Shown: positions 1 to 64,000 of the stretch, in pieces
How the letters are laid out: every line of letters starts with the position of its first letter
Position numbering within the stretch: the first letter of the stretch is position 1
Origin: Candidatus Poribacteria bacterium
Lineage (GTDB): Bacteria; Poribacteria; WGA-4E; PCPOR2b
Direction of reading: 5' to 3'
Assembly (NCBI GenBank): GCA_022822005.1
Contig: JAJECO010000062.1
Span: 62,001 to 126,000, forward strand
Length of the DNA stretch: 64,000 nucleotides
Program-made: the position numbers and the translations under genes
Notes under the pieces: generated by a model
Database searches by the model: none
What the model was told of the DNA's origin: nothing
What the model saw: the letters and a program-made list of their open reading frames with translations, nothing else

Positions 1-2
1 AT

Positions 3-3000
3 GGGACAGGCCCTAATGAAAAAATTGTCCAAACATACCTTGACGCGGTGCAGATAGACACTTCCACGAAGGATGATATTTTGGTGTTGGTTCCCCGCCT
101 TCCGGAATCCCTCCATTCAGATAACAAACTGACTCGTCTAAACTGTGTCATCGAAACACCTCCCGACCTAATCCTCACAATCAAGGCAGAGTCTGGAGAT
201 ATTCGGGTACACGGCATCCGCGGCGATATGGTTTTGACAACGACTATCGGTAATATTCATCTCGACGAAGCGATGGGTGCGTATCAGGTCAGCACTCAAG
301 AAGGGCTAATCTATGGGAAGATCCTTCTGACCGGTGGCGCTAATACATTTGAAACATGGTCTGGTTCGATAGATCTTGTGATCATGGACGAGATTGCAGC
401 AAAAATGGTTCTCAATGCGCGCGGTGGAGCAATTTCGCTGCGCTTGCCAGAAAGCTATCCGGCAGATATTGAGATGCAGGTCGAAGCCGATAGCCAACGC
501 GCTATTAGTATTGATATGCCGGTGGAACTCGAGACTGCCTATGTGGGAGATATCGTCCAAGGCTGGATTAACGGTGGTGGTCCCCTAATTCAAATGACCG
601 CAGGTCAGGGAATTACGATTCGTCCCTCCCAATCCGTTTCCACTGAATCCAAAACCGACGACGATGAAATAGAAGTCGATACCCCTTACGCCGAAGATGA
701 CCTACCTCCTCCACCGACGGTTGACGTTCCTCGCGCGTCCGTGCAACCGGTAATAGATGGCGACTTATTCGAGAAAGCTTGGACGAAGTCAGTGCCGCTC
801 TCCCCCTTCTCTAATGCTGATGCAGTCACACAGCCAAGCCAACAGACACAGGGATTTCTCCTGTGGGATGACCAGTATCTCTATATCGGTGTAAGATTAT
901 ATGACTCGCAGATGGAGCGAGTTCAAATCACACAGACCAATCCAGAATCGGACGTTTGGCTTGATGACACATTAGAGATTCTCATAGATCCCAATCCGAA
1001 AACCCCGACTTATCACCACCTCGTTATCAACCCGATTGGTACGGTTTTCGATCAGCACATTGAAGCGGCAGATCCGTTGGATTCTGACCTTGGACCTGCT
1101 TATAAAAAGATGGCAAAGCCTGATTGGGACTCGCGCACCCAATTTAAGACGCAGATTACACCGACTTTTTGGAGTGTAGAAGTTGCGCTGCCCCGCGATG
1201 TACTTGAGCCTTCCACATCCGAAAGTCCCGATTCATCGAAGATTGACGTCCCGATACATCGGGATTCCGCTCCCGTTCCGAGGATCCCGACAAGTCGGGA
1301 CTTGCAAAACGAGCGGGCCTGGCGATTTAACCTACATCGCAAAACGCGGGACGGTCCCACCGAACCCGCGTCGAAACCGGGTGTCGAATATAGTTACTGG
1401 TCACCTACTTATGACGAAATACAACCTTGGTGGCCCCATTGGCCGGATCGGATGGGTATCATACGTTTGACAGAGACAGAAAATTCCAAGCCCGCCCAGA
1501 ACTTTGAATTTGTGGAACAGTTCTCGCTCGTCGCTGTCGAGGTCGAGGGAAACAGCAACATCTCGACATTGGAACTGCTTGAGAAAATCCCCTACCAGCC
1601 GGGGGATATCATTTCCATTGAGGAGTTAGCGTGGCTGAACCGTGAATTGGACGCACTCGATTGGTTTAGCGATGTTCGCATAGAGACAAGCGATGCTGTT
1701 AGCGAAGAGGTAGCCGGAGAAGGCGATGAATCGTCACCCGTCCCCATCTTTAAGGTGACCCTGCGAATCCATGTGACCGAAGCGGCAACGTCCCGATTCA
1801 CCGGGATTAATATACACGGAAATAGATACTTTATATCTCCATTCCTGCGCGCAGCATTCGGGTTGGGGCAAGGACGCACCTCAATCGCAAGCCTTAACAC
1901 CAAATGTCAACTAATTGAAAACCTTTACAGACGCCACGGTTATAATCTTGCACAGGTCACCCACCAATTCACCGATACCCATCTGTTAATTGACATTGAC
2001 GAGGGACATTTGGACGAGATCCGTTTTTCTGGAAACCGTCGAATTACGAGCGCGGAGTTGGCTGATGCACTCGATTTCAAGCAGGGCGATGCCTATAGCA
2101 AGGAGATTGGCACGGTACGCCTCAATCAGATGCGCGCGAAACTGGATAAGACTAACCTCTACTTCAAAGGTATAAAAGGTTGGGGAGTGGAGCGGGAACA
2201 CGACCGGAACGTGCTTGCTATTGAGATTGAGGAGCGATCACGACTCAAGGTGAATTGGAGACCGGTCTTTGATTTTAACCGCGTACACGGCTTAATTTTA
2301 GGTGGAGGTGGGGCACTTTCGACCCGAGAGGCAAACGCACAACTCTATGGGAGGCTTAGCAACGGACTGTCAAGCAAACTTTGGAATTATCAACTGGGGG
2401 CTGAAAAGACTTGGTTTGACCGCCACGCTCTGACTATCGGCGGGAGCGTTTACCAGCGGACAGATGCCAATCGCTATGCTGGATGGTCCCAAGGTGGCGA
2501 ATTCCTTGGTGCCTTCTTCCTTGGGGCTACCTCCTTGGATTACCATCAGCGCAAGGGGTATCATACCCGGGTAAAGGGTCAGTTGACACAGTCAATGGAC
2601 ATTACACTGGAATTCACCGATGAAGATCACGGAATCTTATTTAAGTCAACCGATTGGAGTTTATTAAATAAAAACGCCCTAAAGCGGAGTAACCTACGAA
2701 TTGACGAGGGGAATTTGCGTAGCGTAACTGTGGGTTATAATTTTAATAGCTTGAGGGCTCCCGCACCGATTCAATCGGGATCCTCGCTTCAAGGGACGCG
2801 TCAAGCACGGAATTCTGGAACTGCTTTGATATCAGATTACCGTATTAAGCACGGTTGGCGGGGAAATTTTTCCGTCGAATATGCGAATAAAAGGCTCAAC
2901 AGCGACTTCGATTTTAATCTTTATCACTTTACGATTGTGCGCTATAACCAATTGCTGAGCAACCATAATCTCGATTTTCGTCTGGAAGGTGCATTTTCTG

Positions 3001-3368
3001 ATAGACCGCTTCCCAGACAACGGCTGCTCTATTTAGGCGGGGTTGGTACTTTGCACGGTTACGATTTCAAGGAGTTTGTCGGGGATAATACGCTTCTTTT
3101 CAATGTGGAATACCGGATCCATTTTGGGAAAATCAGATACTTGGATGACAGCGAGGGACCTCTGGGCGCTGTGACAGCTTACTTGGATACGGGATACGCT
3201 TGGCTCGATGATGAGAGCCTCAAGTTCAGCAGCTTCAACACATCAGTTGGGGCTGGATTGTCTCTCTTCATCGGAGATCCATCCTATGTCCTTCGGTTTG
3301 AAATCGCGCGCGCGTTGCGGAAGGGACGTAACTTTGTCCCCATCTTACTGCTATCACAAAGATTTTGA
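3..3368 (+). CDS. Omp85/BamA-type outer-membrane protein with adhesin-like and CBM9-like N-terminal domains (5' truncated)
   Basis: The reading frame is open to the left edge, so the true start and any signal peptide lie outside the window; the GTG at 48 is only an internal candidate. Visible order, numbering residues from nt 48: a DUF4097/adhesin-like beta-solenoid with short G-x-I/V repeats (about 30-170), an acidic-proline linker (about 205-225), a CBM9/DOMON-like sandwich (about 230-470; motifs VIDGDLFEKAW and LWDDQYLYIGV, then RAWRFNLHRKTR), two or more POTRA-like beta-alpha-beta units (about 490-730), and a 16-strand-type Omp85 barrel to the C-terminal Phe of LLLSQRF. Omp85 proteins insert or translocate proteins across the outer membrane, while CBM9-like domains bind glycans or occur in heme-binding folds. 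The combination suggests a specialised surface translocase or receptor rather than housekeeping BamA. Three palindromic units sit in frame inside the CBM9-like domain. It converges with the NHL gene. The family call is firm; the cargo is unknown. Confidence 0.85.
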   Translation, partial: GTGPNEKIVQTYLDAVQIDTSTKDDILVLVPRLPESLHSDNKLTRLNCVIETPPDLILTIKAESGDIRVHGIRGDMVLTTTIGNIHLDEAMGAYQVSTQEGLIYGKILLTGGANTFETWSGSIDLVIMDEIAAKMVLNARGGAISLRLPESYPADIEMQVEADSQRAISIDMPVELETAYVGDIVQGWINGGGPLIQMTAGQGITIRPSQSVSTESKTDDDEIEVDTPYAEDDLPPPPTVDVPRASVQPVIDGDLFEKAWTKSVPLSPFSNADAVTQPSQQTQGFLLWDDQYLYIGVRLYDSQMERVQITQTNPESDVWLDDTLEILIDPNPKTPTYHHLVINPIGTVFDQHIEAADPLDSDLGPAYKKMAKPDWDSRTQFKTQITPTFWSVEVALPRDVLEPSTSESPDSSKIDVPIHRDSAPVPRIPTSRDLQNERAWRFNLHRKTRDGPTEPASKPGVEYSYWSPTYDEIQPWWPHWPDRMGIIRLTETENSKPAQNFEFVEQFSLVAVEVEGNSNISTLELLEKIPYQPGDIISIEELAWLNRELDALDWFSDVRIETSDAVSEEVAGEGDESSPVPIFKVTLRIHVTEAATSRFTGINIHGNRYFISPFLRAAFGLGQGRTSIASLNTKCQLIENLYRRHGYNLAQVTHQFTDTHLLIDIDEGHLDEIRFSGNRRITSAELADALDFKQGDAYSKEIGTVRLNQMRAKLDKTNLYFKGIKGWGVEREHDRNVLAIEIEERSRLKVNWRPVFDFNRVHGLILGGGGALSTREANAQLYGRLSNGLSSKLWNYQLGAEKTWFDRHALTIGGSVYQRTDANRYAGWSQGGEFLGAFFLGATSLDYHQRKGYHTRVKGQLTQSMDITLEFTDEDHGILFKSTDWSLLNKNALKRSNLRIDEGNLRSVTVGYNFNSLRAPAPIQSGSSLQGTRQARNSGTALISDYRIKHGWRGNFSVEYANKRLNSDFDFNLYHFTIVRYNQLLSNHNLDFRLEGAFSDRPLPRQRLLYLGGVGTLHGYDFKEFVGDNTLLFNVEYRIHFGKIRYLDDSEGPLGAVTAYLDTGYAWLDDESLKFSSFNTSVGAGLSLFIGDPSYVLRFEIARALRKGRNFVPILLLSQRF
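1227..1299. repeat. Three tandem CCCGA-type palindromes inside a coding sequence
   Basis: Palindromic units CCCGATNNATCG (from 1227), CCCGATACATCGGG (1250-1263) and CCCGACAAGTCGGG (1286-1299) lie in frame inside the CBM9-like domain. They encode about 28 residues rich in Pro, Ser, Arg and Asp that interrupt the usual spacing between the motif VEVALPRDVL and the motif WRFNLHRK. The same 14-bp core occurs in many intergenic spacers of this window. Confidence 0.7.
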
Positions 3369-3428
3369 ATGATCCTTCCTCAACGTTAGAAAGCAGCGAC
3401 TAATAGACCCAAACTGTAGGCGCACGGC

Positions 3429-5576
3429 TCACGGATTTTGCAGTTTCACCGCTTTAATACGACTGTTGTAGTAATCGCAGATCAGCAGTATGTCTTCCCC
3501 GTAGAAACAGAGCCCGTGCGGCTCGTTCAGGCTCGCTTTGGTGGCGGTGTCTCCATCCCCTGCGTCGCCCGGCGTATCGCTTCCGGCAACCGTTTGCAGC
3601 GTACCATCGGGGGCAACTCGGCGCACCCGATTGTTGCGTGAGTCGGAAAAGTACACATTTCCGCTCCCGGTGACTGCTAACCCCATCGGTTTGTGAAGTT
3701 GTGCTTCAAGGGCGGGCGTTCCATCGGGGGAAAAGCCTGCTGTGCCACAACCCGCAACGGTTGTAATAATACCTTTGGTATCCACCCGGCGCACGACGTG
3801 TTGGGTGAGGTCGGAGAAATAGAGATTTCCCTTTGCGTCAAATCGAAGTGCCGATGGGCTGCCGACTTGCGCTTCTGTTGCGGGACCTCCGTCCCCGGTG
3901 TAGCCTTGGACACCAATACCCGCCACTGTGTTGATGCGACCGGTATCAGCGTCAACCTTCCGAATTCGCCCGGCAGCATCTCCCAGATAAATGTCCCCAT
4001 TGGCGCCATGCGTAACCGACCAGACGACGGTCAATCCAGCTCCCACAGCGGGACCGCCATCGCCCCGATCCGCGCTTTCCCCCGTTCCTGCCACAGTATG
4101 GATCACGCCATTCTTCTCGACCCGCCGTGCCCGTCCATTCAACGTATCGGCTACTACAACACGGCCGCTCCTGTCTACCGACACATCATAAGGATTCAAG
4201 AAATATGCCTCTGTTGCGGGGCCGTTGTCTCCGCCATAGGCTCTGCCGCCACTGCCAGCAACAGTTCTGATAATCCCGGTGGTCGGATCAATCGCTCGTA
4301 TCCGATCGCTCTGCATATCGGCAAAGTAGATGTGCCCGTCCGGTCCTACACATATCCCCCTTGGACAAGAGAGAAACGCCTCGGTAGATAGACCATCGTC
4401 TCGGATGCTGTCGCCCCCCAAAACCGTCGTTACAATACCGGTTCGAGAATCGACACGCCGTAGCCGCCCAGAGGAATCGCTGTAGAAAACAGTTCCATCG
4501 GGATCAGCCCAGATGCCGGATTCGATGGGATTGCATCTCGTCTCGGATCCGGGTAAGCCCTCCTCTCCCCAACCGGGGATGCCCGTACCAGCGAGTGTTG
4601 TCACAATACCGGTTTGGGCATCCACCTTGCGCACCCTGAAGCCGCCCACCTCACCGACATACAGGTTGTCGTGAACATCAATGAAGATAGCGTCCGGCGT
4701 ATGTGTGCTCGCTTCTACTGCTGGACCACCATCTCCGTTTGAGGCAGCTTGGCCTGTACCGAGAACGGTTGTGATTATCCCTGTCCGTATATTAATCTTG
4801 CGAACACGGTTGTTTCCGTTGTCGCAGACGTAGAGATCGCCTTTAGAGTCGAAAGCGAGATGTTCAGGGAATCCAAATGCTGCCTTTGATGCGGCTCCTC
4901 CATCGCCATGAAACCCAGCGAAGGTGTAGTTGGCACCGCTATAGGGACGGCTCAGCCCCTGCTCCGACGGATAGTGACGGGTATTCTGACCTGCGAACGT
5001 TCGGATGATGCCGGTTTTTGCATCGACTCGCCGCACATTGCTGTCCCATTTGCCGCACACAAAGATATTCCCTTCGGTGTCAACCGCCACACCGGTTGTC
5101 GTGTCAAACTCAGCACCGAGTGCGGGACCTCCATCTCCGCCCCGCCCCATCTTCCCTGAACCAACCACGCGGGTGATGATGCCGGTTTTGTAGTCGATAC
5201 GACGGATCGTATTAGCACCTTCGTCGGGACCTCTCGCACCCAGCTCAGAAAAGAAAAGGTTGCCCTCTTTGTCGAGGCAGAAGTCGTGTGGCGTATAGAC
5301 ACGGGCATTGATGGCAGGACCGCCATCGCCAGAAATCCCCGGCACACCGTCCCCAGCGAAGGTGTGTAAGATGCCGCCTTGGTCAATGCGCCAGATACGG
5401 TGGGCACGAATATCGGCAACGATTAGATCACCGTCGGGCCGTCGCACTACGCCCATTGGCCAACCGACATCCGCGTCCTTAGCAGGTATGCCATCGCGAT
5501 AGCCAACCCCTGCGATAGTGACGATAGTATTGGGTTTTAGTTCGTCGAAAAGTTTGATTTGATTCAATAGCACCAA
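3429..5576 (-). CDS. NHL-repeat beta-propeller protein
   Basis: About 715 residues built of roughly 12 repeats, each with the pattern T-[VIL]-[AV]-G-x-G followed by GDGGPA and a strand such as GNLYFSD..NNRVRRV. Twelve repeats would fit two six-bladed propellers. NHL propellers are protein- or ligand-binding scaffolds and some have lyase activity; no catalytic residue can be assigned here. No signal peptide is visible, so a cytoplasmic location or a mis-set start is possible. An SD-like AAGGAG lies at 5577-5582. It directly abuts the TTG at 5576 but stands 9 nt from an in-frame TTG at 5567, which is the more likely start. It is the last gene of the fbpABC-thiE-thiD run, 63 nt after thiD, and may be co-transcribed. 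Its link to iron or thiamine is unknown. Confidence 0.85.
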   Translation of the reverse strand: MVLLNQIKLFDELKPNTIVTIAGVGYRDGIPAKDADVGWPMGVVRRPDGDLIVADIRAHRIWRIDQGGILHTFAGDGVPGISGDGGPAINARVYTPHDFCLDKEGNLFFSELGARGPDEGANTIRRIDYKTGIITRVVGSGKMGRGGDGGPALGAEFDTTTGVAVDTEGNIFVCGKWDSNVRRVDAKTGIIRTFAGQNTRHYPSEQGLSRPYSGANYTFAGFHGDGGAASKAAFGFPEHLAFDSKGDLYVCDNGNNRVRKINIRTGIITTVLGTGQAASNGDGGPAVEASTHTPDAIFIDVHDNLYVGEVGGFRVRKVDAQTGIVTTLAGTGIPGWGEEGLPGSETRCNPIESGIWADPDGTVFYSDSSGRLRRVDSRTGIVTTVLGGDSIRDDGLSTEAFLSCPRGICVGPDGHIYFADMQSDRIRAIDPTTGIIRTVAGSGGRAYGGDNGPATEAYFLNPYDVSVDRSGRVVVADTLNGRARRVEKNGVIHTVAGTGESADRGDGGPAVGAGLTVVWSVTHGANGDIYLGDAAGRIRKVDADTGRINTVAGIGVQGYTGDGGPATEAQVGSPSALRFDAKGNLYFSDLTQHVVRRVDTKGIITTVAGCGTAGFSPDGTPALEAQLHKPMGLAVTGSGNVYFSDSRNNRVRRVAPDGTLQTVAGSDTPGDAGDGDTATKASLNEPHGLCFYGEDILLICDYYNSRIKAVKLQNP

Positions 5577-5639
5577 CTCCTTGTTTGAGGTAAGTGTGTA
5601 GATCGGCTGTTATACACGCGAGAATTTTCTTGGCGCGGA

Positions 5640-6428
5640 TTACCTATTTAAGAAGTAGAAGTGATTGGTGGGACCGTGTCCACTTCCGATATCGAGAGAA
5701 TAGCGGATAGCATTTGTGATGTAGTCCTTGGCGGACTGAATAGCAGCTCCGAGGTCTTTGCCAAGTCCGAGCTGTGCGGCGATTGCTGCGGAGTAGGTAC
5801 AACCGGTGCCGTGCGTGTTTTTTGTTTTAATTCGCTCCGCATCGAAGAGGGTAAAAGCCCCATCTGCGTATAGGACATCGGTTGATTTTTCCTCCAAGAG
5901 ATGGCCTCCCTTGACCAGCACACTCTGGCATCCATATTCCTGGATTACCTTCGCTGCTCTCTTCGCATCATCAAGTGTCTGGATCTCACGATCAGCGAGA
6001 AGTTCGGCTTCAGGCACGTTGGGCGTGACGACCGTTGCAAGCGGCAATACCCCGGACTTCAGATGCTCAATGGCATCCGGTTTAAGTAAGGGGTACTTAC
6101 TCTTGGAAAACATTACGGGATCGACTACGATGTTTCTCGGTGAATACTCGCGCAGTTTCTCTCCAATAACTCCCACGATTTCGGCTGAAGATAGCATCCC
6201 CGTCTTGAGGGCTGCGACATCAAAGTCTGAAAAGATAGCGTCAATCTGTGCATCAATAAGATCGGTCGGCAGATCGAAGGCACGGGTTACCTCACACGTA
6301 TTTTGCGCTGTAACCGACGTGATGACGGAAAGGCCGAAACCGCCGTTGGCGTGGATGGATTTGAGGTCGGCTTGAATTCCGGCGCCTCCTCCTGAATCTG
6401 AGCCAGCAATTGTCAAGATCTGTTTCAT
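5640..6428 (-). CDS. thiD: Hydroxymethylpyrimidine/phosphomethylpyrimidine kinase
   Basis: Phosphorylates 4-amino-5-hydroxymethyl-2-methylpyrimidine (HMP) and then HMP phosphate, in the cytoplasmic pyrimidine branch of thiamine diphosphate synthesis. The 262 residues match the ribokinase-fold ThiD length. Visible signatures are the N-terminal AGSDSGGGAGIQADLK (substrate and phosphate loop), ALKTGML, VVDPVM, TPNVPEAELL and the anion-hole/catalytic motif THGTGCTYSAAIAA. The ATG is preceded by GGAG at 9 nt. It follows thiE by 33 nt on the same strand. No thiC or thiG is in the window, so the cluster covers HMP salvage/phosphorylation and coupling only. Confidence 0.95.
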   Translation of the reverse strand: MKQILTIAGSDSGGGAGIQADLKSIHANGGFGLSVITSVTAQNTCEVTRAFDLPTDLIDAQIDAIFSDFDVAALKTGMLSSAEIVGVIGEKLREYSPRNIVVDPVMFSKSKYPLLKPDAIEHLKSGVLPLATVVTPNVPEAELLADREIQTLDDAKRAAKVIQEYGCQSVLVKGGHLLEEKSTDVLYADGAFTLFDAERIKTKNTHGTGCTYSAAIAAQLGLGKDLGAAIQSAKDYITNAIRYSLDIGSGHGPTNHFYFLNR

Positions 6429-6461
6429 GTTCGAGACTCCTGTTGTTATTCCAGTCCCTAT

Positions 6462-7142
6462 TTATCGGGATTCCGCTTCGCGGAGCTGTCGCAGATATGC
6501 TTTTGCCTGCTGTGCACCGTTCTCCGGTGACATCACACCGGACATCACCGCCACTCCATAGGCACCGACATCAAGACATCCGGAAACCCGTTCGGGTGTT
6601 ATCCCGCCTAACGCAAAAACTGGTATGTTGACCCTTCCTGTAACCTTCCGAAGTTCCTCCAAGCCGACAGCGGGACCGTAGCCCGGCTTACTGAGTGTCG
6701 GATAGATTGGGCTATAGGTGATAAAACCCGCGCCTTCGGTTTCTCGTTGTTCCGCTTCAGTTAGTGTGTGGACGGAACAACCAATGATGAAGCGGTGGTT
6801 TGTCTCTGCAATCACTTTTTGCACGGAGGCAGAATTTCCAGGAAGATGGAGACCATCTGCCCCAATCTCCATGGCTATCTTGACGCGTGAGTTAATGAAC
6901 AGTTGAGCGGAATAGGAATGGCAGAGCTTGCAGAGGGGTGCAGCTAATTTGAAATACTCAGCATCGATTAGGTCTTTTTCCCTGAGCTGGACCGCGGATA
7001 CCCCTACGTCTAAGAGGTCATGGATAGTGTCGTACAGCGTTCGCGGTGCGCAAAGCTGTTGGTCAGTGATAACGTAGAGCTTGAAACAAAGTGGATGGGT
7101 AAGCGGAGAGGTTGTAGCAGTCATCGCTTTCCGATGAAGCAC
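6462..7142 (-). CDS. thiE: Thiamine-phosphate synthase
   Basis: Couples HMP diphosphate with the thiazole phosphate to give thiamine monophosphate. It is a TIM barrel of 220-226 residues, the normal size. Recognisable elements: QLREKDL (diphosphate binding), LFINSRVKIAMEIGADGLHLPG (Mg/diphosphate region), IGCSVHTLTEA, FITYSPIYPTLSKPG and the phosphate loop FALGGITPE with a following GVAVMSGV. The longest form starts at GTG 7142; an ATG at 7124 (220 aa) fits the family N-terminus better. The stop codon is supplied by a short palindrome of the dispersed CCCGATNNATCGGG type at about 6458-6471. It lies between the ABC transporter genes and thiD, all on the same strand. Confidence 0.93.
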   Translation of the reverse strand: MLHRKAMTATTSPLTHPLCFKLYVITDQQLCAPRTLYDTIHDLLDVGVSAVQLREKDLIDAEYFKLAAPLCKLCHSYSAQLFINSRVKIAMEIGADGLHLPGNSASVQKVIAETNHRFIIGCSVHTLTEAEQRETEGAGFITYSPIYPTLSKPGYGPAVGLEELRKVTGRVNIPVFALGGITPERVSGCLDVGAYGVAVMSGVMSPENGAQQAKAYLRQLREAESR

Positions 7143-7176
7143 TGTCTCTGTTGACAGTTTTTATGTTTTCTTCCGG

Positions 7177-8235
7177 TTATGGGTGAGGTTCATTGTGTTT
7201 CACGACTACCGCAGGCTCAACGGCTCGAAGCGTTACCCGAGCACCCACTTGAAGTGGACAGCAGTATTCGGTCTGCACGACATAATCCTCCGTCCCAATC
7301 TTCACCCGATAGGTCAGATCATGTCCCTTGAACTCACGCATGACAATCTCACCGACACCATTACTGTGAGCCTCCGTTTCCGGTGGAGCCATGACCAAGT
7401 GTTCGGGCCGAATCGAGAGGAGTACCTTGCCACGCGCAAAGGGCGCGATACGGAATTTGCCCAAAGATGTTTGGGCACAATTTCCCTCGGCTTCGCCGGT
7501 AATTAGGTTGGTCATACCCAGAAAATCCGCTATAAATGGTGTTTTCGGACGGTGGTAGACCGTTTCAGGTGTACCGATCTGTTCGATACATCCGTCCCGC
7601 ATAACCGCCAACCGGTCTGCGAAACAGAGGGCTTCTTCCTGATCATGGGTGACGAACACCGCGCTCATTCCTGCATTTTTTAGGAGGACTCGAATCTCCT
7701 CACGCGTAGAGTGTCGCATGCCGGCATCGAGGTTAGAAAAAGGCTCGTCTAACAGGATCAGTTTGGGGCTTGGGGCAATTGAGCGAGCCAGTGCGACCCG
7801 CTGCTGCTGTCCGCCAGAAAGTTGGTGTGGTCTCCGATTTTTGAAGGGAGTCATTCCCACCATATCCAACACCGCCATGACGCGCTCATCACGGAATTTT
7901 GTGGGTAGTTTTTTGAGTCCAAAGGCGACATTTTGCAGTACGTTGAGGTGTGGAAAGAGGGCATATTCTTGGAAAACAATTCCAATACCTCGTACTTCAG
8001 GTGGTAGGTGGACGTTAGCGTCCGCAAAGCATTGTCCTTCCATGCGAATCTCTCCGGCATCAGCACGCTCGAATCCGGCAATCAGACGTAGCGTCGTTGT
8101 CTTTCCACAGCCGCTCGGTCCCAAAAGGGCAAAGATTTCGCCGGGGTAGACCTTGAAACAGAGGTCCTCAACCACTGGAGGCAGGTTATGAGCGAATTGT
8201 TTGGTAATATTGTTGATACTAAGCAGAGGCTGCAT
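7177..8235 (-). CDS. fbpC: Iron(III)-type ABC transporter ATP-binding protein
   Basis: Cytoplasmic ATPase that powers the adjacent permease. The Walker A motif GPSGCGKTT is near residue 40, the Q-loop QEYALFPHL near 90, the signature LSGGQQQRVALARS near 140, Walker B LILLDEP, and the H-loop VFVTHDQEEAL. A C-terminal TOBE-like domain (about 240-350, with LLSIRPEHL) places it in the FbpC/PotA/ThiQ-like group of long ATPases. At 352 aa it is much longer than ThiQ (about 230), favouring FbpC. The start ATG has AAGGAG 5 nt upstream. It sits 44 nt downstream of fbpB. Confidence 0.9.
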   Translation of the reverse strand: MQPLLSINNITKQFAHNLPPVVEDLCFKVYPGEIFALLGPSGCGKTTTLRLIAGFERADAGEIRMEGQCFADANVHLPPEVRGIGIVFQEYALFPHLNVLQNVAFGLKKLPTKFRDERVMAVLDMVGMTPFKNRRPHQLSGGQQQRVALARSIAPSPKLILLDEPFSNLDAGMRHSTREEIRVLLKNAGMSAVFVTHDQEEALCFADRLAVMRDGCIEQIGTPETVYHRPKTPFIADFLGMTNLITGEAEGNCAQTSLGKFRIAPFARGKVLLSIRPEHLVMAPPETEAHSNGVGEIVMREFKGHDLTYRVKIGTEDYVVQTEYCCPLQVGARVTLRAVEPAVVVKHNEPHP

Positions 8236-8279
8236 TCTGACTCCTTGAATACTACATTACGTGGAAAAGTGTTCACCTA

Positions 8280-9872
8280 TTATGCTTGTGCTTCTGCATA
8301 TTCATACGATGTTCTTGCATCCTGCATTAACAACAAACCGACAAACAGTGCCGAGCAGACTACAATTGCAAGTGCATACCGAGCTCCTTCAGCGAACATC
8401 GCTTCCGTTGTATAACTCCAGACGTTTACCGCTAAGGTTTCATACCCTGCGGGCGAAAGCAGGAAGGTCAGCGGAAGTTCCTTCATCGCTGCGAGAAAAA
8501 CGAAAGCGATACTGACAATGACCCCGCTGCGCAACAATGGAAAGGTGGATTTGAAAAACGCCTTGAGAGGACGATAGCCGAGTGATCTGGCGGCTTCCTC
8601 CAAACGAGGTGAGGCTTGATAGAGCGCACTACGAACGGGACCAATCGCCTCTGCAAGGAAATGCACGGTATAGGCGTAGATCAAGATCCAAAGCGTTTGA
8701 TAAATCGCCGGAATCCCTCGAAAAAAGAAGATGAGCGCAAGTGCAAACGCTAGCGGCGGTGTTGCGTAACCGATATATGCGCCCCGCTCCAGTATACGAC
8801 AGATTGAAGATGAATATCGCACTCCTAAGTAAGCTAAGGGAATTGCGAAAGCAGCGGTGAGGAAAGCTGCGGGTGTCGATACGAGAAAAGAACCGGAGAG
8901 AGCTCGGAGGAAATCCTGCATATGTGAACTATCAACTCCTTTGAGAGTCCAGAAACCGATCGTTACCGTGGGAGCAACAATGCTAGCGAGCGTCAAGGCG
9001 CCAAGATACACGTAGGTGGGTATCCTCCAAACACCCAGTGAAATTGGACTCGCCTGATGTGAAGCACCGCTGCCCGCGCGGTGAAATTTGCTTCCACGCA
9101 ACAATCGCCCTTCGAGGTAGAGTAGGCTTCCTGTGAGTATAAGAAGCATCAGCGCAAGCCATGCAGCATAGGTACGGTCAAAAGCAGCGGTATATTGCGT
9201 GTAGAGAGCATAACTAAAAGTTTCGTATCGCATCAGAGATACCACGCCGAAGTCCCCAAGCACGTGCAATCCAACGAGAAGTCCACTGGCATAGAGGGCA
9301 GGACAAAGTTGTGGCAAGATTGCGCGAAAAAAGACCTCCCGCGATCTGCTGCCGAGGCTATAGGCTGATTCTTCAATCGTGGGGTCCAACCCCAGTAGTG
9401 CTGTCCGGAGGTTTAGAAAGAAATAAGGAAATGTGTAAAAGCTAAGAGCGATGAGGGCACCCCAGTATCCCCGGAGATTTGGAAAACTTGGCCCGAATAG
9501 GAGGGCAAAGGTTCCGTGGGGACCGCTTAAACCCAATAAAGCGTAAGCCATTACATAGCCGGGAATTGCCAGTGGCAACACTCCGAGCAGCGTAAAAAAA
9601 CGTCTGCCCTTGAGATCCGTCCGTGATGTTATCCACGCGAGCGGTGCTGCCAGAAGTATGCCGGTCCCCACAACCCCGACGACAAGGAGGATGGTATTAC
9701 CCAAAAGATACACGGTTCGGGTACGAAAAACAATTTGAGTCAGTTCTCCTGCTTCCGCCTCGAATGCTCGCATGAGAAGATAAATCAGCGGTAGTACTAT
9801 TCCAGTCCCAACGGCAACGCCGGGGACGAGGAAATACCAAGGTGGAAAGGATCGCGTTTCAGAGTGGATCAC
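8280..9872 (-). CDS. fbpB: Iron(III)-type ABC transporter permease (fused two-domain)
   Basis: Integral membrane protein of 530 residues with about 12 predicted hydrophobic segments, made of two tandem BPD_transp_1 domains. Each carries an EAA-type loop for contact with the ATPase: EESAYSLGSRSREVFFRAILP in the first half, and EEAARSLGYRPLKAFFKSTFP in the second. This fused layout is typical of FbpB/AfuB and also of ThiP. The GTG start overlaps the fbpA stop in a GTGA junction, indicating translational coupling. The tyrosine pair in the partner binding protein argues for ferric iron rather than thiamine, despite the thi genes downstream. Confidence 0.9.
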   Translation of the reverse strand: MIHSETRSFPPWYFLVPGVAVGTGIVLPLIYLLMRAFEAEAGELTQIVFRTRTVYLLGNTILLVVGVVGTGILLAAPLAWITSRTDLKGRRFFTLLGVLPLAIPGYVMAYALLGLSGPHGTFALLFGPSFPNLRGYWGALIALSFYTFPYFFLNLRTALLGLDPTIEESAYSLGSRSREVFFRAILPQLCPALYASGLLVGLHVLGDFGVVSLMRYETFSYALYTQYTAAFDRTYAAWLALMLLILTGSLLYLEGRLLRGSKFHRAGSGASHQASPISLGVWRIPTYVYLGALTLASIVAPTVTIGFWTLKGVDSSHMQDFLRALSGSFLVSTPAAFLTAAFAIPLAYLGVRYSSSICRILERGAYIGYATPPLAFALALIFFFRGIPAIYQTLWILIYAYTVHFLAEAIGPVRSALYQASPRLEEAARSLGYRPLKAFFKSTFPLLRSGVIVSIAFVFLAAMKELPLTFLLSPAGYETLAVNVWSYTTEAMFAEGARYALAIVVCSALFVGLLLMQDARTSYEYAEAQA

Positions 9873-10867
9873 AAAATATCCGCCTCGCGTAGAAGTTTCA
9901 AGGTTCCTTCTAGGTCATCCAATTTTTCTAGGTTGATCTCGGGCGTTAGTTTTAAGAGTTCATCCGGTGGTAGTAATTTTTCGCTAGGAATGCCCGCCTC
10001 CGTAACAGGATATTCAAAGACCTCACTGATGAAGTATTGCTGCACCTTTGGGGATAGTAGATATTCGAGGAAACTGCTGACCGCATCGGCGTGACCGCTA
10101 CTTTTCAGAACACCGATTCCAGCGACGTTGACGAGATTGCCCGTATCGCCGGACGCAAAAAAGGTTTGCTCCACAGGGAATCCGGAGTCGCTCTTTTTGA
10201 AGCGCATCAAGTAATAGTGGTTGGGCAAGCCAAGGTCAACTTCTCCGGAGGCAAGCCCCCGAATGATAGGTGTGTTCTTCGGATAGCTTTTTGCACCGTT
10301 TGCCTTCATACCACGCAGCCATTTTCCCGCTTTCTCCTCACCCTCAAGAACACGCATCGCCGTTACGAAGGCTTGAAATGACGCGTTCTGCGGTGCCCAG
10401 CCGACTCGTCCCTTCCATTTCGCGTCGGTCAGGTCAAAGACGCTTTTAGGCAGTTCCTCCACCTTGACACGCTCAGGCGCATAAGCGAGGACACGGGCAC
10501 GCCCGCTGGTTGCGATCCATGTACCTTCACCATTGCGAAATCCTTCGGGAACTTTCGAGGTGATAGATTCGGGCAATGTCTGAAACAGCCCCTGTTTGCT
10601 GACTGCACCGAGCGCTCCTGCGTCTTGTGCCCAGAAGAGATCTGCGGGACTTTTTTCCCCCTCTTCCAACAGAGCGACCGCAAGTTGAGCGGTATTGCCG
10701 TAACGCACCTTGACCGTGATGCCGGTCTCTTTTTCAAACTGCTTGATGATAGGGTGGACCAAACCCTTACTACGTCCTGAATAGACAACCAATTCTTTGT
10801 GATCGGTTGCACCAACCGTTCCTACAGTTAGGCATAGACATAGAATTCCAACCAGATATCTTAGCAT
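9869..10867 (-). CDS. fbpA: Ferric-iron ABC transporter substrate-binding protein
   Basis: Extracytoplasmic solute-binding protein of 332 aa with an N-terminal signal peptide (MLRYLVGILCLCLTVGTVGA). The FbpA family pattern is clear: ELVVYSGRSKGLVHPII, FEKETGI, YGNTAQLA, PADLFWAQDAGALGA, TSGRARVLAY, and the motif GLPNHYYLMRF, whose adjacent tyrosines correspond to the Fe(III)-binding Tyr pair of FbpA-type proteins. It is the first gene of the operon. The ATG is preceded by GGAGG at about 6 nt. A consensus promoter and a Fur-like box lie 50-110 nt upstream, consistent with iron regulation. Confidence 0.92.
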   Translation of the reverse strand: MLRYLVGILCLCLTVGTVGATDHKELVVYSGRSKGLVHPIIKQFEKETGITVKVRYGNTAQLAVALLEEGEKSPADLFWAQDAGALGAVSKQGLFQTLPESITSKVPEGFRNGEGTWIATSGRARVLAYAPERVKVEELPKSVFDLTDAKWKGRVGWAPQNASFQAFVTAMRVLEGEEKAGKWLRGMKANGAKSYPKNTPIIRGLASGEVDLGLPNHYYLMRFKKSDSGFPVEQTFFASGDTGNLVNVAGIGVLKSSGHADAVSSFLEYLLSPKVQQYFISEVFEYPVTEAGIPSEKLLPPDELLKLTPEINLEKLDDLEGTLKLLREADIL

Positions 10868-10917
10868 TGTAGCCTCCGGAAATTGTACGGGTTATTTTAC
10901 GCCTGCATTATTGATAT

Positions 10918-10932
10918 TGAGATTCAGTTTCA
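10918..10932 (-). promoter_or_regulatory. Fur-like operator upstream of fbpA
   Basis: The 15-mer TGAGATTCAGTTTCA matches the 7-1-7 Fur core TGATAATnATTATCA at 11 of 14 positions outside the centre. It also lies in a wider inverted repeat (TTATTGA ... TCAATAA). It sits just downstream of the predicted transcription start of fbpA, where bound Fur would block transcription. Fur identity is inferred from the match and from the iron-transport gene. Confidence 0.55.
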
Positions 10933-10946
10933 ATAACACGATTATA

Positions 10947-10975
10947 ATTATAACCTGTATAAATCGGTTTGTCAA
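10947..10975 (-). promoter_or_regulatory. Consensus sigma70 promoter of the fbpABC-thiED operon
   Basis: On the minus strand TTGACA (10975-10970) and TATAAT (10952-10947) are both exact consensus hexamers separated by exactly 17 nt. The predicted start is near 10940, giving a leader of about 73 nt before the fbpA ATG with GGAGG. Confidence 0.75.
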
Positions 10976-11051
10976 AGAATATGTGATTTGCAGCAGGATT
11001 TTCTTGCGTCGCTACGGTTGGGAGATACCTTGCAACAGCGGATCACTCAAT

Positions 11052-12035
11052 TCAGTCCTTATACACCGATTCACGCAGCCCCTTGATATAGCCGATAGCA
11101 AACAACCGCCCAAGTGACGAATATCCTGCGTGTTCATTGCTATCACCTTCCATTGTTGGCACATGGTCAGGACGCAGTACGCCGTCAAATCCGATATCTC
11201 GATATGCTTCAAGACACGCTAACATATCGGTTTTGCCATCGTCGTGGAAGGTTTCCTGAAATCGTTCCGGCGTTCCCTTTACATCACGCAAATGAACGAA
11301 GAAGACTTTGTCCTGCTCGCCGAAATGACGGATAACCGATGGCAGATCATCTGTCATCAGTGTAAAGTTGCCCTGACAGAGCGTGATCCCGTTCACCGGA
11401 CTCGGCACCAGATCAATCAGACGTTGATAGTTCTCGACGCTCCGCATAATCCGACCAATCCCCCGGATAGGTGAAAGCGGTGGGTCATCGGGGTGCATAG
11501 CTAACTTAACGTTCGCCTCTTCAGCAACTGGTACAATACGTTCGAGGAAGTACTTCAGGTTATCCCACAACTGCCCCTCAGTTACAACGCCGTATTCGGT
11601 GTTTGGCACGTTGCGCATCTGCTCATTGTCGTAGCCTGTAACCAGTGCACCGCCACGAGAGGAGATCTCCGTAGAGGTACGCATCCAGTTAAACACAGCC
11701 ATCCACTCGTAACACCAGACCGGAATTCCAAGTTTACCCATATTACGGATAAGTTCACAGGCGGTCTCGATTTCTTCGTCCCCTCCGGGCAATCCGAGTT
11801 TAGCGTTATTCAGCGGTGGACGACTCTCGAGGACAGCGAGTTCAAATCCCCCGTCCTCGTAAGCCTTCTTCACCCGTGCAAGTGAATTATATCCCCAGGG
11901 TCGCTCTTCCAAGGGTAGATCCTCGGAATCGTTCTGGACGTCCATCGCGCCGACCGCATAATCGACGCCGCACTGCTTGACCATTTTCCATAGTGATGAG
12001 GGGTGTGGACCGAGCATCTCTGCAATCTGAATCAT
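11052..12035 (-). CDS. uxuA: Mannonate dehydratase
   Basis: Dehydrates D-mannonate to 2-keto-3-deoxy-D-gluconate in hexuronate breakdown. TIM-barrel enzyme of 327 aa, somewhat short compared with 360-390 aa for well-known UxuA. Family motifs visible: [18 protein letters not shown] (metal-binding Cys), [30 protein letters not shown] and [17 protein letters not shown]. The start ATG has AAAGGA upstream. It lies 72 nt downstream of the sulfatase gene on the same strand, separated by a palindromic repeat, and the pairing fits use of sulfated uronic-acid-containing polysaccharide. A shorter paralogue is at 61952. Confidence 0.9.
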
Positions 12036-12058
12036 ATACCTTTTCCTTTCTCAAATCA

Positions 12059-12090
12059 GTAGGAGGTCGGGATTCGGAGATCCCTCCTAC
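12059..12090. repeat. GTAGGAGG...CCTCCTAC palindrome
   Basis: Imperfect hairpin with ends GTAGGAGG and TCCTAC around GGGAT/ATCCC, between uxuA and the sulfatase gene. A similar copy lies at 35406-35430. Both are followed by a related A-rich tail (aattaaatg / actaaatg). Confidence 0.6.
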
Positions 12091-12107
12091 AGGAGAATTA
12101 AATGTCC

Positions 12108-13646
12108 CTAGATGTCTGTGAATGGGGAACGCTCGAAACGGCAGTCCGATTCGACAATCCGCGGATCCTGCTGTTCTGTCAGAACACTCATAAGCTGGTC
12201 AGAGAGTTGTTGTCGGACCTCCCTATATTGAGCCTCCTCCGCCACGTTATTCAGGTAGTGCGGATCTACCCGCAGGTCGTAGAGTTCCTCCGCCGGGAAT
12301 TTTCCGAATCCCATCTCGAAGAGCCTTTGTACTTGCGTTTCCCCACGGTGGTGAATCATCCATGCCTTCGTTGGGCTGGCATCCATGTCCGGATAGACGA
12401 GTCTTGTGTCATCACACAACTCATCGTAAGGGGGCGGCTCCGCGGTGGGATCGTCCAGACCTTTTGGATCACCCATGGGCCAACGATCAGGTGTGAAATT
12501 GCGGATGTATAGGAAATCTTTTGTACGGATGGCGCGTTGTGGGTAAGGCAGATTGTCCTCGCGTGCGTCACCAACGTGTCGTTCTCGACCTGTAACGACA
12601 AACGTTCGTTCTGGATCTACTTGCTCATCTTGCGATGAGGTTAGCACATTTAGCAGGCTTCGAGCCGTCATATCGCTGTGGGGCTCAAGTCCAGCAGCCT
12701 CCATGAAGGTCGGTGCCAAATCCATGAGATTCACAAAGTCGTTCACCGTTCTGCCTTCCGGGATATGTTTGGGCCAACGTGCTGCCAGTGCCACTTCACA
12801 GCCGAGGTTGTATAGGTTGCATTTGCCACGTGGGAATCCCGGGATGCCGTGATCGCCACTTGCGACAATGAGTGTGTTGTCCAATTCTCCCAACTCCTCT
12901 AGGCGTTCCAGAAGCCCTCCGAGTCCAGCATCCACAGCGAGACATTCACCCAAGTAGTCGCAGACATCCTCGCGCACGTCGTGCACGTCCGGGAGAAAAG
13001 CGGGTAGACGCCCCTTCAGATCGTCCGGGTCTAACCCCCAAAGCGCTTTGCCAGATCCACGCTGCCATTTCCGATGCGTGTTCGTGGGACCCCACCAATA
13101 GCAGAACGGTGTATCCGGTGGACGTGCCTCCAGAAAGGCATCAAAGTTTTGACGCGATTCGTCGTAGAGGATCTGTTTTGCCCCCTCGACACCGTGTTCT
13201 GGAACGTTTTCCGTGGCGACGAACGAAAATTCGCCGAATCTCGTTCCTGCGGGTGCGTAGCGTGTCCGATCTCCTCCATAGGGTGCATCGCGTGGCACTC
13301 CCGGTGACCACGCCTTATAGGTGTAGCCGATATGGTATCCAGCTTCCTCTATCAGTAAGGGATATGAGGGGATAGAGGAATCCCAGACCGCCCCTTGGAG
13401 GATTGCGCCCCGCCCCGTCTGCCAGAAGTAGCGTCCCGTGAGCAAAGAACTTCGGCACGGCGTGCAGGAAGGCGCGGGCACAAAGGCGTTGGTGAACAAG
13501 GCACCCTCGCGTGCTATACGGTCAAAGTTTGGCGTGTCCAGTAGGGCGTTGGGCGTGTTATCCCCCTCAATCTGCCGATATGCACTGGCGTACCTGCCCC
13601 AGTCATCGGCGAAAGCGAATAAGATATTTGGGCGTTTGTCGGACAT
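12108..13646 (-). CDS. Sulfatase (arylsulfatase family, Cys-type)
   Basis: Hydrolyses sulfate esters, probably of polysaccharides. 512 residues. The N-terminal metal site is PNILFAFADDWG; the formylglycine motif is SCTPCRSSLLTGR, in which the first Cys of C-T-P-C-R would be oxidised to formylglycine; further sites are GDHG and LYDLRVDPHYLNNVA near the C-terminus. No signal peptide is evident, so export is uncertain. Activity needs a maturase (FGE or anSME). The SUMF1-like gene at 34471 lacks part of the FGE cysteine pair and is a doubtful partner. The ATG is preceded by AAGGAG. It is followed by uxuA and preceded by the mazG-like gene 49 nt away, all on the minus strand. Confidence 0.92.
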   Translation of the reverse strand: MSDKRPNILFAFADDWGRYASAYRQIEGDNTPNALLDTPNFDRIAREGALFTNAFVPAPSCTPCRSSLLTGRYFWQTGRGAILQGAVWDSSIPSYPLLIEEAGYHIGYTYKAWSPGVPRDAPYGGDRTRYAPAGTRFGEFSFVATENVPEHGVEGAKQILYDESRQNFDAFLEARPPDTPFCYWWGPTNTHRKWQRGSGKALWGLDPDDLKGRLPAFLPDVHDVREDVCDYLGECLAVDAGLGGLLERLEELGELDNTLIVASGDHGIPGFPRGKCNLYNLGCEVALAARWPKHIPEGRTVNDFVNLMDLAPTFMEAAGLEPHSDMTARSLLNVLTSSQDEQVDPERTFVVTGRERHVGDAREDNLPYPQRAIRTKDFLYIRNFTPDRWPMGDPKGLDDPTAEPPPYDELCDDTRLVYPDMDASPTKAWMIHHRGETQVQRLFEMGFGKFPAEELYDLRVDPHYLNNVAEEAQYREVRQQLSDQLMSVLTEQQDPRIVESDCRFERSPFTDI

Positions 13647-13695
13647 TCTAAATCTCCTTTTGAGTGCTTGATATAATTATCAGAGTTGGCTCGTT

Positions 13696-14028
13696 TTATC
13701 TATTATCACCGTCTCCCCCAAGTGTACCCCTTGCTTGTCTGGAGGAAAGTTTCGCTATATTCGTTTCAGCGACCTCTTCTAAAGTTAAACCGAGTTCTGT
13801 GCAAATTTGCGTTAAATACCAGAGTACATCGCCAAGTTCGTTTTTTAACGATTGCCTGTTCTCTTCTGTGATTTGACCGTTCTGATCTCTGAAAATCTTC
13901 TTGATTTTTCCTGCGACCTCTCCCGCTTCATTTACTAACCCCATCGTTGGATATACAATTGGGTGATTCATTGGGATAATCCCCCAAGTTTTTCTGGATT
14001 CAGCTTGATATGTGTTAAAATCTTTCAT
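13696..14028 (-). CDS. MazG-like nucleotide pyrophosphohydrolase
   Basis: Small all-alpha NTP pyrophosphatase of 110 aa. It shows the metal-binding EAGE (NEAGEVAGKIKK) and ELGD (LGDVLWYLTQ) motifs of the E-x-x-E...E-x-x-D family, the size of stand-alone single-domain MazG-like proteins. It probably hydrolyses non-canonical (d)NTPs. It is upstream of the sulfatase on the same strand, which may be coincidental. The ribosome-binding site is weak. The family is clear, the substrate is not. Confidence 0.85.
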   Translation of the reverse strand: MKDFNTYQAESRKTWGIIPMNHPIVYPTMGLVNEAGEVAGKIKKIFRDQNGQITEENRQSLKNELGDVLWYLTQICTELGLTLEEVAETNIAKLSSRQARGTLGGDGDNR

Positions 14029-14306
14029 GCTTACAATACCTTTTTATGGTGCTCATGATCCAAGGAGTTCAACCGTTATTGGTTAGGGGTTTCCATGGGG
14101 AACACGGACCTGCGTTCCCTACATAGGCTGACATCTGCCAATCTCAAAGAGCAGGTAGCCTGCGCTATCTTAATCCAACAACATGAGTAAGTCAAGAAAC
14201 AATTTCGGTCGGGATATGGCAAAAGAACTGTCTTCCAAAAAAGTTGAAAAAAGTCGCTGACATTTTCGGTCATTTGGGCACATAATATAATGAAGGAGGT
14301 AACGCA

Positions 14307-16298
14307 TTGAAGCAAGATGATCGACAAATCGTCCACGCCATCCGAGACGGGGACTCTGCAGCCTTTACAGCACTCGTCGAAAAATACAAAAAGATGGTGT
14401 ACGGTGTCATTTTGCCGAAGGTGCGAGACTTTCATCAAGCCCAAGATTTGACATCGGAGACGTTCGTCAAAGCGTACCTGTCTATCGAATCCCTCGACAC
14501 ACCAGAAAAGGTCGGCACGTGGCTGTGTGGAATCGCACGGAACCTCGCCAACAAGTGGGTCTGCCGGGAGAAGCGAGACGATTTGAGCCTTGAGGGTTTA
14601 CTCGAAAACACCTCGGAATCAGCGCACAAAGCCCAACTACTACACATCAGTGCAGCCGAAAAAACGCCTGACGAAACTGCTGAACACATAGAGTTACGTC
14701 AACTGCTGTGGCGTTGCCTCATTTCGTTACCTGACATATCTTCTGAGGTTCTGATCCTATCCTACATCCGCGAAATGAAGTCCGCTGAGATTGCGAAGTT
14801 TCTGGGGATTTCACGGACGGCGGTTACTACGCGATTATCAGATGCACGCAAACGATTGAAGCAGGAGATGATTCGTATGGTTGAGAACACGATTGAGAAC
14901 CAACCGTTGGCAGAAGATTTTACCGAACAGGTCATTACAGAGGCGATAAAACGGGGTGAGCGGTATCTTGCCGATGGCAATTGGAAAAATGCCCGTGAAC
15001 AGTTCCAACGCGCCGCAGACGTTCAAGCGGACTACGCCCCCGCATATCGGGGACTGGGTATGGTTGCAGGGGGGATGATAGAGGCGCAGCTTTCTCTCCC
15101 AGATGGAATGGTTGATATTACGTTGATTGAAGAAGCGTGTACCGAACTCGCCCGCGCCTATCGACTCGGCGCACGGGATGCGGATACAGTCAGGGCATTG
15201 GCGTATTTGTACCATCAGTTTCAACGGTGTGAGGAATATGTGGATCTGTTTTGGAACTTCGCCATGACGACGGACGATTTCAGCGCTGGCTTCGACGCTG
15301 GGTGTAAGAGTATTGCCGAGATGCAGGAACCGTGTGTCAACGACCATAGGCGATCCGTAAACGCCCACGAAACGCTATTGAAGCGGTTTGACGGTCAAAT
15401 AACCCTGACCGACCAACTTGAGTCATATTTCCACGTCTTTGATGCGTACCGCAAGGTTGGACGCGCTGCCGCTTGGTTAGAGCAGACCGAGCACCTCGTC
15501 GAGCAGATCGGTGATGAACTCACACTGATGCACCGCGCGCTCTACACGCGTGAACGGGGTAAAACGTTGCGCGAATGGGGATGCCTTCGAGAAGCGGCTG
15601 ATACCTTTGAAACGTTCATTGATTGGCTCCAAAACACAGAGACAGTGGACCCAGAAAAGCAGGCATTTCTCATTGGAGCACAGGGGGACTATCTCCATCT
15701 CGCACCGACCTATTATCAACTTGGTGAACACCAAAAGGTGAAGGCGCTGCTTGCTGAAGCGGAAGCAAATCTTGAGGCTTACTTCGCTGAACGAGACATC
15801 GTATTGGCGAGTATCACCGATGAAAGCGAAGCAACGCGCAAACGGTTAGATCGGATTTACCGAAACGCTGGAGATTATCCCACAGGGGGCAGTGTTACGG
15901 ATATTCGTAACTGGCTGAATCGGAAGTATTTCATAGCGATCCACATCGCCACAACGTGCCTCGCTCTGGGCTGCGCAGAGGTAGGGGAGGGCGAGGCTGC
16001 TATCCGTCTATTGAAACGCACGGCACAACACTGGGAGCAGCACCGGGATTATATCGAGGAGAAGGTTAGGGTGTGGTCGTCCGGGGGAAGAATTATGGCG
16101 TGGCTGGCAGCGATGACTCTCAAATTCCGCAACGACCGCGAAGCAAGCCTTGAATACCTCAAGCGTGCCCACGAGGATCGCCGACGCGCAGCACGCGGTT
16201 CAATCAAGCGTTTTTTTGAGGAGGACGATGCCTTCGAGCCTGTGCGCCATGACCCCGAGTTTCTCGCGGTTGTGAATGCTCCGGTTGTTAGCCAATAA
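14307..16298 (+). CDS. ECF-type RNA polymerase sigma factor with C-terminal TPR-like domain
   Basis: 663 residues. The first about 180 form a standard sigma70 region 2 (YKKMVYGV...AQDLTSETFVKAY...WLCGIARN) and region 4 with a helix-turn-helix (EIAKFLGISRTAVTTRLSDARKRLKQ). The remaining about 480 residues are helical, with TPR-like pairs such as GNWKNAREQFQRAADVQADYAPAYRGLG and later leucine/alanine-rich repeats, and have no membrane segment. Such C-terminal extensions in ECF factors replace or add to anti-sigma control by protein-protein contacts. The start is TTG at 14307, with a strong AGGAGGT at 14294-14300. No adjacent anti-sigma gene: the gene is alone on the plus strand between the minus-strand mazG-like gene and a convergent glycosidase-like gene 27 nt away. 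Target genes unknown. Confidence 0.88.
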   Translation: MKQDDRQIVHAIRDGDSAAFTALVEKYKKMVYGVILPKVRDFHQAQDLTSETFVKAYLSIESLDTPEKVGTWLCGIARNLANKWVCREKRDDLSLEGLLENTSESAHKAQLLHISAAEKTPDETAEHIELRQLLWRCLISLPDISSEVLILSYIREMKSAEIAKFLGISRTAVTTRLSDARKRLKQEMIRMVENTIENQPLAEDFTEQVITEAIKRGERYLADGNWKNAREQFQRAADVQADYAPAYRGLGMVAGGMIEAQLSLPDGMVDITLIEEACTELARAYRLGARDADTVRALAYLYHQFQRCEEYVDLFWNFAMTTDDFSAGFDAGCKSIAEMQEPCVNDHRRSVNAHETLLKRFDGQITLTDQLESYFHVFDAYRKVGRAAAWLEQTEHLVEQIGDELTLMHRALYTRERGKTLREWGCLREAADTFETFIDWLQNTETVDPEKQAFLIGAQGDYLHLAPTYYQLGEHQKVKALLAEAEANLEAYFAERDIVLASITDESEATRKRLDRIYRNAGDYPTGGSVTDIRNWLNRKYFIAIHIATTCLALGCAEVGEGEAAIRLLKRTAQHWEQHRDYIEEKVRVWSSGGRIMAWLAAMTLKFRNDREASLEYLKRAHEDRRRAARGSIKRFFEEDDAFEPVRHDPEFLAVVNAPVVSQ

Positions 16299-16325
16299 CT
16301 TTTATCCTTTGAATCACACAAGGGA

Positions 16326-17780
16326 TCATTCAAAAGCGATGGAAAAGAGTTCTGCAGCGCGCAGTTTCAGGTGTAGGACGATCGGTTTACCCTCTGGTGC
16401 ACTGATGTCAGACTCGCCATTCCATGTGACAACTTTATCCGACCAGTCGCCGGTGAGTGGGTCACAGTCGGAGGCAGAACGTCCCGCTACCCCCTCAATC
16501 CCGATCCCAATATTACCCGCCATCGGTGCACGGAAATTGAGTCGGATTTGCCGCCCTGACGGAAGAATCGGTACAGTCCAGAATTCGCCTTCGTTATCTG
16601 TGGTTACTGCACAGAGACGGTCCTTCTGCCACCATGCCCATCCCATGCTCGCTGCATCAAAAATTGCGGACCATCGAGGAAACTTGTGCGGGTAAATCGT
16701 GCCGGAATAGGGGATAGCAATCTTGTCCACACCGAAAGGTTGAAGGTCTTTACCTGTACCGATAAATTCGCAATCCCACTCCCCTAATTCGCCCGGTGTC
16801 AGAACCGGACCGCCGGGAATCTGATTCCACGCAATACCGTCCTCACTTGAATAGAGCCGGACCTCGCTACGTTCGGTGTAGCGGTGATACAGCATAGGAA
16901 TCATCAGTTGGTACTCCGGGAGGTCGGGATAGGGGCTATAACCGTTGAGGTAGAAATCGTAGTCCGGTGGGTCTTCGAGGCGGGGCCAGATAATAGGGAC
17001 TACGGGTGTCCAGTGCATGAAGTCCTCCGCTTCCGCCCGTCCGATCCAGCGCCGTCCGTTGCGCATCATACGGGTGTACATCACGTACCGTTCCAACGTT
17101 TCGTTCCACAGTACGGTGGTATCGGTATCGCTTGGATGCAACATAAACGGTTCAGGTAACGCTGTCCAGTTGGCGCCATCGGGTGACACGGCGGCAAACA
17201 TCCCAAATCGGCGCTCTCCTGATATCCGGTTATCCCGGTGACGTGACTGGCGGTTGAAATACTCGGTGAGCTGCGGCTGAAACATGCCATCCTCAAATTG
17301 GGCGCAATAGATGAATTTGTAACGCTGCGGTTCGGGGGCGTGCGAATCGATGAAAAAGGTCATCCCGTCGAAGCCGCGCTGTCCCGGTACACTGATTTGG
17401 CTGCGCGTCGGTTCGCTCCAGTGATAACCATCCCGCGATTTAATCCCGCAGATGGCGACGGAGGTGATGGTGTCGGTATGCGCCACCGATCCTGAGCCCA
17501 ACATTGAAACTCCATTGACTTCGATATACCATGTGCGATAATGCTCGCCATCGAAGATGACGCGTCCCCAACCTCTGTAACCTTCCATTTTTCCCGCTTT
17601 ACGCGCCGGTTGGGCTTCCAAGCGAATGCCACGCGGCACCAAATGGGGTTCAGCTCGCATGGGAACCTGTGGTTCGGGTGGTGTGCTAACCCGGTAATGC
17701 TCCCCTTCCGCCGTCAACCAAGCAACCGCTCCACACTGTATATCCCGCCAATCTGTGAACAGAATTTTCTTTCTTGTCAC
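16326..17780 (-). CDS. Glycosidase-like five-bladed propeller protein
   Basis: 484 residues. Repeated sandwich elements resemble GH32/GH43/GH130-like beta-propellers: FDGEHYRTWYIE, SRDGYHWSEP, SPDGANWTALPEPF, WNETLERYVMYTRM, WIGRAEAEDFMHWTP, LYSSEDGIAWNQIPGGPVL. The C-terminal 100 residues form an extra beta-domain. Proteins like this in environmental bacteria are annotated as hypothetical or as glycosyl hydrolases acting on plant or algal glycans; I cannot place the catalytic acids with confidence. The GTG start has GGAG upstream. No signal peptide. It is convergent with the sigma factor gene. Confidence 0.65.
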   Translation of the reverse strand: MTRKKILFTDWRDIQCGAVAWLTAEGEHYRVSTPPEPQVPMRAEPHLVPRGIRLEAQPARKAGKMEGYRGWGRVIFDGEHYRTWYIEVNGVSMLGSGSVAHTDTITSVAICGIKSRDGYHWSEPTRSQISVPGQRGFDGMTFFIDSHAPEPQRYKFIYCAQFEDGMFQPQLTEYFNRQSRHRDNRISGERRFGMFAAVSPDGANWTALPEPFMLHPSDTDTTVLWNETLERYVMYTRMMRNGRRWIGRAEAEDFMHWTPVVPIIWPRLEDPPDYDFYLNGYSPYPDLPEYQLMIPMLYHRYTERSEVRLYSSEDGIAWNQIPGGPVLTPGELGEWDCEFIGTGKDLQPFGVDKIAIPYSGTIYPHKFPRWSAIFDAASMGWAWWQKDRLCAVTTDNEGEFWTVPILPSGRQIRLNFRAPMAGNIGIGIEGVAGRSASDCDPLTGDWSDKVVTWNGESDISAPEGKPIVLHLKLRAAELFSIAFE

Positions 17781-17825
17781 GCTTGTCTCCTCTGCGGCAA
17801 TGTAAACTTCAACAAAATGCTACAC

Positions 17826-17896
17826 ACATGTCGCCCCTCTGGGGCTTGGGGATTTTGTTATCTTGTGTGCTATAAACATGTCGCCCCTCTGGGGCT
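17826..17896. repeat. Two copies of an ACATGTCGCCCCTCTGGGGCT repeat
   Basis: Copies at 17826-17846 and 17876-17896, 50 nt apart, each with a CCCC-TCT-GGGG hairpin. The same unit, reverse oriented, occurs inside the large MITE-like elements at about 51.2 and 59.0 kb. Confidence 0.75.
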
Positions 17897-18024
17897 TTGT
17901 AGATCGGGCAAGTCGCTTTGGATCTCGATTTATCAGGGATGCCCGCCCTATGGGTATAGGGGACTTTTATCGCGTCACACATAACTAACAACTTGGGTTT
18001 GGAAAATCAAAAGGTACTAGTGAA

Positions 18025-19185
18025 TCATGCGGTAACTCGAATTGGGGAACTTAGTCCCCATCCCAAGAATCGGCGTGCTTCTTCTTCAATGACCTCGACC
18101 CCTAGCCCTGGGGTTGTTGGAACTGGGATATGGCTATCTACCTGATCAAAAATTGGATCGGTGAGGTTCTCTCGAATCGGGTGAGGCGTCCGATCAAACT
18201 CCATAACGGATTGGTTGATGTATGGTTCGGGGCAGTCGGAGGGTGGGTTCGACGGAAGACAGGCTACCACATGCAGCGTCGCCGATAGACTAATACCGGT
18301 TCCCCAGAAGTGCGGATTGAAGTGGACGCCAAAGGCGTTTGCCATGTGACCGAGTTTGAACATCTCTGACACGCCACCGGCCCCGACGATATCCGGCTGA
18401 ATAATATCGAACATGTGGCAGGCGAGGCGTTCAGCGAATTCATAGCGTGACTTTAGGCTTTCGCCGCCAGCGATTGGCATCAAGCCCAACTGTTGAACAA
18501 GCAGATTGCCGCTATCATTGTACGATCCACACGGTTCTTCAAACCAGGTCAGGTTGGCATCGGCAAGTTTTTGCGCCACCATGACAGCCGTTGTCGGGCT
18601 GTAAGCCTCGTTTGCATCTACCATGAGATGTGTTTGGGGACCAAGCGCCTCACGAAGATGATATACTCGCTCGATGTCCTCGTCCACTGGCTTACCACCG
18701 ATTTTCATTTTCATTCCGGTGAAACCCGCCGCAGCATACCCAAGTGCTTCCTCGGTCAAGGCATCTGGAAAGTCGTCCTCTGTGTAGTAGAGTCCGGTGG
18801 CGTAGACGGGGATGCGGTCACGCACACTCCCGCCCAGCAACTCACAGACCGGTCGTCCGGCCGCTTTCCCGGCAATGTCCCACAGTGCCATGTCGAACGC
18901 ACTGATGGCAACCATCTGTCCTCCTGCAAAACCGTGTCCCTGATACCCAAGTGTATATAGCATCTGCCAAATTGCTTCGGTGCGTCGAGGATCTTTACCT
19001 ATGAGCAGTGGGGCAAGAAATTCCATTGTCCGTGCATCACCACTTTCGCCCCAACCGTATGTTCCGTCGTCAGCGGTAATCTTCACTGCGGTTGTCATCC
19101 TTGTGTCTGTCCACCGCTGAGACCAACCGAACGGTTTTGATAGTTTTGCTTCAAGCGGATATATCTCGATTTGTTCTATTTTCAT
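18025..19185 (-). CDS. Mandelate racemase/muconate lactonizing enzyme family protein
   Basis: Enolase-superfamily enzyme of 386 aa, probably a sugar-acid dehydratase or epimerase. Catalytic landmarks of the MR subgroup are present: KxK in GMKMKIGG, metal ligands D in MVDANEAYS, E in WFEEPCG, E in AGGES, and the general-base His in FNPHFWGTG. The start is set at ATG 19185 (GAAGGA 8 nt upstream) because the 48 codons before it read through intergenic palindromes. It lies downstream of the Gfo/Idh gene on the same strand, so the two may act on the same sugar acid. Substrate not predictable from sequence alone. Confidence 0.9.
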   Translation of the reverse strand: MKIEQIEIYPLEAKLSKPFGWSQRWTDTRMTTAVKITADDGTYGWGESGDARTMEFLAPLLIGKDPRRTEAIWQMLYTLGYQGHGFAGGQMVAISAFDMALWDIAGKAAGRPVCELLGGSVRDRIPVYATGLYYTEDDFPDALTEEALGYAAAGFTGMKMKIGGKPVDEDIERVYHLREALGPQTHLMVDANEAYSPTTAVMVAQKLADANLTWFEEPCGSYNDSGNLLVQQLGLMPIAGGESLKSRYEFAERLACHMFDIIQPDIVGAGGVSEMFKLGHMANAFGVHFNPHFWGTGISLSATLHVVACLPSNPPSDCPEPYINQSVMEFDRTPHPIRENLTDPIFDQVDSHIPVPTTPGLGVEVIEEEARRFLGWGLSSPIRVTA

Positions 19186-19564
19186 TGATGTTCCTTCTAT
19201 TATGGAGAAAACTGCTCGTTTTGTTGACATCCGGATGTCGAGATATGAATCTCGACCTACAGTGCGGTGTTGGGTTTCACTGTATCTATCTATATAACCT
19301 AAGTTGCTAGTTATAAGAAAACGGTTCAAACCGAGCGAATAAACGCTAAAGTCACCCCATCACCGCTCGCAGTGGATTGACAAATCCACTGCATATTTAC
19401 AAAGATGGCTTGGATAGCCATATCCAAGCCGAGCAGACTGGACAACTAGCAACCTGCGTTATATAGGTAAGTATTTTTCAAGAGATGGGTTCTACTGCTG
19501 TCGATAGGGATTCCTTTTACCGTTCAACCCAACCTACGTACCTGAACAAATGGATAATAACTAT
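19186..19564. other. Intergenic region with several hairpin repeats
   Basis: No convincing gene. Three perfect or near-perfect hairpins: GTCGAGAT-atga-ATCTCGAC (19237-19256), GCAGTGGATT-gac-AAATCCACTGC (19369-19392) and GGCTTGGATA-gcca-TATCCAAGCC (19407-19430). Relatives of the second lie near 51510 and of the third near 60362, so these are dispersed repeat families. The segment around 19265-19320 and 19440-19540 also contains the phrases aacccaacctac and caacttaggttatatag, reused near 55.7 and 60.4 kb. Confidence 0.7.
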
Positions 19565-20731
19565 CTATCCTCGTCCGAGCCGCTGATCTTCAGCTGCCAG
19601 CCATTCGTTATAGTCACGGGGCATCGGTTCAGGCGGTGTTAAACCTTCTTCACGTCGCCAGCGGAGCAGTGGATGTTCGAGGCATTTTTGGGGCAGATCT
19701 ATTCGTTTTCCATGCGCTGCCGACTCAAAGATCCCCATCATGATATCCACGATGTGGTGTCCCTCTGCACCGCTGCACTCGTGGTCTCGGTCTTGGTCCA
19801 AGGCAGAAACATACTCTTCAACGAACCAGTAATCGTCCAACTTGGCCGGACTTGAGCGATCATAGTGTTCCGGGTAGACAGGCTCAAGCGGTTCCCACTG
19901 ATCAGGCTTTCCCTCTGGAATGTAGACAGGTTGCGACAGATGCCATGCGCCGCCTTTGATGAGCAGACATGCCGAACCGAATAGTTTTCCTTCAGTGCCA
20001 ACAATTTCCATGATCGGATTTGTGCTGGCTGGGAAACGGTGTTGCAGAAGATTCGCGGTTACGTCGTTGTCAAAATGCAGCGTTGCCGTGATAGATTCTC
20101 CGGCAATTGTTCCCATACCGAGCGGGGATGGGACCACATCTTCGGGTGTGACGGGATGACCGTCGGTCAGTGCAACGGCAGAAACACTACGACAATGTCC
20201 CGCAAACTTGAGCATATTATTCAGCTGATGTGTACCGATGTTCATTAACCCCAGACCACCGTAGTAGGCTTTGCCACGGCTGTTGATGTAGCGGAGCTCG
20301 CCAATCGCCCCGTTCATGAACGCCTTGTGCATCGCTCGCATCAGTGCGCCAACGCGCCCTTGATGATGCACCGCTACCCGCACCCCTTTCTCCTGCGCCT
20401 TTCCCATCACCGCGGTGGTGCCCTCAAGGTCAACGCACATCGGCTTTTCAACTTCAATATGGACGCCGTGTTCTAACACGCGCATGCAGAGTGGGTAGTG
20501 GAACTCTGTCCCCGTCGGGATAGCCACAAGGTCGGGTTGGGTCTGGACAATCATATCGTCTAGGTCAGTAAACCGGGTAGCGACACCCAATTCACCGCCG
20601 AGAGTATCCAGTCGTTCCTGAACTAAATCACACAATGCAACCACTTCGGTACGCGGATGCGCGTGATAGGCGCGAGCGGCGGCGGTGCCCCGTCCACGAC
20701 ACCCTAAAATTGCGACGCGATAGGTTTTCAT
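19565..20731 (-). CDS. Gfo/Idh/MocA family oxidoreductase
   Basis: NAD(P)-dependent sugar or inositol dehydrogenase-like protein of 388 aa. N-terminal Rossmann fold with the glycine motif ILGCRGRGTAAARAY, then DLDDMIVQTQPDLVAIPTGT, and the family EKP motif in HIEVEKPMCVDLEG carrying the catalytic Lys. GTHQLNNMLKF fits the conserved substrate-pocket His region. The ATG has GGAGGT 4 nt upstream. Upstream of a mandelate-racemase-family gene on the same strand, divergent from the membrane-anchored protein at 20904. Confidence 0.9.
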   Translation of the reverse strand: MKTYRVAILGCRGRGTAAARAYHAHPRTEVVALCDLVQERLDTLGGELGVATRFTDLDDMIVQTQPDLVAIPTGTEFHYPLCMRVLEHGVHIEVEKPMCVDLEGTTAVMGKAQEKGVRVAVHHQGRVGALMRAMHKAFMNGAIGELRYINSRGKAYYGGLGLMNIGTHQLNNMLKFAGHCRSVSAVALTDGHPVTPEDVVPSPLGMGTIAGESITATLHFDNDVTANLLQHRFPASTNPIMEIVGTEGKLFGSACLLIKGGAWHLSQPVYIPEGKPDQWEPLEPVYPEHYDRSSPAKLDDYWFVEEYVSALDQDRDHECSGAEGHHIVDIMMGIFESAAHGKRIDLPQKCLEHPLLRWRREEGLTPPEPMPRDYNEWLAAEDQRLGRG

Positions 20732-20792
20732 ACGACCTCCGAAATCTGTTGAGGGGGTTCATTGCTAAATCATTGTCCCGATGCTTTCATAC

Positions 20793-20821
20793 TTGACGCT
20801 GCTTACAGGCAATGCTATAGT
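20793..20821 (+). promoter_or_regulatory. Sigma70-type promoter for the gene at 20904
   Basis: TTGACG (20793-20798), 17-nt spacer, TATAGT (20816-20821). The predicted start near 20828 gives a leader of about 75 nt, in the correct orientation for the downstream gene pair. Confidence 0.6.
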
Positions 20822-20903
20822 AGGCTGTGTGTTTATTGTATAGAGTTTGGAACATTAATTCAACCAGATTATCATCCAATTTTCTTCACGTATCTAACTC
20901 CCT

Positions 20904-22535
20904 TTGCTACCACTAAGATTTCGTCCCTCTAAAACGCAACTTATTATCTTCAGTGCAATTGTCATTCTCCTGCTCCTGATTGTGCTGATTTATCGCCAAA
21001 CCTCTCTCTGGGAACCGGATCAGAGTCTCCTTACTCTCCTCCCCGATGCGCCGATCTGTTATGTCAGTGTGAAGGACTTGGGCAGTTTCATCGAAACCTT
21101 TCAACGGACCGAATTTGGGGCGCAGGTCACACAAATGCCAATCCTTGCGGAAACCCGACGAGAACTCTGGTGGCGACGGCTTATGTACCAGAAACAGCTG
21201 TGGGAGTTAGAAATGGGGGGCAAATTGGATCTCAAGCGAATCCAAGGTTACTTGGGTGAAGAGGCGATTGTGGGGGTTTATGAGCGGGGCGGTAAGATAT
21301 CCTTTCTGCTCATTAGCGCCCTCGGAGCGCAGCAGAAACTGGAAATTGCGACGCTCACCGCAACAGCCCCGATCAATCCCAAATACAAACGGTTAAAAGA
21401 GAGTTACAGAAAACTGGACATTAACACTATCACAGGGTATCCGCAGGATTTCAGTTACACTTTTATTGGCAAAATCGGCTTGCTGGCAACGGATAAATCT
21501 TTGATCCAGGATACGGTTGATGTCTACGCCGAACAGAAGCAGGGCTTTGCTGCGTTAGCGGCGACGGGGGACTATCTGGGCAAGCAGTATGACATCGTTC
21601 GCAACACCATTTATATCAACCCTACCAAACTTACCAAAGTTGTTAAGTTTGATCAACCGCTCAAGTCATTATTACAGGGAATCGAGGTGTGGACATTCAG
21701 CAATCGTTACGAAGATGGTGTCATCTACTCGCAGCACCGAATGATTAGGAGCGCTAATTCGCAAACTCGACAATCCCCCCGACCGGCAGACGAAAAACTA
21801 TTTTCGATGCTCCCTGCAACCACAGCGTTTCTGGGTGCAAGCAATGACGCGAATCTTGCGGGGTTGTGGCAGCAGATGAAAACCAACCTATCATTGAAAT
21901 ATCAGCGAAATGGAATTGATTTATCGCGCCACCTTGAAGACAGAATTGCGTTGGCACTGTTACCTCCTCCAACAGGTGTTCCCGCGTTGGTGCCTTCGAT
22001 ACTTCTGATCTGTCCAATTCAGGATAAGCCAAGTTTGGAAACGGCTTTAACAAAACTCAAGCGGACCAAGATTGCTGTCAACGGCAAACGGCTCCGCTTT
22101 CCGGCTCCGATAAAGTATCAAGGTCTTGAGTTACAACCGATACAACTCCGAGTTGGGCTCATCTTCGCCTTAAAGGGAGGATATGCACTTATCGACAATT
22201 ACTGCGTTATCGGCACAACGCTCGGTGGAGTAGAGTCTGCTATCAATTCGTTCACCGGGCAGGAGGGCGCGCTGATTAGCACAAAAATGTCTGACCTCCT
22301 AAATCACCCCAGCCACAACCATATTCGGATTCAGCCAAGCCTTCTGATTCCGGAATTGAAACGTCTGCTTCCGATAGCCGGTTTGATCTTTTCGCAAGAT
22401 GTTGATGCAAAACTGATTCAACGCATAACGGATAACATATCCCCATTGGAAGCGCTTGGATTAATCACCGCCAGCGTCAATTTTAACGATAATTCTGTCG
22501 ATGCCGAAATTCAGATTACCTTGGAAGGAGAGTAG
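20904..22535 (+). CDS. Membrane-anchored DUF3352-like protein of unknown function
   Basis: 543 residues with one N-terminal transmembrane helix (LIIFSAIVILLLLIVLIY) and the rest extracytoplasmic. It has the layout of DUF3352-like proteins: LLPDAPICYVSVKDLGSFIETF at the start, GEEAIVGVYERGGKISFLLIS, MLPATTAFLGASNDANLAGLW, and ALALLPPPTGVPALVPSILLICP. These proteins have no established biochemical role. The start is TTG at 20904 without a clear SD; an upstream in-frame stop at 20895 limits alternatives. It is followed 21 nt later by an enolase-superfamily gene, probably in the same transcript, with no obvious functional link. Confidence 0.7.
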   Translation: MLPLRFRPSKTQLIIFSAIVILLLLIVLIYRQTSLWEPDQSLLTLLPDAPICYVSVKDLGSFIETFQRTEFGAQVTQMPILAETRRELWWRRLMYQKQLWELEMGGKLDLKRIQGYLGEEAIVGVYERGGKISFLLISALGAQQKLEIATLTATAPINPKYKRLKESYRKLDINTITGYPQDFSYTFIGKIGLLATDKSLIQDTVDVYAEQKQGFAALAATGDYLGKQYDIVRNTIYINPTKLTKVVKFDQPLKSLLQGIEVWTFSNRYEDGVIYSQHRMIRSANSQTRQSPRPADEKLFSMLPATTAFLGASNDANLAGLWQQMKTNLSLKYQRNGIDLSRHLEDRIALALLPPPTGVPALVPSILLICPIQDKPSLETALTKLKRTKIAVNGKRLRFPAPIKYQGLELQPIQLRVGLIFALKGGYALIDNYCVIGTTLGGVESAINSFTGQEGALISTKMSDLLNHPSHNHIRIQPSLLIPELKRLLPIAGLIFSQDVDAKLIQRITDNISPLEALGLITASVNFNDNSVDAEIQITLEGE

Positions 22536-22556
22536 AAGAACCACTTAGGAGTTAGT

Positions 22557-23702
22557 ATGGAAAATCAGGAAATCAAAATTACACATATCGAAAGCGAACT
22601 CTACCAATGGGATAAACCGCCAATCTGGAACGGTCTGCATGTCTATGACAAAGGGCGACTCCATCTGGTACGGGTGCGGGCAAGGAGCGGAAGAGAAGAG
22701 GTTATTGGCTATGGCTTCAATGGAGGTACAGCAGCGACGCGACCGCTTCAGATATTTCCAATGTATGTCGATGAGTTTAGGCCGCAGTTGATAGGAAGGT
22801 CTCCTATAGATACCGCGTATGTATCTCAATTGGCGGATAATATTAAGATATATGGTCCGGGCGGCTATCACACGCAGGTACTGGCTGCGATCAACCAAGC
22901 GTGTTGGGATATCAGGGGGAAGGTTGCAGGAAAGTCGGTTCACCAGTTACTCGATGGTCAACAGCAACGGATTCGCACTTATATCGCTGGTGGTTACTAC
23001 GGTAGAGATAAAGGGCTTGATGAGCTGAGGGAAGAGATGGACCGCAACGTCAACGAGTTTTTTGCGACCGCTGTCAAGATGAAGATTGGGGACAAAGACG
23101 CGGGCCTGGACAATGACATTAAACGGATAGAGGCGGCACGGCAGCAGATTGGACCGGCTATCACCTTGATGGTAGACGCCAACTGTGCGTTGAACGTTGA
23201 GCAGTCGGTGGCGTATCTCCCTGTGCTAAAGGCAAACGATATTTTCTGGTTTGAAGAGCCGATCCCCAGTCACAATTACCGGGGGCATAAGGAATTGGCT
23301 GCAATGGCTAAAGATTCCGATGTGTTAATCGCAACAGGTGAAAACGGCTACGGGGTTCATCACTTCCAAACCTTGATGGATTATCAGGGGGCAGATGTTT
23401 TTAACATTGATGTCGCGATCTTAGCCGGTTACGAACCTGCCTTAGCGGTGGTAGAAGAATCCGCAGCCCATCAGAAGCTGATTGCTCCCCACGGGGCGCA
23501 GGAACTTCAGGTGCATATTGCAGCGGCGCGTGAAAACGGTTTGATGCTTGAATACTATCCGCCTGCGGTAGATCCACTAAGGGGTGAGATCTTTCTGCCG
23601 CAAATGTTATTGGACAGGGATGGATACGTGACAGTGCCCGATAGACCGGGCATCGGTTTTGAGCCAAACATGGCACTTCTTGAGCCACATCGGGTTAGAT
23701 GA
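22557..23702 (+). CDS. Mandelate racemase/muconate lactonizing enzyme family protein
   Basis: 381 residues. Enolase-superfamily active site: KxK in AVKMKIGDKD, metal ligands in LMVDANCAL, FWFEEPIPS and ATGENGYG, and a C-terminal His in LIAPHGAQELQVHIAA. An acid-sugar dehydratase or racemase is likely. It is only distantly similar to the enzyme at 18025 and not a recent duplicate. The ATG has TAGGAG upstream. The next gene, a PhyH-type oxygenase, begins 53 nt after its stop with a strong SD, suggesting an operon 20904-24520. Confidence 0.9.
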   Translation: MENQEIKITHIESELYQWDKPPIWNGLHVYDKGRLHLVRVRARSGREEVIGYGFNGGTAATRPLQIFPMYVDEFRPQLIGRSPIDTAYVSQLADNIKIYGPGGYHTQVLAAINQACWDIRGKVAGKSVHQLLDGQQQRIRTYIAGGYYGRDKGLDELREEMDRNVNEFFATAVKMKIGDKDAGLDNDIKRIEAARQQIGPAITLMVDANCALNVEQSVAYLPVLKANDIFWFEEPIPSHNYRGHKELAAMAKDSDVLIATGENGYGVHHFQTLMDYQGADVFNIDVAILAGYEPALAVVEESAAHQKLIAPHGAQELQVHIAAARENGLMLEYYPPAVDPLRGEIFLPQMLLDRDGYVTVPDRPGIGFEPNMALLEPHRVR

Positions 23703-23755
23703 GATTTAGACTGAGAATAGCAGGAACAGAAATCTAACGATACAAGGAGGTTCAA

Positions 23756-24520
23756 ATGAGTTTAACAGATAAACAGAAAGTGGATTATGAACGCGATGGA
23801 TTTGTGATTTATGGACATCTCCTGTCGGAGGAGACATTAGAGGCGTTGCGTGAGCGGATGGACGCATTGGCAGACGGTTCGCATCCGAATGCGGAGAAGG
23901 CGGGTGTGCGGCTGGAGGCAGCTGCCCAGCGGGGCGAACTTGAGAACGTGCCTCGGCGTGACAAGGTGTGGCAACTCTTGGATCCCCATCGTTACGATGA
24001 GGTAGTTTTTGACCATGCCAGCAACCCGAAAATCTTAGATATTGTTGAGGAGCTACTTGGCACGGAAGATATCAAACTATTCCACACCCAGACCTTGATG
24101 AAACCTGCTTTCCACGGCTCGATTGTGTCTTGGCACCAGGATTCGGCTTACTGGACCTCCGTGGAGCCGCCCACGCTTGTGAGCTGCTGGACAGCATTGG
24201 ACGATGTGACGGAAGAGAACGGTTGTTTGCGATTGCTCCCCGGCAGTTATAAGAAAGGGATTTGGCCCCACGAGCGACGGGATTTCCTGCACGCCCAAGG
24301 CATAGACGAATCAACCGCGGTGCCGGTGGTATTGAAAGCGGGTGGGTGTAGTTTTCACCACAGTTTGACTGTCCACGGCAGTGGCGAGAATCGGACGCCG
24401 CATCGCCGTCGGGGGCTTGCCACCAGTTACATGCGAGCGGACTCCAAATGGGTTGGCGATCCAGATCAAAAACGGGACTTTCCGCTCTTGCGGGGTAAGG
24501 AATACAGCGGGTGTGTTTGA
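23756..24520 (+). CDS. Phytanoyl-CoA dioxygenase family protein (1)
   Basis: Fe(II)/2-oxoglutarate-dependent oxygenase of 254 aa with a cupin-like double-stranded beta-helix. HxD iron ligands in VSWHQDSAYWT, the distal His in FHHSLTVHGSGENRTPHRRRG, with the following Arg for 2-oxoglutarate. The substrate is unknown; bacterial members hydroxylate small metabolites, ectoine or natural products. Perfect AAGGAGGT before ATG. One of three PhyH-type genes in the window; they are diverged, not recent copies. Confidence 0.9.
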   Translation: MSLTDKQKVDYERDGFVIYGHLLSEETLEALRERMDALADGSHPNAEKAGVRLEAAAQRGELENVPRRDKVWQLLDPHRYDEVVFDHASNPKILDIVEELLGTEDIKLFHTQTLMKPAFHGSIVSWHQDSAYWTSVEPPTLVSCWTALDDVTEENGCLRLLPGSYKKGIWPHERRDFLHAQGIDESTAVPVVLKAGGCSFHHSLTVHGSGENRTPHRRRGLATSYMRADSKWVGDPDQKRDFPLLRGKEYSGCV

Positions 24521-24572
24521 ACGGCTGGTTTGTAGTAGGGCAGTTTATTGACCGTTCCTGCACTGCCATGTC

Positions 24573-24588
24573 GGGGCAGGGATGCCCC
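24573..24588. repeat. GGGGCA-TGCCCC hairpin between convergent genes
   Basis: Perfect 6-bp stem with a 4-nt loop, followed by ctcctacaggg; a variant of the GGCAAGATGCC repeats seen later. It lies between convergent genes and could serve as a bidirectional terminator, though no T-run follows. Confidence 0.45.
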
Positions 24589-24614
24589 TCCTACAGGGAG
24601 TAGATCTAAACGGG

Positions 24615-25517
24615 TTAGATAGTAAACGAGGCGGTGTGAATGTGAAAGCCGAGGCTTTCGTATAGATTCACCGCTGCGGTTCGATAAAACTGGGTGCCAA
24701 CTTCCGTCACAGCGACGCCCCGGTCATGCAGGTAGTTTAGGGAACTCACCATCAATGCTCTGCCAAGTCCGACACCTCTGTAATCTTCATGGACACCTGT
24801 CCAACCGATGCCACCGGGGAACGTTCCGCCAATCTTTTTTCGATCGTGCAGAACGATGCCTGCGCTTATGCCGATAGGTTCACCGTCTTTTTCGGCGAAG
24901 AAGAATCCGTGTGGAGCGAAGTCCAATCCCTTGTTGACACCCAAGAAGCTTTGGTTCCAGAACTCGCCCGAGTTTGAAGAGCTGCCAAACACTGCATTCT
25001 TGACATCCGCCCAAGTTTGCTCATCGCCCTCTCGAAATGTCCGTATGCTATACCCCGTTTCGATTGGAGGTAGTTGCGGCGTGTAGTCTTGCATATCGAG
25101 CCGTAGGATGAGCTGGTCATGTATAACTTCGACGCCTTCTCCTTCAAAATGGCTCAACATCTGGCGATAGGGAGCATCCAGCCAAGTTACTACGCCAACC
25201 CGCTTTGCGCCTTTGCTTTTTAGGTAGTTGATACACGCCTGCATCGGGGGCAGGGTCCGGCATTCGCCCCGGCAGTTGTCAGGCACACCCGCCCACCGAA
25301 TTTCTCCCAACCCCTCCTCTGCCATAGCACTGTATGCGAAACTGACAAGCTCGCCGTCCACTGAACCGAGCACGAAGAAACCTGATTGCTCCAGTGCGCT
25401 TAAATCATCCATGGTGAGCAGCTCAAATCCGTGTACATTATCGTAAGCATTATTTATCAAGGACAGGGTTGCATTTCGATTTTGTGCGTTTAGTTTTTCG
25501 ACGGTTAAGTCATTCAT
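24615..25517 (-). CDS. Tandem GNAT-family N-acetyltransferase
   Basis: 300 residues made of two GNAT folds, like MshD-type proteins. The C-terminal half has a complete acetyl-CoA motif A (VHEDYRGVGLGRALMVSSLNYL) and motif B (NLYESLGFHIH). The N-terminal half (EIRWAGVPDNCRGE) is degenerate and probably structural. Substrate unknown. It follows the hyuA-like gene by 60 nt on the same strand and may be co-transcribed. Confidence 0.85.
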   Translation of the reverse strand: MNDLTVEKLNAQNRNATLSLINNAYDNVHGFELLTMDDLSALEQSGFFVLGSVDGELVSFAYSAMAEEGLGEIRWAGVPDNCRGECRTLPPMQACINYLKSKGAKRVGVVTWLDAPYRQMLSHFEGEGVEVIHDQLILRLDMQDYTPQLPPIETGYSIRTFREGDEQTWADVKNAVFGSSSNSGEFWNQSFLGVNKGLDFAPHGFFFAEKDGEPIGISAGIVLHDRKKIGGTFPGGIGWTGVHEDYRGVGLGRALMVSSLNYLHDRGVAVTEVGTQFYRTAAVNLYESLGFHIHTASFTI

Positions 25518-25576
25518 TTTATGTCTTTACCTTTTCTTAGAGGGAAGAGGAGAAAGCAAGTCCCGATTTTTCGCGT

Positions 25577-27670
25577 TTATGTTCCCATCTCAATGACGAT
25601 ATTCCCCCATTCATCCCGGAGTGCCCTACAACGCGGCGGAACGAGAATCGTCGTGTCATACTCTTCGACGATGAATGGACCACCTTCAGATTCACTTCCC
25701 AACCCTTCGCGAGATAATACCGGTACCTCAAGCCAACCTGTCTCCTCGCCAAAGTAGCAACGACGGTTTGGGGGTAAGGTCTTAGAACTTGGGGGCTGGA
25801 GATATGAGAACTGGGACTTGGCGGTTGGAACCGTGGCGGTCACACGCAGGTTGACAACCTCTATCGGGTCATCGGGAGCGCGGTGTCCGTATGTGCGCTC
25901 ATGGTCGTCAGCAAACCGTTCACCCAATGTGTGGAAAAACTGCGACCGCCCGATATCCGTGTCAATAACGGGTAGCGTCAGTTCGGACGATTGGCCCGCA
26001 TAGCGGAGGTCTACCGCATGCTGCAAGGTCACGTGTATACCGTTTTCCCCTTCTGCCATCAGTCCTTCCCGCGCGGAGATTTCCAATTGTTCCAATGTCT
26101 CCTTGAACTCATCTATGTCCAACTCAGTGAGCAGACGCTTATAGGTTTGGACGAGATGATAGGCGATATCTGCGTAGAGTAACCCGAAGGCACTGAAAAG
26201 CCCGGGCGACGGGGGAATGAGGATTTGCTTCATGCCGAGCGATTCTGCCAGCTCTGTTGCGTGTAGGGGACCGTTGCCGCCGAAAGCACACAGCACGAAC
26301 TCGCGTGGGTCGCGTCCTCGCTCTAATGATACGGCTCGCGCCGCCCGCGCCATGTTCGCCGCAGCGATACGATAGACACCGTGGGCGGCATCAGATGTGC
26401 TTAAATTGAGTGGCGCAGCAATTTTGTCGTGCAAGGTCTGATGCGATTTCTCTGCGTTCAGTGGTAATGCACCACCTGCGAGATGTTCTGGATTGAGATA
26501 GCCGAGTACCACATTGGCATCGGTAAGTGTCGGTTCCTCGCCGCCCAACGCATAACAGGCGGGTCCCGGCACCGCCCCCGCGCTTTGTGGACCGACCCGT
26601 AGTGCCCCACCCGTGTCCAGATATACGATACTTCCACCGCCGGCACCGACTTCAGCGATGTCAATTGCGGGCACACGCAACGGATAACCGCCTCCTTTGC
26701 TCAAACGGGTGCCGACCGAGACACCCCCGCCGACTTGGTATTCCGGCGAGTGCATAATCCCTCCATCTTCAATCAATGATGCTTTCGCCGTAGTACCACC
26801 CATGTCGAGCGTCAAAACATTCCTTAAGCCGATACGGTCTGCGAGCGTGAGTGAGGCGATGACCCCCGCTGCAGGTCCCGATTCGATGATATGGATGGGC
26901 ATCTCGGCAGCGGATTCAGCGGACATGACCCCACCGTTGGACTGCATGACATAGAGCGGGAGCGCATTATCTGTATGAGCCAACTGTTGGTTCAACCGAT
27001 CAGATAGCGAGCTCAGGTAGCGACTGACGACGGGTTGTAAATAAGCGTTGATAACGGTAGTGCTTGTCCGCTCATACTCCTTGATTTCGGGCAGGACGGC
27101 GCAGGATAGGGAAACGGGTAGGTCTGGTGCCAGCTCGTGGATGAGTTCTCCCAATTGCCGTTCATGGTCTGGATTGATGTAAGCGTTGATTAGGCAGACT
27201 GCGAGGGATTCGATATTCTGTGATAGTATCCATTGAATTACCTCCCGCGCTCCTTCGATATCCAATGGATGCACGATTTTGCCGTTTGCATCAATGCGTT
27301 CCTTAACCTCACGCCGTAAACGTCTTGACACCAATGGAAGTGGTTTCTTCCATGTCAAATCGTACAAGCGAGGGTAGCGTAGTCGTCCAATTTCAAGCAC
27401 ATCCCGAAAGCCCTTGGTTGTGATAAGCCCGGTCAAAGCGCCTTTACGCTCCAAGATCGTGTTTGTCGCCACCGTTGTCCCGTGTACCACTTCGGTGATC
27501 TGGCGTGGTAGTAGCGGCGCCAGTCCTGTGGCTATGCCTTCTGCGTAATTGTCTGGCGTGGAGGGTACTTTTTGTGTCAACACCGCGCCATCTTCTCCTA
27601 TGAGAACAATGTCGGTGAAGGTGCCGCCGATGTCAACGCCGAGGCGGTGTATCTTTTGGGGTGACTTCAT
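25577..27670 (-). CDS. hyuA: Hydantoinase/oxoprolinase family protein, HyuA-like
   Basis: 697 residues from ATG 27670 (an upstream TTG-initiated form adds 8 aa; an AAAGGA stands before the ATG). ASKHA-fold ATPase: the phosphate-1 motif LGVDIGGTFTDIVLI, VVHGTTVATNTILERKGA, LTLDMGGTTAKASLI and GAGGGSIVYLD are all typical of HyuA and the N-half of 5-oxoprolinase. The usual partner HyuB is absent on both sides; the neighbours are a GNAT gene and a divergent HTH gene. It could act in ATP-dependent hydrolysis of hydantoins, 5-oxoproline or acetone-carboxylase-like substrates. Confidence 0.9.
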   Translation of the reverse strand: MKSPQKIHRLGVDIGGTFTDIVLIGEDGAVLTQKVPSTPDNYAEGIATGLAPLLPRQITEVVHGTTVATNTILERKGALTGLITTKGFRDVLEIGRLRYPRLYDLTWKKPLPLVSRRLRREVKERIDANGKIVHPLDIEGAREVIQWILSQNIESLAVCLINAYINPDHERQLGELIHELAPDLPVSLSCAVLPEIKEYERTSTTVINAYLQPVVSRYLSSLSDRLNQQLAHTDNALPLYVMQSNGGVMSAESAAEMPIHIIESGPAAGVIASLTLADRIGLRNVLTLDMGGTTAKASLIEDGGIMHSPEYQVGGGVSVGTRLSKGGGYPLRVPAIDIAEVGAGGGSIVYLDTGGALRVGPQSAGAVPGPACYALGGEEPTLTDANVVLGYLNPEHLAGGALPLNAEKSHQTLHDKIAAPLNLSTSDAAHGVYRIAAANMARAARAVSLERGRDPREFVLCAFGGNGPLHATELAESLGMKQILIPPSPGLFSAFGLLYADIAYHLVQTYKRLLTELDIDEFKETLEQLEISAREGLMAEGENGIHVTLQHAVDLRYAGQSSELTLPVIDTDIGRSQFFHTLGERFADDHERTYGHRAPDDPIEVVNLRVTATVPTAKSQFSYLQPPSSKTLPPNRRCYFGEETGWLEVPVLSREGLGSESEGGPFIVEEYDTTILVPPRCRALRDEWGNIVIEMGT

Positions 27671-27732
27671 TTTAACGGTTCCTTTTGAATCCAAGCTGTA
27701 ACGACTATGGACTCATCTGCGTTGGTATTTGC

Positions 27733-28128
27733 ATGGATACTAAACTAACAGTCAATCAAGCTGCTCAACAACTGAATCTCTCATCTAAAAGTGTCAAACG
27801 CTGGCTCAAGCGAGGCAAGCTAAACGGCGAAAAGGTAGACGGGAAGTGGCACGTTCAAGTTGATAGGATATTTGAGCACTACCTAAACCCTAATGCTCAG
27901 ATGGATACTCAGTTAGCCCTTGAACAATTGCAGGATGAGGCAAGACACTTGCGCGAAGTATTAGATAACCGGGACAGCCAAATTGAATCCATGACTCAGC
28001 ATATAGAGCGTCTTTCTCAACTGTTGGCTGTCTCCCACAAGTCGCTCCAGCAGGTTACGGATCAGCATCAACTCTTGATAGAAGATAATCGAAAACCGTC
28101 TTTTTGGAAACGCTTGTTTGGGAGTTAA
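27733..28128 (+). CDS. HTH plus coiled-coil DNA-binding protein (RacA-like layout)
   Basis: 131 residues from ATG 27733. The N-terminal 45 residues form a MerR/excisionase-type winged helix (LTVNQAAQQLNLSSKSVKRWLKRGKLNGEKVDGKW). Residues about 60-110 are a heptad coiled coil (LEQLQDEARHLREVLDNRDSQIESMTQHIERLSQLL), and the C-terminus is the basic/aromatic tail FWKRLFGS. The same order of elements occurs in RacA-like proteins and in small replication-associated plasmid proteins. The tail may bind membrane or a partner. Divergent from hyuA with only about 62 nt between starts. Function unassigned. Confidence 0.7.
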   Translation: MDTKLTVNQAAQQLNLSSKSVKRWLKRGKLNGEKVDGKWHVQVDRIFEHYLNPNAQMDTQLALEQLQDEARHLREVLDNRDSQIESMTQHIERLSQLLAVSHKSLQQVTDQHQLLIEDNRKPSFWKRLFGS

Positions 28129-28610
28129 CCATCAAAACAGCCGTTTTCCTTCCCATCTCTCATTTTGGTCGGCAGTTCGCCGCAATTGTCTGAATCGCGG
28201 ATTATCACGGATGAACGGATGACACGGATTTAAAAGAACCCCTTATCGGTTATTGTTCATCCCCACACTTGTCTGAATCTGGATTGACAGGATTTGGGGA
28301 CATATCCTCTCTGGCGCTTATATACTGGAATAGCTATATCTCTGTCTTTACCTTTCATAGTTGCGATGGATTTTTCAATCCATCGTGAGCAGTAAAGAAT
28401 CCGATGGGAACAATCGAATACCACTCGGCATGGCCGGCGCATTTGCGTTATAGTGGACCTTAGAATTAATGAGACACTCCACACCGGTGCGGTTAGAAAC
28501 CGCACCTACCGGGGGCAAAAGTGTTCATTTATTTTTAGACTTCACCATAAATCCCCCTAACCCCCTAAATCCCCCTTATCAGGGGGACTTATGAACGTGC
28601 TGCGTAGGTC
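28129..28610. other. Repeat-rich intergenic region with a MITE-like element
   Basis: No credible gene. From left to right: a tcgcggattatcacggatg phrase, a GATGGATT-tttc-AATCCATC hairpin (28367-28386), the MITE-like element 28449-28549, and a C-rich palindrome of the type cccccttatcaggggg (about 28553-28590) found again near 51.4 kb. An open frame crossing this region encodes only repeat sequence. Confidence 0.7.
28449..28549 (+). mobile_element. MITE-like element, family 1, copy A (101 bp)
   Basis: Starts TATAGTGGACCTTAG and ends in the imperfect inverse (TTTTTAGACTTCACCATA). The interior carries an ACCGGTGCGGTT-GAAACCGCACCTACCGG hairpin. No coding capacity. TA at both ends resembles Tc1/mariner-IS630 derived MITEs. 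A second copy in the same orientation is at 30658-30785. The pair brackets hsdS and an unknown gene. Confidence 0.65.
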
Positions 28611-29798
28611 CTAATCAATTAGTGATATGGCAGATCTTTTTCCTGTCATTAGTTCGTCGAGCATTGCGTGGAATAGTTCATCCAGTCGGTCAGTTTCCTG
28701 TTCAAGAGCAATAATTTTTTTATCAAAGGCTTGGAGGATTTCGGCGATTTCGGCTTGTTCGGGAAGGGGAGGTAAACGAAAAGTAACCGGGTGAACAAGA
28801 TTCCTATTCAATGTGGGCACACTAACTCCTTGACTATACTTCTCAAATGGAAACAGGTGCAGCCAATAATAAACAAACAATGGGTTATTACCATGAAAAT
28901 CTCGAACATAAAGTGCTGTATTCAATGGCCAATAGGGTTGGTCAATATATGTAAGAAATCCTATGCTCCCACTTCGTCCTGTCACAACGCCGGGAATAGG
29001 CACATTCTCAACAGGTTCGTTATGCCAACCTACTATTCCATTTGAACCCACAATAGGAATATCTTCAGCATGTCTACTTTGAACAGGTAAATCTTTTCCC
29101 CTCTGTAAAGTTACTATTTTTCCCAACCTCACTACTTCCCAACTCTCAGGAATCTCTCCAATTTCTGTCTGCTTGCGGGATTCGCCCTTCGTGCCGTAGG
29201 AAAAGAGGTAATCCATCAACGCTGCTTTGCGTTCACGCTCTAAGGCAAGCTCGCGTTGCCGTGCGGCTTTCGCCTCTTGGATTGTTTGTAAAACGTGGGC
29301 GATGGCGCGTTGTTCGGGAAGTGGCGGGAGTGGAATTTCCAAGTTGACAAGTGTTCCTTTGCCTAGTCGCTGTCGCCCAGTAGTCCCTTGCATTTTTCCT
29401 GCAAGCAAAGTGCGAACATCAGGCAGCAACAAGTAATAGAAAAGATAGAATCTATCACTCACATCTACAACTTCACGAATTGGAATTACCTCCGTCGTTG
29501 CAATACCAAATGGAGTCGGTAACTCTTCAATGATACACTGTTTCCCATTTTCAAAAGAGGGTGTAATCTTAGCAAGAAGGATGTCTCCGGGTTCAAAATA
29601 AGTTCCACTACTTAGTTCATTATTCGTTTTAAGCGTAAATTTTTCCGAAAAGAGTTTAGCAATCGGAATTAAGTCCATCGGTACGAAAGGAACTTCATCA
29701 TATTCTGAATAGTGCAAGTCTCTCGGTTTCTTTGTAAACGTAGCAACTTCTCTAAAACGTGCCCTCTTCCAATGTTCCGGAAAATTCGCCATGCTCAT
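28611..29798 (-). CDS. hsdS: Type I restriction-modification specificity subunit
   Basis: 395 residues from ATG 29798 (GGAGG 7 nt upstream; codons before it run into a palindrome). Two target-recognition domains are each followed by the conserved helical region: IPLPPLPEQRAIAHVLQTIQEAKAARQREL after TRD1, and FRLPPLPEQAEIAEILQAFDKKIIALEQETDRLDEL after TRD2. The second half opens with IGEIPESWEVVRLGKIV. HsdS chooses the DNA sequence for HsdM/HsdR, but neither is in the window, so this is a solitary S subunit. It could supply alternate specificity to a complex encoded elsewhere. Bracketed by the two family-1 MITE copies. Confidence 0.92.
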   Translation of the reverse strand: MSMANFPEHWKRARFREVATFTKKPRDLHYSEYDEVPFVPMDLIPIAKLFSEKFTLKTNNELSSGTYFEPGDILLAKITPSFENGKQCIIEELPTPFGIATTEVIPIREVVDVSDRFYLFYYLLLPDVRTLLAGKMQGTTGRQRLGKGTLVNLEIPLPPLPEQRAIAHVLQTIQEAKAARQRELALERERKAALMDYLFSYGTKGESRKQTEIGEIPESWEVVRLGKIVTLQRGKDLPVQSRHAEDIPIVGSNGIVGWHNEPVENVPIPGVVTGRSGSIGFLTYIDQPYWPLNTALYVRDFHGNNPLFVYYWLHLFPFEKYSQGVSVPTLNRNLVHPVTFRLPPLPEQAEIAEILQAFDKKIIALEQETDRLDELFHAMLDELMTGKRSAISLID

Positions 29799-29835
29799 TG
29801 GAGTTCCTCCCTGTTTAGGACTTGTAGGTCGAGAT

Positions 29836-30624
29836 TCACATCTCGACAACACACTTTGCTGCGGCGGGAAAGTTGTTCTTCAGATGGGCGAGAACCTCCT
29901 CAATAGGACATTCGCACCGCAAGTTGGCAAATGGAAAATCCCCTGTTTTCCGGAAAAGCGCACCGTTCCGGGTGTGGAAATCTCCTCGTCGATCTGTAAA
30001 CTGGCCCCAATGTCCCATAGTATATCGAACTTCGGGTCTCGGTTCCGCGCTCCGCTTCCAGCGCTCTGGAAACAGTTTCTGAAATGGTAACACGGAATTG
30101 AGCCAACTCCCGCAGCGGACAACGTCGACATCGGGACGCTTGGCCTGAGAATCTTGCAGCAGCCGAATCAGGGAGGCGGCGAATGGGATCCACATATCGC
30201 TCAAGGGTGATCGGGGTTGATAGACGTTGAGGATGTGGATGTTAAGCTGATCTCCCCCGTAGTCGTAACTCCAGCACTCGTAAGGTCGGGTCTCCGGCGG
30301 TGGTAGCACATCTGGTCGTTTTTTCAGGTATCCCCACAACAGGTCTAACCCCGCTGCCTCAAGCTGTTCGGTGGATGGCGCAGCCATGTAACGATTGAAA
30401 ACTGTCCGCAGTTCTTTTAGAATATCTGCCCACTCCGGAGCGGCTTCCCCGTTGGCGGGGTGGTGTTTCCCGTCGTAAAGCGAGGTGTTCCGGTAGATAT
30501 TCACCCGACCGTTCACCAACCCTTCAAAGTCGCTTTCACCCTCACAAAGACGCTTATGAACAAACCAGAGGCTGAGTTTGGTAAATTCTCTCACATAGTT
30601 GATGTGTATCGACTCATGTTCCAA
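29836..30624 (-). CDS. Hypothetical protein upstream of hsdS
   Basis: 262 residues from TTG 30624, chosen because GGAGG stands 9 nt upstream and codons further upstream encode MITE sequence. I do not recognise the family. The protein is mostly soluble, with charged helices (ILKELRTVFNRYM, LDLLWGYLKKRPDVL), then aromatic-rich strands (WSYDYGGDQLNIHILNVYQPRSP, RYTMGHWGQFTDRRGDFHTRNG). No signal peptide or membrane segment. The stop codon is inside a GTCGAGAT-type palindrome at about 29827-29846. It is 37 nt from hsdS on the same strand; a role in the restriction system is possible but not shown. Confidence 0.6.
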   Translation of the reverse strand: MEHESIHINYVREFTKLSLWFVHKRLCEGESDFEGLVNGRVNIYRNTSLYDGKHHPANGEAAPEWADILKELRTVFNRYMAAPSTEQLEAAGLDLLWGYLKKRPDVLPPPETRPYECWSYDYGGDQLNIHILNVYQPRSPLSDMWIPFAASLIRLLQDSQAKRPDVDVVRCGSWLNSVLPFQKLFPERWKRSAEPRPEVRYTMGHWGQFTDRRGDFHTRNGALFRKTGDFPFANLRCECPIEEVLAHLKNNFPAAAKCVVEM

Positions 30625-30657
30625 TGTGCGCTTTCCTCCCGCGGATAATTGACCTAT

Positions 30658-30785
30658 TATAGTGGATCTTAGAATTAATGAGACACGCCAAACCGGTGCG
30701 GTTGGAAACCGCACCTACCGGCCCCGATAAATCGGGATCGAAACCGAGGGGCGAAAGTGTCTATCTGTTTTTAGAATTCACTATA
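30658..30785 (+). mobile_element. MITE-like element, family 1, copy B (128 bp)
   Basis: Same ends as copy A (TATAGTGGATCTTAG ... TTTTTAGAATTCACTATA) and the same internal ACCGGTGCGG hairpin. It is about 27 bp longer because a CCCGATAAATCGGG palindrome unit is inserted in the interior. It lies directly upstream of the unknown gene at 29836-30624. Confidence 0.65.
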
Positions 30786-30797
30786 AATATAAGCAGG

Positions 30798-32219
30798 TTA
30801 TTCTTCTGTATCCCGCCTTGAAGCACTTTGAATTGACCAGAGTGTCTTGAAAAGGATCTTGACGTCAAAAGCGATTGACCAATTTTCGATGTAGTACAGA
30901 TCATAACGGATCCGTTCCTCCAGCGAGGTGTTCCCACGGAGTCCGTTGATCTGTGCCCAGCCGGTGAGTCCGCATTTGACACGATGGCGATCCAAGTAGT
31001 GCGGAATCTCCTTGCTGAAGTCGTCAATTAGCCCGGACATCTCGGGCCGGGGACCGACGAGGCTCATATCTCCCTTGAGGACATTGAAGAATTGGGGGAG
31101 CTCGTCTAAACACCAACGCCTCAGAAATCTGCCGAGCCGCGTCTGCCGTGGGTCATCTTTTGACGCCCAGATATGTCCAACGCCCGTCTCTGCATCATGT
31201 CGCATTGACCTGAACTTGTAGATATAGAAAGTTTTACCATCTCGTCCTACCCGTTCTTGTCGAAAAATAACATTCCCCGGCGAGGATAACTTCACAGCGG
31301 CGGCAATGACGAGCATCAGTGGACTGCAAACGATGAGTGCGATCATACTCAACAGAATGTCCATTCCGCGTTTAATCATCCCGCGCCACCCCTGAAGTGG
31401 GAGTTCCTTCAATCTGACCACTGGAATACCGTCGAAATCTGTCACTCGTGTACGACCGATCATCACCTCATAGAGATCTGGCAGCAGATGGAGTCGTACA
31501 GACAGTCCTTCGCAAACAGCAATAATCTGCAAAATCTCCGTGTGGGGGATTGCTGGTGAGGTAATGAAAAGCTCATCAATTTGATACTTCTGGACGAGGC
31601 TCCGAACATCCGTGAATTCACCAAGAATGCGGTAGGTAATTGGTTGTGAAGGGGGCATATCGCTGAGCAGGACTCCCATAAATTGGTAGCCGTTCCCTGT
31701 TTTCTTTTGGATCGCTTGGATCAGTTGCTCTGTCGTCCTATTAAAACCGATAACTGCGACACGGCTGACACCAACGCCCAGTTGTTGGATTGCCTCTTTG
31801 AAGCGTTGGATCGCAAGTCGATTAAGAAACAGGAGCAGGACACTCAGTCCGCACGACAGGATCATCACCCAGCGCGAGTATTGGTGGTTGTGATAGATGA
31901 AGAAAATTGTACTGAGTGTAGCGATTAACGCGATCAGCCCCGCTTTTGAGAGGGACGCTACTGTTTCGAGCGTGATATGCGCCTCAATTCGGTAAAGCCC
32001 AGCTCCTCGAAGTACGAGACTCCAGATGAATCCCATCAGTGGGATGAGTTGGAAATAGTAGTCAAGTGGCGGCGGCGCGCCCCTATGGACCGCAACTCCG
32101 TCCAACCATCCCGATTCGAATCGAAGCCAGTACGCCACGAAAACCGATGCGCTGATAAAGCAGACATCGAGGAGAACGGTTAGAATAATAAGGAGTTGAT
32201 CAAGGGTTTTATTTGACAT
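30798..32219 (-). CDS. Undecaprenyl-phosphate sugar phosphotransferase (WbaP/ExoY family)
   Basis: 473 residues. Inner-membrane enzyme that transfers a sugar-1-phosphate from UDP-sugar to undecaprenyl phosphate, the first step of exopolysaccharide or O-antigen unit assembly. Four to five N-terminal membrane helices, a Rossmann-like CoA-binding-type domain (about 150-270), then a fifth membrane hairpin (DILLSMIALIVCSPLMLVIAAAV) and the catalytic PGT domain: PVIFRQ-like NVIFRQERVGRDGKTFYIYKFRSM, LDELPQFFNVLKGDMSLVGPRPE, and RVKCGLTGWAQINGLRG. This is the long polyisoprenyl type with a complete PGT domain. No other polysaccharide genes are adjacent. A promoter with an overlapping palindrome lies just upstream. 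Confidence 0.92.
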   Translation of the reverse strand: MSNKTLDQLLIILTVLLDVCFISASVFVAYWLRFESGWLDGVAVHRGAPPPLDYYFQLIPLMGFIWSLVLRGAGLYRIEAHITLETVASLSKAGLIALIATLSTIFFIYHNHQYSRWVMILSCGLSVLLLFLNRLAIQRFKEAIQQLGVGVSRVAVIGFNRTTEQLIQAIQKKTGNGYQFMGVLLSDMPPSQPITYRILGEFTDVRSLVQKYQIDELFITSPAIPHTEILQIIAVCEGLSVRLHLLPDLYEVMIGRTRVTDFDGIPVVRLKELPLQGWRGMIKRGMDILLSMIALIVCSPLMLVIAAAVKLSSPGNVIFRQERVGRDGKTFYIYKFRSMRHDAETGVGHIWASKDDPRQTRLGRFLRRWCLDELPQFFNVLKGDMSLVGPRPEMSGLIDDFSKEIPHYLDRHRVKCGLTGWAQINGLRGNTSLEERIRYDLYYIENWSIAFDVKILFKTLWSIQSASRRDTEE

Positions 32220-32236
32220 GTCACGTTGGATTCCTG

Positions 32237-32258
32237 TTCATCAATTTGGATTGATGAA
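32237..32258. promoter_or_regulatory. 22-bp perfect palindrome, candidate operator
   Basis: TTCATCAAT-ttgg-ATTGATGAA, a 9-bp inverted repeat around a 4-nt centre, overlapping the downstream edge of the -10 box and the predicted start of the sugar transferase gene. The position suits repressor binding. No linked regulator is seen. A short terminator hairpin is the alternative reading, but no T-run follows. Confidence 0.45.
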
Positions 32259-32287
32259 TTGTATCAAAAAAAGCTATGCATTATCAA
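32258..32287 (-). promoter_or_regulatory. Promoter of the sugar transferase gene
   Basis: Minus strand TTGATA (32287-32282), 18-nt spacer, TACAAT (32263-32258). The predicted start near 32251 leaves a leader of about 30 nt. Confidence 0.5.
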
Positions 32288-32401
32288 TGCTAATCTGTAT
32301 GGGGCGGTGAGGTCTAATCCTGCGGTAGAAATCATCATTCAAGAAGGACTGGATCCGCGACAACGGGTGTAATGGAATCGGGATTCAATCTAATTTTAGT
32401 A

Positions 32402-32431
32402 TTGCGACTGTATTGGTGGGTATGCTATAAT
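32402..32431 (+). promoter_or_regulatory. Promoter of the cohesin-domain gene
   Basis: TTGCGA (32402-32407), 18-nt spacer, TATAAT (32426-32431) preceded by TGC, an extended -10. The predicted start near 32438 is about 75 nt before the ATG at 32513. Confidence 0.5.
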
Positions 32432-32512
32432 CGAATCCTCAGTCGCCCCGATCAGATCGGACATCTCTCTAAACGCAGGTTCGGGCTGCGTACTCGAAGA
32501 AAGAAGACACGC

Positions 32513-33376
32513 ATGAAAAACTCCCTACAATCCCGCTGGAATCGGAATTCAAACCAACTTGTAACCCCGCTTGCGTTGCACTTTAAAGCGACTTGTATAA
32601 TCACGATTCTTTTGGCAGTTCCGTCGCTGGTTTTTGCACGAGCCACGGTGTCCATCCAGCCGGGAGAGATGGAATCTCCAGCCGTTGGGCAGGAATTTTC
32701 CGTGGATGTGAGCATCAGCAATGGTGCAAGCGTAGCCGCGTATCAGTTCACTGTGGAGTTCGATCCGCAGAAGCTGGCACTTGTGGAAGCAAAGAATGCT
32801 GATTACTTGGCGGAGGGCGCCTTTGTGGTACCACCAATTATTACCGACAATGATGTGACACTGGCAGCGACCTCTTTGGCTGATGCATCCGATGGAGATG
32901 GCACCCTTGCAACCATTACTTTTGCCGTGGTTGAGGTTAATCCCTCTACGATCACATTTACAGCAGTTCTCCTGTCTGATCCAGACGCCAACCAGTTAGA
33001 TGTAATCACGACAAACGGTCAAATTACCGGCCCGCCGGATGTGAATGAAGCTCCAGTCGCCGTGATTGAAGTCCTTCCATCGAAAGTTTTCGTGGGTGAA
33101 ACGGTTTCGTTAAACGCCGCAGGTTCACAAGATGATAGCGGTATCAGCACTTACGTTTGGCGCTTTGGCGATGGTTCTACTGCCGAGCGGAAAGAGATGG
33201 TTACGCATGTTTATCAGCAACCCGGCAATTACACCGTCACGCTCACGGTCACTGATGATGGGGTCCCTCCACTGCAAGATCAAGTTATTTTTGTAGTCAC
33301 GGTTACTGACAAGAACTTGTCTGTCCGTCAAAAGGGGAAGCAGATAACATCATGGGGGCAGCTTAAGAGGAGATAG
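32513..33376 (+). CDS. Secreted cohesin-like and PKD domain protein with C-terminal WG motif
   Basis: 287 residues from ATG 32513. Signal peptide with a hydrophobic core ATCIITILLAVPSLVFA (cleavage near residue 43). Residues about 45-165 form a cohesin-like domain (VSIQPGEMESPAVGQEFSVDVSI, AAYQFTVEFDPQKLAL, GTLATITFAV), which in cellulosomal systems binds dockerins. Residues about 175-265 form a PKD domain (NEAPVAVIEV, YVWRFGDGSTAE, HVYQQPGNYTVTLTVTDDG). The last 20 residues, LSVRQKGKQITSWGQLKRR, resemble the tails of the two TolB-type proteins at 57.4 and 59.2 kb. No dockerin gene is in the window. The terminal KRR codons also form the AGAGGAGA ribosome-binding site of the next gene. Confidence 0.85.
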   Translation: MKNSLQSRWNRNSNQLVTPLALHFKATCIITILLAVPSLVFARATVSIQPGEMESPAVGQEFSVDVSISNGASVAAYQFTVEFDPQKLALVEAKNADYLAEGAFVVPPIITDNDVTLAATSLADASDGDGTLATITFAVVEVNPSTITFTAVLLSDPDANQLDVITTNGQITGPPDVNEAPVAVIEVLPSKVFVGETVSLNAAGSQDDSGISTYVWRFGDGSTAERKEMVTHVYQQPGNYTVTLTVTDDGVPPLQDQVIFVVTVTDKNLSVRQKGKQITSWGQLKRR

Positions 33377-33380
33377 GAAC

Positions 33381-34415
33381 ATGAGATTGATTCAGTTTCA
33401 GTTACCAGAAAAAGGGAGGCGCATCGGCTATATTGATGGCGGACACGTTATTGACTTGACCAGCGTCAATGCGGAGTGGACGCGAATCTATAACCTTTTC
33501 CTTGAAGCTCGTAGAAGCGGGAAGACCATTGATGCACACCTTGCAACGACTTCTACTGAGCCTGCAGATCGGGTGTTGTATAATCAACTGCTAGCCGGAC
33601 GGCAAGGAGATGCAAGCGGCTGGATCTTGCCCCCACTGGACCATCCGGACCCAGCCCACTGCACGGTGTCTGGAACAGGGCTAACGCATCTCGGCAGCAT
33701 GGAGGCACGTGACCAGATGCACACAATCGATGACACCGATGAGGGGACGAAGACAGACTCGCAAAAGATGTTTGAAATGGGATTAAGAGATGGCAAACCC
33801 GCGCCCGGTCAGCGTGGGATTCAGCCCGAATGGTTTTATAAAGGGAATGGAACAATCTTGCGGGGGCACAACGACTTTTTGGATATTCCGGACTTCTCAG
33901 AAGATGGTGGTGAGGAGCCGGAAATTGTGGGCTGCTACGTCATTGACGACGATGGGATTCCCTGTCGGCTCGGTTTTACAGTTGGCAACGAGTGGGCAGA
34001 CCATCCGATGGAGCGTGTGAATTATCTGTGGCTTGCTCTCTCGAAAATGCGTGTTTGTGCCGTTGGGCCTGAGTTAGTAACCGATGAATCGTTTGCGGAT
34101 ATTCACGGCAGTTGCCGCATCGTGCGGGAATCGGAGGAGATTTATCATTCCGGCGATCTACTCACAGGTGAGGCACACATGAGCCACACGCTTGCCAACC
34201 TCGAAGACCATCACTTTAAGTATCCCCACTTTCGGATCCCCGGCGATGTACATCTACACTACTTCGGAACTATGAAACTGTCTTTCCCAAACCGACCAAC
34301 CTATGAAACCGGGGATGAGGTCAAAATCCAATTTGATGGGATGGGCGCACCGCTCGTCAACTATGTCCGTCAGATTCCGGTATCAAAGACACCGGTTGGG
34401 GTGGAGAAGGGATAG
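33381..34415 (+). CDS. Fumarylacetoacetate-hydrolase family protein (AraD1/GguC-like)
   Basis: 344 residues. FAH-superfamily metal enzyme; the long GguC/AraD1 branch is recognisable from LTHLGSMEARDQMH, TDSQKMFEMGL, QPEWFYKGNGTILRG, DGGEEPEIVGCYVI, LGFTVGNEWADH, and GEAHMSHTLANLEDHHFKYPHFRIPGDVHLHYFGT. AraD1 dehydrates 2-keto-3-deoxy-L-arabonate, so a sugar-acid catabolic step is likely. The start is 4 nt after the cohesin-gene stop, with its SD inside that gene, so the two are translationally linked. It converges with the SUMF1-like gene. Confidence 0.85.
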   Translation: MRLIQFQLPEKGRRIGYIDGGHVIDLTSVNAEWTRIYNLFLEARRSGKTIDAHLATTSTEPADRVLYNQLLAGRQGDASGWILPPLDHPDPAHCTVSGTGLTHLGSMEARDQMHTIDDTDEGTKTDSQKMFEMGLRDGKPAPGQRGIQPEWFYKGNGTILRGHNDFLDIPDFSEDGGEEPEIVGCYVIDDDGIPCRLGFTVGNEWADHPMERVNYLWLALSKMRVCAVGPELVTDESFADIHGSCRIVRESEEIYHSGDLLTGEAHMSHTLANLEDHHFKYPHFRIPGDVHLHYFGTMKLSFPNRPTYETGDEVKIQFDGMGAPLVNYVRQIPVSKTPVGVEKG

Positions 34416-34470
34416 AACGTCGATTCGTCAGTCCATTGATACTGATGAGATTGGGTTTTAAGGCGATCCG

Positions 34471-35373
34471 TTATTGAGCGACACGAAACCCGATCACAAA
34501 TTCTGTGTACTCCTTACTGAAGAAATCGTAGCTTGTGCAGGTGCTGTATTCGTGGTTATAATACCACGCCCCTCCCTTGACCACGCGAAAGTGTGGTTCG
34601 TCTTCGTCGTACCATGTGCTTGTCCACTCCCACACATTCCCCAGCATATCGTAGCAACCGAAGGAGCTAATTCCCTCTGGGAAAGCACCCACAGGGGTTG
34701 TGCCGCCCGCCCCAAGCTCTACGGTATTGCAGCGCGGTTTGTCGATTTCATTTCCCCACGGAAATAGGCGTTCATCGTCACCGCGAACAGCCCGTTCCCA
34801 TTCCTCAAAGGCGGGCAACCGACAGCTCGTCCACCCCGCATACGCTTCTGCGTCCTCGCAACTCACCTCCACGATTGGGTGGTCCCCCTTCTTTTCGGGA
34901 TACGTTTCGTCCTCCCAAGATGGTGGGGACTGATGCCCTGTTGCCTGAATGAACTGTAGGTACTGCGCATTTGTTACCGGGTAGCGAGCCATTTGGAATC
35001 CTTCTACCCATAACGGCGTCAGTTCCTCGCCGATCAACACCTCCCCAGCGGGGATGTCAACCGTGCCCTCCAAGACCTGAAAAGCGGCGTCACAAACCCT
35101 TTGATCTGCGTGGTCAAGTGCATAACCGAGCGGCGAAATGACCTCCCCAATTGGCGGCGTCGTGAGTGGACGCATCTGCTCCCAACCCAGATTTGTCGCT
35201 AACAGTAGCCGTGCGGCGTCTGTTAAGGATTCCTCAAAGTGCCACGTCCAGTATTGTTTGAGCAGTCCCTTCAAAGCCTCCGGATCATCGTTTTGCGCGA
35301 GTGCTATTCTCGCTTTCCGCCGATCTGTTCCGTTTTGTTCACTGAGTGTCTTCAGACTTATCAATTCTGCCAA
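34471..35373 (-). CDS. SUMF1/EgtB/PvdO-type formylglycine-generating-enzyme-like protein
   Basis: 300 residues. Residues about 1-95 are helical; residues about 100-300 are an FGE-sulfatase (C-type-lectin-like) domain: VEGFQMARYPVTNAQYLQFIQATG, HPIVEVSCEDAEAYAGW, RLPAFEEWERAVRG, FPWGNEID, GCYDMLGNVWEWTSTWY, RVVKGGAWYY and a C-terminal IGFRVAQ. In true FGE a Cys pair near the C-terminus binds copper. Here one Cys is present in STCTSYDFF but the partner position and the usual GFRCA Cys are not Cys. I therefore doubt that it matures sulfatases; a non-catalytic or different oxidative role is possible. TTG start with AGGAAG upstream. Confidence 0.85.
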   Translation of the reverse strand: MAELISLKTLSEQNGTDRRKARIALAQNDDPEALKGLLKQYWTWHFEESLTDAARLLLATNLGWEQMRPLTTPPIGEVISPLGYALDHADQRVCDAAFQVLEGTVDIPAGEVLIGEELTPLWVEGFQMARYPVTNAQYLQFIQATGHQSPPSWEDETYPEKKGDHPIVEVSCEDAEAYAGWTSCRLPAFEEWERAVRGDDERLFPWGNEIDKPRCNTVELGAGGTTPVGAFPEGISSFGCYDMLGNVWEWTSTWYDEDEPHFRVVKGGAWYYNHEYSTCTSYDFFSKEYTEFVIGFRVAQ

Positions 35374-35405
35374 TGCACTTCCTACCTTCTTTAGGACTGT
35401 TTAGT

Positions 35406-35430
35406 GTCGGGATTTGGAAATCCCTCCTAC
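35406..35430. repeat. GTCGGGATTT...ATCCCTCCTAC palindrome
   Basis: Second copy of the hairpin seen at 12059-12090, with the same downstream tail (ctacaaaagaactaaatgccct). It lies between the E2 gene and the SUMF1-like gene. Confidence 0.55.
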
Positions 35431-35475
35431 AAAAGAACTAAATGCCCTGACGCTTTCTTAGGGTCCGAACACGTA

Positions 35476-36612
35476 TCACTCCAACGCTGATATATCTTCC
35501 AGCAGTTGCTTTAGCCGCCCCAGAAACTGTGCAGCGATTACGCCGTCAACGACCCGATGGTCGCATGACAATGTCAGTGCCATCCGCACTCCGGGCACTA
35601 CCTGCCCATCTTTGACCACAGGCTTCTCCGTGATTGCTCCAACGGCGAGAATCGCGGCTTCCGGTGCGTGGATAATGGCGTGAAAGGTCTCAATATCATA
35701 CATACCCAAGTTTGTGATGCTGAACCCCGCGCCCGAAGCATCGTCCGCCGAAAGTTTTCCAGAGCGCGCCCCATCGACCAGTGAACGCACGGTCTCGGCA
35801 ATCTCGGCAAGGGAGCGTTGGTCCGCATCGCGTATCACAGGCACAACCAGACCGTCCTCCACCGCGGTAATTAGCCCAACGTTCACGGCGTGAGGGATAG
35901 CAAACGCATCGCCCTCAATCTGCGCTCGCATCTGCGGAAACTCACGGAGTGCGAGTCCGGCTGCCTTGACCAAACAGTGGGTAACCGAGATACCCTCTGG
36001 ACGGTCATCCGAAAGTGACGCTGCATCTGCCTCCAATGTCAGGTAGAAATGCGGCGCATTTTGAAAGCTTTCTTGGGTCATCCGAGCGATGGCACGACGC
36101 ATCGAACTCATCGGCACCAATTCAATATCCGAATCAGCCAGACTGGCTTCAACTGCGCGCTCCACATCCCCGGTTGTTATCGCACCGCCGGGACCGCTGC
36201 CCGATAACTCTGTTAGGTCAATTCCATGCTCAGCTGCGAGCTTGCGAGCGGCGGGAGATGCCCGCACCCGTCCCGTTGCTGCACGACGGGGACGCGCAGA
36301 TGGAGTCGGAGCCGTACTGATCTGAGATGTTTCAGGCGTTATGGACGGAGTGTCTTCGACTTCGGGGATGGGTTCGTCCGCTTCACCGATGAAGCCCATT
36401 GTTACACCGACGGGTCGCTTTTCCCCTTCGTGGATGAGTATCTTGCGCAGGAGCCCCGACGCAGGTGCAGTAATCTCAATAGTTGTTTTTTCGGTCTCGA
36501 CCTCGCACAGGAGCTGCCCTTCCTCAACGCGGTCTCCTTCCGCGACACTCCAACCGATAACCGTTGACGCTTCACTGCTAAAACCTGATTTGGGGAGTAC
36601 AATTGGTGTCAT
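35476..36612 (-). CDS. 2-oxoacid dehydrogenase E2, dihydrolipoamide acyltransferase
   Basis: 378 residues with one lipoyl domain (lipoyl Lys in CEVETEKTTIEI, near residue 42), a Pro/Ala/Ser linker, a peripheral-subunit-binding domain (RASPAARKLAAEHGIDLTELSGSGPGGAITTGDVERA), and the catalytic domain ending with the active-site LSCDHRVVDGVIAAQFL. Transfers the acyl group from E1 to CoA. The start overlaps the E1-beta stop by 4 nt. The subunit layout (separate E1 alpha and beta, short E2) resembles acetoin or pyruvate dehydrogenase of the AcoABC type. No E3 gene in the window; E3 may be shared. Confidence 0.92.
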   Translation of the reverse strand: MTPIVLPKSGFSSEASTVIGWSVAEGDRVEEGQLLCEVETEKTTIEITAPASGLLRKILIHEGEKRPVGVTMGFIGEADEPIPEVEDTPSITPETSQISTAPTPSARPRRAATGRVRASPAARKLAAEHGIDLTELSGSGPGGAITTGDVERAVEASLADSDIELVPMSSMRRAIARMTQESFQNAPHFYLTLEADAASLSDDRPEGISVTHCLVKAAGLALREFPQMRAQIEGDAFAIPHAVNVGLITAVEDGLVVPVIRDADQRSLAEIAETVRSLVDGARSGKLSADDASGAGFSITNLGMYDIETFHAIIHAPEAAILAVGAITEKPVVKDGQVVPGVRMALTLSCDHRVVDGVIAAQFLGRLKQLLEDISALE

Positions 36613-37631
36613 ACGGACACTACCTCCTGAATTGCTGCCACTACCCGTTCTTGCGAGGGGATATAGGCGTTCTCCAGCGTGGGACTGAAGGGAACAGGCG
36701 TGTGGGGCGCGGTGATGCGCTTGATTGGCGCCTCAAGGCTAAAGAACGCCTCGTCCGCTGCGAGTGCTGCGATATCCGTGGCGAGACTGCACCGTGGGGT
36801 GTCCTCATCGACGATCACGAGTCGCCCTGTTTTCTCCACCGAATCCAGAATCGTTTCACCGTCCAACGGACTGAGCGTCCGTGGATCGATGACCTCAACG
36901 CTGACCCCCTCGGCTTCAAGTATCTCCGCCGCAGACAGTGCTACGTTGACCATCTTCGCGATGGCAACAACAGTTACATCGTCACCCTCACGTCTAATCT
37001 CCGCCACCCCCAAGGGAACGGTGTAAGGTTCTTCAGGCACGGGTCCCTTTTCACCCAACAGTGTCTTGTGTTCGAGGAAAAACACGGGATCATCGTCCCG
37101 AATAGCGGAGATCATCAACCCTTTGGCATCGTAGGGCGTGGTGGGGATGACCACCTTCAAGCCGGGGATGTGTGTGAAGATGGAATAGAGGCTCTGTGAG
37201 TGCTGCGCTGCCGCGTTCACCCCTGCGCCAATCAGTGCACGAACGACCATCGGCACCTTTGCCTTGCCGCCAAACATGTAACGCAGTTTCGCTCCCTGAT
37301 TGTAAATTTGATCCATTGGGATCCCAAAGAAATCGATGAACATCAACGCAGCGATGGGGCGCAGCCCTGTTGCTGCGGCACCGACAGCTGCTCCGATGAA
37401 GCCAGCCTCGCTAATCGGCGTGTCACGTACCCGATTGTGTCCGAACTTACCTACCAATCCGCGGGTGATGCCCATCGGTCCGCCCCAAGAATCCTCGGCA
37501 CCCGGCTCGTCCGACCCAGCACCGCCAACGATGTCTTCGCCCATGATAATAACTGAAGCGTCGCGTTCCATCTCCTGATGGAGTGCCTCACGGATAGCCA
37601 ACCCAAGGCTCATTGTACGTTCTTCACCCAT
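36609..37631 (-). CDS. 2-oxoacid dehydrogenase E1 component, beta subunit (AcoB/PdhB-like)
   Basis: 340 residues. Transketolase-like pyrimidine-binding domain (IIMGEDIVGGAGS, RDTPISEAGFIGAAVGAAATGLRPI, MFIDFFGIPMDQIYNQGAKLRYM, AAQHSQSLYSIFTHIPGLKVVIP) and a C-terminal transketolase domain (VEVIDPRTLSPLDGETILDSV, RLVIVDED). It forms the alpha2-beta2 E1 that decarboxylates the substrate on thiamine diphosphate. Its ATG overlaps the E1-alpha stop by 1 nt, so the three subunits are translationally coupled. Confidence 0.93.
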   Translation of the reverse strand: MGEERTMSLGLAIREALHQEMERDASVIIMGEDIVGGAGSDEPGAEDSWGGPMGITRGLVGKFGHNRVRDTPISEAGFIGAAVGAAATGLRPIAALMFIDFFGIPMDQIYNQGAKLRYMFGGKAKVPMVVRALIGAGVNAAAQHSQSLYSIFTHIPGLKVVIPTTPYDAKGLMISAIRDDDPVFFLEHKTLLGEKGPVPEEPYTVPLGVAEIRREGDDVTVVAIAKMVNVALSAAEILEAEGVSVEVIDPRTLSPLDGETILDSVEKTGRLVIVDEDTPRCSLATDIAALAADEAFFSLEAPIKRITAPHTPVPFSPTLENAYIPSQERVVAAIQEVVSV

Positions 37632-38611
37632 TATATCGCCTCCTCATAATTAACATAAACATCAGTTGTTACCTCGCTCGCATCGGGGAAGGGACTGTTT
37701 GCCGCAAACTCGACAGATGCTTCAATGGCATCGGCGACCTGTGCATCGATAGCATCCAGTTCATCAGCCTCCAGCAACCCTTGTTCGGTGACACGGTCCC
37801 GGAAACGTTGGATCGCACAATGTTTGGTCCGATACTCCTCGATTTCTTCCCTCGACCGATATCCTTGTGTATCACCTTCATAGTGACCATAAAAACGGTA
37901 GGTCTGGCACTCCAACAGTGTGGGACCTTCTCCCGCCCGTGCCCTGTCGATCGCTGCACCTGTTGTTTCGTAGACGTCGAAGAGATCCAAGCCATCGACA
38001 GTAACGCCGGGGATGCCGTAGGATTGGGCACGTGCGGCGATGTCACCGCCAGCCGACGCGTACTTCACGCTGGTGGATTGGGCGTATCGGTTATTTTCCA
38101 CAACGAATATAGCAGGGAGTTTCCAGATAGCTGCCAAGTTCAAGCCCTCGTGGAATGTGCCCTCATTAGCACCGCCATCGCCGAAGAAACTGACAGCAAC
38201 CGCTCCGGTGCCCTGCACTTGTGCTGTGAGCGCTGCCCCACAAGCCAGCGGGACGCCGCCGCCGACAATACCGTTTGCACCGAGCATACCTCGGTTAATA
38301 TCGGCGATGTGCATGGAACCGCCCTTACCTTTGCAGGCACCGGTGGCGCGTCCGTACAATTCAGCCATCATCTCATTGACGCCGACCCCTTTGGCAATGC
38401 AGTGACCGTGCCCACGGTGGGTACTGGTGATGCTATCGGCATCGGATAGGTGGGCGCAGACACCGACCGCCACCGCTTCCTCTCCTGCGTATAGGTGCAC
38501 GAAGCCCGGAATCCGCCCGGCGGCGTATTCGTCGTGCACTCTGTCCTCAAACTTACGGATGGTGACCATCCGTTCGTAGATTTCCAGTAGTTTATCTCTT
38601 GGAATTTCCAT
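37631..38611 (-). CDS. 2-oxoacid dehydrogenase E1 component, alpha subunit (AcoA/PdhA-like)
   Basis: 326 residues from ATG 38611, which has GGAGG about 7 nt upstream; codons before it run into a CCCGA-type palindrome. Thiamine-diphosphate motif SFFGDGGANEGTFHEGLNLAAIWKLPAIFVVENN, GFVHLYAGEEAVAVG, STHRGHGHCIAKG, and GGSMHIADINRGMLGANGIVGGGVPLA, which are typical of acetoin/pyruvate dehydrogenase E1 alpha. Preceded on the same strand by two SDR genes and a PhyH gene, so a catabolic pathway producing a 2-oxoacid or acetoin-like diketone is a reasonable inference. Confidence 0.93.
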   Translation of the reverse strand: MEIPRDKLLEIYERMVTIRKFEDRVHDEYAAGRIPGFVHLYAGEEAVAVGVCAHLSDADSITSTHRGHGHCIAKGVGVNEMMAELYGRATGACKGKGGSMHIADINRGMLGANGIVGGGVPLACGAALTAQVQGTGAVAVSFFGDGGANEGTFHEGLNLAAIWKLPAIFVVENNRYAQSTSVKYASAGGDIAARAQSYGIPGVTVDGLDLFDVYETTGAAIDRARAGEGPTLLECQTYRFYGHYEGDTQGYRSREEIEEYRTKHCAIQRFRDRVTEQGLLEADELDAIDAQVADAIEASVEFAANSPFPDASEVTTDVYVNYEEAI

Positions 38612-38621
38612 AGGAATCCTC

Positions 38622-39650
38622 CGTTCCGATTTCATCGAGAATCCCGAGTGTCGGGAATTTCATCGGGATTCAAAGCAACTTAATTTGTGTGGTCAACCCA
38701 TCGCTGAACCACCGGCGACGTTGATAGCGAGTCCCGTGAGATAATCGGACTCGGACGACGCGAGAAAAGCCGCCGTTCTTGCCACATCTTCCCCTGTGGC
38801 AACCCGTCCCAAGGGAACCCTCGAATCGCGTTGCCTCATCGCCTCATCGTGCCGCCCACTTGCCCGCCACTCTTCGCCGGATATATCTTCTGACGATAGG
38901 GCGGCAGCTATATAACTCCATCGCTCGGTGTCGACAACACCGGGACAGATGGCATTCACGTTGATATGGTGTGATGCTAATTCTTGTGCCAAGGCTTGCG
39001 TAAAACCGATTACTCCGAATTTGGAAGCGGCATACGCTGCGAAACGTGCCGAGCCTTGTCTGCCTGATACCGAGGACATGGTAATAATCTTTCCACCGCC
39101 ACCGCGGTCTATCATATGTCGAGCAACCGCTCTACAGCAGAGAAAGGTCCCTTTGAGGTTGATATTGTGCACGTCATCCCATGCCTCTTCCTCCAGTTCA
39201 ACCACCGGCACACGGTCGGGACCCGGACGTGAACCGGCGTTGCACACGAAGATATCGATTTGCCCGAACTGCTCAACGCCTTCATCTACCAGCGCGTCCA
39301 CCTGATTGGCGTTAGATACATCCGCTAAGATGGTCACCGCTTGTCGCCCCATCCCCTCAATTTCACGAACAACGGAAGGGGCTCCCTCCCAATCGCTTGA
39401 GACATGGGCATAAGGATTGCTGACAACATCACTGACAATGACATCAGCCCCCTCCTTAGCGAGCCGTGTGGCGATCGCACGACCGATGCCGTGTTCACCG
39501 CCTGCACCCGTTATTAGGGCGACTTTTCCGTTAAGGTTATACATATAATTTTTCCTCGTTCCGATTTCATTGAGAATCCCGAGTATCGGGAATTTCATCG
39601 GGATTCAAAGTAACTTAATTTGTGTTGTCAACCCATCGCTAAACCACCGG
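38622..39650. repeat. Tandem gene duplication with duplicated flank
   Basis: The sequences 38622-38703 and 39555-39650 are near copies (ccgttccgatttcat, the CCCGAGTRTCGGG hairpin, aacttaatttgtgt, then the 3' end of an SDR gene). With the two SDR coding regions they define a direct duplication with a period of about 930 bp covering 38622-40509. Confidence 0.8.
38693..39544 (-). CDS. SDR family oxidoreductase, tandem copy a
   Basis: 283 residues from ATG 39544 (GAGG upstream; longer forms read into the repeat). Classical SDR: cofactor loop ALITGAGGEHGIGRAIA, FVCNAGSRPG (NAG), catalytic Ser in ITMSSVSGRQG and Tyr/Lys in YAASKFG, then CPGVVDTER and a C-terminal VAGGSA. Cytoplasmic NAD(P)-dependent dehydrogenase. 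It is about 90% identical by eye to copy b, immediately upstream. Substrate unknown. Confidence 0.9.
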   Translation of the reverse strand: MYNLNGKVALITGAGGEHGIGRAIATRLAKEGADVIVSDVVSNPYAHVSSDWEGAPSVVREIEGMGRQAVTILADVSNANQVDALVDEGVEQFGQIDIFVCNAGSRPGPDRVPVVELEEEAWDDVHNINLKGTFLCCRAVARHMIDRGGGGKIITMSSVSGRQGSARFAAYAASKFGVIGFTQALAQELASHHINVNAICPGVVDTERWSYIAAALSSEDISGEEWRASGRHDEAMRQRDSRVPLGRVATGEDVARTAAFLASSESDYLTGLAINVAGGSAMG

Positions 39651-40509
39651 CGACGTTGATAGCGAGACCCGTGAGGTAATCGGATTCGGACGACGCGAGG
39701 AAAGCCGCCGTGTTTGCCACATCTTCGCCTACGCCAACCCGCCCGATGGGCACCTCCGAATTGCGTTGTTTCATCGCTTCAGCATGTCGTCCACTTGTCC
39801 GCCACTCTTCACCGGAGATGGTTTCAGACGACATGGCAGCCGCTATGTAACTCACCCGCTCGGTATCAATAATGCCGGGACAGATGGCATTCACGTTGAT
39901 ATGGTGAGGTGCCAGTTCTTGTGCCAAGGCTTGGGTGAAGCCGATCACTCCAAATTTAGAGGCGGCATACGCTGCGTGACGTGCTGAACCCTGTCTGCCC
40001 ACAACGGAAGACATGGTAATGATTTTTCCACCGCCACCGCGGTTTGTCATATGTCGAGCGACCGCTCTGCAACAGAGAAAGGTCCCTTTGAGGTTGATAT
40101 TGTGCACATCATCCCACGCATCTTCTTCCAGTTCAATCACCGGCACACGGTCAGGACCCGGCCGTGAACCGGCATTGCACACGAAGATGTCAATATGTCC
40201 GAACCGCTCAACGCCCTCATTTATCAGCGTGTCCACTTGATCAGCATCGGATACATCTGCTAAGATAACCGCTGCCTGTTGTCCTAACGCCTCAATTTCA
40301 CGGACGACAGAAGGGGTACCCTCCCAACCGCTTGTCCCCCCCTTATTCCCCCCGCCAGCGGGGGGAAAAGGGGGGTAGGGATTGCTGACAACGTCACTCA
40401 CAACGACATCCGCACCCTCCTTGGCGAGCCGTGTGGCGATCGCACGACCGATGCCGTATTCACCGCCCGCACCCGTTACCAAGGCAACTTTTCCGTTAAG
40501 ACTGTACAT
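39628..40509 (-). CDS. SDR family oxidoreductase, tandem copy b, with in-frame repeat insertion
   Basis: 293 residues. Same motifs as copy a (ALVTGAGGEYGIGRAIA, FVCNAGSRPG, ITMSSVVGRQG, YAASKFG, CPGIIDTER). Between SNPY and GWEG it has about 10 extra residues (PPFPPAGGGNKGGTSG in place of AHVSSD), encoded by a C/G-run palindrome at 40336-40375. The insertion lies in the loop after beta-2, near the adenosine-ribose part of the cofactor site, so activity may survive. The gene heads the duplication and probably shares a transcript with the E1/E2 genes. Confidence 0.9.
   Translation of the reverse strand: MYSLNGKVALVTGAGGEYGIGRAIATRLAKEGADVVVSDVVSNPYPPFPPAGGGNKGGTSGWEGTPSVVREIEALGQQAAVILADVSDADQVDTLINEGVERFGHIDIFVCNAGSRPGPDRVPVIELEEDAWDDVHNINLKGTFLCCRAVARHMTNRGGGGKIITMSSVVGRQGSARHAAYAASKFGVIGFTQALAQELAPHHINVNAICPGIIDTERVSYIAAAMSSETISGEEWRTSGRHAEAMKQRNSEVPIGRVGVGEDVANTAAFLASSESDYLTGLAINVAGGLAMG
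40336..40375. repeat. C-run/G-run palindrome inside SDR copy b
   Basis: CCCCCC-ttatt-CCCCCCGC-cag-CGGGGGG-aaaa-GGGGGG. It is absent from the paralogous position of copy a (near 39400) and related to the cccccttatcaggggg intergenic palindromes near 28.57 and 51.42 kb. It adds 30 nt and keeps the frame. Confidence 0.75.
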
Positions 40510-40745
40510 ATAATTTTCCTGCTGCTAACCGACTTTGTGGTTCATCAGATTTCCTGACGGCTCCGATAGATCGGAGTCCTCGGAACGGGACAAGGAAACG
40601 TATAGCCTTCCCCACTATCACGCAAACTCCCATGACCCCTGCGCTGCACGCACCGGATTGCCGTTGCCGACAGGCACCTTGCCAACGGGGTTATGCTGGT
40701 ATTCGTCCACACCGCGCACGAGGTAACTCTCAAACGTGGGAAGGC

Positions 40746-41609
40746 TTACTCTCCCTCTCGGCGGGGGCGCACTAAGGTGTTGCCATCCGCTTCGATCAAG
40801 GGTCGATGGTAAATATAGGGTGGTTCTAACACTGCCTGTTGGGCTTCGGTCAGTTCGGAGACCCACTCCGGCATGTTTGCTTCATAATAGCCACCGTGAT
40901 AGTGGAGGTACTTGGGGGTATAGCGGTAGAGCGCGGTGCGTCTCTCACCCTTGCCATTCCACGGAAGGGTGCCGTGTGTAGTGGCTTCGTTGAAGATTAC
41001 TAGATCGCCAGCCGAAACGGGAATGTGATGCACAATTTCTCGGTTAGCTTCCCACAACAGGATGTCTTCGGGACACGGTAAATTCGCTTTGTGGCTGCCC
41101 GGTATGACGCACAGACCGCCGTCGCCGGGGTTCACATCGGTCATGTAAAACTGGCAGTTAATCAGACCGCAGCGCATTCTGCCGTTTTGGTAGGCGTAGA
41201 ATCGGGACCCGTTGAACGTTACGTTGCCATCGCCGTGAAGTGCCAACCCTTCCGCACCGACTGTGGAGGTCAGTATGTCGGGGGTATGGTCCAACTTCCA
41301 CCCGCGGCCCAGTAAGGTATTGAGATAAGGGATAAGCTTGGGATGGGCTAATAGATCGCGAAAGGGTTGACACCAAGGATGCTCCCACGTCAACATGCCG
41401 CTGATATGACCTCGGAGGTGCGTTCCTTCCAACTCTGGACCAACTGCGCGACTGGTGTGTTCACCGTGTTTGTCCTGGTTAGCATCGATAGCCTCGTTCA
41501 GGTGTTTCACCTCGTCGGTCAAGAGCAAGCCTCTGACGACGATAAATCCCTGTAGATCGAATAGGTATTTTTCTCGCTCACTCATTGTGGGGAACTGTTC
41601 TGTGCTCAT
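40746..41609 (-). CDS. Phytanoyl-CoA dioxygenase family protein (2)
   Basis: 287 residues from ATG 41609 (GAGGCGG upstream). Fe(II)/2-oxoglutarate oxygenase: HxD in ALHGDGNVTF, distal His in ATTHGTLPWNGKGERRTALYRY with the 2-oxoglutarate Arg. Also has FDLQGFIVVRGLL and GDGGLCVIPGSHK, typical of PhyH. First gene of the minus-strand cluster leading to two SDRs and the E1/E2 genes, behind a consensus-like promoter. The 236 nt between its stop and the next gene contain a possible coding remnant. Confidence 0.9.
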   Translation of the reverse strand: MSTEQFPTMSEREKYLFDLQGFIVVRGLLLTDEVKHLNEAIDANQDKHGEHTSRAVGPELEGTHLRGHISGMLTWEHPWCQPFRDLLAHPKLIPYLNTLLGRGWKLDHTPDILTSTVGAEGLALHGDGNVTFNGSRFYAYQNGRMRCGLINCQFYMTDVNPGDGGLCVIPGSHKANLPCPEDILLWEANREIVHHIPVSAGDLVIFNEATTHGTLPWNGKGERRTALYRYTPKYLHYHGGYYEANMPEWVSELTEAQQAVLEPPYIYHRPLIEADGNTLVRPRREGE

Positions 41610-41697
41610 CGTTACCGCCTCTCGTTTGGTGTGTGAATTTGTGAAATCCAAGGCCGTCAAAGACACCAAGCGGTGCCGTTATCACCATAGGAGAATT

Positions 41698-41726
41698 ACT
41701 ATATCACTGCCTATTAATCGGGTCAA
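41698..41726 (-). promoter_or_regulatory. Promoter of the PhyH-SDR-SDR-E1/E2 cluster
   Basis: Minus strand TTGACC (41726-41721), 17-nt spacer, TATAGT (41703-41698). The predicted start near 41691 is about 80 nt before the PhyH ATG. Confidence 0.6.
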
Positions 41727-41846
41727 GCGAAAACCGAGCGTGATGAAAGCGCTACTACAAACAGCGGGGCAAGATGCCCCGCCTACCGGGTGGAGATAGA
41801 ACGTGCACGGAAAACCAAATAGCCGTAGAGACGACGAAGTTTTCTG

Positions 41847-41875
41847 TTGACGCTACGATAGGGGCGTGATATAAG
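41847..41875 (+). promoter_or_regulatory. Promoter of the LLM oxidoreductase gene
   Basis: TTGACG (41847-41852), 17-nt spacer, TATAAG (41870-41875). The predicted start near 41882 is about 94 nt before the ATG. Confidence 0.6.
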
Positions 41876-41975
41876 AATAGGAATGTGTCCCTACACCCCA
41901 AAAGACTAGTGGACATCCTACCTTTAACGGAACGAATATGGTCAGGATTGCGCCTAACCGCAAGGAGACTTCCTC

Positions 41976-43043
41976 ATGAAACTCGGTTTCTTCACAATGC
42001 CACTCCATCCGCCGGGCGCGGATTTCACAAAGACCTTGGATCACGACATGGATCAGATAGTGACACTGGACAAGTTGGGTTACACAGAGGCGTGGATCGG
42101 TGAACACTACACTTTTGAATGGGAGAATATCCCGTCCCCTGAACTCTTCATCGCGAATGCGCTGGGGTTGACCAAAAACATCGTCTTCGGCACGGGCGTT
42201 ACATGTATGCCCATCCACAACCCGGCTGCCGTTGCCCACCGCATCGCCCAACTCGACCATTTGGCGCACGGACGGTTCTATTGGGGCGTCGGTTCCAGTG
42301 CCATACCGGGTGACTGCGAGATGTTTGGATTCGCCGCGGACGGCGACCGGCGAAAGGCGACAAGAGAGGGTATCGAGGCGGTGCTCCAGATTTGGGAGGA
42401 CCCTAAACCGGGACTATATGAAACCGAGTACTGGCGCTATAAGATTCCTGAACCGGTGGACGATATCGGCTTAAAGGTGCATATCAAGCCGTATCAGAAG
42501 CCGCACCCACCTATCGCGATGGGAGGTGTTTCGCCCAGATCAGACACGCTCGTATTGGCAGGCGAACGGGGTTGGATTCCGATGAGCCTTAATCTGATAC
42601 CTGTAGAGGTCATCCAGACGCACTGGGAAGCGGTGGAAGAAGGGGCAGAGAAGACGGGGCGTACCCCGGACCGATCAATGTGGCGCATTGCACGGGAGAT
42701 TTATATCGCAGACACAACCGAGCAGGCGCGCAAGGAGGCGTTGGAGGGGATCCTCGCTCGCGATTTCAATGAGTATTGGTTCAAGCTTCTACCCAAGGAA
42801 CGCTTCAAGAGAGATCCTAACATGCCCAACGATGAAGTAACAGTTGAATGGCTACTGGACAACTTATGGATCGTGGGAAGCCCTGACGATGTTGCAGATC
42901 AGCTGCGTCAACTGTACGAGGATGTGGGTGGCTTTGGCGTACTCTTGGCGATGGGGCACGAATGGGATCCCAAGGAGAAGTGGCTGAATTCCATGACGCT
43001 ACTGATTAACGAGGTGATGCCCAAATTAGCAGATTTGGCATAG
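41976..43043 (+). CDS. LLM class flavin-dependent oxidoreductase (luciferase-like)
   Basis: 355 residues. Bacterial-luciferase-like TIM barrel using FMNH2 or F420: N-terminal KLGFFTMPLHPPG, YTEAWIGEHYT, VFGTGVTCMPIHNPAAVAHRIAQLDHLAHGRFYWGVGSSAIPGD, and a C-terminal IVGSPDDVADQLRQLYEDVGGFG. AAGGAG lies 9 nt before the ATG. It is followed 31 nt later by an SDR gene, a pairing common in degradation of small organics. Substrate unknown. Confidence 0.9.
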   Translation: MKLGFFTMPLHPPGADFTKTLDHDMDQIVTLDKLGYTEAWIGEHYTFEWENIPSPELFIANALGLTKNIVFGTGVTCMPIHNPAAVAHRIAQLDHLAHGRFYWGVGSSAIPGDCEMFGFAADGDRRKATREGIEAVLQIWEDPKPGLYETEYWRYKIPEPVDDIGLKVHIKPYQKPHPPIAMGGVSPRSDTLVLAGERGWIPMSLNLIPVEVIQTHWEAVEEGAEKTGRTPDRSMWRIAREIYIADTTEQARKEALEGILARDFNEYWFKLLPKERFKRDPNMPNDEVTVEWLLDNLWIVGSPDDVADQLRQLYEDVGGFGVLLAMGHEWDPKEKWLNSMTLLINEVMPKLADLA

Positions 43044-43074
43044 ACTACGATTGGGGTTTTTTCGGAGGTAGAAT

Positions 43075-43845
43075 ATGCGTTTGAAGGACAAGGTAGCACT
43101 GGTTACGGGTGGGGGTTCTGGCATTGGGGGCGCGACATCGGTACTGTTCGCTGCACAGGGGGCGAAGGTGGTCGTCTCCGATCTGAACGAGGCAAACGCA
43201 CTTGAAACCGTCGCAGAGATAAAAGCCGAGGGAGGCGACGCTACCGCTCTCACCGGGGATGTATCGAAAAACTCCGACGCCGAGGCGATGGTGAAAGGCA
43301 CGGTGGAGACGTATGGCGGCTTGGATGCTGTGGTCAACTGCGCCGGGGTTATTGCTGATAAAGCCCTCCCGAAAGGCGCATCTCCTGAAGCGGTGTGGGA
43401 CCGTGTGATGGAGGTCAACCTGAAAGGGACTTACTTGGTGACATGGCATGCGGTGCACACGATGGAAGGGTCAGGCGGCGGTTCGATAATCAACATCGCC
43501 TCCATCAATGGAATAGTGGGCTATCCGATTGGTCTCGGCGGCGGTTTTGACGCGTATGTTCCCTCGAAGGGCGGTGTGGTTCAGTTCACGAAAAACTTGG
43601 CGATCGACTACGGCAAGAAGAATATCCGCGTGAACTGTATTTGTCCGGGGCATATAGACACCAATTTGATCCGGGAGTTTCTCGACAATCCAGAGCGACG
43701 TGAATGGTTGGAGCAGCGTTACCCGATGGGGCGGGTCGGTCGTCCCGAAGAGATAGCCTACGCGGCACTCTTTCTGGCGTCGGATGAATCCTCTTTTGTG
43801 ACGGGGGCTCCGCTTATTGTTGACGGTGGATATACGGCGCAGTAG
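43075..43845 (+). CDS. SDR family oxidoreductase
   Basis: 256 residues, complete classical SDR: ALVTGGGSGIGGATS, VVSDLNEANA (Asp after beta-2, suggesting NAD preference), VVNCAGVIADK, catalytic Ser in INIASINGIVG, Tyr/Lys in YVPSKGG, CPGHIDTNL and VDGGYTAQ at the end. Ribosome site CGGAGG. Downstream partner of the LLM oxidoreductase. Confidence 0.92.
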   Translation: MRLKDKVALVTGGGSGIGGATSVLFAAQGAKVVVSDLNEANALETVAEIKAEGGDATALTGDVSKNSDAEAMVKGTVETYGGLDAVVNCAGVIADKALPKGASPEAVWDRVMEVNLKGTYLVTWHAVHTMEGSGGGSIINIASINGIVGYPIGLGGGFDAYVPSKGGVVQFTKNLAIDYGKKNIRVNCICPGHIDTNLIREFLDNPERREWLEQRYPMGRVGRPEEIAYAALFLASDESSFVTGAPLIVDGGYTAQ

Positions 43846-43887
43846 ATCGGATTCGCAAATCACGATCCGTTTGGCGGTGAACTTTCG

Positions 43888-44229
43888 TTAGTAGTGTCCC
43901 CCGAACTGAATTCTGTTGCCTTCAGGGTCTGAAATATCGAAACATGCTAATCCGTCCTCATTTTTTAATGGTCTCAATCGTAAACCCTTCGCCTTGAGGG
44001 CATCGTGAACGGCTTTTACACTTTCGACGGGAAAGCCAATCTTTTGTCTTCCGCCGTTTGGCTTGCTCGCACTGTGCAGGCAGAGTTTACACTGCCCGGT
44101 GTTAAAGCGGAAGAAGCGGTGCGCCGGAAACGATTGTTCTTCGTCGGGCTGCAATCCGACAACGTCTCTATAAAATGCGGTAACACCCTTCATATCTTTG
44201 ACAAAGAGTATGATGTTTCCTATTTCCAT
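43888..44229 (-). CDS. VOC (glyoxalase/bleomycin-resistance) superfamily protein
   Basis: 113 residues, one VOC domain made of two beta-alpha-beta-beta-beta modules: IGNIILFVKDMKGVTAFYRDVVGLQ at the start, and ACFDISDPEGNRIQFGGHY with the terminal metal-ligand position. Single-domain members dimerise and act as lyases, isomerases or binding proteins. Convergent with the SDR at 43075. Function not assigned. Confidence 0.85.
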   Translation of the reverse strand: MEIGNIILFVKDMKGVTAFYRDVVGLQPDEEQSFPAHRFFRFNTGQCKLCLHSASKPNGGRQKIGFPVESVKAVHDALKAKGLRLRPLKNEDGLACFDISDPEGNRIQFGGHY

Positions 44230-44717
44230 GAGATTGCTCCTAATAATGTAACGTTGGTTGGAGTGTAGGCGCGTAATTTAGGTACGCACCATGCTATAGC
44301 CGATGACCCACTTCATCGAAATCAGAGTTTTCAACTTAAAATCGGTTTAACACCGGCAATATATATTTTAACATATCGGAATTATGTTTGTCACGTAAAA
44401 AATAAATTGATAAAATTGTAGGGATTGAATTGATGGGATAACGGTAATAAGGAGATGGATCAAACGCAACAGAATGCTGTCAACGCAAAAGTGCTACGGG
44501 GTAGGGCTATTCAGTTTTCGGTTTTTTGACTGATTTCGGAATGACCCAAATCCGTAGGCGGGGCATCTTGCCCCGCCGTAACTTTGACCGGGCGATCGAG
44601 ATACGGGAAAATTAAATGACCCTAGCTACGGGGAGAGCTAGCGAGAAGTCTAAGGGATGTGGGTCAACACTGCCCACGCTTATCTCAACGAATTGCAAGG
44701 AGGAGGGAGACGCTAAT
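44230..44717. other. AT-rich intergenic region with one dispersed hairpin
   Basis: No gene seen. The part 44340-44460 is AT-rich and probably contains promoters I cannot pin down. GGCGGGGC-atctt-GCCCCGCC at 44557-44577 is the dispersed hairpin in reverse orientation. The phrase aattaaatgaccctag (about 44611) resembles the tail of the repeat at about 12097. A strong AGGAGGAGGG precedes the SDR start. Confidence 0.6.
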
Positions 44718-45494
44718 ATGAAAGATCAGGTTGTTATTGTCACCGGCAGTGGTCAGGGTATCGGCGAGGCAACCGCCCTGCGTTTCTCAAGGGAAGGGGC
44801 ATCTGTAGTTGTGGTGGACATCCAAGAAGCGAGCGGCAATGATACAGTCCAAGAGATTCAGCGTCAAGGCGGCAAAGCGTGTTTTGTCAGGGCGGATGTG
44901 TCAAACCCCAGCGATGTGCGTGACATGGTGGAGCAAGCTGTGGCAGCGTTTGGAAAGATAGATGTCCTTGTTAATGTCGCCGGCGTTCAGGGGATGGTCG
45001 CCGATGTTGTTGAGCTGCCCGAAGACGAATGGTATCATGTTCTCAACGTAAACCTCACAAGCGTCTACCTCTGCTCAAAGTATTGCATTCCTTATATGCT
45101 TGAACAGGATGGCGGCTGCATCGTCAATATCGCGTCGATGCAGAGTTTTTTCAACATGCCCGGATCATCGGCGTATGCCGCCGCGAAGGGGGGAATCGTC
45201 TCGTTGACGCGAAGCATGGCGCTGGACTTTGCCCCTAAAAATATCCGCATCAACGCTGTCGCGCCCGGCTACATTGATACCCCCTTACTGCGTGGTTTTG
45301 CGGAGGCAACCGGTGATATGGAAGGTGCTATTCAGCAATGGTGTAGTCGGATACCGATTCGACGGTTACAACAACCGGCGGAGGTTGCGGAAGTGATTCT
45401 GTTCCTCGCTAGTTCAAGGGCTTCAGCGGTGACCGGCGTTACTTATCCTGTTGATGGTGGTATCTTAACGGCTCAACCGTTTATGGGGGATTAG
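44718..45494 (+). CDS. SDR family oxidoreductase
   Basis: 258 residues from ATG 44718, chosen for the AGGAGGAGGG SD and the family N-terminus. Motifs VIVTGSGQGIGEATA, VVVVDIQEASG, LVNVAGVQG, IVNIASMQSFF (catalytic Ser), YAAAKGG, APGYIDTPL, VDGGILTA. It precedes the broken GmrSD gene by 55 nt. Confidence 0.92.
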   Translation: MKDQVVIVTGSGQGIGEATALRFSREGASVVVVDIQEASGNDTVQEIQRQGGKACFVRADVSNPSDVRDMVEQAVAAFGKIDVLVNVAGVQGMVADVVELPEDEWYHVLNVNLTSVYLCSKYCIPYMLEQDGGCIVNIASMQSFFNMPGSSAYAAAKGGIVSLTRSMALDFAPKNIRINAVAPGYIDTPLLRGFAEATGDMEGAIQQWCSRIPIRRLQQPAEVAEVILFLASSRASAVTGVTYPVDGGILTAQPFMGD

Positions 45495-45549
45495 ATTTCA
45501 ATCCTATAATCCCCTTTTCTCAAACTCATTAATACAGGAATATAAATCT

Positions 45550-47683
45550 ATGCAAGCGAGTGAAGCGAATCTGCTGCAATTCTTAGACAATCGCCAACAG
45601 TTTATGGTGCCAATTTTTCAACGCAGGTACAGTTGGGAAAAGCACCATTGTGAGCAACTATGGAAGGATGTATTACGGATCGGGAAAGATAAAAGTGCTG
45701 TTGCTCATTTTCTCGGTTCAATCGTTTACATTGATGCCGGTATTTATAGTGCTTCAAGAGTGTCTCAACTACTTCTTATTGACGGTCAACCAGAATTCGG
45801 TTGTTGAGTGCGCGCCATTGCGACGAGTGTCTCAACTACTTCTTATTGACGGTCAACAGCGGTTGACGACCCTCTCTTTGTTCCTCTTGGCACTCGGCAA
45901 AGCTATTGAAGAGAGGAACGTTGAAATCGGCATAGACCGAGGAACAATAGAGGAGTATTATCTGTTCAACCTCCGTGAACAGGATGAGTTGCACTATAAG
46001 CTTCTACTTACAAAGCACGATAAGGAGACTTTAATTCATTTGTTAAAGGATAGAGATCTGCCTGCTAATGGATCACGCCGCTTAAAGGATAACTACCGCT
46101 TTTTTGAAGACAAACTCAAAAATACTGACCTTCAAGTGGTGTACAAAGGAATTCAAAAGCTAATGATTGTAGATATTTCTCTAAATCGCGATTATGATAA
46201 TCCACAACTGATTTTTGAGAGTCTCAATTCCACTGGGCTTGACCTTTCCCAAGCGGATCTCATACGCAACTACGTGCTTATGGGACAGGACCCCAATTTC
46301 CAGAACAAGCTGTATGAGACTTACTGGTATCCCATGGAACAACGTTTTGGGGAAGAGTATACCAAGCGATTTGATCGCTTCATGAGGGATTATCTCACGC
46401 TAAAGACACGGCAGATTCCGAATATTAACAACGTTTACGAGAGTTTCAAAGAATATGTGGATAACAAAAAACATCCCGAAGTGCTAGAAGCGACTGTCGC
46501 AGAAATTGATCGCTATTCAAAACACTATGCCCGCATCGCACTGCTGAAGGAGGAAGATTCGGAAATTCGATCTCTTTTTGATGAGATTAATACCCTCAGT
46601 GTTGAGGTTGTCTTTCCGTTCTTACTTGAAGTCTATGAAGACTATACGCAGGAGCAAATCGAAAAAACAGATGTGATCGAAACTCTTCGTCTGATAGTGA
46701 GCTATCTCTTCCGACGTACTTTATGTGGTATTCCAACCAACGGCTTGAACAGGACCTTTGCAGGGTTGATGCTGGAAGTTGATAAAAATAATTATCTCGA
46801 AAACCTGAAGTTTGCGCTCTCGCAGCGACCCCCTAGCCAACGCTATCCTAGCGATGAGGAGTTCGGACGTTCGTTTCTTATTAGAGACATTTATAGATTC
46901 CGCAGTAAGAAATTCCGTCCTCGCGATTATCTTCTACGTAAGCTGGAGAACTACGGACGCAAAGAACCAATCAGTGTTGGAGACTACACGATTGAGCATG
47001 TGATGCCGCAAACACTGTCCGAAGAATGGCAAGCGGAGTTAGGCGAGGACTGGAGCGAAACACATGAAACATACCTCCACACGATTGGTAACCTTACCCT
47101 CACTGGGTACAATCCAGAATTAAGCAATCGTTCCTTTAGGGATAAACAGGATATTCCCGGTGGTTTTCGTGATAGCCCATTGCGCTTAAATGAGAGTCTC
47201 CGTGAAGTGGGGCGATGGGATGAAACGACTATCGTAAACCGAGCAGAAATGCTCTTGGAAAAAGCGTGTAAAATCTGGCCCGACCACGGCGTTCCTCAAG
47301 AAATACAACAGGAACATAGGGCAGGCTGGACACTATCCGATCACCATCATCTGGCAGGTGAAATGATGGATGTATTCCAACAATTACAGGGGCGCATTCT
47401 GAACTTAGATACGTCTGTCAGTGAGCGAATTACCAAACGCTATATCCGTTATAGTATGAATACAACCTTTGTAGTTATCTTCCCGCGGGCGCAACGTCTC
47501 CGTTTATTATTGAACCTTCCCTTTTCGGACCTCACCGATCCACAGGGAATGTGTAGAGATTTGTCACACACGGACCACCACCAATTAGGAGACATAGAGG
47601 TCGTCCTCTCTTATGCGGCTGAACTCGACTACATCATGTTCTTGATACAGCAAGCGTTTCAAAGACAAATTGCATCCCGATAA
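45550..47683 (+). pseudogene. GmrSD-type modification-dependent restriction protein, frameshifted by a 67-bp duplication
   Basis: The first 80 codons give the DUF262 start (MVPIFQRRYSWEKHHCEQLW) and run to LLLIDGQPEFGC then stop. A second copy of the same 33 nt, shifted by 67 nt, restores the frame as LLLIDGQQRLTTLSLFLL, the DUF262 DGQQR-x-TT nucleotide-binding motif. Deleting one repeat plus the 34-nt filler rebuilds one protein of about 688 aa. It would have DUF262 (1-280), a middle helical region, DUF1524 with the HNH-like IEHVMPQTLSEEW...HTIGNLTLTGYNPELSN (about 455-530), and a DUF5655-like C-terminus (about 570-688). Intact GmrSD proteins cut modified (for example glucosylated) phage DNA. 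The downstream part keeps intact motifs, so the break is recent, switchable or an assembly error. Its stop overlaps the SD of the next gene. Confidence 0.85.
45758..45857 (+). repeat. 33-bp direct repeat with 34-bp filler inside the GmrSD gene
   Basis: GAGTGTCTCAACTACTTC... (33 nt) occurs at 45758-45790 and 45825-45857. The 34 nt between begins cagaattcggttg and includes gcgcgc. The offset of 67 nt causes a +1 frame change. Confidence 0.9.
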
Positions 47684-47693
47684 GGAGAAACCA

Positions 47694-48515
47694 ATGACCG
47701 CGCAACCTGATTATGACCTCGATTTGAAACTTGCTGAGTTGAAAATTAACGGTTACGTTACGTTTGAGGACTTGATACCAGTAGAGACGATAGATCGGAT
47801 ACGTGAGGCGTTCCTGCCCCTTCTGGAAGAGGTGAAGGCTCACAGCAATACGCAGGGCGAAGATGTCATGGTACGTGGACACACCGATGATCGGCTCGTT
47901 GTGGAAGGGCGTCTACAGATTGTCAATCGTTACACAATGTATGTTCCGTGGGAGCAGCCCTTTGCTGACCCCCAGATCTTCGAGAACCCGGTGATGCTCG
48001 ATTTTCTCGATCGGTATTGGGGCACCAGCGACTATCATATTACCTGCTACCATTCAAACAACCCGTACCCCGGCAGCGAGTACCAGCGGTGGCATCGAGA
48101 TGCGGGAATTTCTAAATTAGTTCCCCACGTCGGCTTAGAGGTTTGCCCCCATTTTGGGATCAAGTTTCCGTTGGTAGATACCTACGAAGAAAATGGGAGT
48201 TTTGAGATCTTGCCCGCGACCCAATACCTTGCTGATCCGGAGTTAGAAAACCGCTACGATGAAGTGTTGACAAAAGGTGACTTCCCTACAGCGCGGCGTC
48301 TCAACTTAAAGAAGGGAACGTTGTGGGTTCAGGACCCGCGGACGCTCCACCGCGGAACTCCCAACCGTGCAGACCACGCCAGACCAGAGTTGGTGATCTG
48401 CTATTCGCTCCCTTGGTTCGCGATGCGTAAACCAATTGAGATGACCCAAGCGGAATACGATAAGCTTTCTGAACGGGGCAGGGAGATGCTTTCTCGGTGT
48501 GAGATAGTTGAATAG
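47694..48515 (+). CDS. Phytanoyl-CoA dioxygenase family protein (3)
   Basis: 273 residues from ATG 47694. AAGGAG at 47682-47687 overlaps the GmrSD stop codon, so translation may be coupled. HxD in QRWHRDAGISK, distal His in RTLHRGTPNRADHARPELVICYS with Arg for 2-oxoglutarate. ENGSFEILPATQYL is the family loop. Substrate unknown. Confidence 0.9.
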   Translation: MTAQPDYDLDLKLAELKINGYVTFEDLIPVETIDRIREAFLPLLEEVKAHSNTQGEDVMVRGHTDDRLVVEGRLQIVNRYTMYVPWEQPFADPQIFENPVMLDFLDRYWGTSDYHITCYHSNNPYPGSEYQRWHRDAGISKLVPHVGLEVCPHFGIKFPLVDTYEENGSFEILPATQYLADPELENRYDEVLTKGDFPTARRLNLKKGTLWVQDPRTLHRGTPNRADHARPELVICYSLPWFAMRKPIEMTQAEYDKLSERGREMLSRCEIVE

Positions 48516-48518
48516 TTC

Positions 48519-48588
48519 AGGACTTACGCCTTTCAGGATAGGTGGGGCGGGGCAAGATGCCCCGCCTACAGTTGGCTACGTAAGTCCT
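48519..48588. repeat. 70-bp nested hairpin element
   Basis: Outer arms AGGACTTACG / CGTAAGTCCT enclose an inner perfect stem GGCGGGGC-aagat-GCCCCGCC (48546-48566). A matching 70-bp copy lies at 54703-54772 and partial copies at 49521 and 53291. Confidence 0.75.
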
Positions 48589-48627
48589 ATAGTTGTCAAA
48601 TCACGGGGGTTCCCGTAACACGTCGAA

Positions 48628-48648
48628 GGGCAACCACAACGGTTGCCC
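48628..48648. repeat. GGGCAACC-GGTTGCCC hairpin in a leader
   Basis: Perfect 8-bp stem with 5-nt loop, ending 22 nt before the dienelactone hydrolase ATG. It could affect translation or be another dispersed palindrome. Confidence 0.6.
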
Positions 48649-48670
48649 CTACAACCGAGGAGAAGAAAAA

Positions 48671-49513
48671 ATGAAAATGCTTAACAGTTTAACCCGATTA
48701 ACTGTGTCAATCATCGGTCTTGCCCTGATTGGCGGTCTGATGATGGGTGGTCTTTACGCACAGGCGGACAGCCATGCAAACAGCGCGAAAGAACAGTTGG
48801 ATCAATCGCCGCGACACGGAGAGTGGGTGAAAATTACCACCGAGAGTGGACGCGAGGTCAGTGCTTTTATCGTTTTCCCGGAGATTAAGGAGAAGGCGAC
48901 TTCGGTGATCGTCATCCATGAGATTTTCGGTCTAACGGATTGGATCAGACAGGTTGGTGATGAACTTGCGAAAGCGGGTTTTGTCGCGATCTGCCCCGAT
49001 TTCCTTTCCGGGATGGGACCAAACGGGGGTGGCACCGACAGCTTCGGGGGTAATAATGTCCGACGAGCGATTCGGGACTTAGACCCGGACCAAATCACAG
49101 CCGATCTCAAGGCGGTGACGAAATATGTCCGCGACCTGCCTTCGACGACAGATACGGTCGCTGTGAGTGGATTCTGTTGGGGCGGTAGACAATCGTTCCG
49201 CTTTGCTACCAATAACAATTCACTGAAGGCGGCTTTCGTTTTCTACGGCAGCCCGCCGGATGCAGCGGCACTGGGAAAGATTACTTGTCCTATCTACGGT
49301 TTTTACGGTGAGAGTGACAACCGAATCAACTCGACCATTGAATCAACAAAAGCAGCTGCAGCATCCGCTGGCATCACCTATGATCCGGTGATCTATCCAA
49401 GTGTAGGTCACGGTTTCTTGAGGCGTGGAATGGCTGCGGAGGCGAGTGAAACGCAGAAAACTGCGACCCGCGAGGCTTGGGAACGATGGGTGAAGTTGTT
49501 AAATAAAGATTAA
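48671..49513 (+). CDS. Secreted dienelactone hydrolase family protein
   Basis: 280 residues from ATG 48671 (GAGGAGAAG upstream). Signal peptide with core VSIIGLALIGGLMMGGLYAQA, so periplasmic or exported. Alpha/beta hydrolase with the DLH triad: Cys in VSGFCWGGRQS, Asp in YGESDNRI, His in SVGHGFLRRG; VIVIHEIFGLTDWI and CPDFLSG match the family. Probably hydrolyses lactones or esters. No adjacent pathway gene indicates the substrate. Confidence 0.9.
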   Translation: MKMLNSLTRLTVSIIGLALIGGLMMGGLYAQADSHANSAKEQLDQSPRHGEWVKITTESGREVSAFIVFPEIKEKATSVIVIHEIFGLTDWIRQVGDELAKAGFVAICPDFLSGMGPNGGGTDSFGGNNVRRAIRDLDPDQITADLKAVTKYVRDLPSTTDTVAVSGFCWGGRQSFRFATNNNSLKAAFVFYGSPPDAAALGKITCPIYGFYGESDNRINSTIESTKAAAASAGITYDPVIYPSVGHGFLRRGMAAEASETQKTATREAWERWVKLLNKD

Positions 49514-49520
49514 AGGCTGT

Positions 49521-49600
49521 AGGACTTACGCATTTTAGTGCGGGGCAAGATGCCCCGCCTACCGGGCGGGTTGATACTGTGTGACAGGGTAAGATGCCCC
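49521..49600. repeat. Partial nested hairpin repeats
   Basis: AGGACTTACGCATTTTAG followed by GCGGGGC-aagat-GCCCCGC (49540-49558), then a decayed second copy (gtaagatgcccccctacagttggctgcg, about 49580-49615). It occupies most of the 144-nt spacer before the PQQ protein gene. Confidence 0.65.
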
Positions 49601-49657
49601 CCTACAGTTGGCTGCGTAGATTATAGAATATCAACCTAACATAGGAGAGATTTTCAA

Positions 49658-51004
49658 ATGAAAAGGATAGCAACGATCTTTATCTGTTTTTGTGCGATTA
49701 CGATTTTTTTCTGGGGGACGGACGCGCTTTCAGAAACCGATAGATATTGGCATCAGTGGCGGGGACCTGAGGCATCTGGTGTTGCACCGGACGCGGATCC
49801 ACCTATCGAGTGGAGTGAAAACAAGAACGTCCGATGGAAAACCGAAATCCCAGGCCAAGGACATGCCACCCCGATCGTATGGGATGATACCGTTTTTGTA
49901 ACAACAGCCATCAGTACTAACAAGCAGATAGAATTAGAGCCAATAGAGGAGGAGCCTCGACGGCGAAGAGGTCGTCGAGGAGGCGGATCCAACAGGCCAT
50001 CAACCGTCCAGAAGTTTGTTCTTTTCGCTATCAACCGTTCAGATGGGACCATCCGCTGGCAACAGACTGCTCGTGAAGAAGTACCGCATGAGGGAACGCA
50101 TCAGACCGGTAGCTGGGCGGCAAACTCGCCTGTCACGGACGGGGAATATGTCTACGCCTACTTTGGTTCCCGCGGGCTCTACTGCTATGACATGCAGGGG
50201 AACCTCCAGTGGGAGAAAGACTTGGGAAACATGTCCACCAGGCGCGGTTTCGGTGAAGGCAGTTCACCGGTGCTCTATGACGATACTATTGTTGTCAACT
50301 GGGATCATGAGGGAGATTCGTTCATTGTCGCATTGGATAAGCGGACAGGTGACGTGCTCTGGAAAGTTGACCGAGATGAAAGCACGTCGTGGGCGACGCC
50401 AATTGTCGTTGAGCACAATGGGACGCCTCAGGTCGTGATCAATGCAACCCACCGCACACGTGGCTATGATTTGGCAACGGGGAAAACGCTTTGGGAATGC
50501 GGCGGCATGACAGCCAATACGATTCCATCACCTGTGACGGCGAACGGCATTGTCTACGTTACCAGCGGCTTTCGCGGTAATGCCCTGCAAGCGATCCGTC
50601 TCGCCGATGCGGAAGGAGACATCACCGGTGCAGCGGCAATCGTTTGGAATTATGGCAGGGATACCCCCTACGTGCCTTCTCCGCTGCTCTATGATGACAC
50701 ACTCTACTTCCTGAAACATAACAGGGGTGTTCTCTCTGCCTTCAACGCCAGTACAGGCAAAGCGTACTACGGACCGGAGCGTCTCGAAGGCATATCGGAT
50801 GTCTATGCGTCGCCGGTGGGCGCTGGCGACCGAATTTATGTAGTAGACAGGGACGGCGCAGCACTGGTAATCAAGCACGGTTCCACGTTTGAAGTCCTCG
50901 CCGAAAACCTCCTTGATGACGGTTTTAGCGCATCACCCGCAATTGTAGGCAAGGAGATATTCCTACGTGGGAACAGATCCCTCTATTGCATCGCGTCGGA
51001 TTAA
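49658..51004 (+). CDS. Secreted PQQ-like (pyrroloquinoline-quinone-type) beta-propeller protein
   Basis: 448 residues with a signal peptide (IATIFICFCAITIFFWGTDALS). Repeats of the PQQ/quinoprotein type: WHQWRGPEASGVA, NVRWKTEIPGQGHATPIVWDDTVFVTT, LYCYDMQGNLQWEKDLG, VVNWDHEGDSFIVALDKRTGDVLWKVDRDE, GYDLATGKTLWECGG, LSAFNASTGKAYYGPERLEG. Outer-membrane BamB-like or non-enzymatic scaffolds share this fold, and no PQQ-binding disulfide pair is obvious. A Glu-then-Arg/Gly-rich insertion (EEPRRRRGRRGGG, nt about 49943-49987) interrupts a blade. SD AGGAGAG upstream. Confidence 0.88.
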   Translation: MKRIATIFICFCAITIFFWGTDALSETDRYWHQWRGPEASGVAPDADPPIEWSENKNVRWKTEIPGQGHATPIVWDDTVFVTTAISTNKQIELEPIEEEPRRRRGRRGGGSNRPSTVQKFVLFAINRSDGTIRWQQTAREEVPHEGTHQTGSWAANSPVTDGEYVYAYFGSRGLYCYDMQGNLQWEKDLGNMSTRRGFGEGSSPVLYDDTIVVNWDHEGDSFIVALDKRTGDVLWKVDRDESTSWATPIVVEHNGTPQVVINATHRTRGYDLATGKTLWECGGMTANTIPSPVTANGIVYVTSGFRGNALQAIRLADAEGDITGAAAIVWNYGRDTPYVPSPLLYDDTLYFLKHNRGVLSAFNASTGKAYYGPERLEGISDVYASPVGAGDRIYVVDRDGAALVIKHGSTFEVLAENLLDDGFSASPAIVGKEIFLRGNRSLYCIASD

Positions 51005-51584
51005 TTAGTATAGCGTTGTTTTATGGTAAAAATTATAATTACTGATACATTTGAATAATAAGGTGTTAGGTTGCAGCTGTTGATAACGCCAAACGTGATG
51101 CCCCGATAAATCCCCAATACATCGGGACAGGCGGGACAGGCTGTGAAACATCAAAACTATTGGCTCTTCGGTGCCTTTAGCCCCGGAGGGGCGGCATGTT
51201 TATAGTACGCGCATAAACAAATACCCCAAAGCCCCGGAGGGGCGACATGTGCAGCCAAAGGGTAGAACCCATGAGCTACCCTAATGAATCAATGAACGCT
51301 TCAACAATGTGGGGAAGACCCGCTCACTAACTAGCACCAAAGGTTAATATGTATATTTATTTGTATTGTTCACCATAGACACCCCCGATGCAGAGACAAC
51401 CCCCTAAATCCCCCTTGTCAGGGGGACTTGATACGTAACCCGATAAATCGTCCGATAAATCGAGACCAGGGGGACAGGCGGAACGGAGCCATCTTCGTGC
51501 GTGTGCAGTGGATTTGTCAATCCACTGCGAGCGGTAATTTATTCAACTTAACACTCAGTACGTTAGAAAGAAAAAAATATAAAA
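51005..51584. other. Repeat-filled intergenic region
   Basis: No gene. It contains the 356-bp MITE-like element (51022-51377), then cccccttgtcagggggacttga (about 51400-51430), two CCGATAAATCG palindromes (51436-51462) and GCAGTGGATTtgtcAATCCACTGC (51509-51530), the same hairpin as near 19369. Confidence 0.75.
51022..51377 (+). mobile_element. MITE-like element, family 2, copy 1 (356 bp)
   Basis: Ends TATGGTAAAAATTATAATTA and the imperfect inverse of TATGGTGAACAATACAAATA, each beginning TA. The interior has two ACATGTCGCCCC...GGGGCT hairpins and a CCCGAT palindrome; no open reading frame of note. Copy 2, with the same orientation, ends and flanking phrases (agccaaagggtagaacc, tggggaagacccgctcac), is at 58726-59170. 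Confidence 0.65.
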
Positions 51585-53195
51585 ATGTTTGATGATTATC
51601 GTCCCAATCGATTTGGGCCAGGGCGATCCGCTGTTATGTGCAAACATGGCGCGGTCGCTACAAGTCAACCCCTCGCCGCACAAGCGGGGTTACAGATTTT
51701 GCGCGATGGTGGGAATGCGATTGATGCTGCCGTTGCTACAGCTGCTATGCTCAACGTAGTTGAACCGATGTCTACGGGGATCGGCGGAGATATGTTTGCG
51801 TTGGTGTACCGTCCACAAGATGGTGTTATCCGTGGGTTAAACGGTAGCGGACGTGCGCCGTATGCCGCAGAACTTGAGTTCTTTACGAAGCAGGGGTTGA
51901 CCAGCATCCCTAGCACAGGGAGTCTGTATCCTGTGACCGTCCCCGGCACGGTTGATGGATGGGCGACAATTCTGGAAGCGTGTGGCACAATGACGTTGGG
52001 CGATGTCCTCAAGCCTGCCATTGCACATGCGGAGAACGGGTTTCCGGTCAGTCCACAGATCAGTCTGGCGTGGCAAGAAGCCGCTGGACTGCTTTCGAGC
52101 ACACCTGACGCCGCCAAAACGTATCTGATCAATGGACGTGCACCCGAACCAGGAGAGGTGTTCTACCAGCCCAATTTTGCAAATACCCTGCGTCTGATCG
52201 CTGAAGGGGGCCGCGAGGCATTTTATCGGGGTGAGATTGCCGAAAAGATTGTGCAGTTCTCCGATGGGAACGGCGGCTTATTCACGATGCAGGACTTCGC
52301 TGACCACACCTCGAATTGGGTAGATCCAATCTCAGCCAACTATCGCGGCTACGATGTCTACGAAATTCCGCCCAATGGGCAGGGGATCGCTGCGCTGCTC
52401 GCACTGAACATCGCTGAGGGTTACGATCTCCAATCGATGGGGCATAATAGTGAGGCAGCCCTGCACTGCTTGATGGAGGCGATGAAGTTAGGGTTCGCCG
52501 ATCTGTATCAATACATCACCGATCCGGAGGTTGAGGATGTTCCGGTCGCAGGTTTGCTCTCCGACGAATACACCGACAGCCAAAGGGCGCGGATTAACCT
52601 CGATCGAGCCAATACGGATCCAATCGCGGGGGCACCGCCGATGGGAAGCGATACGGTTTATCTCTGCGCTGTTGACAAAGATCGCAACGTCGTATCGTTT
52701 ATCAACAGTCTTTTTGCCGGTTTCGGTTCAGGTATGGTCGCGGGGGACACAGGAATTATGTTGCAGAACCGAGGGGCGGGGTTCTCGCTTAACCCAAACC
52801 ATGTCAATCGGATTGCGCCGCATAAACGGACGATGCACACAATTATCCCCGGCATGATTGCTCAGAATGGCGTTCCCCTCGTAACCTTTGGCGTGATGGG
52901 TGGACAGATGCAGCCGCAAGGACATCTACAACTGGTGTGCAACCTCGTTGATTTTAATATGGACGTGCAATCCGCGCTCGATGCCCCGCGCTTCCGCGTT
53001 GTGGAGGGTTCAACTGTTACCATCGAAGAGGGTGTACCGATGAACGTCCTATCGGGATTGGCGCGAAAAGGTCACCAGTTGCTACCGCCGCATACCTTCT
53101 TCGGCGGCGGACAAGCGATCTTTATTCATCCGGAGCACAATACACTGATTGCGGGGTCTGAGCCACGCCGCGATGGGTGTGCTGTGGGATACTAA
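51585..53195 (+). CDS. Gamma-glutamyltransferase family protein
   Basis: 536 residues, Ntn-hydrolase precursor. Motifs: VATSQPLAAQAGLQILRDGGNAIDAAVATAAMLNVVEPMSTGIGGD, YRGYDVYEIPPNGQG, and the autoprocessing/nucleophile region GSDTVYLCAVDKDRNVVSFINS, with Thr about residue 357 aligned to the catalytic Thr of GGT; then MTVNPGV-like FSLNPNHVNRIAPHKRTMHTIIPG and FGVMGGQMQPQGHLQ. Cleaves gamma-glutamyl or acyl amides (glutathione, or cephalosporin acylase-like substrates). No signal peptide, which is unusual for GGT but normal for the YwrD-like bacterial branch. The SD is weak. Confidence 0.92.
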   Translation: MFDDYRPNRFGPGRSAVMCKHGAVATSQPLAAQAGLQILRDGGNAIDAAVATAAMLNVVEPMSTGIGGDMFALVYRPQDGVIRGLNGSGRAPYAAELEFFTKQGLTSIPSTGSLYPVTVPGTVDGWATILEACGTMTLGDVLKPAIAHAENGFPVSPQISLAWQEAAGLLSSTPDAAKTYLINGRAPEPGEVFYQPNFANTLRLIAEGGREAFYRGEIAEKIVQFSDGNGGLFTMQDFADHTSNWVDPISANYRGYDVYEIPPNGQGIAALLALNIAEGYDLQSMGHNSEAALHCLMEAMKLGFADLYQYITDPEVEDVPVAGLLSDEYTDSQRARINLDRANTDPIAGAPPMGSDTVYLCAVDKDRNVVSFINSLFAGFGSGMVAGDTGIMLQNRGAGFSLNPNHVNRIAPHKRTMHTIIPGMIAQNGVPLVTFGVMGGQMQPQGHLQLVCNLVDFNMDVQSALDAPRFRVVEGSTVTIEEGVPMNVLSGLARKGHQLLPPHTFFGGGQAIFIHPEHNTLIAGSEPRRDGCAVGY

Positions 53196-53247
53196 TTTGA
53201 AACGTGAAACGTAATGCGTAATACGTGATGCGTCAGTTAGTTCACGG

Positions 53248-53345
53248 GTTCATTGGTTCACTAGTACATCAATGAACTTTTGAATTATAAGACCTAGGCA
53301 TTTCAGCAAAGTTGGAGCGGGGCAAGATGCCCCGCCTACAGTTCC
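53248..53345. repeat. Hairpins between convergent genes
   Basis: GTTCATTG-N14-CAATGAAC (53248-53277), then GCGGGGC-aagat-GCCCCGC (53317-53335) with outer arms gacctaggc/gcctagtg. Possible terminators for the convergent pair, although they belong to dispersed families. Confidence 0.55.
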
Positions 53346-53362
53346 TAGCCTAGTGAACTCAA

Positions 53363-54655
53363 TTAAGCGGCAGCGCGAATGTTCGCCCGTGTTCCTTCAA
53401 TATCGAAACAGGCGTACTGATTATCCCGCATGATGCGCGTTGCGATTTGCATCCCCTGTGCTTCGGTCATGTAACCGTCCGCTATCTCCCCTTCAAGGGC
53501 ACGACGAATCTCGTTGCGTGCTTGTATCGCGTACGCCATCGCGCTTGTGGGCCAATGGGTGTCTCCGCCAAATGCAAACAGCTTGTTTGACGGGACAGCG
53601 TGCAGGAACCGCCGTAAAAAGTCGCGGGAACTGTACGGATCGATGCTCCATGCCCAACAGAGATCGACCCAGATGTTCCGATAGTGCTTTGCGAGTGCGA
53701 CCAGTTCATCGGTGTAGGGATAGGAGATGTGCATCAGGACAAACTTGGCGTCAAGGTAACGCGCAAAGAGGTCGCACATATTGCCAGCGGGAATGCGACT
53801 TATAGGCATCCGATCGTTTCCTGCATAGTAGCCGGTGTGGATCTTGAAGGGCAGGTTGTGTTCGATTGACTGTTCAACGCCTCGCGCCCAGCACCAATCT
53901 CCCAAACAGAGCTGCGTTTCAACACTGATCTCCTCCGCAGGCTGGGTTAGCACTTGTCGGAGGGCGGCGGATGCTTCGACATCGTTCCGTTCGATCCAGT
54001 TGAGGGTTCGACTGTAGGCGTGTTGCGCTTTCACCGCGATGGCAGTAGGCGCGTGTTTTGCAAAGATTGCCTCTATCGCCTGTTTCAGCGTTTTGAGATC
54101 TACCACCTCGATCCCTGTTTCGGCGTGGATCTGTTCCAGTTCAATTTCTCCATTGCAGAAGCTACGCCACGACAGATCGTAGAGAAAGAAGTCGAGTCCG
54201 GAACTATCCGGGGCACACAGCCATATCTTATCATCGGTCTGGGTGTGATCGAGGTTAGCAACATCGTGCAGCAACCGGAAACGTTCCCCGGGGCGTCGCA
54301 GCATCTTAATTTTTTCTTGTGCCGATGCTAGGTTTGCTCCGGTGAGTTCGTTAATCCCGTAGGCGTGTTCAGCGATGAGTCGCACCGCTTCGCCATATCC
54401 TGTGAACTGTGTTGCCTCCCACGCCTCTCGGATCCCCTCAAAGCGCCCAGCGATATCCGGGTCTGAACCATCCATCAGGCGTTTCATCCCATCGGGCGAT
54501 GCGCCCGCCGTGTTGAGGTCTGCGGGGACGTAGTTTCCGAACAGATCTTGTAGGATATCTGGGCCGTCGTCCAGCCAGACATGTTCTCGATCCAAATGCT
54601 CATGCGTATCAACTAAAGGTGTGCTCTGAATGTGATGTGTCAAATCGGTTGACAT
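53363..54655 (-). CDS. Amidohydrolase family protein
   Basis: 430 residues. Amidohydrolase-2-type TIM barrel: N-terminal metal motif PLVDTHEHLDRE, AVKAQHAYSR with a candidate bridging Lys, LPFKIHTGYY, FVLMHISYPYTDELVALAKHYRNIWVDLCW, and a terminal Asp in LFAFGGDTHW. Such enzymes hydrolyse or decarboxylate cyclic acids; some related proteins are uronate isomerase-like. A GGAG-type SD precedes the ATG. Convergent with the gamma-glutamyltransferase gene and divergent from the HAD gene. Confidence 0.85.
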   Translation of the reverse strand: MSTDLTHHIQSTPLVDTHEHLDREHVWLDDGPDILQDLFGNYVPADLNTAGASPDGMKRLMDGSDPDIAGRFEGIREAWEATQFTGYGEAVRLIAEHAYGINELTGANLASAQEKIKMLRRPGERFRLLHDVANLDHTQTDDKIWLCAPDSSGLDFFLYDLSWRSFCNGEIELEQIHAETGIEVVDLKTLKQAIEAIFAKHAPTAIAVKAQHAYSRTLNWIERNDVEASAALRQVLTQPAEEISVETQLCLGDWCWARGVEQSIEHNLPFKIHTGYYAGNDRMPISRIPAGNMCDLFARYLDAKFVLMHISYPYTDELVALAKHYRNIWVDLCWAWSIDPYSSRDFLRRFLHAVPSNKLFAFGGDTHWPTSAMAYAIQARNEIRRALEGEIADGYMTEAQGMQIATRIMRDNQYACFDIEGTRANIRAAA

Positions 54656-54702
54656 ATTTTTTCTCCTTGTATATTCTACGCCAGAATGTGTTATACCGCT
54701 TT

Positions 54703-54772
54703 AGAACCTACGCATTTTAGCCCAGTTGGCGCGGGGCAAGATGCCCCGCCTACAGCTGGCTGCATAAGTCCT
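54703..54772. repeat. 70-bp nested hairpin element, second copy
   Basis: Outer arms agaacctacgc / gcataagtcct, inner stem GCGGGGC-aagat-GCCCCGC (54731-54749), flanks cattttagcccagttggc and ctacagctggctg as in the copy at 48519. Confidence 0.75.
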
Positions 54773-54810
54773 GTAGAAATATAAACGACAAAAATCCTTC
54801 GGAGGCAGGC

Positions 54811-55455
54811 ATGCGTTCATGCGCTATTTTCGATCTGGATGGGACAATTATCGACAATTCTTCTGAGCGGGTTCTCCTCAGATATCTGCTTGAGAGCGGT
54901 GAGTTGCCGTTTCGCAATCTGTCCCGATGGCTCCTTGATTTTATTCGGATTGGGGATCTCCGTCAAGCGAAAGCAAACAAGATCTACCTAAGAGGGTTGG
55001 ATTATCAGCACATCCACGAGTTAGCACAGATCTGCTTTACGGAACGTTTGGTGGACCATATCTCGCCTAAAGTTTATGACCTCTTTGAATTTCATCGTGC
55101 CGAAGGACGCTCTATTGTCATTTTATCTGGATCTCTGGAACTTTTAGTACAATTCTTCTACGAACACCTGAATGCGGATCTCATGATTGGATACAGCTTA
55201 GAGGTGGTTGACGAAGAGATCACGGGGCACGGCGTGGGCATAAATCCTTATGGCGAGAATAAAGCCAAATTGGTTCAGGGACTTGCCGAGGCACACAATT
55301 TTGACCTGAGCGAATCTTATGCCTACGGGAACCACCATTCGGACGCACACAAGCTCACACGGGTTGGACACCCGGTCGCGGTTAATCCCGATAGAAAGTT
55401 ACGAGAGATTGCAGCTGCCAACGGTTGGCAGATTGAACAGTTTCATACAGATTAA
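54811..55455 (+). CDS. HAD-superfamily phosphatase (SerB/HAD-IB-like)
   Basis: 214 residues. Catalytic DxDGT motif IFDLDGTI (Asp 8 and Asp 10), motif II Ser in IVILSGSLELL, motif III Lys in ENKAKLVQGL, and motif IV in AYGNHHSDAHKLTRVGHPVAVNPD, where the usual acidic pair is replaced partly by His. HAD-IB enzymes include phosphoserine phosphatase and acyl/lysophospholipid-linked phosphatases. GGAGG upstream of the ATG. Exact substrate unknown. Confidence 0.85.
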   Translation: MRSCAIFDLDGTIIDNSSERVLLRYLLESGELPFRNLSRWLLDFIRIGDLRQAKANKIYLRGLDYQHIHELAQICFTERLVDHISPKVYDLFEFHRAEGRSIVILSGSLELLVQFFYEHLNADLMIGYSLEVVDEEITGHGVGINPYGENKAKLVQGLAEAHNFDLSESYAYGNHHSDAHKLTRVGHPVAVNPDRKLREIAAANGWQIEQFHTD

Positions 55456-55876
55456 CCCAAGTTGCCAATAGTAGTAGGCATATCCAAAGCACTATGTTGT
55501 AACCTCCGTTCCCATTGAGTTCAAGAGTTCATTAGTTCATTGGTTCATAGGATCACTGAGTCTTACACATTGCGCTCCGCTGGAGCGCGGGGGCGGAGGT
55601 GTCGCGATTCTATAGACATATCGCTCCTCTGGAGCGAAGAGTATCTGCTGTCTCGCTGAGGTTATGGGGCAGGTAAGATGCCCAACCTACGGGTGTGGTA
55701 TATTGTGTTGGGTTTCACTCTATCTATCTATGAATACGGGTTGTTGAAAGGCAGCACCGCTATTGTGATTGATATGGATTGGCTCTCAGTCGTTCAACCC
55801 AACCTACACTCCGGTTAAATATCAATAGAACTTATCAACTTGGGTTAAAGAAGATTGTATTCCCAACTGTGAAAGG
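55456..55876. other. Repeat-rich intergenic region between convergent genes
   Basis: No gene. A GCGCTCCGCTGGAGCGC hairpin (about 55567-55584) and its partner CGCTCCTCTGGAGCG (about 55623-55638) are inverse copies of the pair near 60271-60350. They are followed by a ggtaagatgcccaacctac relic (about 55676) and the aacccaacctac phrase (about 55796). Confidence 0.65.
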
Positions 55877-57355
55877 TCAATAGAGGACATGGATCTCCAC
55901 TCCTTTCACAGTGACCTCACCAGCGACGACTGAGATCTCGATGTGGTTCCTCCCCTGTATGAGCAGATCGGGGCTTATTTCCTGACGTAAGGCGTGGACT
56001 TGCCCTCGTTGCGAGTCACTGTCCACATTATCGGGTGGGAGCCAAGGGTCGGTCGGCTCAAGTTTCGATAACGGCTGCGTGTTGAGCGCAACCTTGATTT
56101 CGCTCGTTTCGGTGAGGTCAGTGTAAGTAAGAGATAGCCGTATCAGCCGAGGGGTTGGGGATTTGGTAAAATCTTCCCCCACCAGAATAGGAACCTCGAC
56201 CTGTTTTCCGGACGATAGGGTTTTTGGGAGCGTAGCGTGCAGCCAGTTATGTGGCAGCATCGGTTTCGGTCCCAAGAGGCGGTCCGCGACATAGAGTTTG
56301 TCTTTACCCCGCATCGCTTGGGGCGCATCCATCTCTCGCAACAGCTGCCTTTGTGGTGCGAATTGTGCGTTCTTGTCGGGCCGGTGCACGTAGGAGTGAG
56401 TGTTCCAGTTGAAGGTGTAGATACCGTCCGCCCCCTGCCCCCAGTAGTTGGAAGCCAAAGCGCGGAACATCGGCTCGGAATTCTCAAAACCGAAGATGAT
56501 ATTGTACCCACTGGGCCAAGCGTACACGCAGGGATATACGAATATCCCTGTACTGTTGGTCAGGTTTTTAAACGCCTCCACGTCACAGTCTATGTTGCCG
56601 CTGCCGAGGATCAGAGCGTCCACCAACCTCTCCTCAACCCAAGTTGGAATGTCGAACCCATCCAACCGACACGCCTCCAACGTGGGATTCACACGCACCG
56701 CCAACGGGATAGACCTACCCCGCGCTCCGCCTCGTTGATTTAGATGTTCCCGCACCCGACTGAGAAATTGTGTGAGCAGGTGGGCGTTTCGGGGTGCTTC
56801 GCTCGGGACGAAATAGGGTGGACTGCGGAGAAAGTCGATCTCCAATCCATCAAAGTCGTACTTCTGGAAAATTTCTTCGATAACGGCGAATTTCAGATCG
56901 CGGACTTCGGGGACTGCAAAATTGAGATTGCGGTGGACGGAAGGGTGCACCTCCGGATGCCCTGCTCCGATCGTCCATTCCGGGTGCTCCACTTTGAAGG
57001 TGGCGAGCAATCGCTCATGACCAAAGGAATCGTGACAGTCGTTGATACGAAGGGAGTAGAAGATGTCTACGCCTCGCTCCTTCGCTGCGGGTACAACAAT
57101 CTTCGGTGGGTCGTCCCCTTCCTGGATAAGACGGCGCAGCGATGGATCTACCTCACCAACACGCTCTCCGGTCAACTCTAAAACATCGCTGTCGTAGTTT
57201 GCGGTGTTACCGCCCGCGCCGTCGTGCCAAAAGAGACAGTCGATGTGGCTGTTCTCAAGAAAACCGACGATGCCTTTGAGGTAGTCATTGACATCCGTTG
57301 AAGCGGGTAGCACACCGCTTGAGTCCATCTGATAGATAAGACGATAGGGTTTCAT
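55877..57355 (-). CDS. TIM-barrel glycosidase-like (GHL10-type) hypothetical protein
   Basis: About 492 residues from ATG 57355; a TTG- or GTG-type start up to 57397 would add 14 aa. The barrel part resembles putative GH families related to GHL10/DUF4434-like proteins: HIDCLFWHDGAGGNTANYDS, AKERGVDIFYSLRINDCHDS, HPEWTIGAG, LNFAVPEVRDLKFAVIEEIFQKYDFDGLEIDFLRSPPYF (strand 4 with acidic DGLEIDF), PLAVRVNPTLEACRLDGFD, ADGIYTFNWNTHSY. The C-terminal 120 residues form a beta-sandwich. No signal peptide. It may hydrolyse a polysaccharide; the catalytic pair is not proven. Confidence 0.7.
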   Translation of the reverse strand: MKPYRLIYQMDSSGVLPASTDVNDYLKGIVGFLENSHIDCLFWHDGAGGNTANYDSDVLELTGERVGEVDPSLRRLIQEGDDPPKIVVPAAKERGVDIFYSLRINDCHDSFGHERLLATFKVEHPEWTIGAGHPEVHPSVHRNLNFAVPEVRDLKFAVIEEIFQKYDFDGLEIDFLRSPPYFVPSEAPRNAHLLTQFLSRVREHLNQRGGARGRSIPLAVRVNPTLEACRLDGFDIPTWVEERLVDALILGSGNIDCDVEAFKNLTNSTGIFVYPCVYAWPSGYNIIFGFENSEPMFRALASNYWGQGADGIYTFNWNTHSYVHRPDKNAQFAPQRQLLREMDAPQAMRGKDKLYVADRLLGPKPMLPHNWLHATLPKTLSSGKQVEVPILVGEDFTKSPTPRLIRLSLTYTDLTETSEIKVALNTQPLSKLEPTDPWLPPDNVDSDSQRGQVHALRQEISPDLLIQGRNHIEISVVAGEVTVKGVEIHVLY

Positions 57356-57423
57356 ACTTTGTGTAATTCCCAACATCAATCTGCGCTGAACTGTCAACGC
57401 CGTTTTCTCAATAACGGCAGTTA

Positions 57424-58503
57424 TCAGTCAATCTGCTTGAGCCATCCCCATGTCGTGAATTTTTTGCCTGCGGGAGAAACTGCAAAGGCAGAGCCAAACC
57501 ACGCAGGGCTACCGTCACTATGCGGATTATTGGTGAGGTTTTGAGGATTACCCCCATCGGCGTCCATAACGTAGATTTCAGACGTGAGCCAACCGAGTAT
57601 AGGGTGAACGTGCCCATCCCGCTGAGACGAAAAGACAATACGTTTGCCGTCAGACGACCATGAGGGAGAACCGTCATCAACGCGATTATTGGTGAGTCTA
57701 CGCGTATTCCCCCCATCGGCGTCCATAACATAGATTTCAAAGTTTACATCGTCTCCCTTCCTATCAGCCGAGAAGGCAATCCATTTACCGTCCGGAGACC
57801 ATGAGGGAGCCCAATCTGTCTTGCGATTATTGGTGAGTCTACGCGTATTCTTCCCGTCGGCGTCCATCACGTAGATTTCAGAAGAGAGTCCAAATTCGCC
57901 TATAAAGTGCCCATCCCTCTCAGACACGAAGGCAATCCGTTCACCATCCGGGGACCATGAGGGAGCCGAATCATAAAAATCATTGTCAGTGAGTCTTTGC
58001 TGATTGTTCCCATCGGCGTCCATTACGTAGATTTCATAGTTTTCCTGGTTCCCATCCCTATTCCCATCCCTCTCAGACGCGAAGACAATCCGTTCACCGT
58101 CCGGAGACCATGAGGGAGAGACATCACTATTGGGATCGTTAGTGAGATTTTGCTGATTCCCCCCATCGGCGTCCATCACATAGATTTCATAATTGGGTAG
58201 TCTTCCGGGCATATCAAAGTGCCCATCCCTATCAGACATGAAGGCAATCCGTTTACCGTCCGGAGACCATGAGGGAGAGTAGTCAAAATTGGGATCGTTA
58301 GTGAGGTTTTGAGGATTGCCCCCATCGGCGTCCATAACGTAGATGTCAGAAGTGGGCCAACCGAGTCTAGGGTGGACATGCCCATCCCTATTAGACACGA
58401 AGGTAATCTGTGCCTGTGCGTTTACGACTACCATCAGCGGCGTTAGACCCAAGACGACAACGCCAGCTAAAATGAAATGGGTGAGATTGTCTCTCCGTTG
58501 CAT
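57424..58503 (-). CDS. Secreted TolB-like six-bladed propeller protein (1) with C-terminal WG motif
   Basis: 359 residues from ATG 58503 (GGAGGAAAG upstream). Signal peptide with core FILAGVVVLGLTPLMVVVNAQA. Six PD40/WD40-like units of about 42 aa, each with EIYVMDADGGN..NLTN...PSWSPDGKRIAF.S.RDGH, closing a six-bladed propeller, then the tail FAVSPAGKKFTTWGWLKQID. The DNA of the repeats is highly similar, so blade number could change by recombination. Paralogue of the gene at 59172, from which it is separated by a MITE-like element. Function not assigned; TolB-type propellers bind protein partners or glycans. Confidence 0.88.
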   Translation of the reverse strand: MQRRDNLTHFILAGVVVLGLTPLMVVVNAQAQITFVSNRDGHVHPRLGWPTSDIYVMDADGGNPQNLTNDPNFDYSPSWSPDGKRIAFMSDRDGHFDMPGRLPNYEIYVMDADGGNQQNLTNDPNSDVSPSWSPDGERIVFASERDGNRDGNQENYEIYVMDADGNNQQRLTDNDFYDSAPSWSPDGERIAFVSERDGHFIGEFGLSSEIYVMDADGKNTRRLTNNRKTDWAPSWSPDGKWIAFSADRKGDDVNFEIYVMDADGGNTRRLTNNRVDDGSPSWSSDGKRIVFSSQRDGHVHPILGWLTSEIYVMDADGGNPQNLTNNPHSDGSPAWFGSAFAVSPAGKKFTTWGWLKQID

Positions 58504-58725
58504 CTGTCTTTCCTCCTCTGTTCTCAAAGCGGGTTTCGCTTATGTTAAGGAATCGTGCAGCAGAAACCGAGGTTTTGTAGGGGTTGGGGAACCCAACCTC
58601 AGTCTCGATTTATCGGACCCGTACTACGAGCGGGGGGGACCCCACCCCTACGATTTCTCTTAGCACTTTGCACTTTCTTTTTATATAAGCTTTATTTTTT
58701 TCCTTAAACACCGTTCTCTCAATAA

Positions 58726-59170
58726 TATGGTAAAAATTATAATTACTGATACATTTGAATAATAACCACTGGTGTTAGTTTGCAGCTGTTGATAACGTCA
58801 AACGTGATGCCCCGATAAATCCCCCGATAGGATCGGGGCAGGCCCGATGAATCCCCGATACATCGGGACAGGCGGGACTCCGACAAGCCGAGAGCAGGCG
58901 GGACAGGCTGTGAAACATGAAAACTATTGGCGCTTCGGTGCCTTTAGCCCCAGCGGGGCGACATGTTTATAGCACACGCATAAACAAATACCCAAAAGCC
59001 CCGGTTGCCTTGAATCCCGATTTATCGGGGAGGGGCGACATGTGCAGCCAAAGGGTAGAACCAATGAGTTACCCTAATGAATCAATGAACGTTTCAACAA
59101 TGTGGGGAAGACCCGCTCACTAAATAGCACCAAAGGTTAATATGTATATTTATTTGTATTGTTCACCATA
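58726..59170 (+). mobile_element. MITE-like element, family 2, copy 2 (445 bp)
   Basis: Same ends as copy 1 (TATGGTAAAAATTATAATTA ... TTGTATTGTTCACCATA). It is about 90 bp longer because of extra CCCGAT palindrome units: one lies inside the second AGCCCC...GGGGCGACATGT hairpin near 59005-59030, others at about 58810-58890. The right end stops 1 nt before the stop codon of the TolB-type gene at 59172. Confidence 0.65.
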
Positions 59171-59171
59171 G

Positions 59172-60119
59172 TTATCGGTCGCCCTGTTTAAGCCATCCCC
59201 ATATCGTGAGTTTTTTATCTGCGGGAGCAACTGAAAGCACAGGGTTAAGCCATGCAGGATCTTCGTCATCTTCGGGATGATTGGTGAGGTTTCGCGGATT
59301 CCCCCCATCGGCATCCATTACGTAGATGTCCCGATTCAAATCCCTCGTCCTACTCGACACGAAGGCAATCCGTTCACCGTCCGGCGACCATGAGGGATGC
59401 CAGTCCCTATCGGGATGATTGGTGAGGTTTTGCTGATTTCCCCCATCGGCGTCCATCACATAGATGTCTGTTTGCCCATTCCTCGTGGACGAAAAAGCAA
59501 TACGCTTACCGTTAGGGGACCATGAGGGGTCCTTATCAGCACTAGGATTGTTAGTGAGGTTTTGCTGATTTTCCCCATCGGCGTCCATCACGTAGATGTC
59601 ACTGTGACCATCCGCCCCAAAGCCAAAAAAGACAATGCGTTTACCGTCCGGAGACCATGCGGGTGAAAACTCATTCTGGCGGCGGTGATTGGTGAGGTTT
59701 TTAGGGTTGCCTCCATCGGCATCCATCACGTAGATGTCCGCCGAGGAAATAAAGAGAATGCGTTCACCGTCCGGCGACCATGAGGGATCCCATTCATCAG
59801 AGTCGTGGTTAGAAAGGTTTTGCTGATTGCCCCCATCGGCGTCCATCACGTAGATTTGCCGGTTCCACTCCCTATCATTTCTATCGGCGGTAAAGGCAAT
59901 GCGTTTAGCGTCCGGAGACCATGAGGGGTCCTTATCAGCACCAGGATTGTTAGTGAGGTTCTGCAGATTCCCCCCATCGGTGTCCATCACATAGATTTCC
60001 CAGTTCCAATCCCTATCAGACATGAAAGCAATCCGTGCCTGTGCGTCTACGACCGCTATCAGCAGCAAGACCATAACGCTAGCTAAAATCAAATGTGCAA
60101 GATTGTATCTCCGTTGCAT
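59172..60119 (-). CDS. Secreted TolB-like six-bladed propeller protein (2) with C-terminal WG motif
   Basis: 315 residues. N-terminus MQRRYNLAHLILASVMVLLL is a signal peptide paralogous to the 57424 protein. Six PD40-like units (QIYVMDADGGN.QNL.N....DPSWSPDGERI.F.S), then the tail LSVAPADKKLTIWGWLKQGDR. GGAGGA is 8 nt before the ATG. The two genes share head and tail but differ in blade spacing, so they are an old duplicate pair. Confidence 0.88.
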   Translation of the reverse strand: MQRRYNLAHLILASVMVLLLIAVVDAQARIAFMSDRDWNWEIYVMDTDGGNLQNLTNNPGADKDPSWSPDAKRIAFTADRNDREWNRQIYVMDADGGNQQNLSNHDSDEWDPSWSPDGERILFISSADIYVMDADGGNPKNLTNHRRQNEFSPAWSPDGKRIVFFGFGADGHSDIYVMDADGENQQNLTNNPSADKDPSWSPNGKRIAFSSTRNGQTDIYVMDADGGNQQNLTNHPDRDWHPSWSPDGERIAFVSSRTRDLNRDIYVMDADGGNPRNLTNHPEDDEDPAWLNPVLSVAPADKKLTIWGWLKQGDR

Positions 60120-60849
60120 CTGTTATTCCTCCTCTGCTCTCAGATCGCTTTTTTGTTCTCTGGGGACGATAAAGGTTAGATTGTTTAGGAAACCCCTTTC
60201 CAGTTAAAATTACGCAAGTTGCTAGTGCTGAAAATCCATCAGTTTTCTGTTAAAACTGAAACTCTACCTTTCGCTCCAGAGGAGCGATATGTCTATAGAA
60301 CCACGATAGAGTTAATCCCTGCGCTCCAGCGGAGCGCAATGTGTATAGCAAAATCGGTTATGGCTTGGATATGTCTATCCAAGCCAAGCAGGTTTTACAG
60401 CTAGCAACTTAGGTTAAAATTATACAACTATTTAAGCAATTTATGCAAGCACCTACAGTGAAGTGTCGGGATTCGGAGACCTCTCTGCGTTCCGTCCCGA
60501 CGGGTCAAGCATCCCGATAAATTGGGCTTTAAAGCAATCGGAATCAGGGATAAACATAGATACAAGATACCCACGACAACTAGCATAAGGACGCGCAATG
60601 AATTGCGCTACTACAAACGGTGGGCCAGGATGCGCCGCCTACATGGGATGGGGATATGAGCCAAAGCGGAAAATCAGATAGCTCAAGGGCGAGCGTGAAA
60701 TCGCTTGACTTTGAAGTCCGATTCCATTACAATCAGCAAAATTTTATTTATTCGTAACCCCTCTGATAAGAGGGGAAAGGCAAGGGGCCCTCTTATCTTC
60801 TCCCCTTGTCAGGGGAGTTGACGTATAACCACTTCAAAAGGAGCAGTTT
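60120..60849. other. Long repeat-rich intergenic region with promoter
   Basis: No gene. It holds CGCTCCAGAGGAGCG (about 60272-60286) and GCGCTCCAGCGGAGCGC (about 60329-60345), inverse copies of the pair at 55.6 kb; GGCTTGGATAtgtcTATCCAAGCC (about 60363-60386); a decayed CCGTCCCGACGGG/CCCGATAAATTGGG stretch (60494-60525); a CGCAATGAATTGCG hairpin (60596-60609) followed by gctactacaaac; and the promoter at 60705-60733. A CTCTTATCtt-GAGGGG-type palindrome lies in the leader (about 60755-60820). Confidence 0.65.
60705..60733 (+). promoter_or_regulatory. Promoter of the Gfo/Idh-UxuA-like pair
   Basis: TTGACT (60705-60710), 17-nt spacer, TACAAT (60728-60733). The predicted start near 60740 gives a leader of about 110 nt containing a palindrome with CCCCTCT and AGAGGGG arms. 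Confidence 0.55.
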
Positions 60850-61935
60850 ATGACCACGCCATCTTTCACCCGATCTACTCCACAAGACCTTGTCCGTGTT
60901 GGTGTGATAGCCGGTCCCGGCGGACACATGCACGGTATCTGGGGCAATACGATGAACCCACCCGCGGGTCAGATCCGCACGACGGGCATGGTGCTGACAC
61001 ACGCTTGGACCATCAGACCTGATATGTCGGAGCGATTGACTTCACTGTTTCAAGGTATTGAAATTGTCCAACATCCCGCGGATATGATTGGCAAGGTTGA
61101 TGGTGTGTACATCGACGATGTCACTGCGATTTCGTTGTATCCGCTGTTCGCAAAGCCTTTCCTTGAAGCAGGCGTTCCGACGTTTGTCAATCGCCCGTTT
61201 GCCACCTCCTTAGCGAAGGGTCAGGCGATGGTCGATTTGGCGGCGAAACACGGCACTCCACTCTTGACCGCATCAACGTGGGAATATACCGAGAGCGTGG
61301 GCGACTTGCGCGCAAAAGCTGCTGACATGAACGACATCAAGGGCTATGTTGCACACAATTCGATGAGCGATTACTATTCGCATGGGCTGCACGGCGTATG
61401 GTACATCCACGCTGTATTGCGGGACGAGATTAAGAAAGGTCGGGGACGGATGACGGGGGCGGCGTATCACACGCCGAATTGGCGAAAGCCTAACGGTCTC
61501 GTGATCTACGAGCATGACCATCCAACGCATCCGTACCACGGTTCGTTGCAACTGGTGAGCGGGGCGGATGCACAGGGGTATATGCGCATTTTCGGGGATC
61601 ATCAGGGCGATGCGGAAGGCAAGATACCGGGGCGTCCGGGATATTTCCGCTACAACACATGGAATGCCTTGCAGTTAGTCATTCAGGAGATGTTTGAAAC
61701 AGGCGAATCGCCGGAGACCGGTGACGATTTAATGGAGAAATTGACGATGTTTCTCCTACCGTTCTATTCGATCCTGGAGCGGGGCGGAAACTTTGTCCGC
61801 CGTGAGGAATTGGGCGATTGGGAGGTTCCGAATCCATCACCGGTATTGATGGAAGATGGCGAGCCGACAGATAGCGCGTTCCAACACCCGTACACCGAAG
61901 CGGAGTTAGATACTGTTGAACAGCTGTTGTCGTGA
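60850..61935 (+). CDS. Gfo/Idh/MocA-like oxidoreductase
   Basis: 361 residues. N-terminal Rossmann part with VRVGVIAGPGGHMHGIWGN in place of the usual GxGxxG, DMIGKVDGVYIDD, and FVNRPFATSLAKGQAMVDLA, where the EKP motif reads NRP, so the catalytic Lys of the family is missing. This suggests a non-oxidoreductase role or a changed mechanism. AAGGAG lies before the ATG. The following UxuA-like gene starts 17 nt after its stop, so the two are probably a functional unit for a sugar acid. Confidence 0.8.
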   Translation: MTTPSFTRSTPQDLVRVGVIAGPGGHMHGIWGNTMNPPAGQIRTTGMVLTHAWTIRPDMSERLTSLFQGIEIVQHPADMIGKVDGVYIDDVTAISLYPLFAKPFLEAGVPTFVNRPFATSLAKGQAMVDLAAKHGTPLLTASTWEYTESVGDLRAKAADMNDIKGYVAHNSMSDYYSHGLHGVWYIHAVLRDEIKKGRGRMTGAAYHTPNWRKPNGLVIYEHDHPTHPYHGSLQLVSGADAQGYMRIFGDHQGDAEGKIPGRPGYFRYNTWNALQLVIQEMFETGESPETGDDLMEKLTMFLLPFYSILERGGNFVRREELGDWEVPNPSPVLMEDGEPTDSAFQHPYTEAELDTVEQLLS

Positions 61936-61951
61936 TATAGGAGGATAAACC

Positions 61952-62761
61952 ATGAGAGTCGGTATACACGCAGGTTCCAGTAGTGCAGACGAAGTTGCGG
62001 CGAGTTGTCGTGATGCAGGCGTGAACGAGGTCTTTCTCGGCGCGGGTTCGGTTCCGGGTGCCTCAGATCGAGGGTATATGACTTCGGACGACTTCAAGCC
62101 GTTCGGGGATATGCTTCGAGAACGTGGGGTTCAGGTATCTGGGATGATTGCGCCGCCGCCTTCCAAAGAGGCGGTGCTCGGCGAAAATGAGTCAGAACTG
62201 GCTGCCCTGTGCCAAACGCTGCGGGGGATAGGGGAATCCGGTGTTGATGTGGTGCTTTTCTATCCGCTGGATCGGTTAATCTATTTTAACGAATATCACC
62301 CCGGCAGGCCGCTGATGGTAATGCCGGGCGAGGATGGATGGGACAAGGTTATTCAATTCTTTAGGCGGGTGGTGAGCGTCGCGGACGAGGTAAATCTGAG
62401 GTTAGCAAATCATCTGTGGGCGATTGATGTGCTGCACGAGGTTTGGAACACGGTGCCGAGCCCCAATAACGGCGTGACCTACTGTCAAGGGATGTCTCTC
62501 TTTGGCGAAGATCCGCATTCACCGGTCGAAACATGGGGCATGGATCGGATCTTTTTCGCTCATGCCCGTAATCAGGTTAGCCACAGTCAGATCATGCGGG
62601 ATCATGACGAGGTGCCTTTAGACAGTGGTGATGTGGACATCCCCCGATGTGTGCAGGCGTTGATTAAGGGCGGATACGATGGATTAATTATTCCTGAACA
62701 TCTCGGTCCCCAAAGCATACCGGATGCCGTTGCCTACCTGAAAGGGTTGATTGACGATTAA
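61952..62761 (+). CDS. UxuA-like (mannonate dehydratase-related) TIM-barrel protein
   Basis: 269 residues, much shorter than the uxuA at 11052. Xylose-isomerase-like TIM barrel with VRLANHLWAID-type LRLANHLWAI, GVTYCQGMSLFG (the UxuA Cys motif), FFAHARNQV and LIIPEHLGPQ. The long HDDGKTDM metal loop of UxuA is reduced to LDSGDVDI and the C-terminal [10 protein letters not shown] is gone. Either an epimerase/isomerase with altered chemistry or a degenerate dehydratase. SD AGGAGG before the ATG. Confidence 0.75.
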   Translation: MRVGIHAGSSSADEVAASCRDAGVNEVFLGAGSVPGASDRGYMTSDDFKPFGDMLRERGVQVSGMIAPPPSKEAVLGENESELAALCQTLRGIGESGVDVVLFYPLDRLIYFNEYHPGRPLMVMPGEDGWDKVIQFFRRVVSVADEVNLRLANHLWAIDVLHEVWNTVPSPNNGVTYCQGMSLFGEDPHSPVETWGMDRIFFAHARNQVSHSQIMRDHDEVPLDSGDVDIPRCVQALIKGGYDGLIIPEHLGPQSIPDAVAYLKGLIDD

Positions 62762-62809
62762 ATCCGGATCGCAGATGAAACGTGAAACGTGATAAAAAGC
62801 GCGCTGCAG

Positions 62810-62849
62810 GGTTCACTAGTTCATTCGTTTATTAATGAACTAGTGAACC
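62810..62849. terminator. Perfect 16-bp-stem hairpin between convergent genes
   Basis: GGTTCACTAGTTCATT at 62810-62825 and its exact complement AATGAACTAGTGAACC at 62834-62849 enclose an 8-nt loop. The position between convergent genes suits a bidirectional terminator; it also belongs to a dispersed gttcattagttcattggttca family (near 53.25 and 55.52 kb). Confidence 0.5.
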
Positions 62850-62860
62850 AATGAACCAAC

Positions 62861-64000
62861 TTAACGGGACCAGACTGACTGATACAGTCCTTCCGTTCCT
62901 TCTTCTGCTGGATATGCAATCGCCGCAGATGGGTATACCGCCACCTTGGGTTTCTGGTCTCGATATATCTGCTTCAACATATCTAAGATTTCGTCCCACG
63001 AATCCATTAATTTGGCTCTGGGCTGGGATTCCAGGACTTCCATCGGACCCACGGCGTCTGAAAAGAGGATATAATCCCAATCCTCGGATCTAACCAACGG
63101 CTTCCGTTCTTCGCGTTCACGATCCTCCGCTTCACGCTGAAGTCTCGATCCAATAATACCCGCTCGGTGATAGCACACCCCTTCATCTCCAGAGGAGACT
63201 AAGATGCGCGTCGCTTCCGGCGATGCGTGTTGCATGGGCCACCCGCCGATTTGTCCATAGCTAAGATCATGGTCGCGCGGATAGCCGGTAGTAATGACGA
63301 TATCGGCGTCCTTCATCGGTGTGACCGCATAGGCGACCCTTGAGGTCTCGGCAGCAGCGCGATGGGCATCAACCAAGTCCCCCACGAAAAGGGCGGTAAT
63401 CTCCCGTCTGTCGTTGAGGGTGGTTATTACCGTTGTATTCACCCCAAGCATCCGGGCAGCTTCCTCGGAGTTCAGCCGGAATTCGTTTTCGACATTCCCC
63501 GCGTTTCCGCCGCTTTCCATCGTACCGTGGGCGGTGCTGATGGTTTTGTGGTTCGACACGCCGGGGATGACGATCTTCCCGCCGCCACTAAACGCTGCGG
63601 TGCCGTGGGGCCATGCGCCCCCGACGCCAATTTTCACATCACAGTCTACAACCCATTGGTTGCAGTGAAGCGGAACGCCACGCGAGGTTTCGCCTATGTA
63701 GATGTAGGCGTCGTCCAATTCGTTCTGCTTAACGCGAAAACGGCGCACCGTGTCCTCGCCGAGTTTCTTCACGAGATCAGCATGCTTCATGCTTCTGTGA
63801 CATCCGAATCCCATGAAGAAGATGATGTTCTCTTCGGAGATACCGCCTTCCTGAAGCTCCTCCAAGATAAAGGGAATCACCTCTGACGAGGGGGTTGGAC
63901 GGGTTAGATCATCACAAATGATGACGGCGCTGTTTTGACCCTGTGCGATCTCCGCGATTCGGGGCGACCCAATAGGTTCGTGGAACGCCTGTCGTAGCTG
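62861..64000 (-). CDS. LarA-like nickel-dependent lactate racemase family protein (5' truncated by window edge)
   Basis: The frame stays open to position 64000, and the part beyond the internal GTG at 63880 reads VIICDDLTRPTPSSEV, a LarA N-terminal motif, so the start lies outside. The visible 380 residues have the DUF2088/LarA fold: GFGCHRSMKHADLVKKLGEDT (His of the ATGTHR-type motif), DVKIGVGGAWPHGTAAFSGGGKIVIPGVSNHKTI (the loop containing the Lys that carries the pyridinium-type nickel cofactor) and a C-terminal AVYPSAAIAYP. LarA homologues racemise or epimerise 2-hydroxy acids and need larB/larC/larE-made cofactor; none of these genes is visible here. No clear operon partner within the window. 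Confidence 0.85.
   Translation of the reverse strand, partial: QLRQAFHEPIGSPRIAEIAQGQNSAVIICDDLTRPTPSSEVIPFILEELQEGGISEENIIFFMGFGCHRSMKHADLVKKLGEDTVRRFRVKQNELDDAYIYIGETSRGVPLHCNQWVVDCDVKIGVGGAWPHGTAAFSGGGKIVIPGVSNHKTISTAHGTMESGGNAGNVENEFRLNSEEAARMLGVNTTVITTLNDRREITALFVGDLVDAHRAAAETSRVAYAVTPMKDADIVITTGYPRDHDLSYGQIGGWPMQHASPEATRILVSSGDEGVCYHRAGIIGSRLQREAEDREREERKPLVRSEDWDYILFSDAVGPMEVLESQPRAKLMDSWDEILDMLKQIYRDQKPKVAVYPSAAIAYPAEEGTEGLYQSVWSR

Follow-up and report, generated by a model that had tools for sequence, protein, structure and literature searches.

In Bacteroidota, proteins secreted by the type IX system (T9SS) carry a signal peptide for Sec together with a C-terminal domain (CTD). SprA binds the CTD in its interior, where PorV loops surround it (PMC10994853), and PorU cuts within the flexible linker that precedes the CTD (PMC11969387). 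Different classes of this signal have been described. The type A CTD (TIGR04183 / PF18962, Por_Secre_tail) is an Ig-like domain of ~70–80 aa found on Sec signal-peptide proteins of many architectures, and the type B CTD, which is served by PorP/SprF shuttles, is likewise a domain, long and marked by five conserved motifs (PMC12618676, PMC9143113). The shortest T9SS signals reported are those of Prevotella intermedia, comprising 40–55 aa with three beta strands and the motifs B, D and E (PMC11969387). For Poribacteria, Kamke et al. (2014) described T9SS-type (Por secretion) domains in single-cell genomes and WD40-type proteins potentially with TIGR04183, and reported no Por structural genes (PMC3909097).

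Here, we analysed a tail of ~17–20 residues at the C-terminus of three proteins encoded in a 64-kb window, by which we mean the whole stretch of poribacterial DNA under study. Like the type A CTD, the tail ends proteins of diverse architectures that have a Sec signal peptide, and it occurs in genomes with SprA, PorV-family and PorU homologues. It aligns with the linker that precedes the type A CTD in a subset of Poribacteria cargo. Unlike the type A CTD, the tail is devoid of an Ig-like domain, and the two never occur on the same protein. The short CTDs of P. intermedia offer a parallel in that one organism uses a shortened C-terminal T9SS signal alongside a long one (PMC11969387), but the tail is half as long or less and, going by the published motif layout, unrelated in sequence. 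Type B CTDs provide the example of a second signal class with dedicated shuttles, a part that could be played in Poribacteria by 8–24 PorV-family paralogues, but no such long domain is present on the tail. With LPXTG, PEP-CTERM and similar sortase/exosortase tags, the tail shares a short C-terminal motif on many exported proteins of unrelated architectures. In LPXTG and PEP-CTERM tags, the motif precedes a transmembrane helix and a basic end. The tail differs from them in lacking a transmembrane helix and an LPXTG or PEP motif and in ending 1–10 residues past a conserved K, which agrees with the initial, sequence-only reading of the window, where a likeness to LPXTG or PEP-CTERM had been dismissed. 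No description of the tail was found in the literature searched (partial coverage, no preprints). In comparison with Kamke et al. (2014), which concerns the same phylum, SprA, PorV and PorU homologues were found here, and the tail forms a separate class, the part of that paper drawn on here reporting no short tail (PMC3909097).

Results

Three tails in the window

Translation revealed the three tails to be located exactly where the sequence-only reading had placed them (Table 1). The tail KNLSVRQKGKQITSWGQLKRR-stop terminates the plus-strand ORF 32372–33376, for which the start at 32513 was preferred over the first ATG at 32372 based on signal-peptide fit. The minus-strand stretches 57424–57480 and 59172–59228 are the final 18 codons plus stop of two TolB-like ORFs. 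Of all window ORFs of at least 50 aa, only these three had the motif no more than 25 residues from their C-terminus. Signal peptides had been claimed for all three proteins and were predicted here as well, for carrier gene 1 with the start at 32513 and not with the first ATG. Pfam analysis upheld that the first protein, with a cohesin and a PKD domain, is unrelated to the two PD40/TolB-like propellers. As to the proposed core K-[KQ]-[LIF]-T-x-W-G-x-L-K, the motif is real, but it had been drawn too short, with V(−10), P(−8) and K(−5), counted from the W, being conserved as well.

Table 1. Tails and carrier genes in the 64-kb window.
Feature	Position	Strand	Basis
C-terminal tail KNLSVRQKGKQITSWGQLKRR-stop, cohesin/PKD protein	33311..33376	+	translation, consensus
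Carrier gene 1: signal peptide, cohesin domain (PF00963), PKD domain (PF18911), tail	32513..33376	+	Pfam, signal-peptide rule
C-terminal tail ...VSPAGKKFTTWGWLKQID-stop, TolB-like protein 1	57424..57480	-	translation, AlphaFold2 pLDDT <50 residues 341-359
Carrier gene 2: signal peptide, PD40/TolB-like beta-propeller, tail	57424..58503	-	Pfam/NCBIfam, AlphaFold2 model
C-terminal tail ...APADKKLTIWGWLKQGDR-stop, TolB-like protein 2	59172..59228	-	translation
Carrier gene 3: signal peptide, PD40/TolB-like beta-propeller, tail	59172..60119	-	Pfam/NCBIfam

Elsewhere in the window, a neighbouring pair of minus-strand genes (38693–40509) was observed to have near-identical C-termini (AAFLASSESDYLTGLAINVAGG[SL]AMG), apparently reflecting a recent short-chain dehydrogenase duplication.

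Consensus and C-terminal enrichment of the tail

Enrichment was measured by means of patterns, profiles and fetched loci of the window's own genome (6.0 Mb). The DNA pattern for T-x-W-G-x-[LIVMF]-K yielded 98 matches compared with 4 (2 + 2) for the reversed control, and in each of the 98 a stop codon followed within 12 residues. The shared tail motif is real and far from chance. A looser DNA pattern raised the background in this genome and gained nothing else.

The consensus tallied from 109 ORFs reads [FL](−12) [SA](−11) V(−10) x P(−8) x [GD](−6) K(−5) [LK] x T(−2) x W(0) G x [LI] K(+4), with 2–10 residues after K(+4) in these ORFs and 1–10 in a wider set of loci. The W was present in 336 of 341 tail-type ORFs. 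Variant tails with W-A in place of W-G amounted to 25 of 336 in the loci seen, an example being L286:2505–5109. At the T, G, L and K positions of the 98 genome matches, every synonymous codon was used; conservation is, therefore, at the protein level, and a DNA-level repeat or mobile element was ruled out.

Carrier proteins

A simple, crude rule predicted signal peptides in 103 of 107 complete carriers versus 31 of 100 for a background of ORFs that were not curated genes; in each of the remaining four carriers, a signal peptide was recognised by eye. By this prediction, essentially all of the 109 carriers have signal peptides. About 64 of the 109 carriers in the window's own genome are PD40/TolB-like propellers, often encoded in tandem arrays. 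In one such region (G000:C41:13001–40343; L059, L060), some twenty tandem TolB-like propeller genes were observed, with the tail on almost all of them.

The remaining 45 carriers include laminin-G-like lectins, Kelch propellers, 3-keto-disaccharide hydrolase-like proteins and the cohesin/PKD type, and these carriers, which are not typical TolB-like propellers, comprise at least four unrelated folds. Rather than being confined to TolB-like propellers plus one chance match, the outcome under which the sequence-only reading would have been given up, the tail is found on other proteins in 45 of the 109 carriers. The same reading had proposed to look for enrichment at exact C-termini, and this was borne out by the closeness of all pattern matches to a stop codon on signal-peptide proteins with diverse bodies. 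Between PD40 and non-PD40 carriers, the tail consensus is identical except for positions −4 to −1 and +2. No Pfam or NCBIfam model matches the tail itself.

Distribution

Profile A2, built from 56 tails, detected 134 places in the window's own genome at E ≤ 1, nearly all of them in ORFs of 250–400 aa. With this profile, the tail was found in 85 of 85 Poribacteria genomes, at 31 to at least 105 matches each; therefore, there is no within-phylum contrast.

Scanning a collection of 84,980 species with the stricter pattern V-x-P-x-x-K-L-x-T-T-W-G-x-[LI]-K returned at least 116 stretches, and among the matches listed, all but one were from Poribacteria. Given the strictness of the pattern, the tail may be in rare use outside the phylum, as judged among the matches listed. 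The single exception (L178, JAFDHL010000343.1) was observed in a 'Deltaproteobacteria' bin, where a good Poribacteria-type tail lies in a frame different from that of the adjacent esterase ORF. It is the sole match in its 4-Mb bin, and because there is no second one, the contig is most likely misbinned. This lone exception among the matches listed was, hence, not taken as spread beyond Poribacteria.

Structure of the tail

An AlphaFold2 model of TolB-like protein 1, based on 41 aligned sequences, revealed a confident propeller (pLDDT >90 over most of residues 30–338), with the tail (residues 341–359) being disordered at pLDDT <50 and lying outside the propeller fold. The model of a LamG carrier, at a mean pLDDT of 55.9, was too poor for use, and a search of the PDB with the tail profile gave two chance-level matches only.

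These data bear on the idea that the tail belongs structurally to its host domain, as might be thought from its position directly after the last domain. The same tail is present behind at least four unrelated folds, and it is modelled as disordered next to a propeller of high confidence, so that a structural element of the propeller is refuted for this class of carriers by the model; the probability of the host-fold explanation is negligible. Alternatively, the tail could be a membrane-binding amphipathic helix or a stability tag, which would hold the proteins to the outer membrane or protect their ends without the need for a protein receptor. The spacing of W, L/I and K would suit an interfacial helix, and a weak helix is predicted over TWGYLKTG in a low-confidence model, but the propeller model has no helix in the tail. 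Moreover, the fixed G after W, the T at −2 and the V-x-P...K register exceed the specificity that membrane binding needs, making this explanation quite improbable.

T9SS homologues in Poribacteria

Co-occurrence of the tail with secretion or processing genes had been suggested as a further check, and SprA, PorV and PorU homologues were indeed found. SprA homologues, assigned through TIGR04189/PF14349, were present in 84 of 85 Poribacteria genomes and in none of 14 control genomes, usually as one ORF of ~2,150–2,300 aa. The homologue of the window's own genome (L258:10870–17382) matched TIGR04189 with an E-value of 1.5e-43 and 148 bits, which is below the curated cut-off of 200 bits; this cut-off was exceeded in genome G006 only (508 bits). 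A phmmer search of SprA against the PDB yielded nothing useful. The SprA/Sov homologue of the window's own genome (2170 aa; G000:C44:15000–34900) was seen to adjoin hisB, outside any T9SS operon.

Proteins of the PorV family, which is broad (PorV_fam), exceeded the cut-off in 85 of 85 genomes at 8–24 each, with 16 matches in the window's own genome. PorU homologues were detected in all 13 genomes sampled; the one of the window's own genome (L278:1705–7947) scored 428 bits (cut-off 420) and contains a Peptidase_C25 domain. This PorU-type C25 sortase of 2080 aa is directly followed by a PorV2-like gene (G000:C93:222500–236000; L278:1705–8975). Type A sorting domains over the cut-off were likewise present in 13 of 13 sampled genomes at 26–78 each, with 70 in the window's own genome. 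The T9SS motor protein GldM (TIGR03517) was found in none of the 13 genomes, and the control genomes likewise gave none. At two further loci (L280:2237–6370 and L285:4225–14898), PorV-family genes were observed immediately 3' of large secreted proteins with FlgD/type-A-like ends, an arrangement that suggests dedicated cargo-shuttle pairs.

The tail and the linker preceding the type A sorting domain

Four paralogous propellers are encoded in tandem at locus L288 (G000:C57:80000–90900). The longer two, of 484 and 487 aa, have a type A domain at the C-terminus, whereas the paralogues of 400 and 410 aa stop just before the domain and end in a tail-like linker only; accordingly, TIGR04183 matched the long pair only. 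The 410-aa and the 484-aa protein are 63% identical over 397 residues, and in the 487-aa protein, the linker SVEPQSKRFTTLGDIKRTSLMQN-FPNPFNPETWIPY equals the tail with L for W. As read from their sequences, these paralogues are a natural domain-loss series.

Of the 85 genomes, 36 contained the pattern for linker plus domain start, and these represent 11 of 22 genera; the reversed control gave no match. Upon inspection of 44 domain starts, the linker was found to match the tail position by position in 32. Although the 44 had been enriched by the linker pattern, this selection made no use of V(−10), P(−8) and K(−5), and these columns carried the tail residue in 30, 25 and 24 of the 32, respectively. 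Profile comparison of tail and linker (hhalign) gave a probability of 97.6 at E 2.7e-12, in register. The W position is occupied by L or F in 32 of 32 linker copies. In the window's own genome, 3 of 70 type A matches have the linker match, never with W. Conversely, the start of the sorting domain was found in 0 of 341 tail-type ORFs, so tail and domain never co-occur. By this alignment, the Poribacteria tail would correspond to the linker that is cut by PorU in Bacteroidota.

The short pair at L288 (400 and 410 aa, TTLG[AE]VKRSA) resembles a recent loss of the domain from paralogues that still have it, and one might regard all tails as functionless leftovers, where a premature stop had removed the type A domain and the linker had stayed. 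Such a relic would decay, yet W, G and K are kept in 100+ unrelated genes per genome across 85 genomes; furthermore, the W is invariant in the terminal form only, while synonymous codons are free. The leftover explanation is largely refuted by this conservation and appears highly improbable.

A different explanation is that the tail is read by a separate anchoring or processing system specific to Poribacteria and not by T9SS parts, with the linker being the same anchor reused and acting after removal of the domain (anchor first, sorting domain second). The strict W of the terminal form as opposed to L or F in the linker suggests a different reader. In addition, tail and type A domain are mutually exclusive, and the tail is confined to one phylum among the matches listed, while T9SS parts occur elsewhere. 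However, no candidate for a dedicated gene was identified, and the in-register linker match and the paralogue swap tie the tail to T9SS cargo. We consider a separate reader rather unlikely.

Discussion

We propose that the tail is probably a minimal T9SS-type signal of Poribacteria that serves in sorting or anchoring and does without a domain, i.e., a reduced form of the T9SS C-terminal signal that would be read by SprA/PorV/PorU-type machinery. It had been put forward as a candidate sorting or anchoring tag, and this is supported by its breadth, its C-terminal enrichment, the signal peptides and the T9SS homologues. These homologues, together with the linker match, also favour the earlier suggestion that the tail is recognised by a secretion, anchoring or processing system, and we infer that some machine recognises it. 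Against a T9SS reading stands that the tail is without the fold or the motifs that bind PorV in known systems, where the shortest signals reported comprise 40–55 aa. Further points against it are the linker match being confined to a subset of cargo and never having W, the score of the window's own SprA homologue below the curated cut-off, the negative search for GldM, which was empty in the control genomes too, and the lack of a within-phylum contrast.

TIGR04183 is absent from the families listed for 46 carriers, and neither TIGR04183 nor PF18962 matched any of 56 tails. The tail was not filed as a CTD because, on the features tested, it falls outside both TIGR04183 and the short-CTD class. 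That it acts like a T9SS signal is a separate claim, which appears likelier than its being a CTD.

According to the proposed mechanism, the N-terminal signal peptide would first direct the tail protein through Sec. SprA/PorV/PorU-type machinery would then recognise the flexible, unfolded tail of ~17 residues, V-x-P-x-x-K-x-x-T-x-W-G-x-[LI]-K, either in the periplasm or once at the outer membrane. Its likeliest reader would be one or more of the 8–24 PorV-family shuttle paralogues or the PorU-type sortase, and the protein would end up on or outside the cell surface. On some large cargo, the same segment, with L or F for W, would connect the protein body with the Ig-like type A sorting domain of ~85 residues. 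Tail genes, by stopping right after this segment, would provide the linker signal without the domain; in this way, the linker segment may have become a stand-alone signal that is marked as such by the W.

More tentatively, a short linear C-terminal code of ~17 residues with an obligatory W-G might by itself direct at least 100 proteins of each genome to the outer membrane or through it, being read by expanded PorV-family receptors or a PorU-type sortase without a folded signal domain. This would be unlike any T9SS signal described.

With the present data, T9SS-type homologues are extended to a phylum for which the structural genes had been reported missing (PMC3909097). If the proposed function is true, sister propellers ending either in the tail or in linker plus domain would provide a plain test of what a minimal T9SS signal is. 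The tail would then define which proteins are at the surface or secreted in an entire phylum that is largely uncultivated and counts abundant sponge symbionts among its members, and would serve as a 20-residue signature that can be scanned for in any metagenome. It would also suggest that a short tag without a fold can bring about sorting at the outer membrane.
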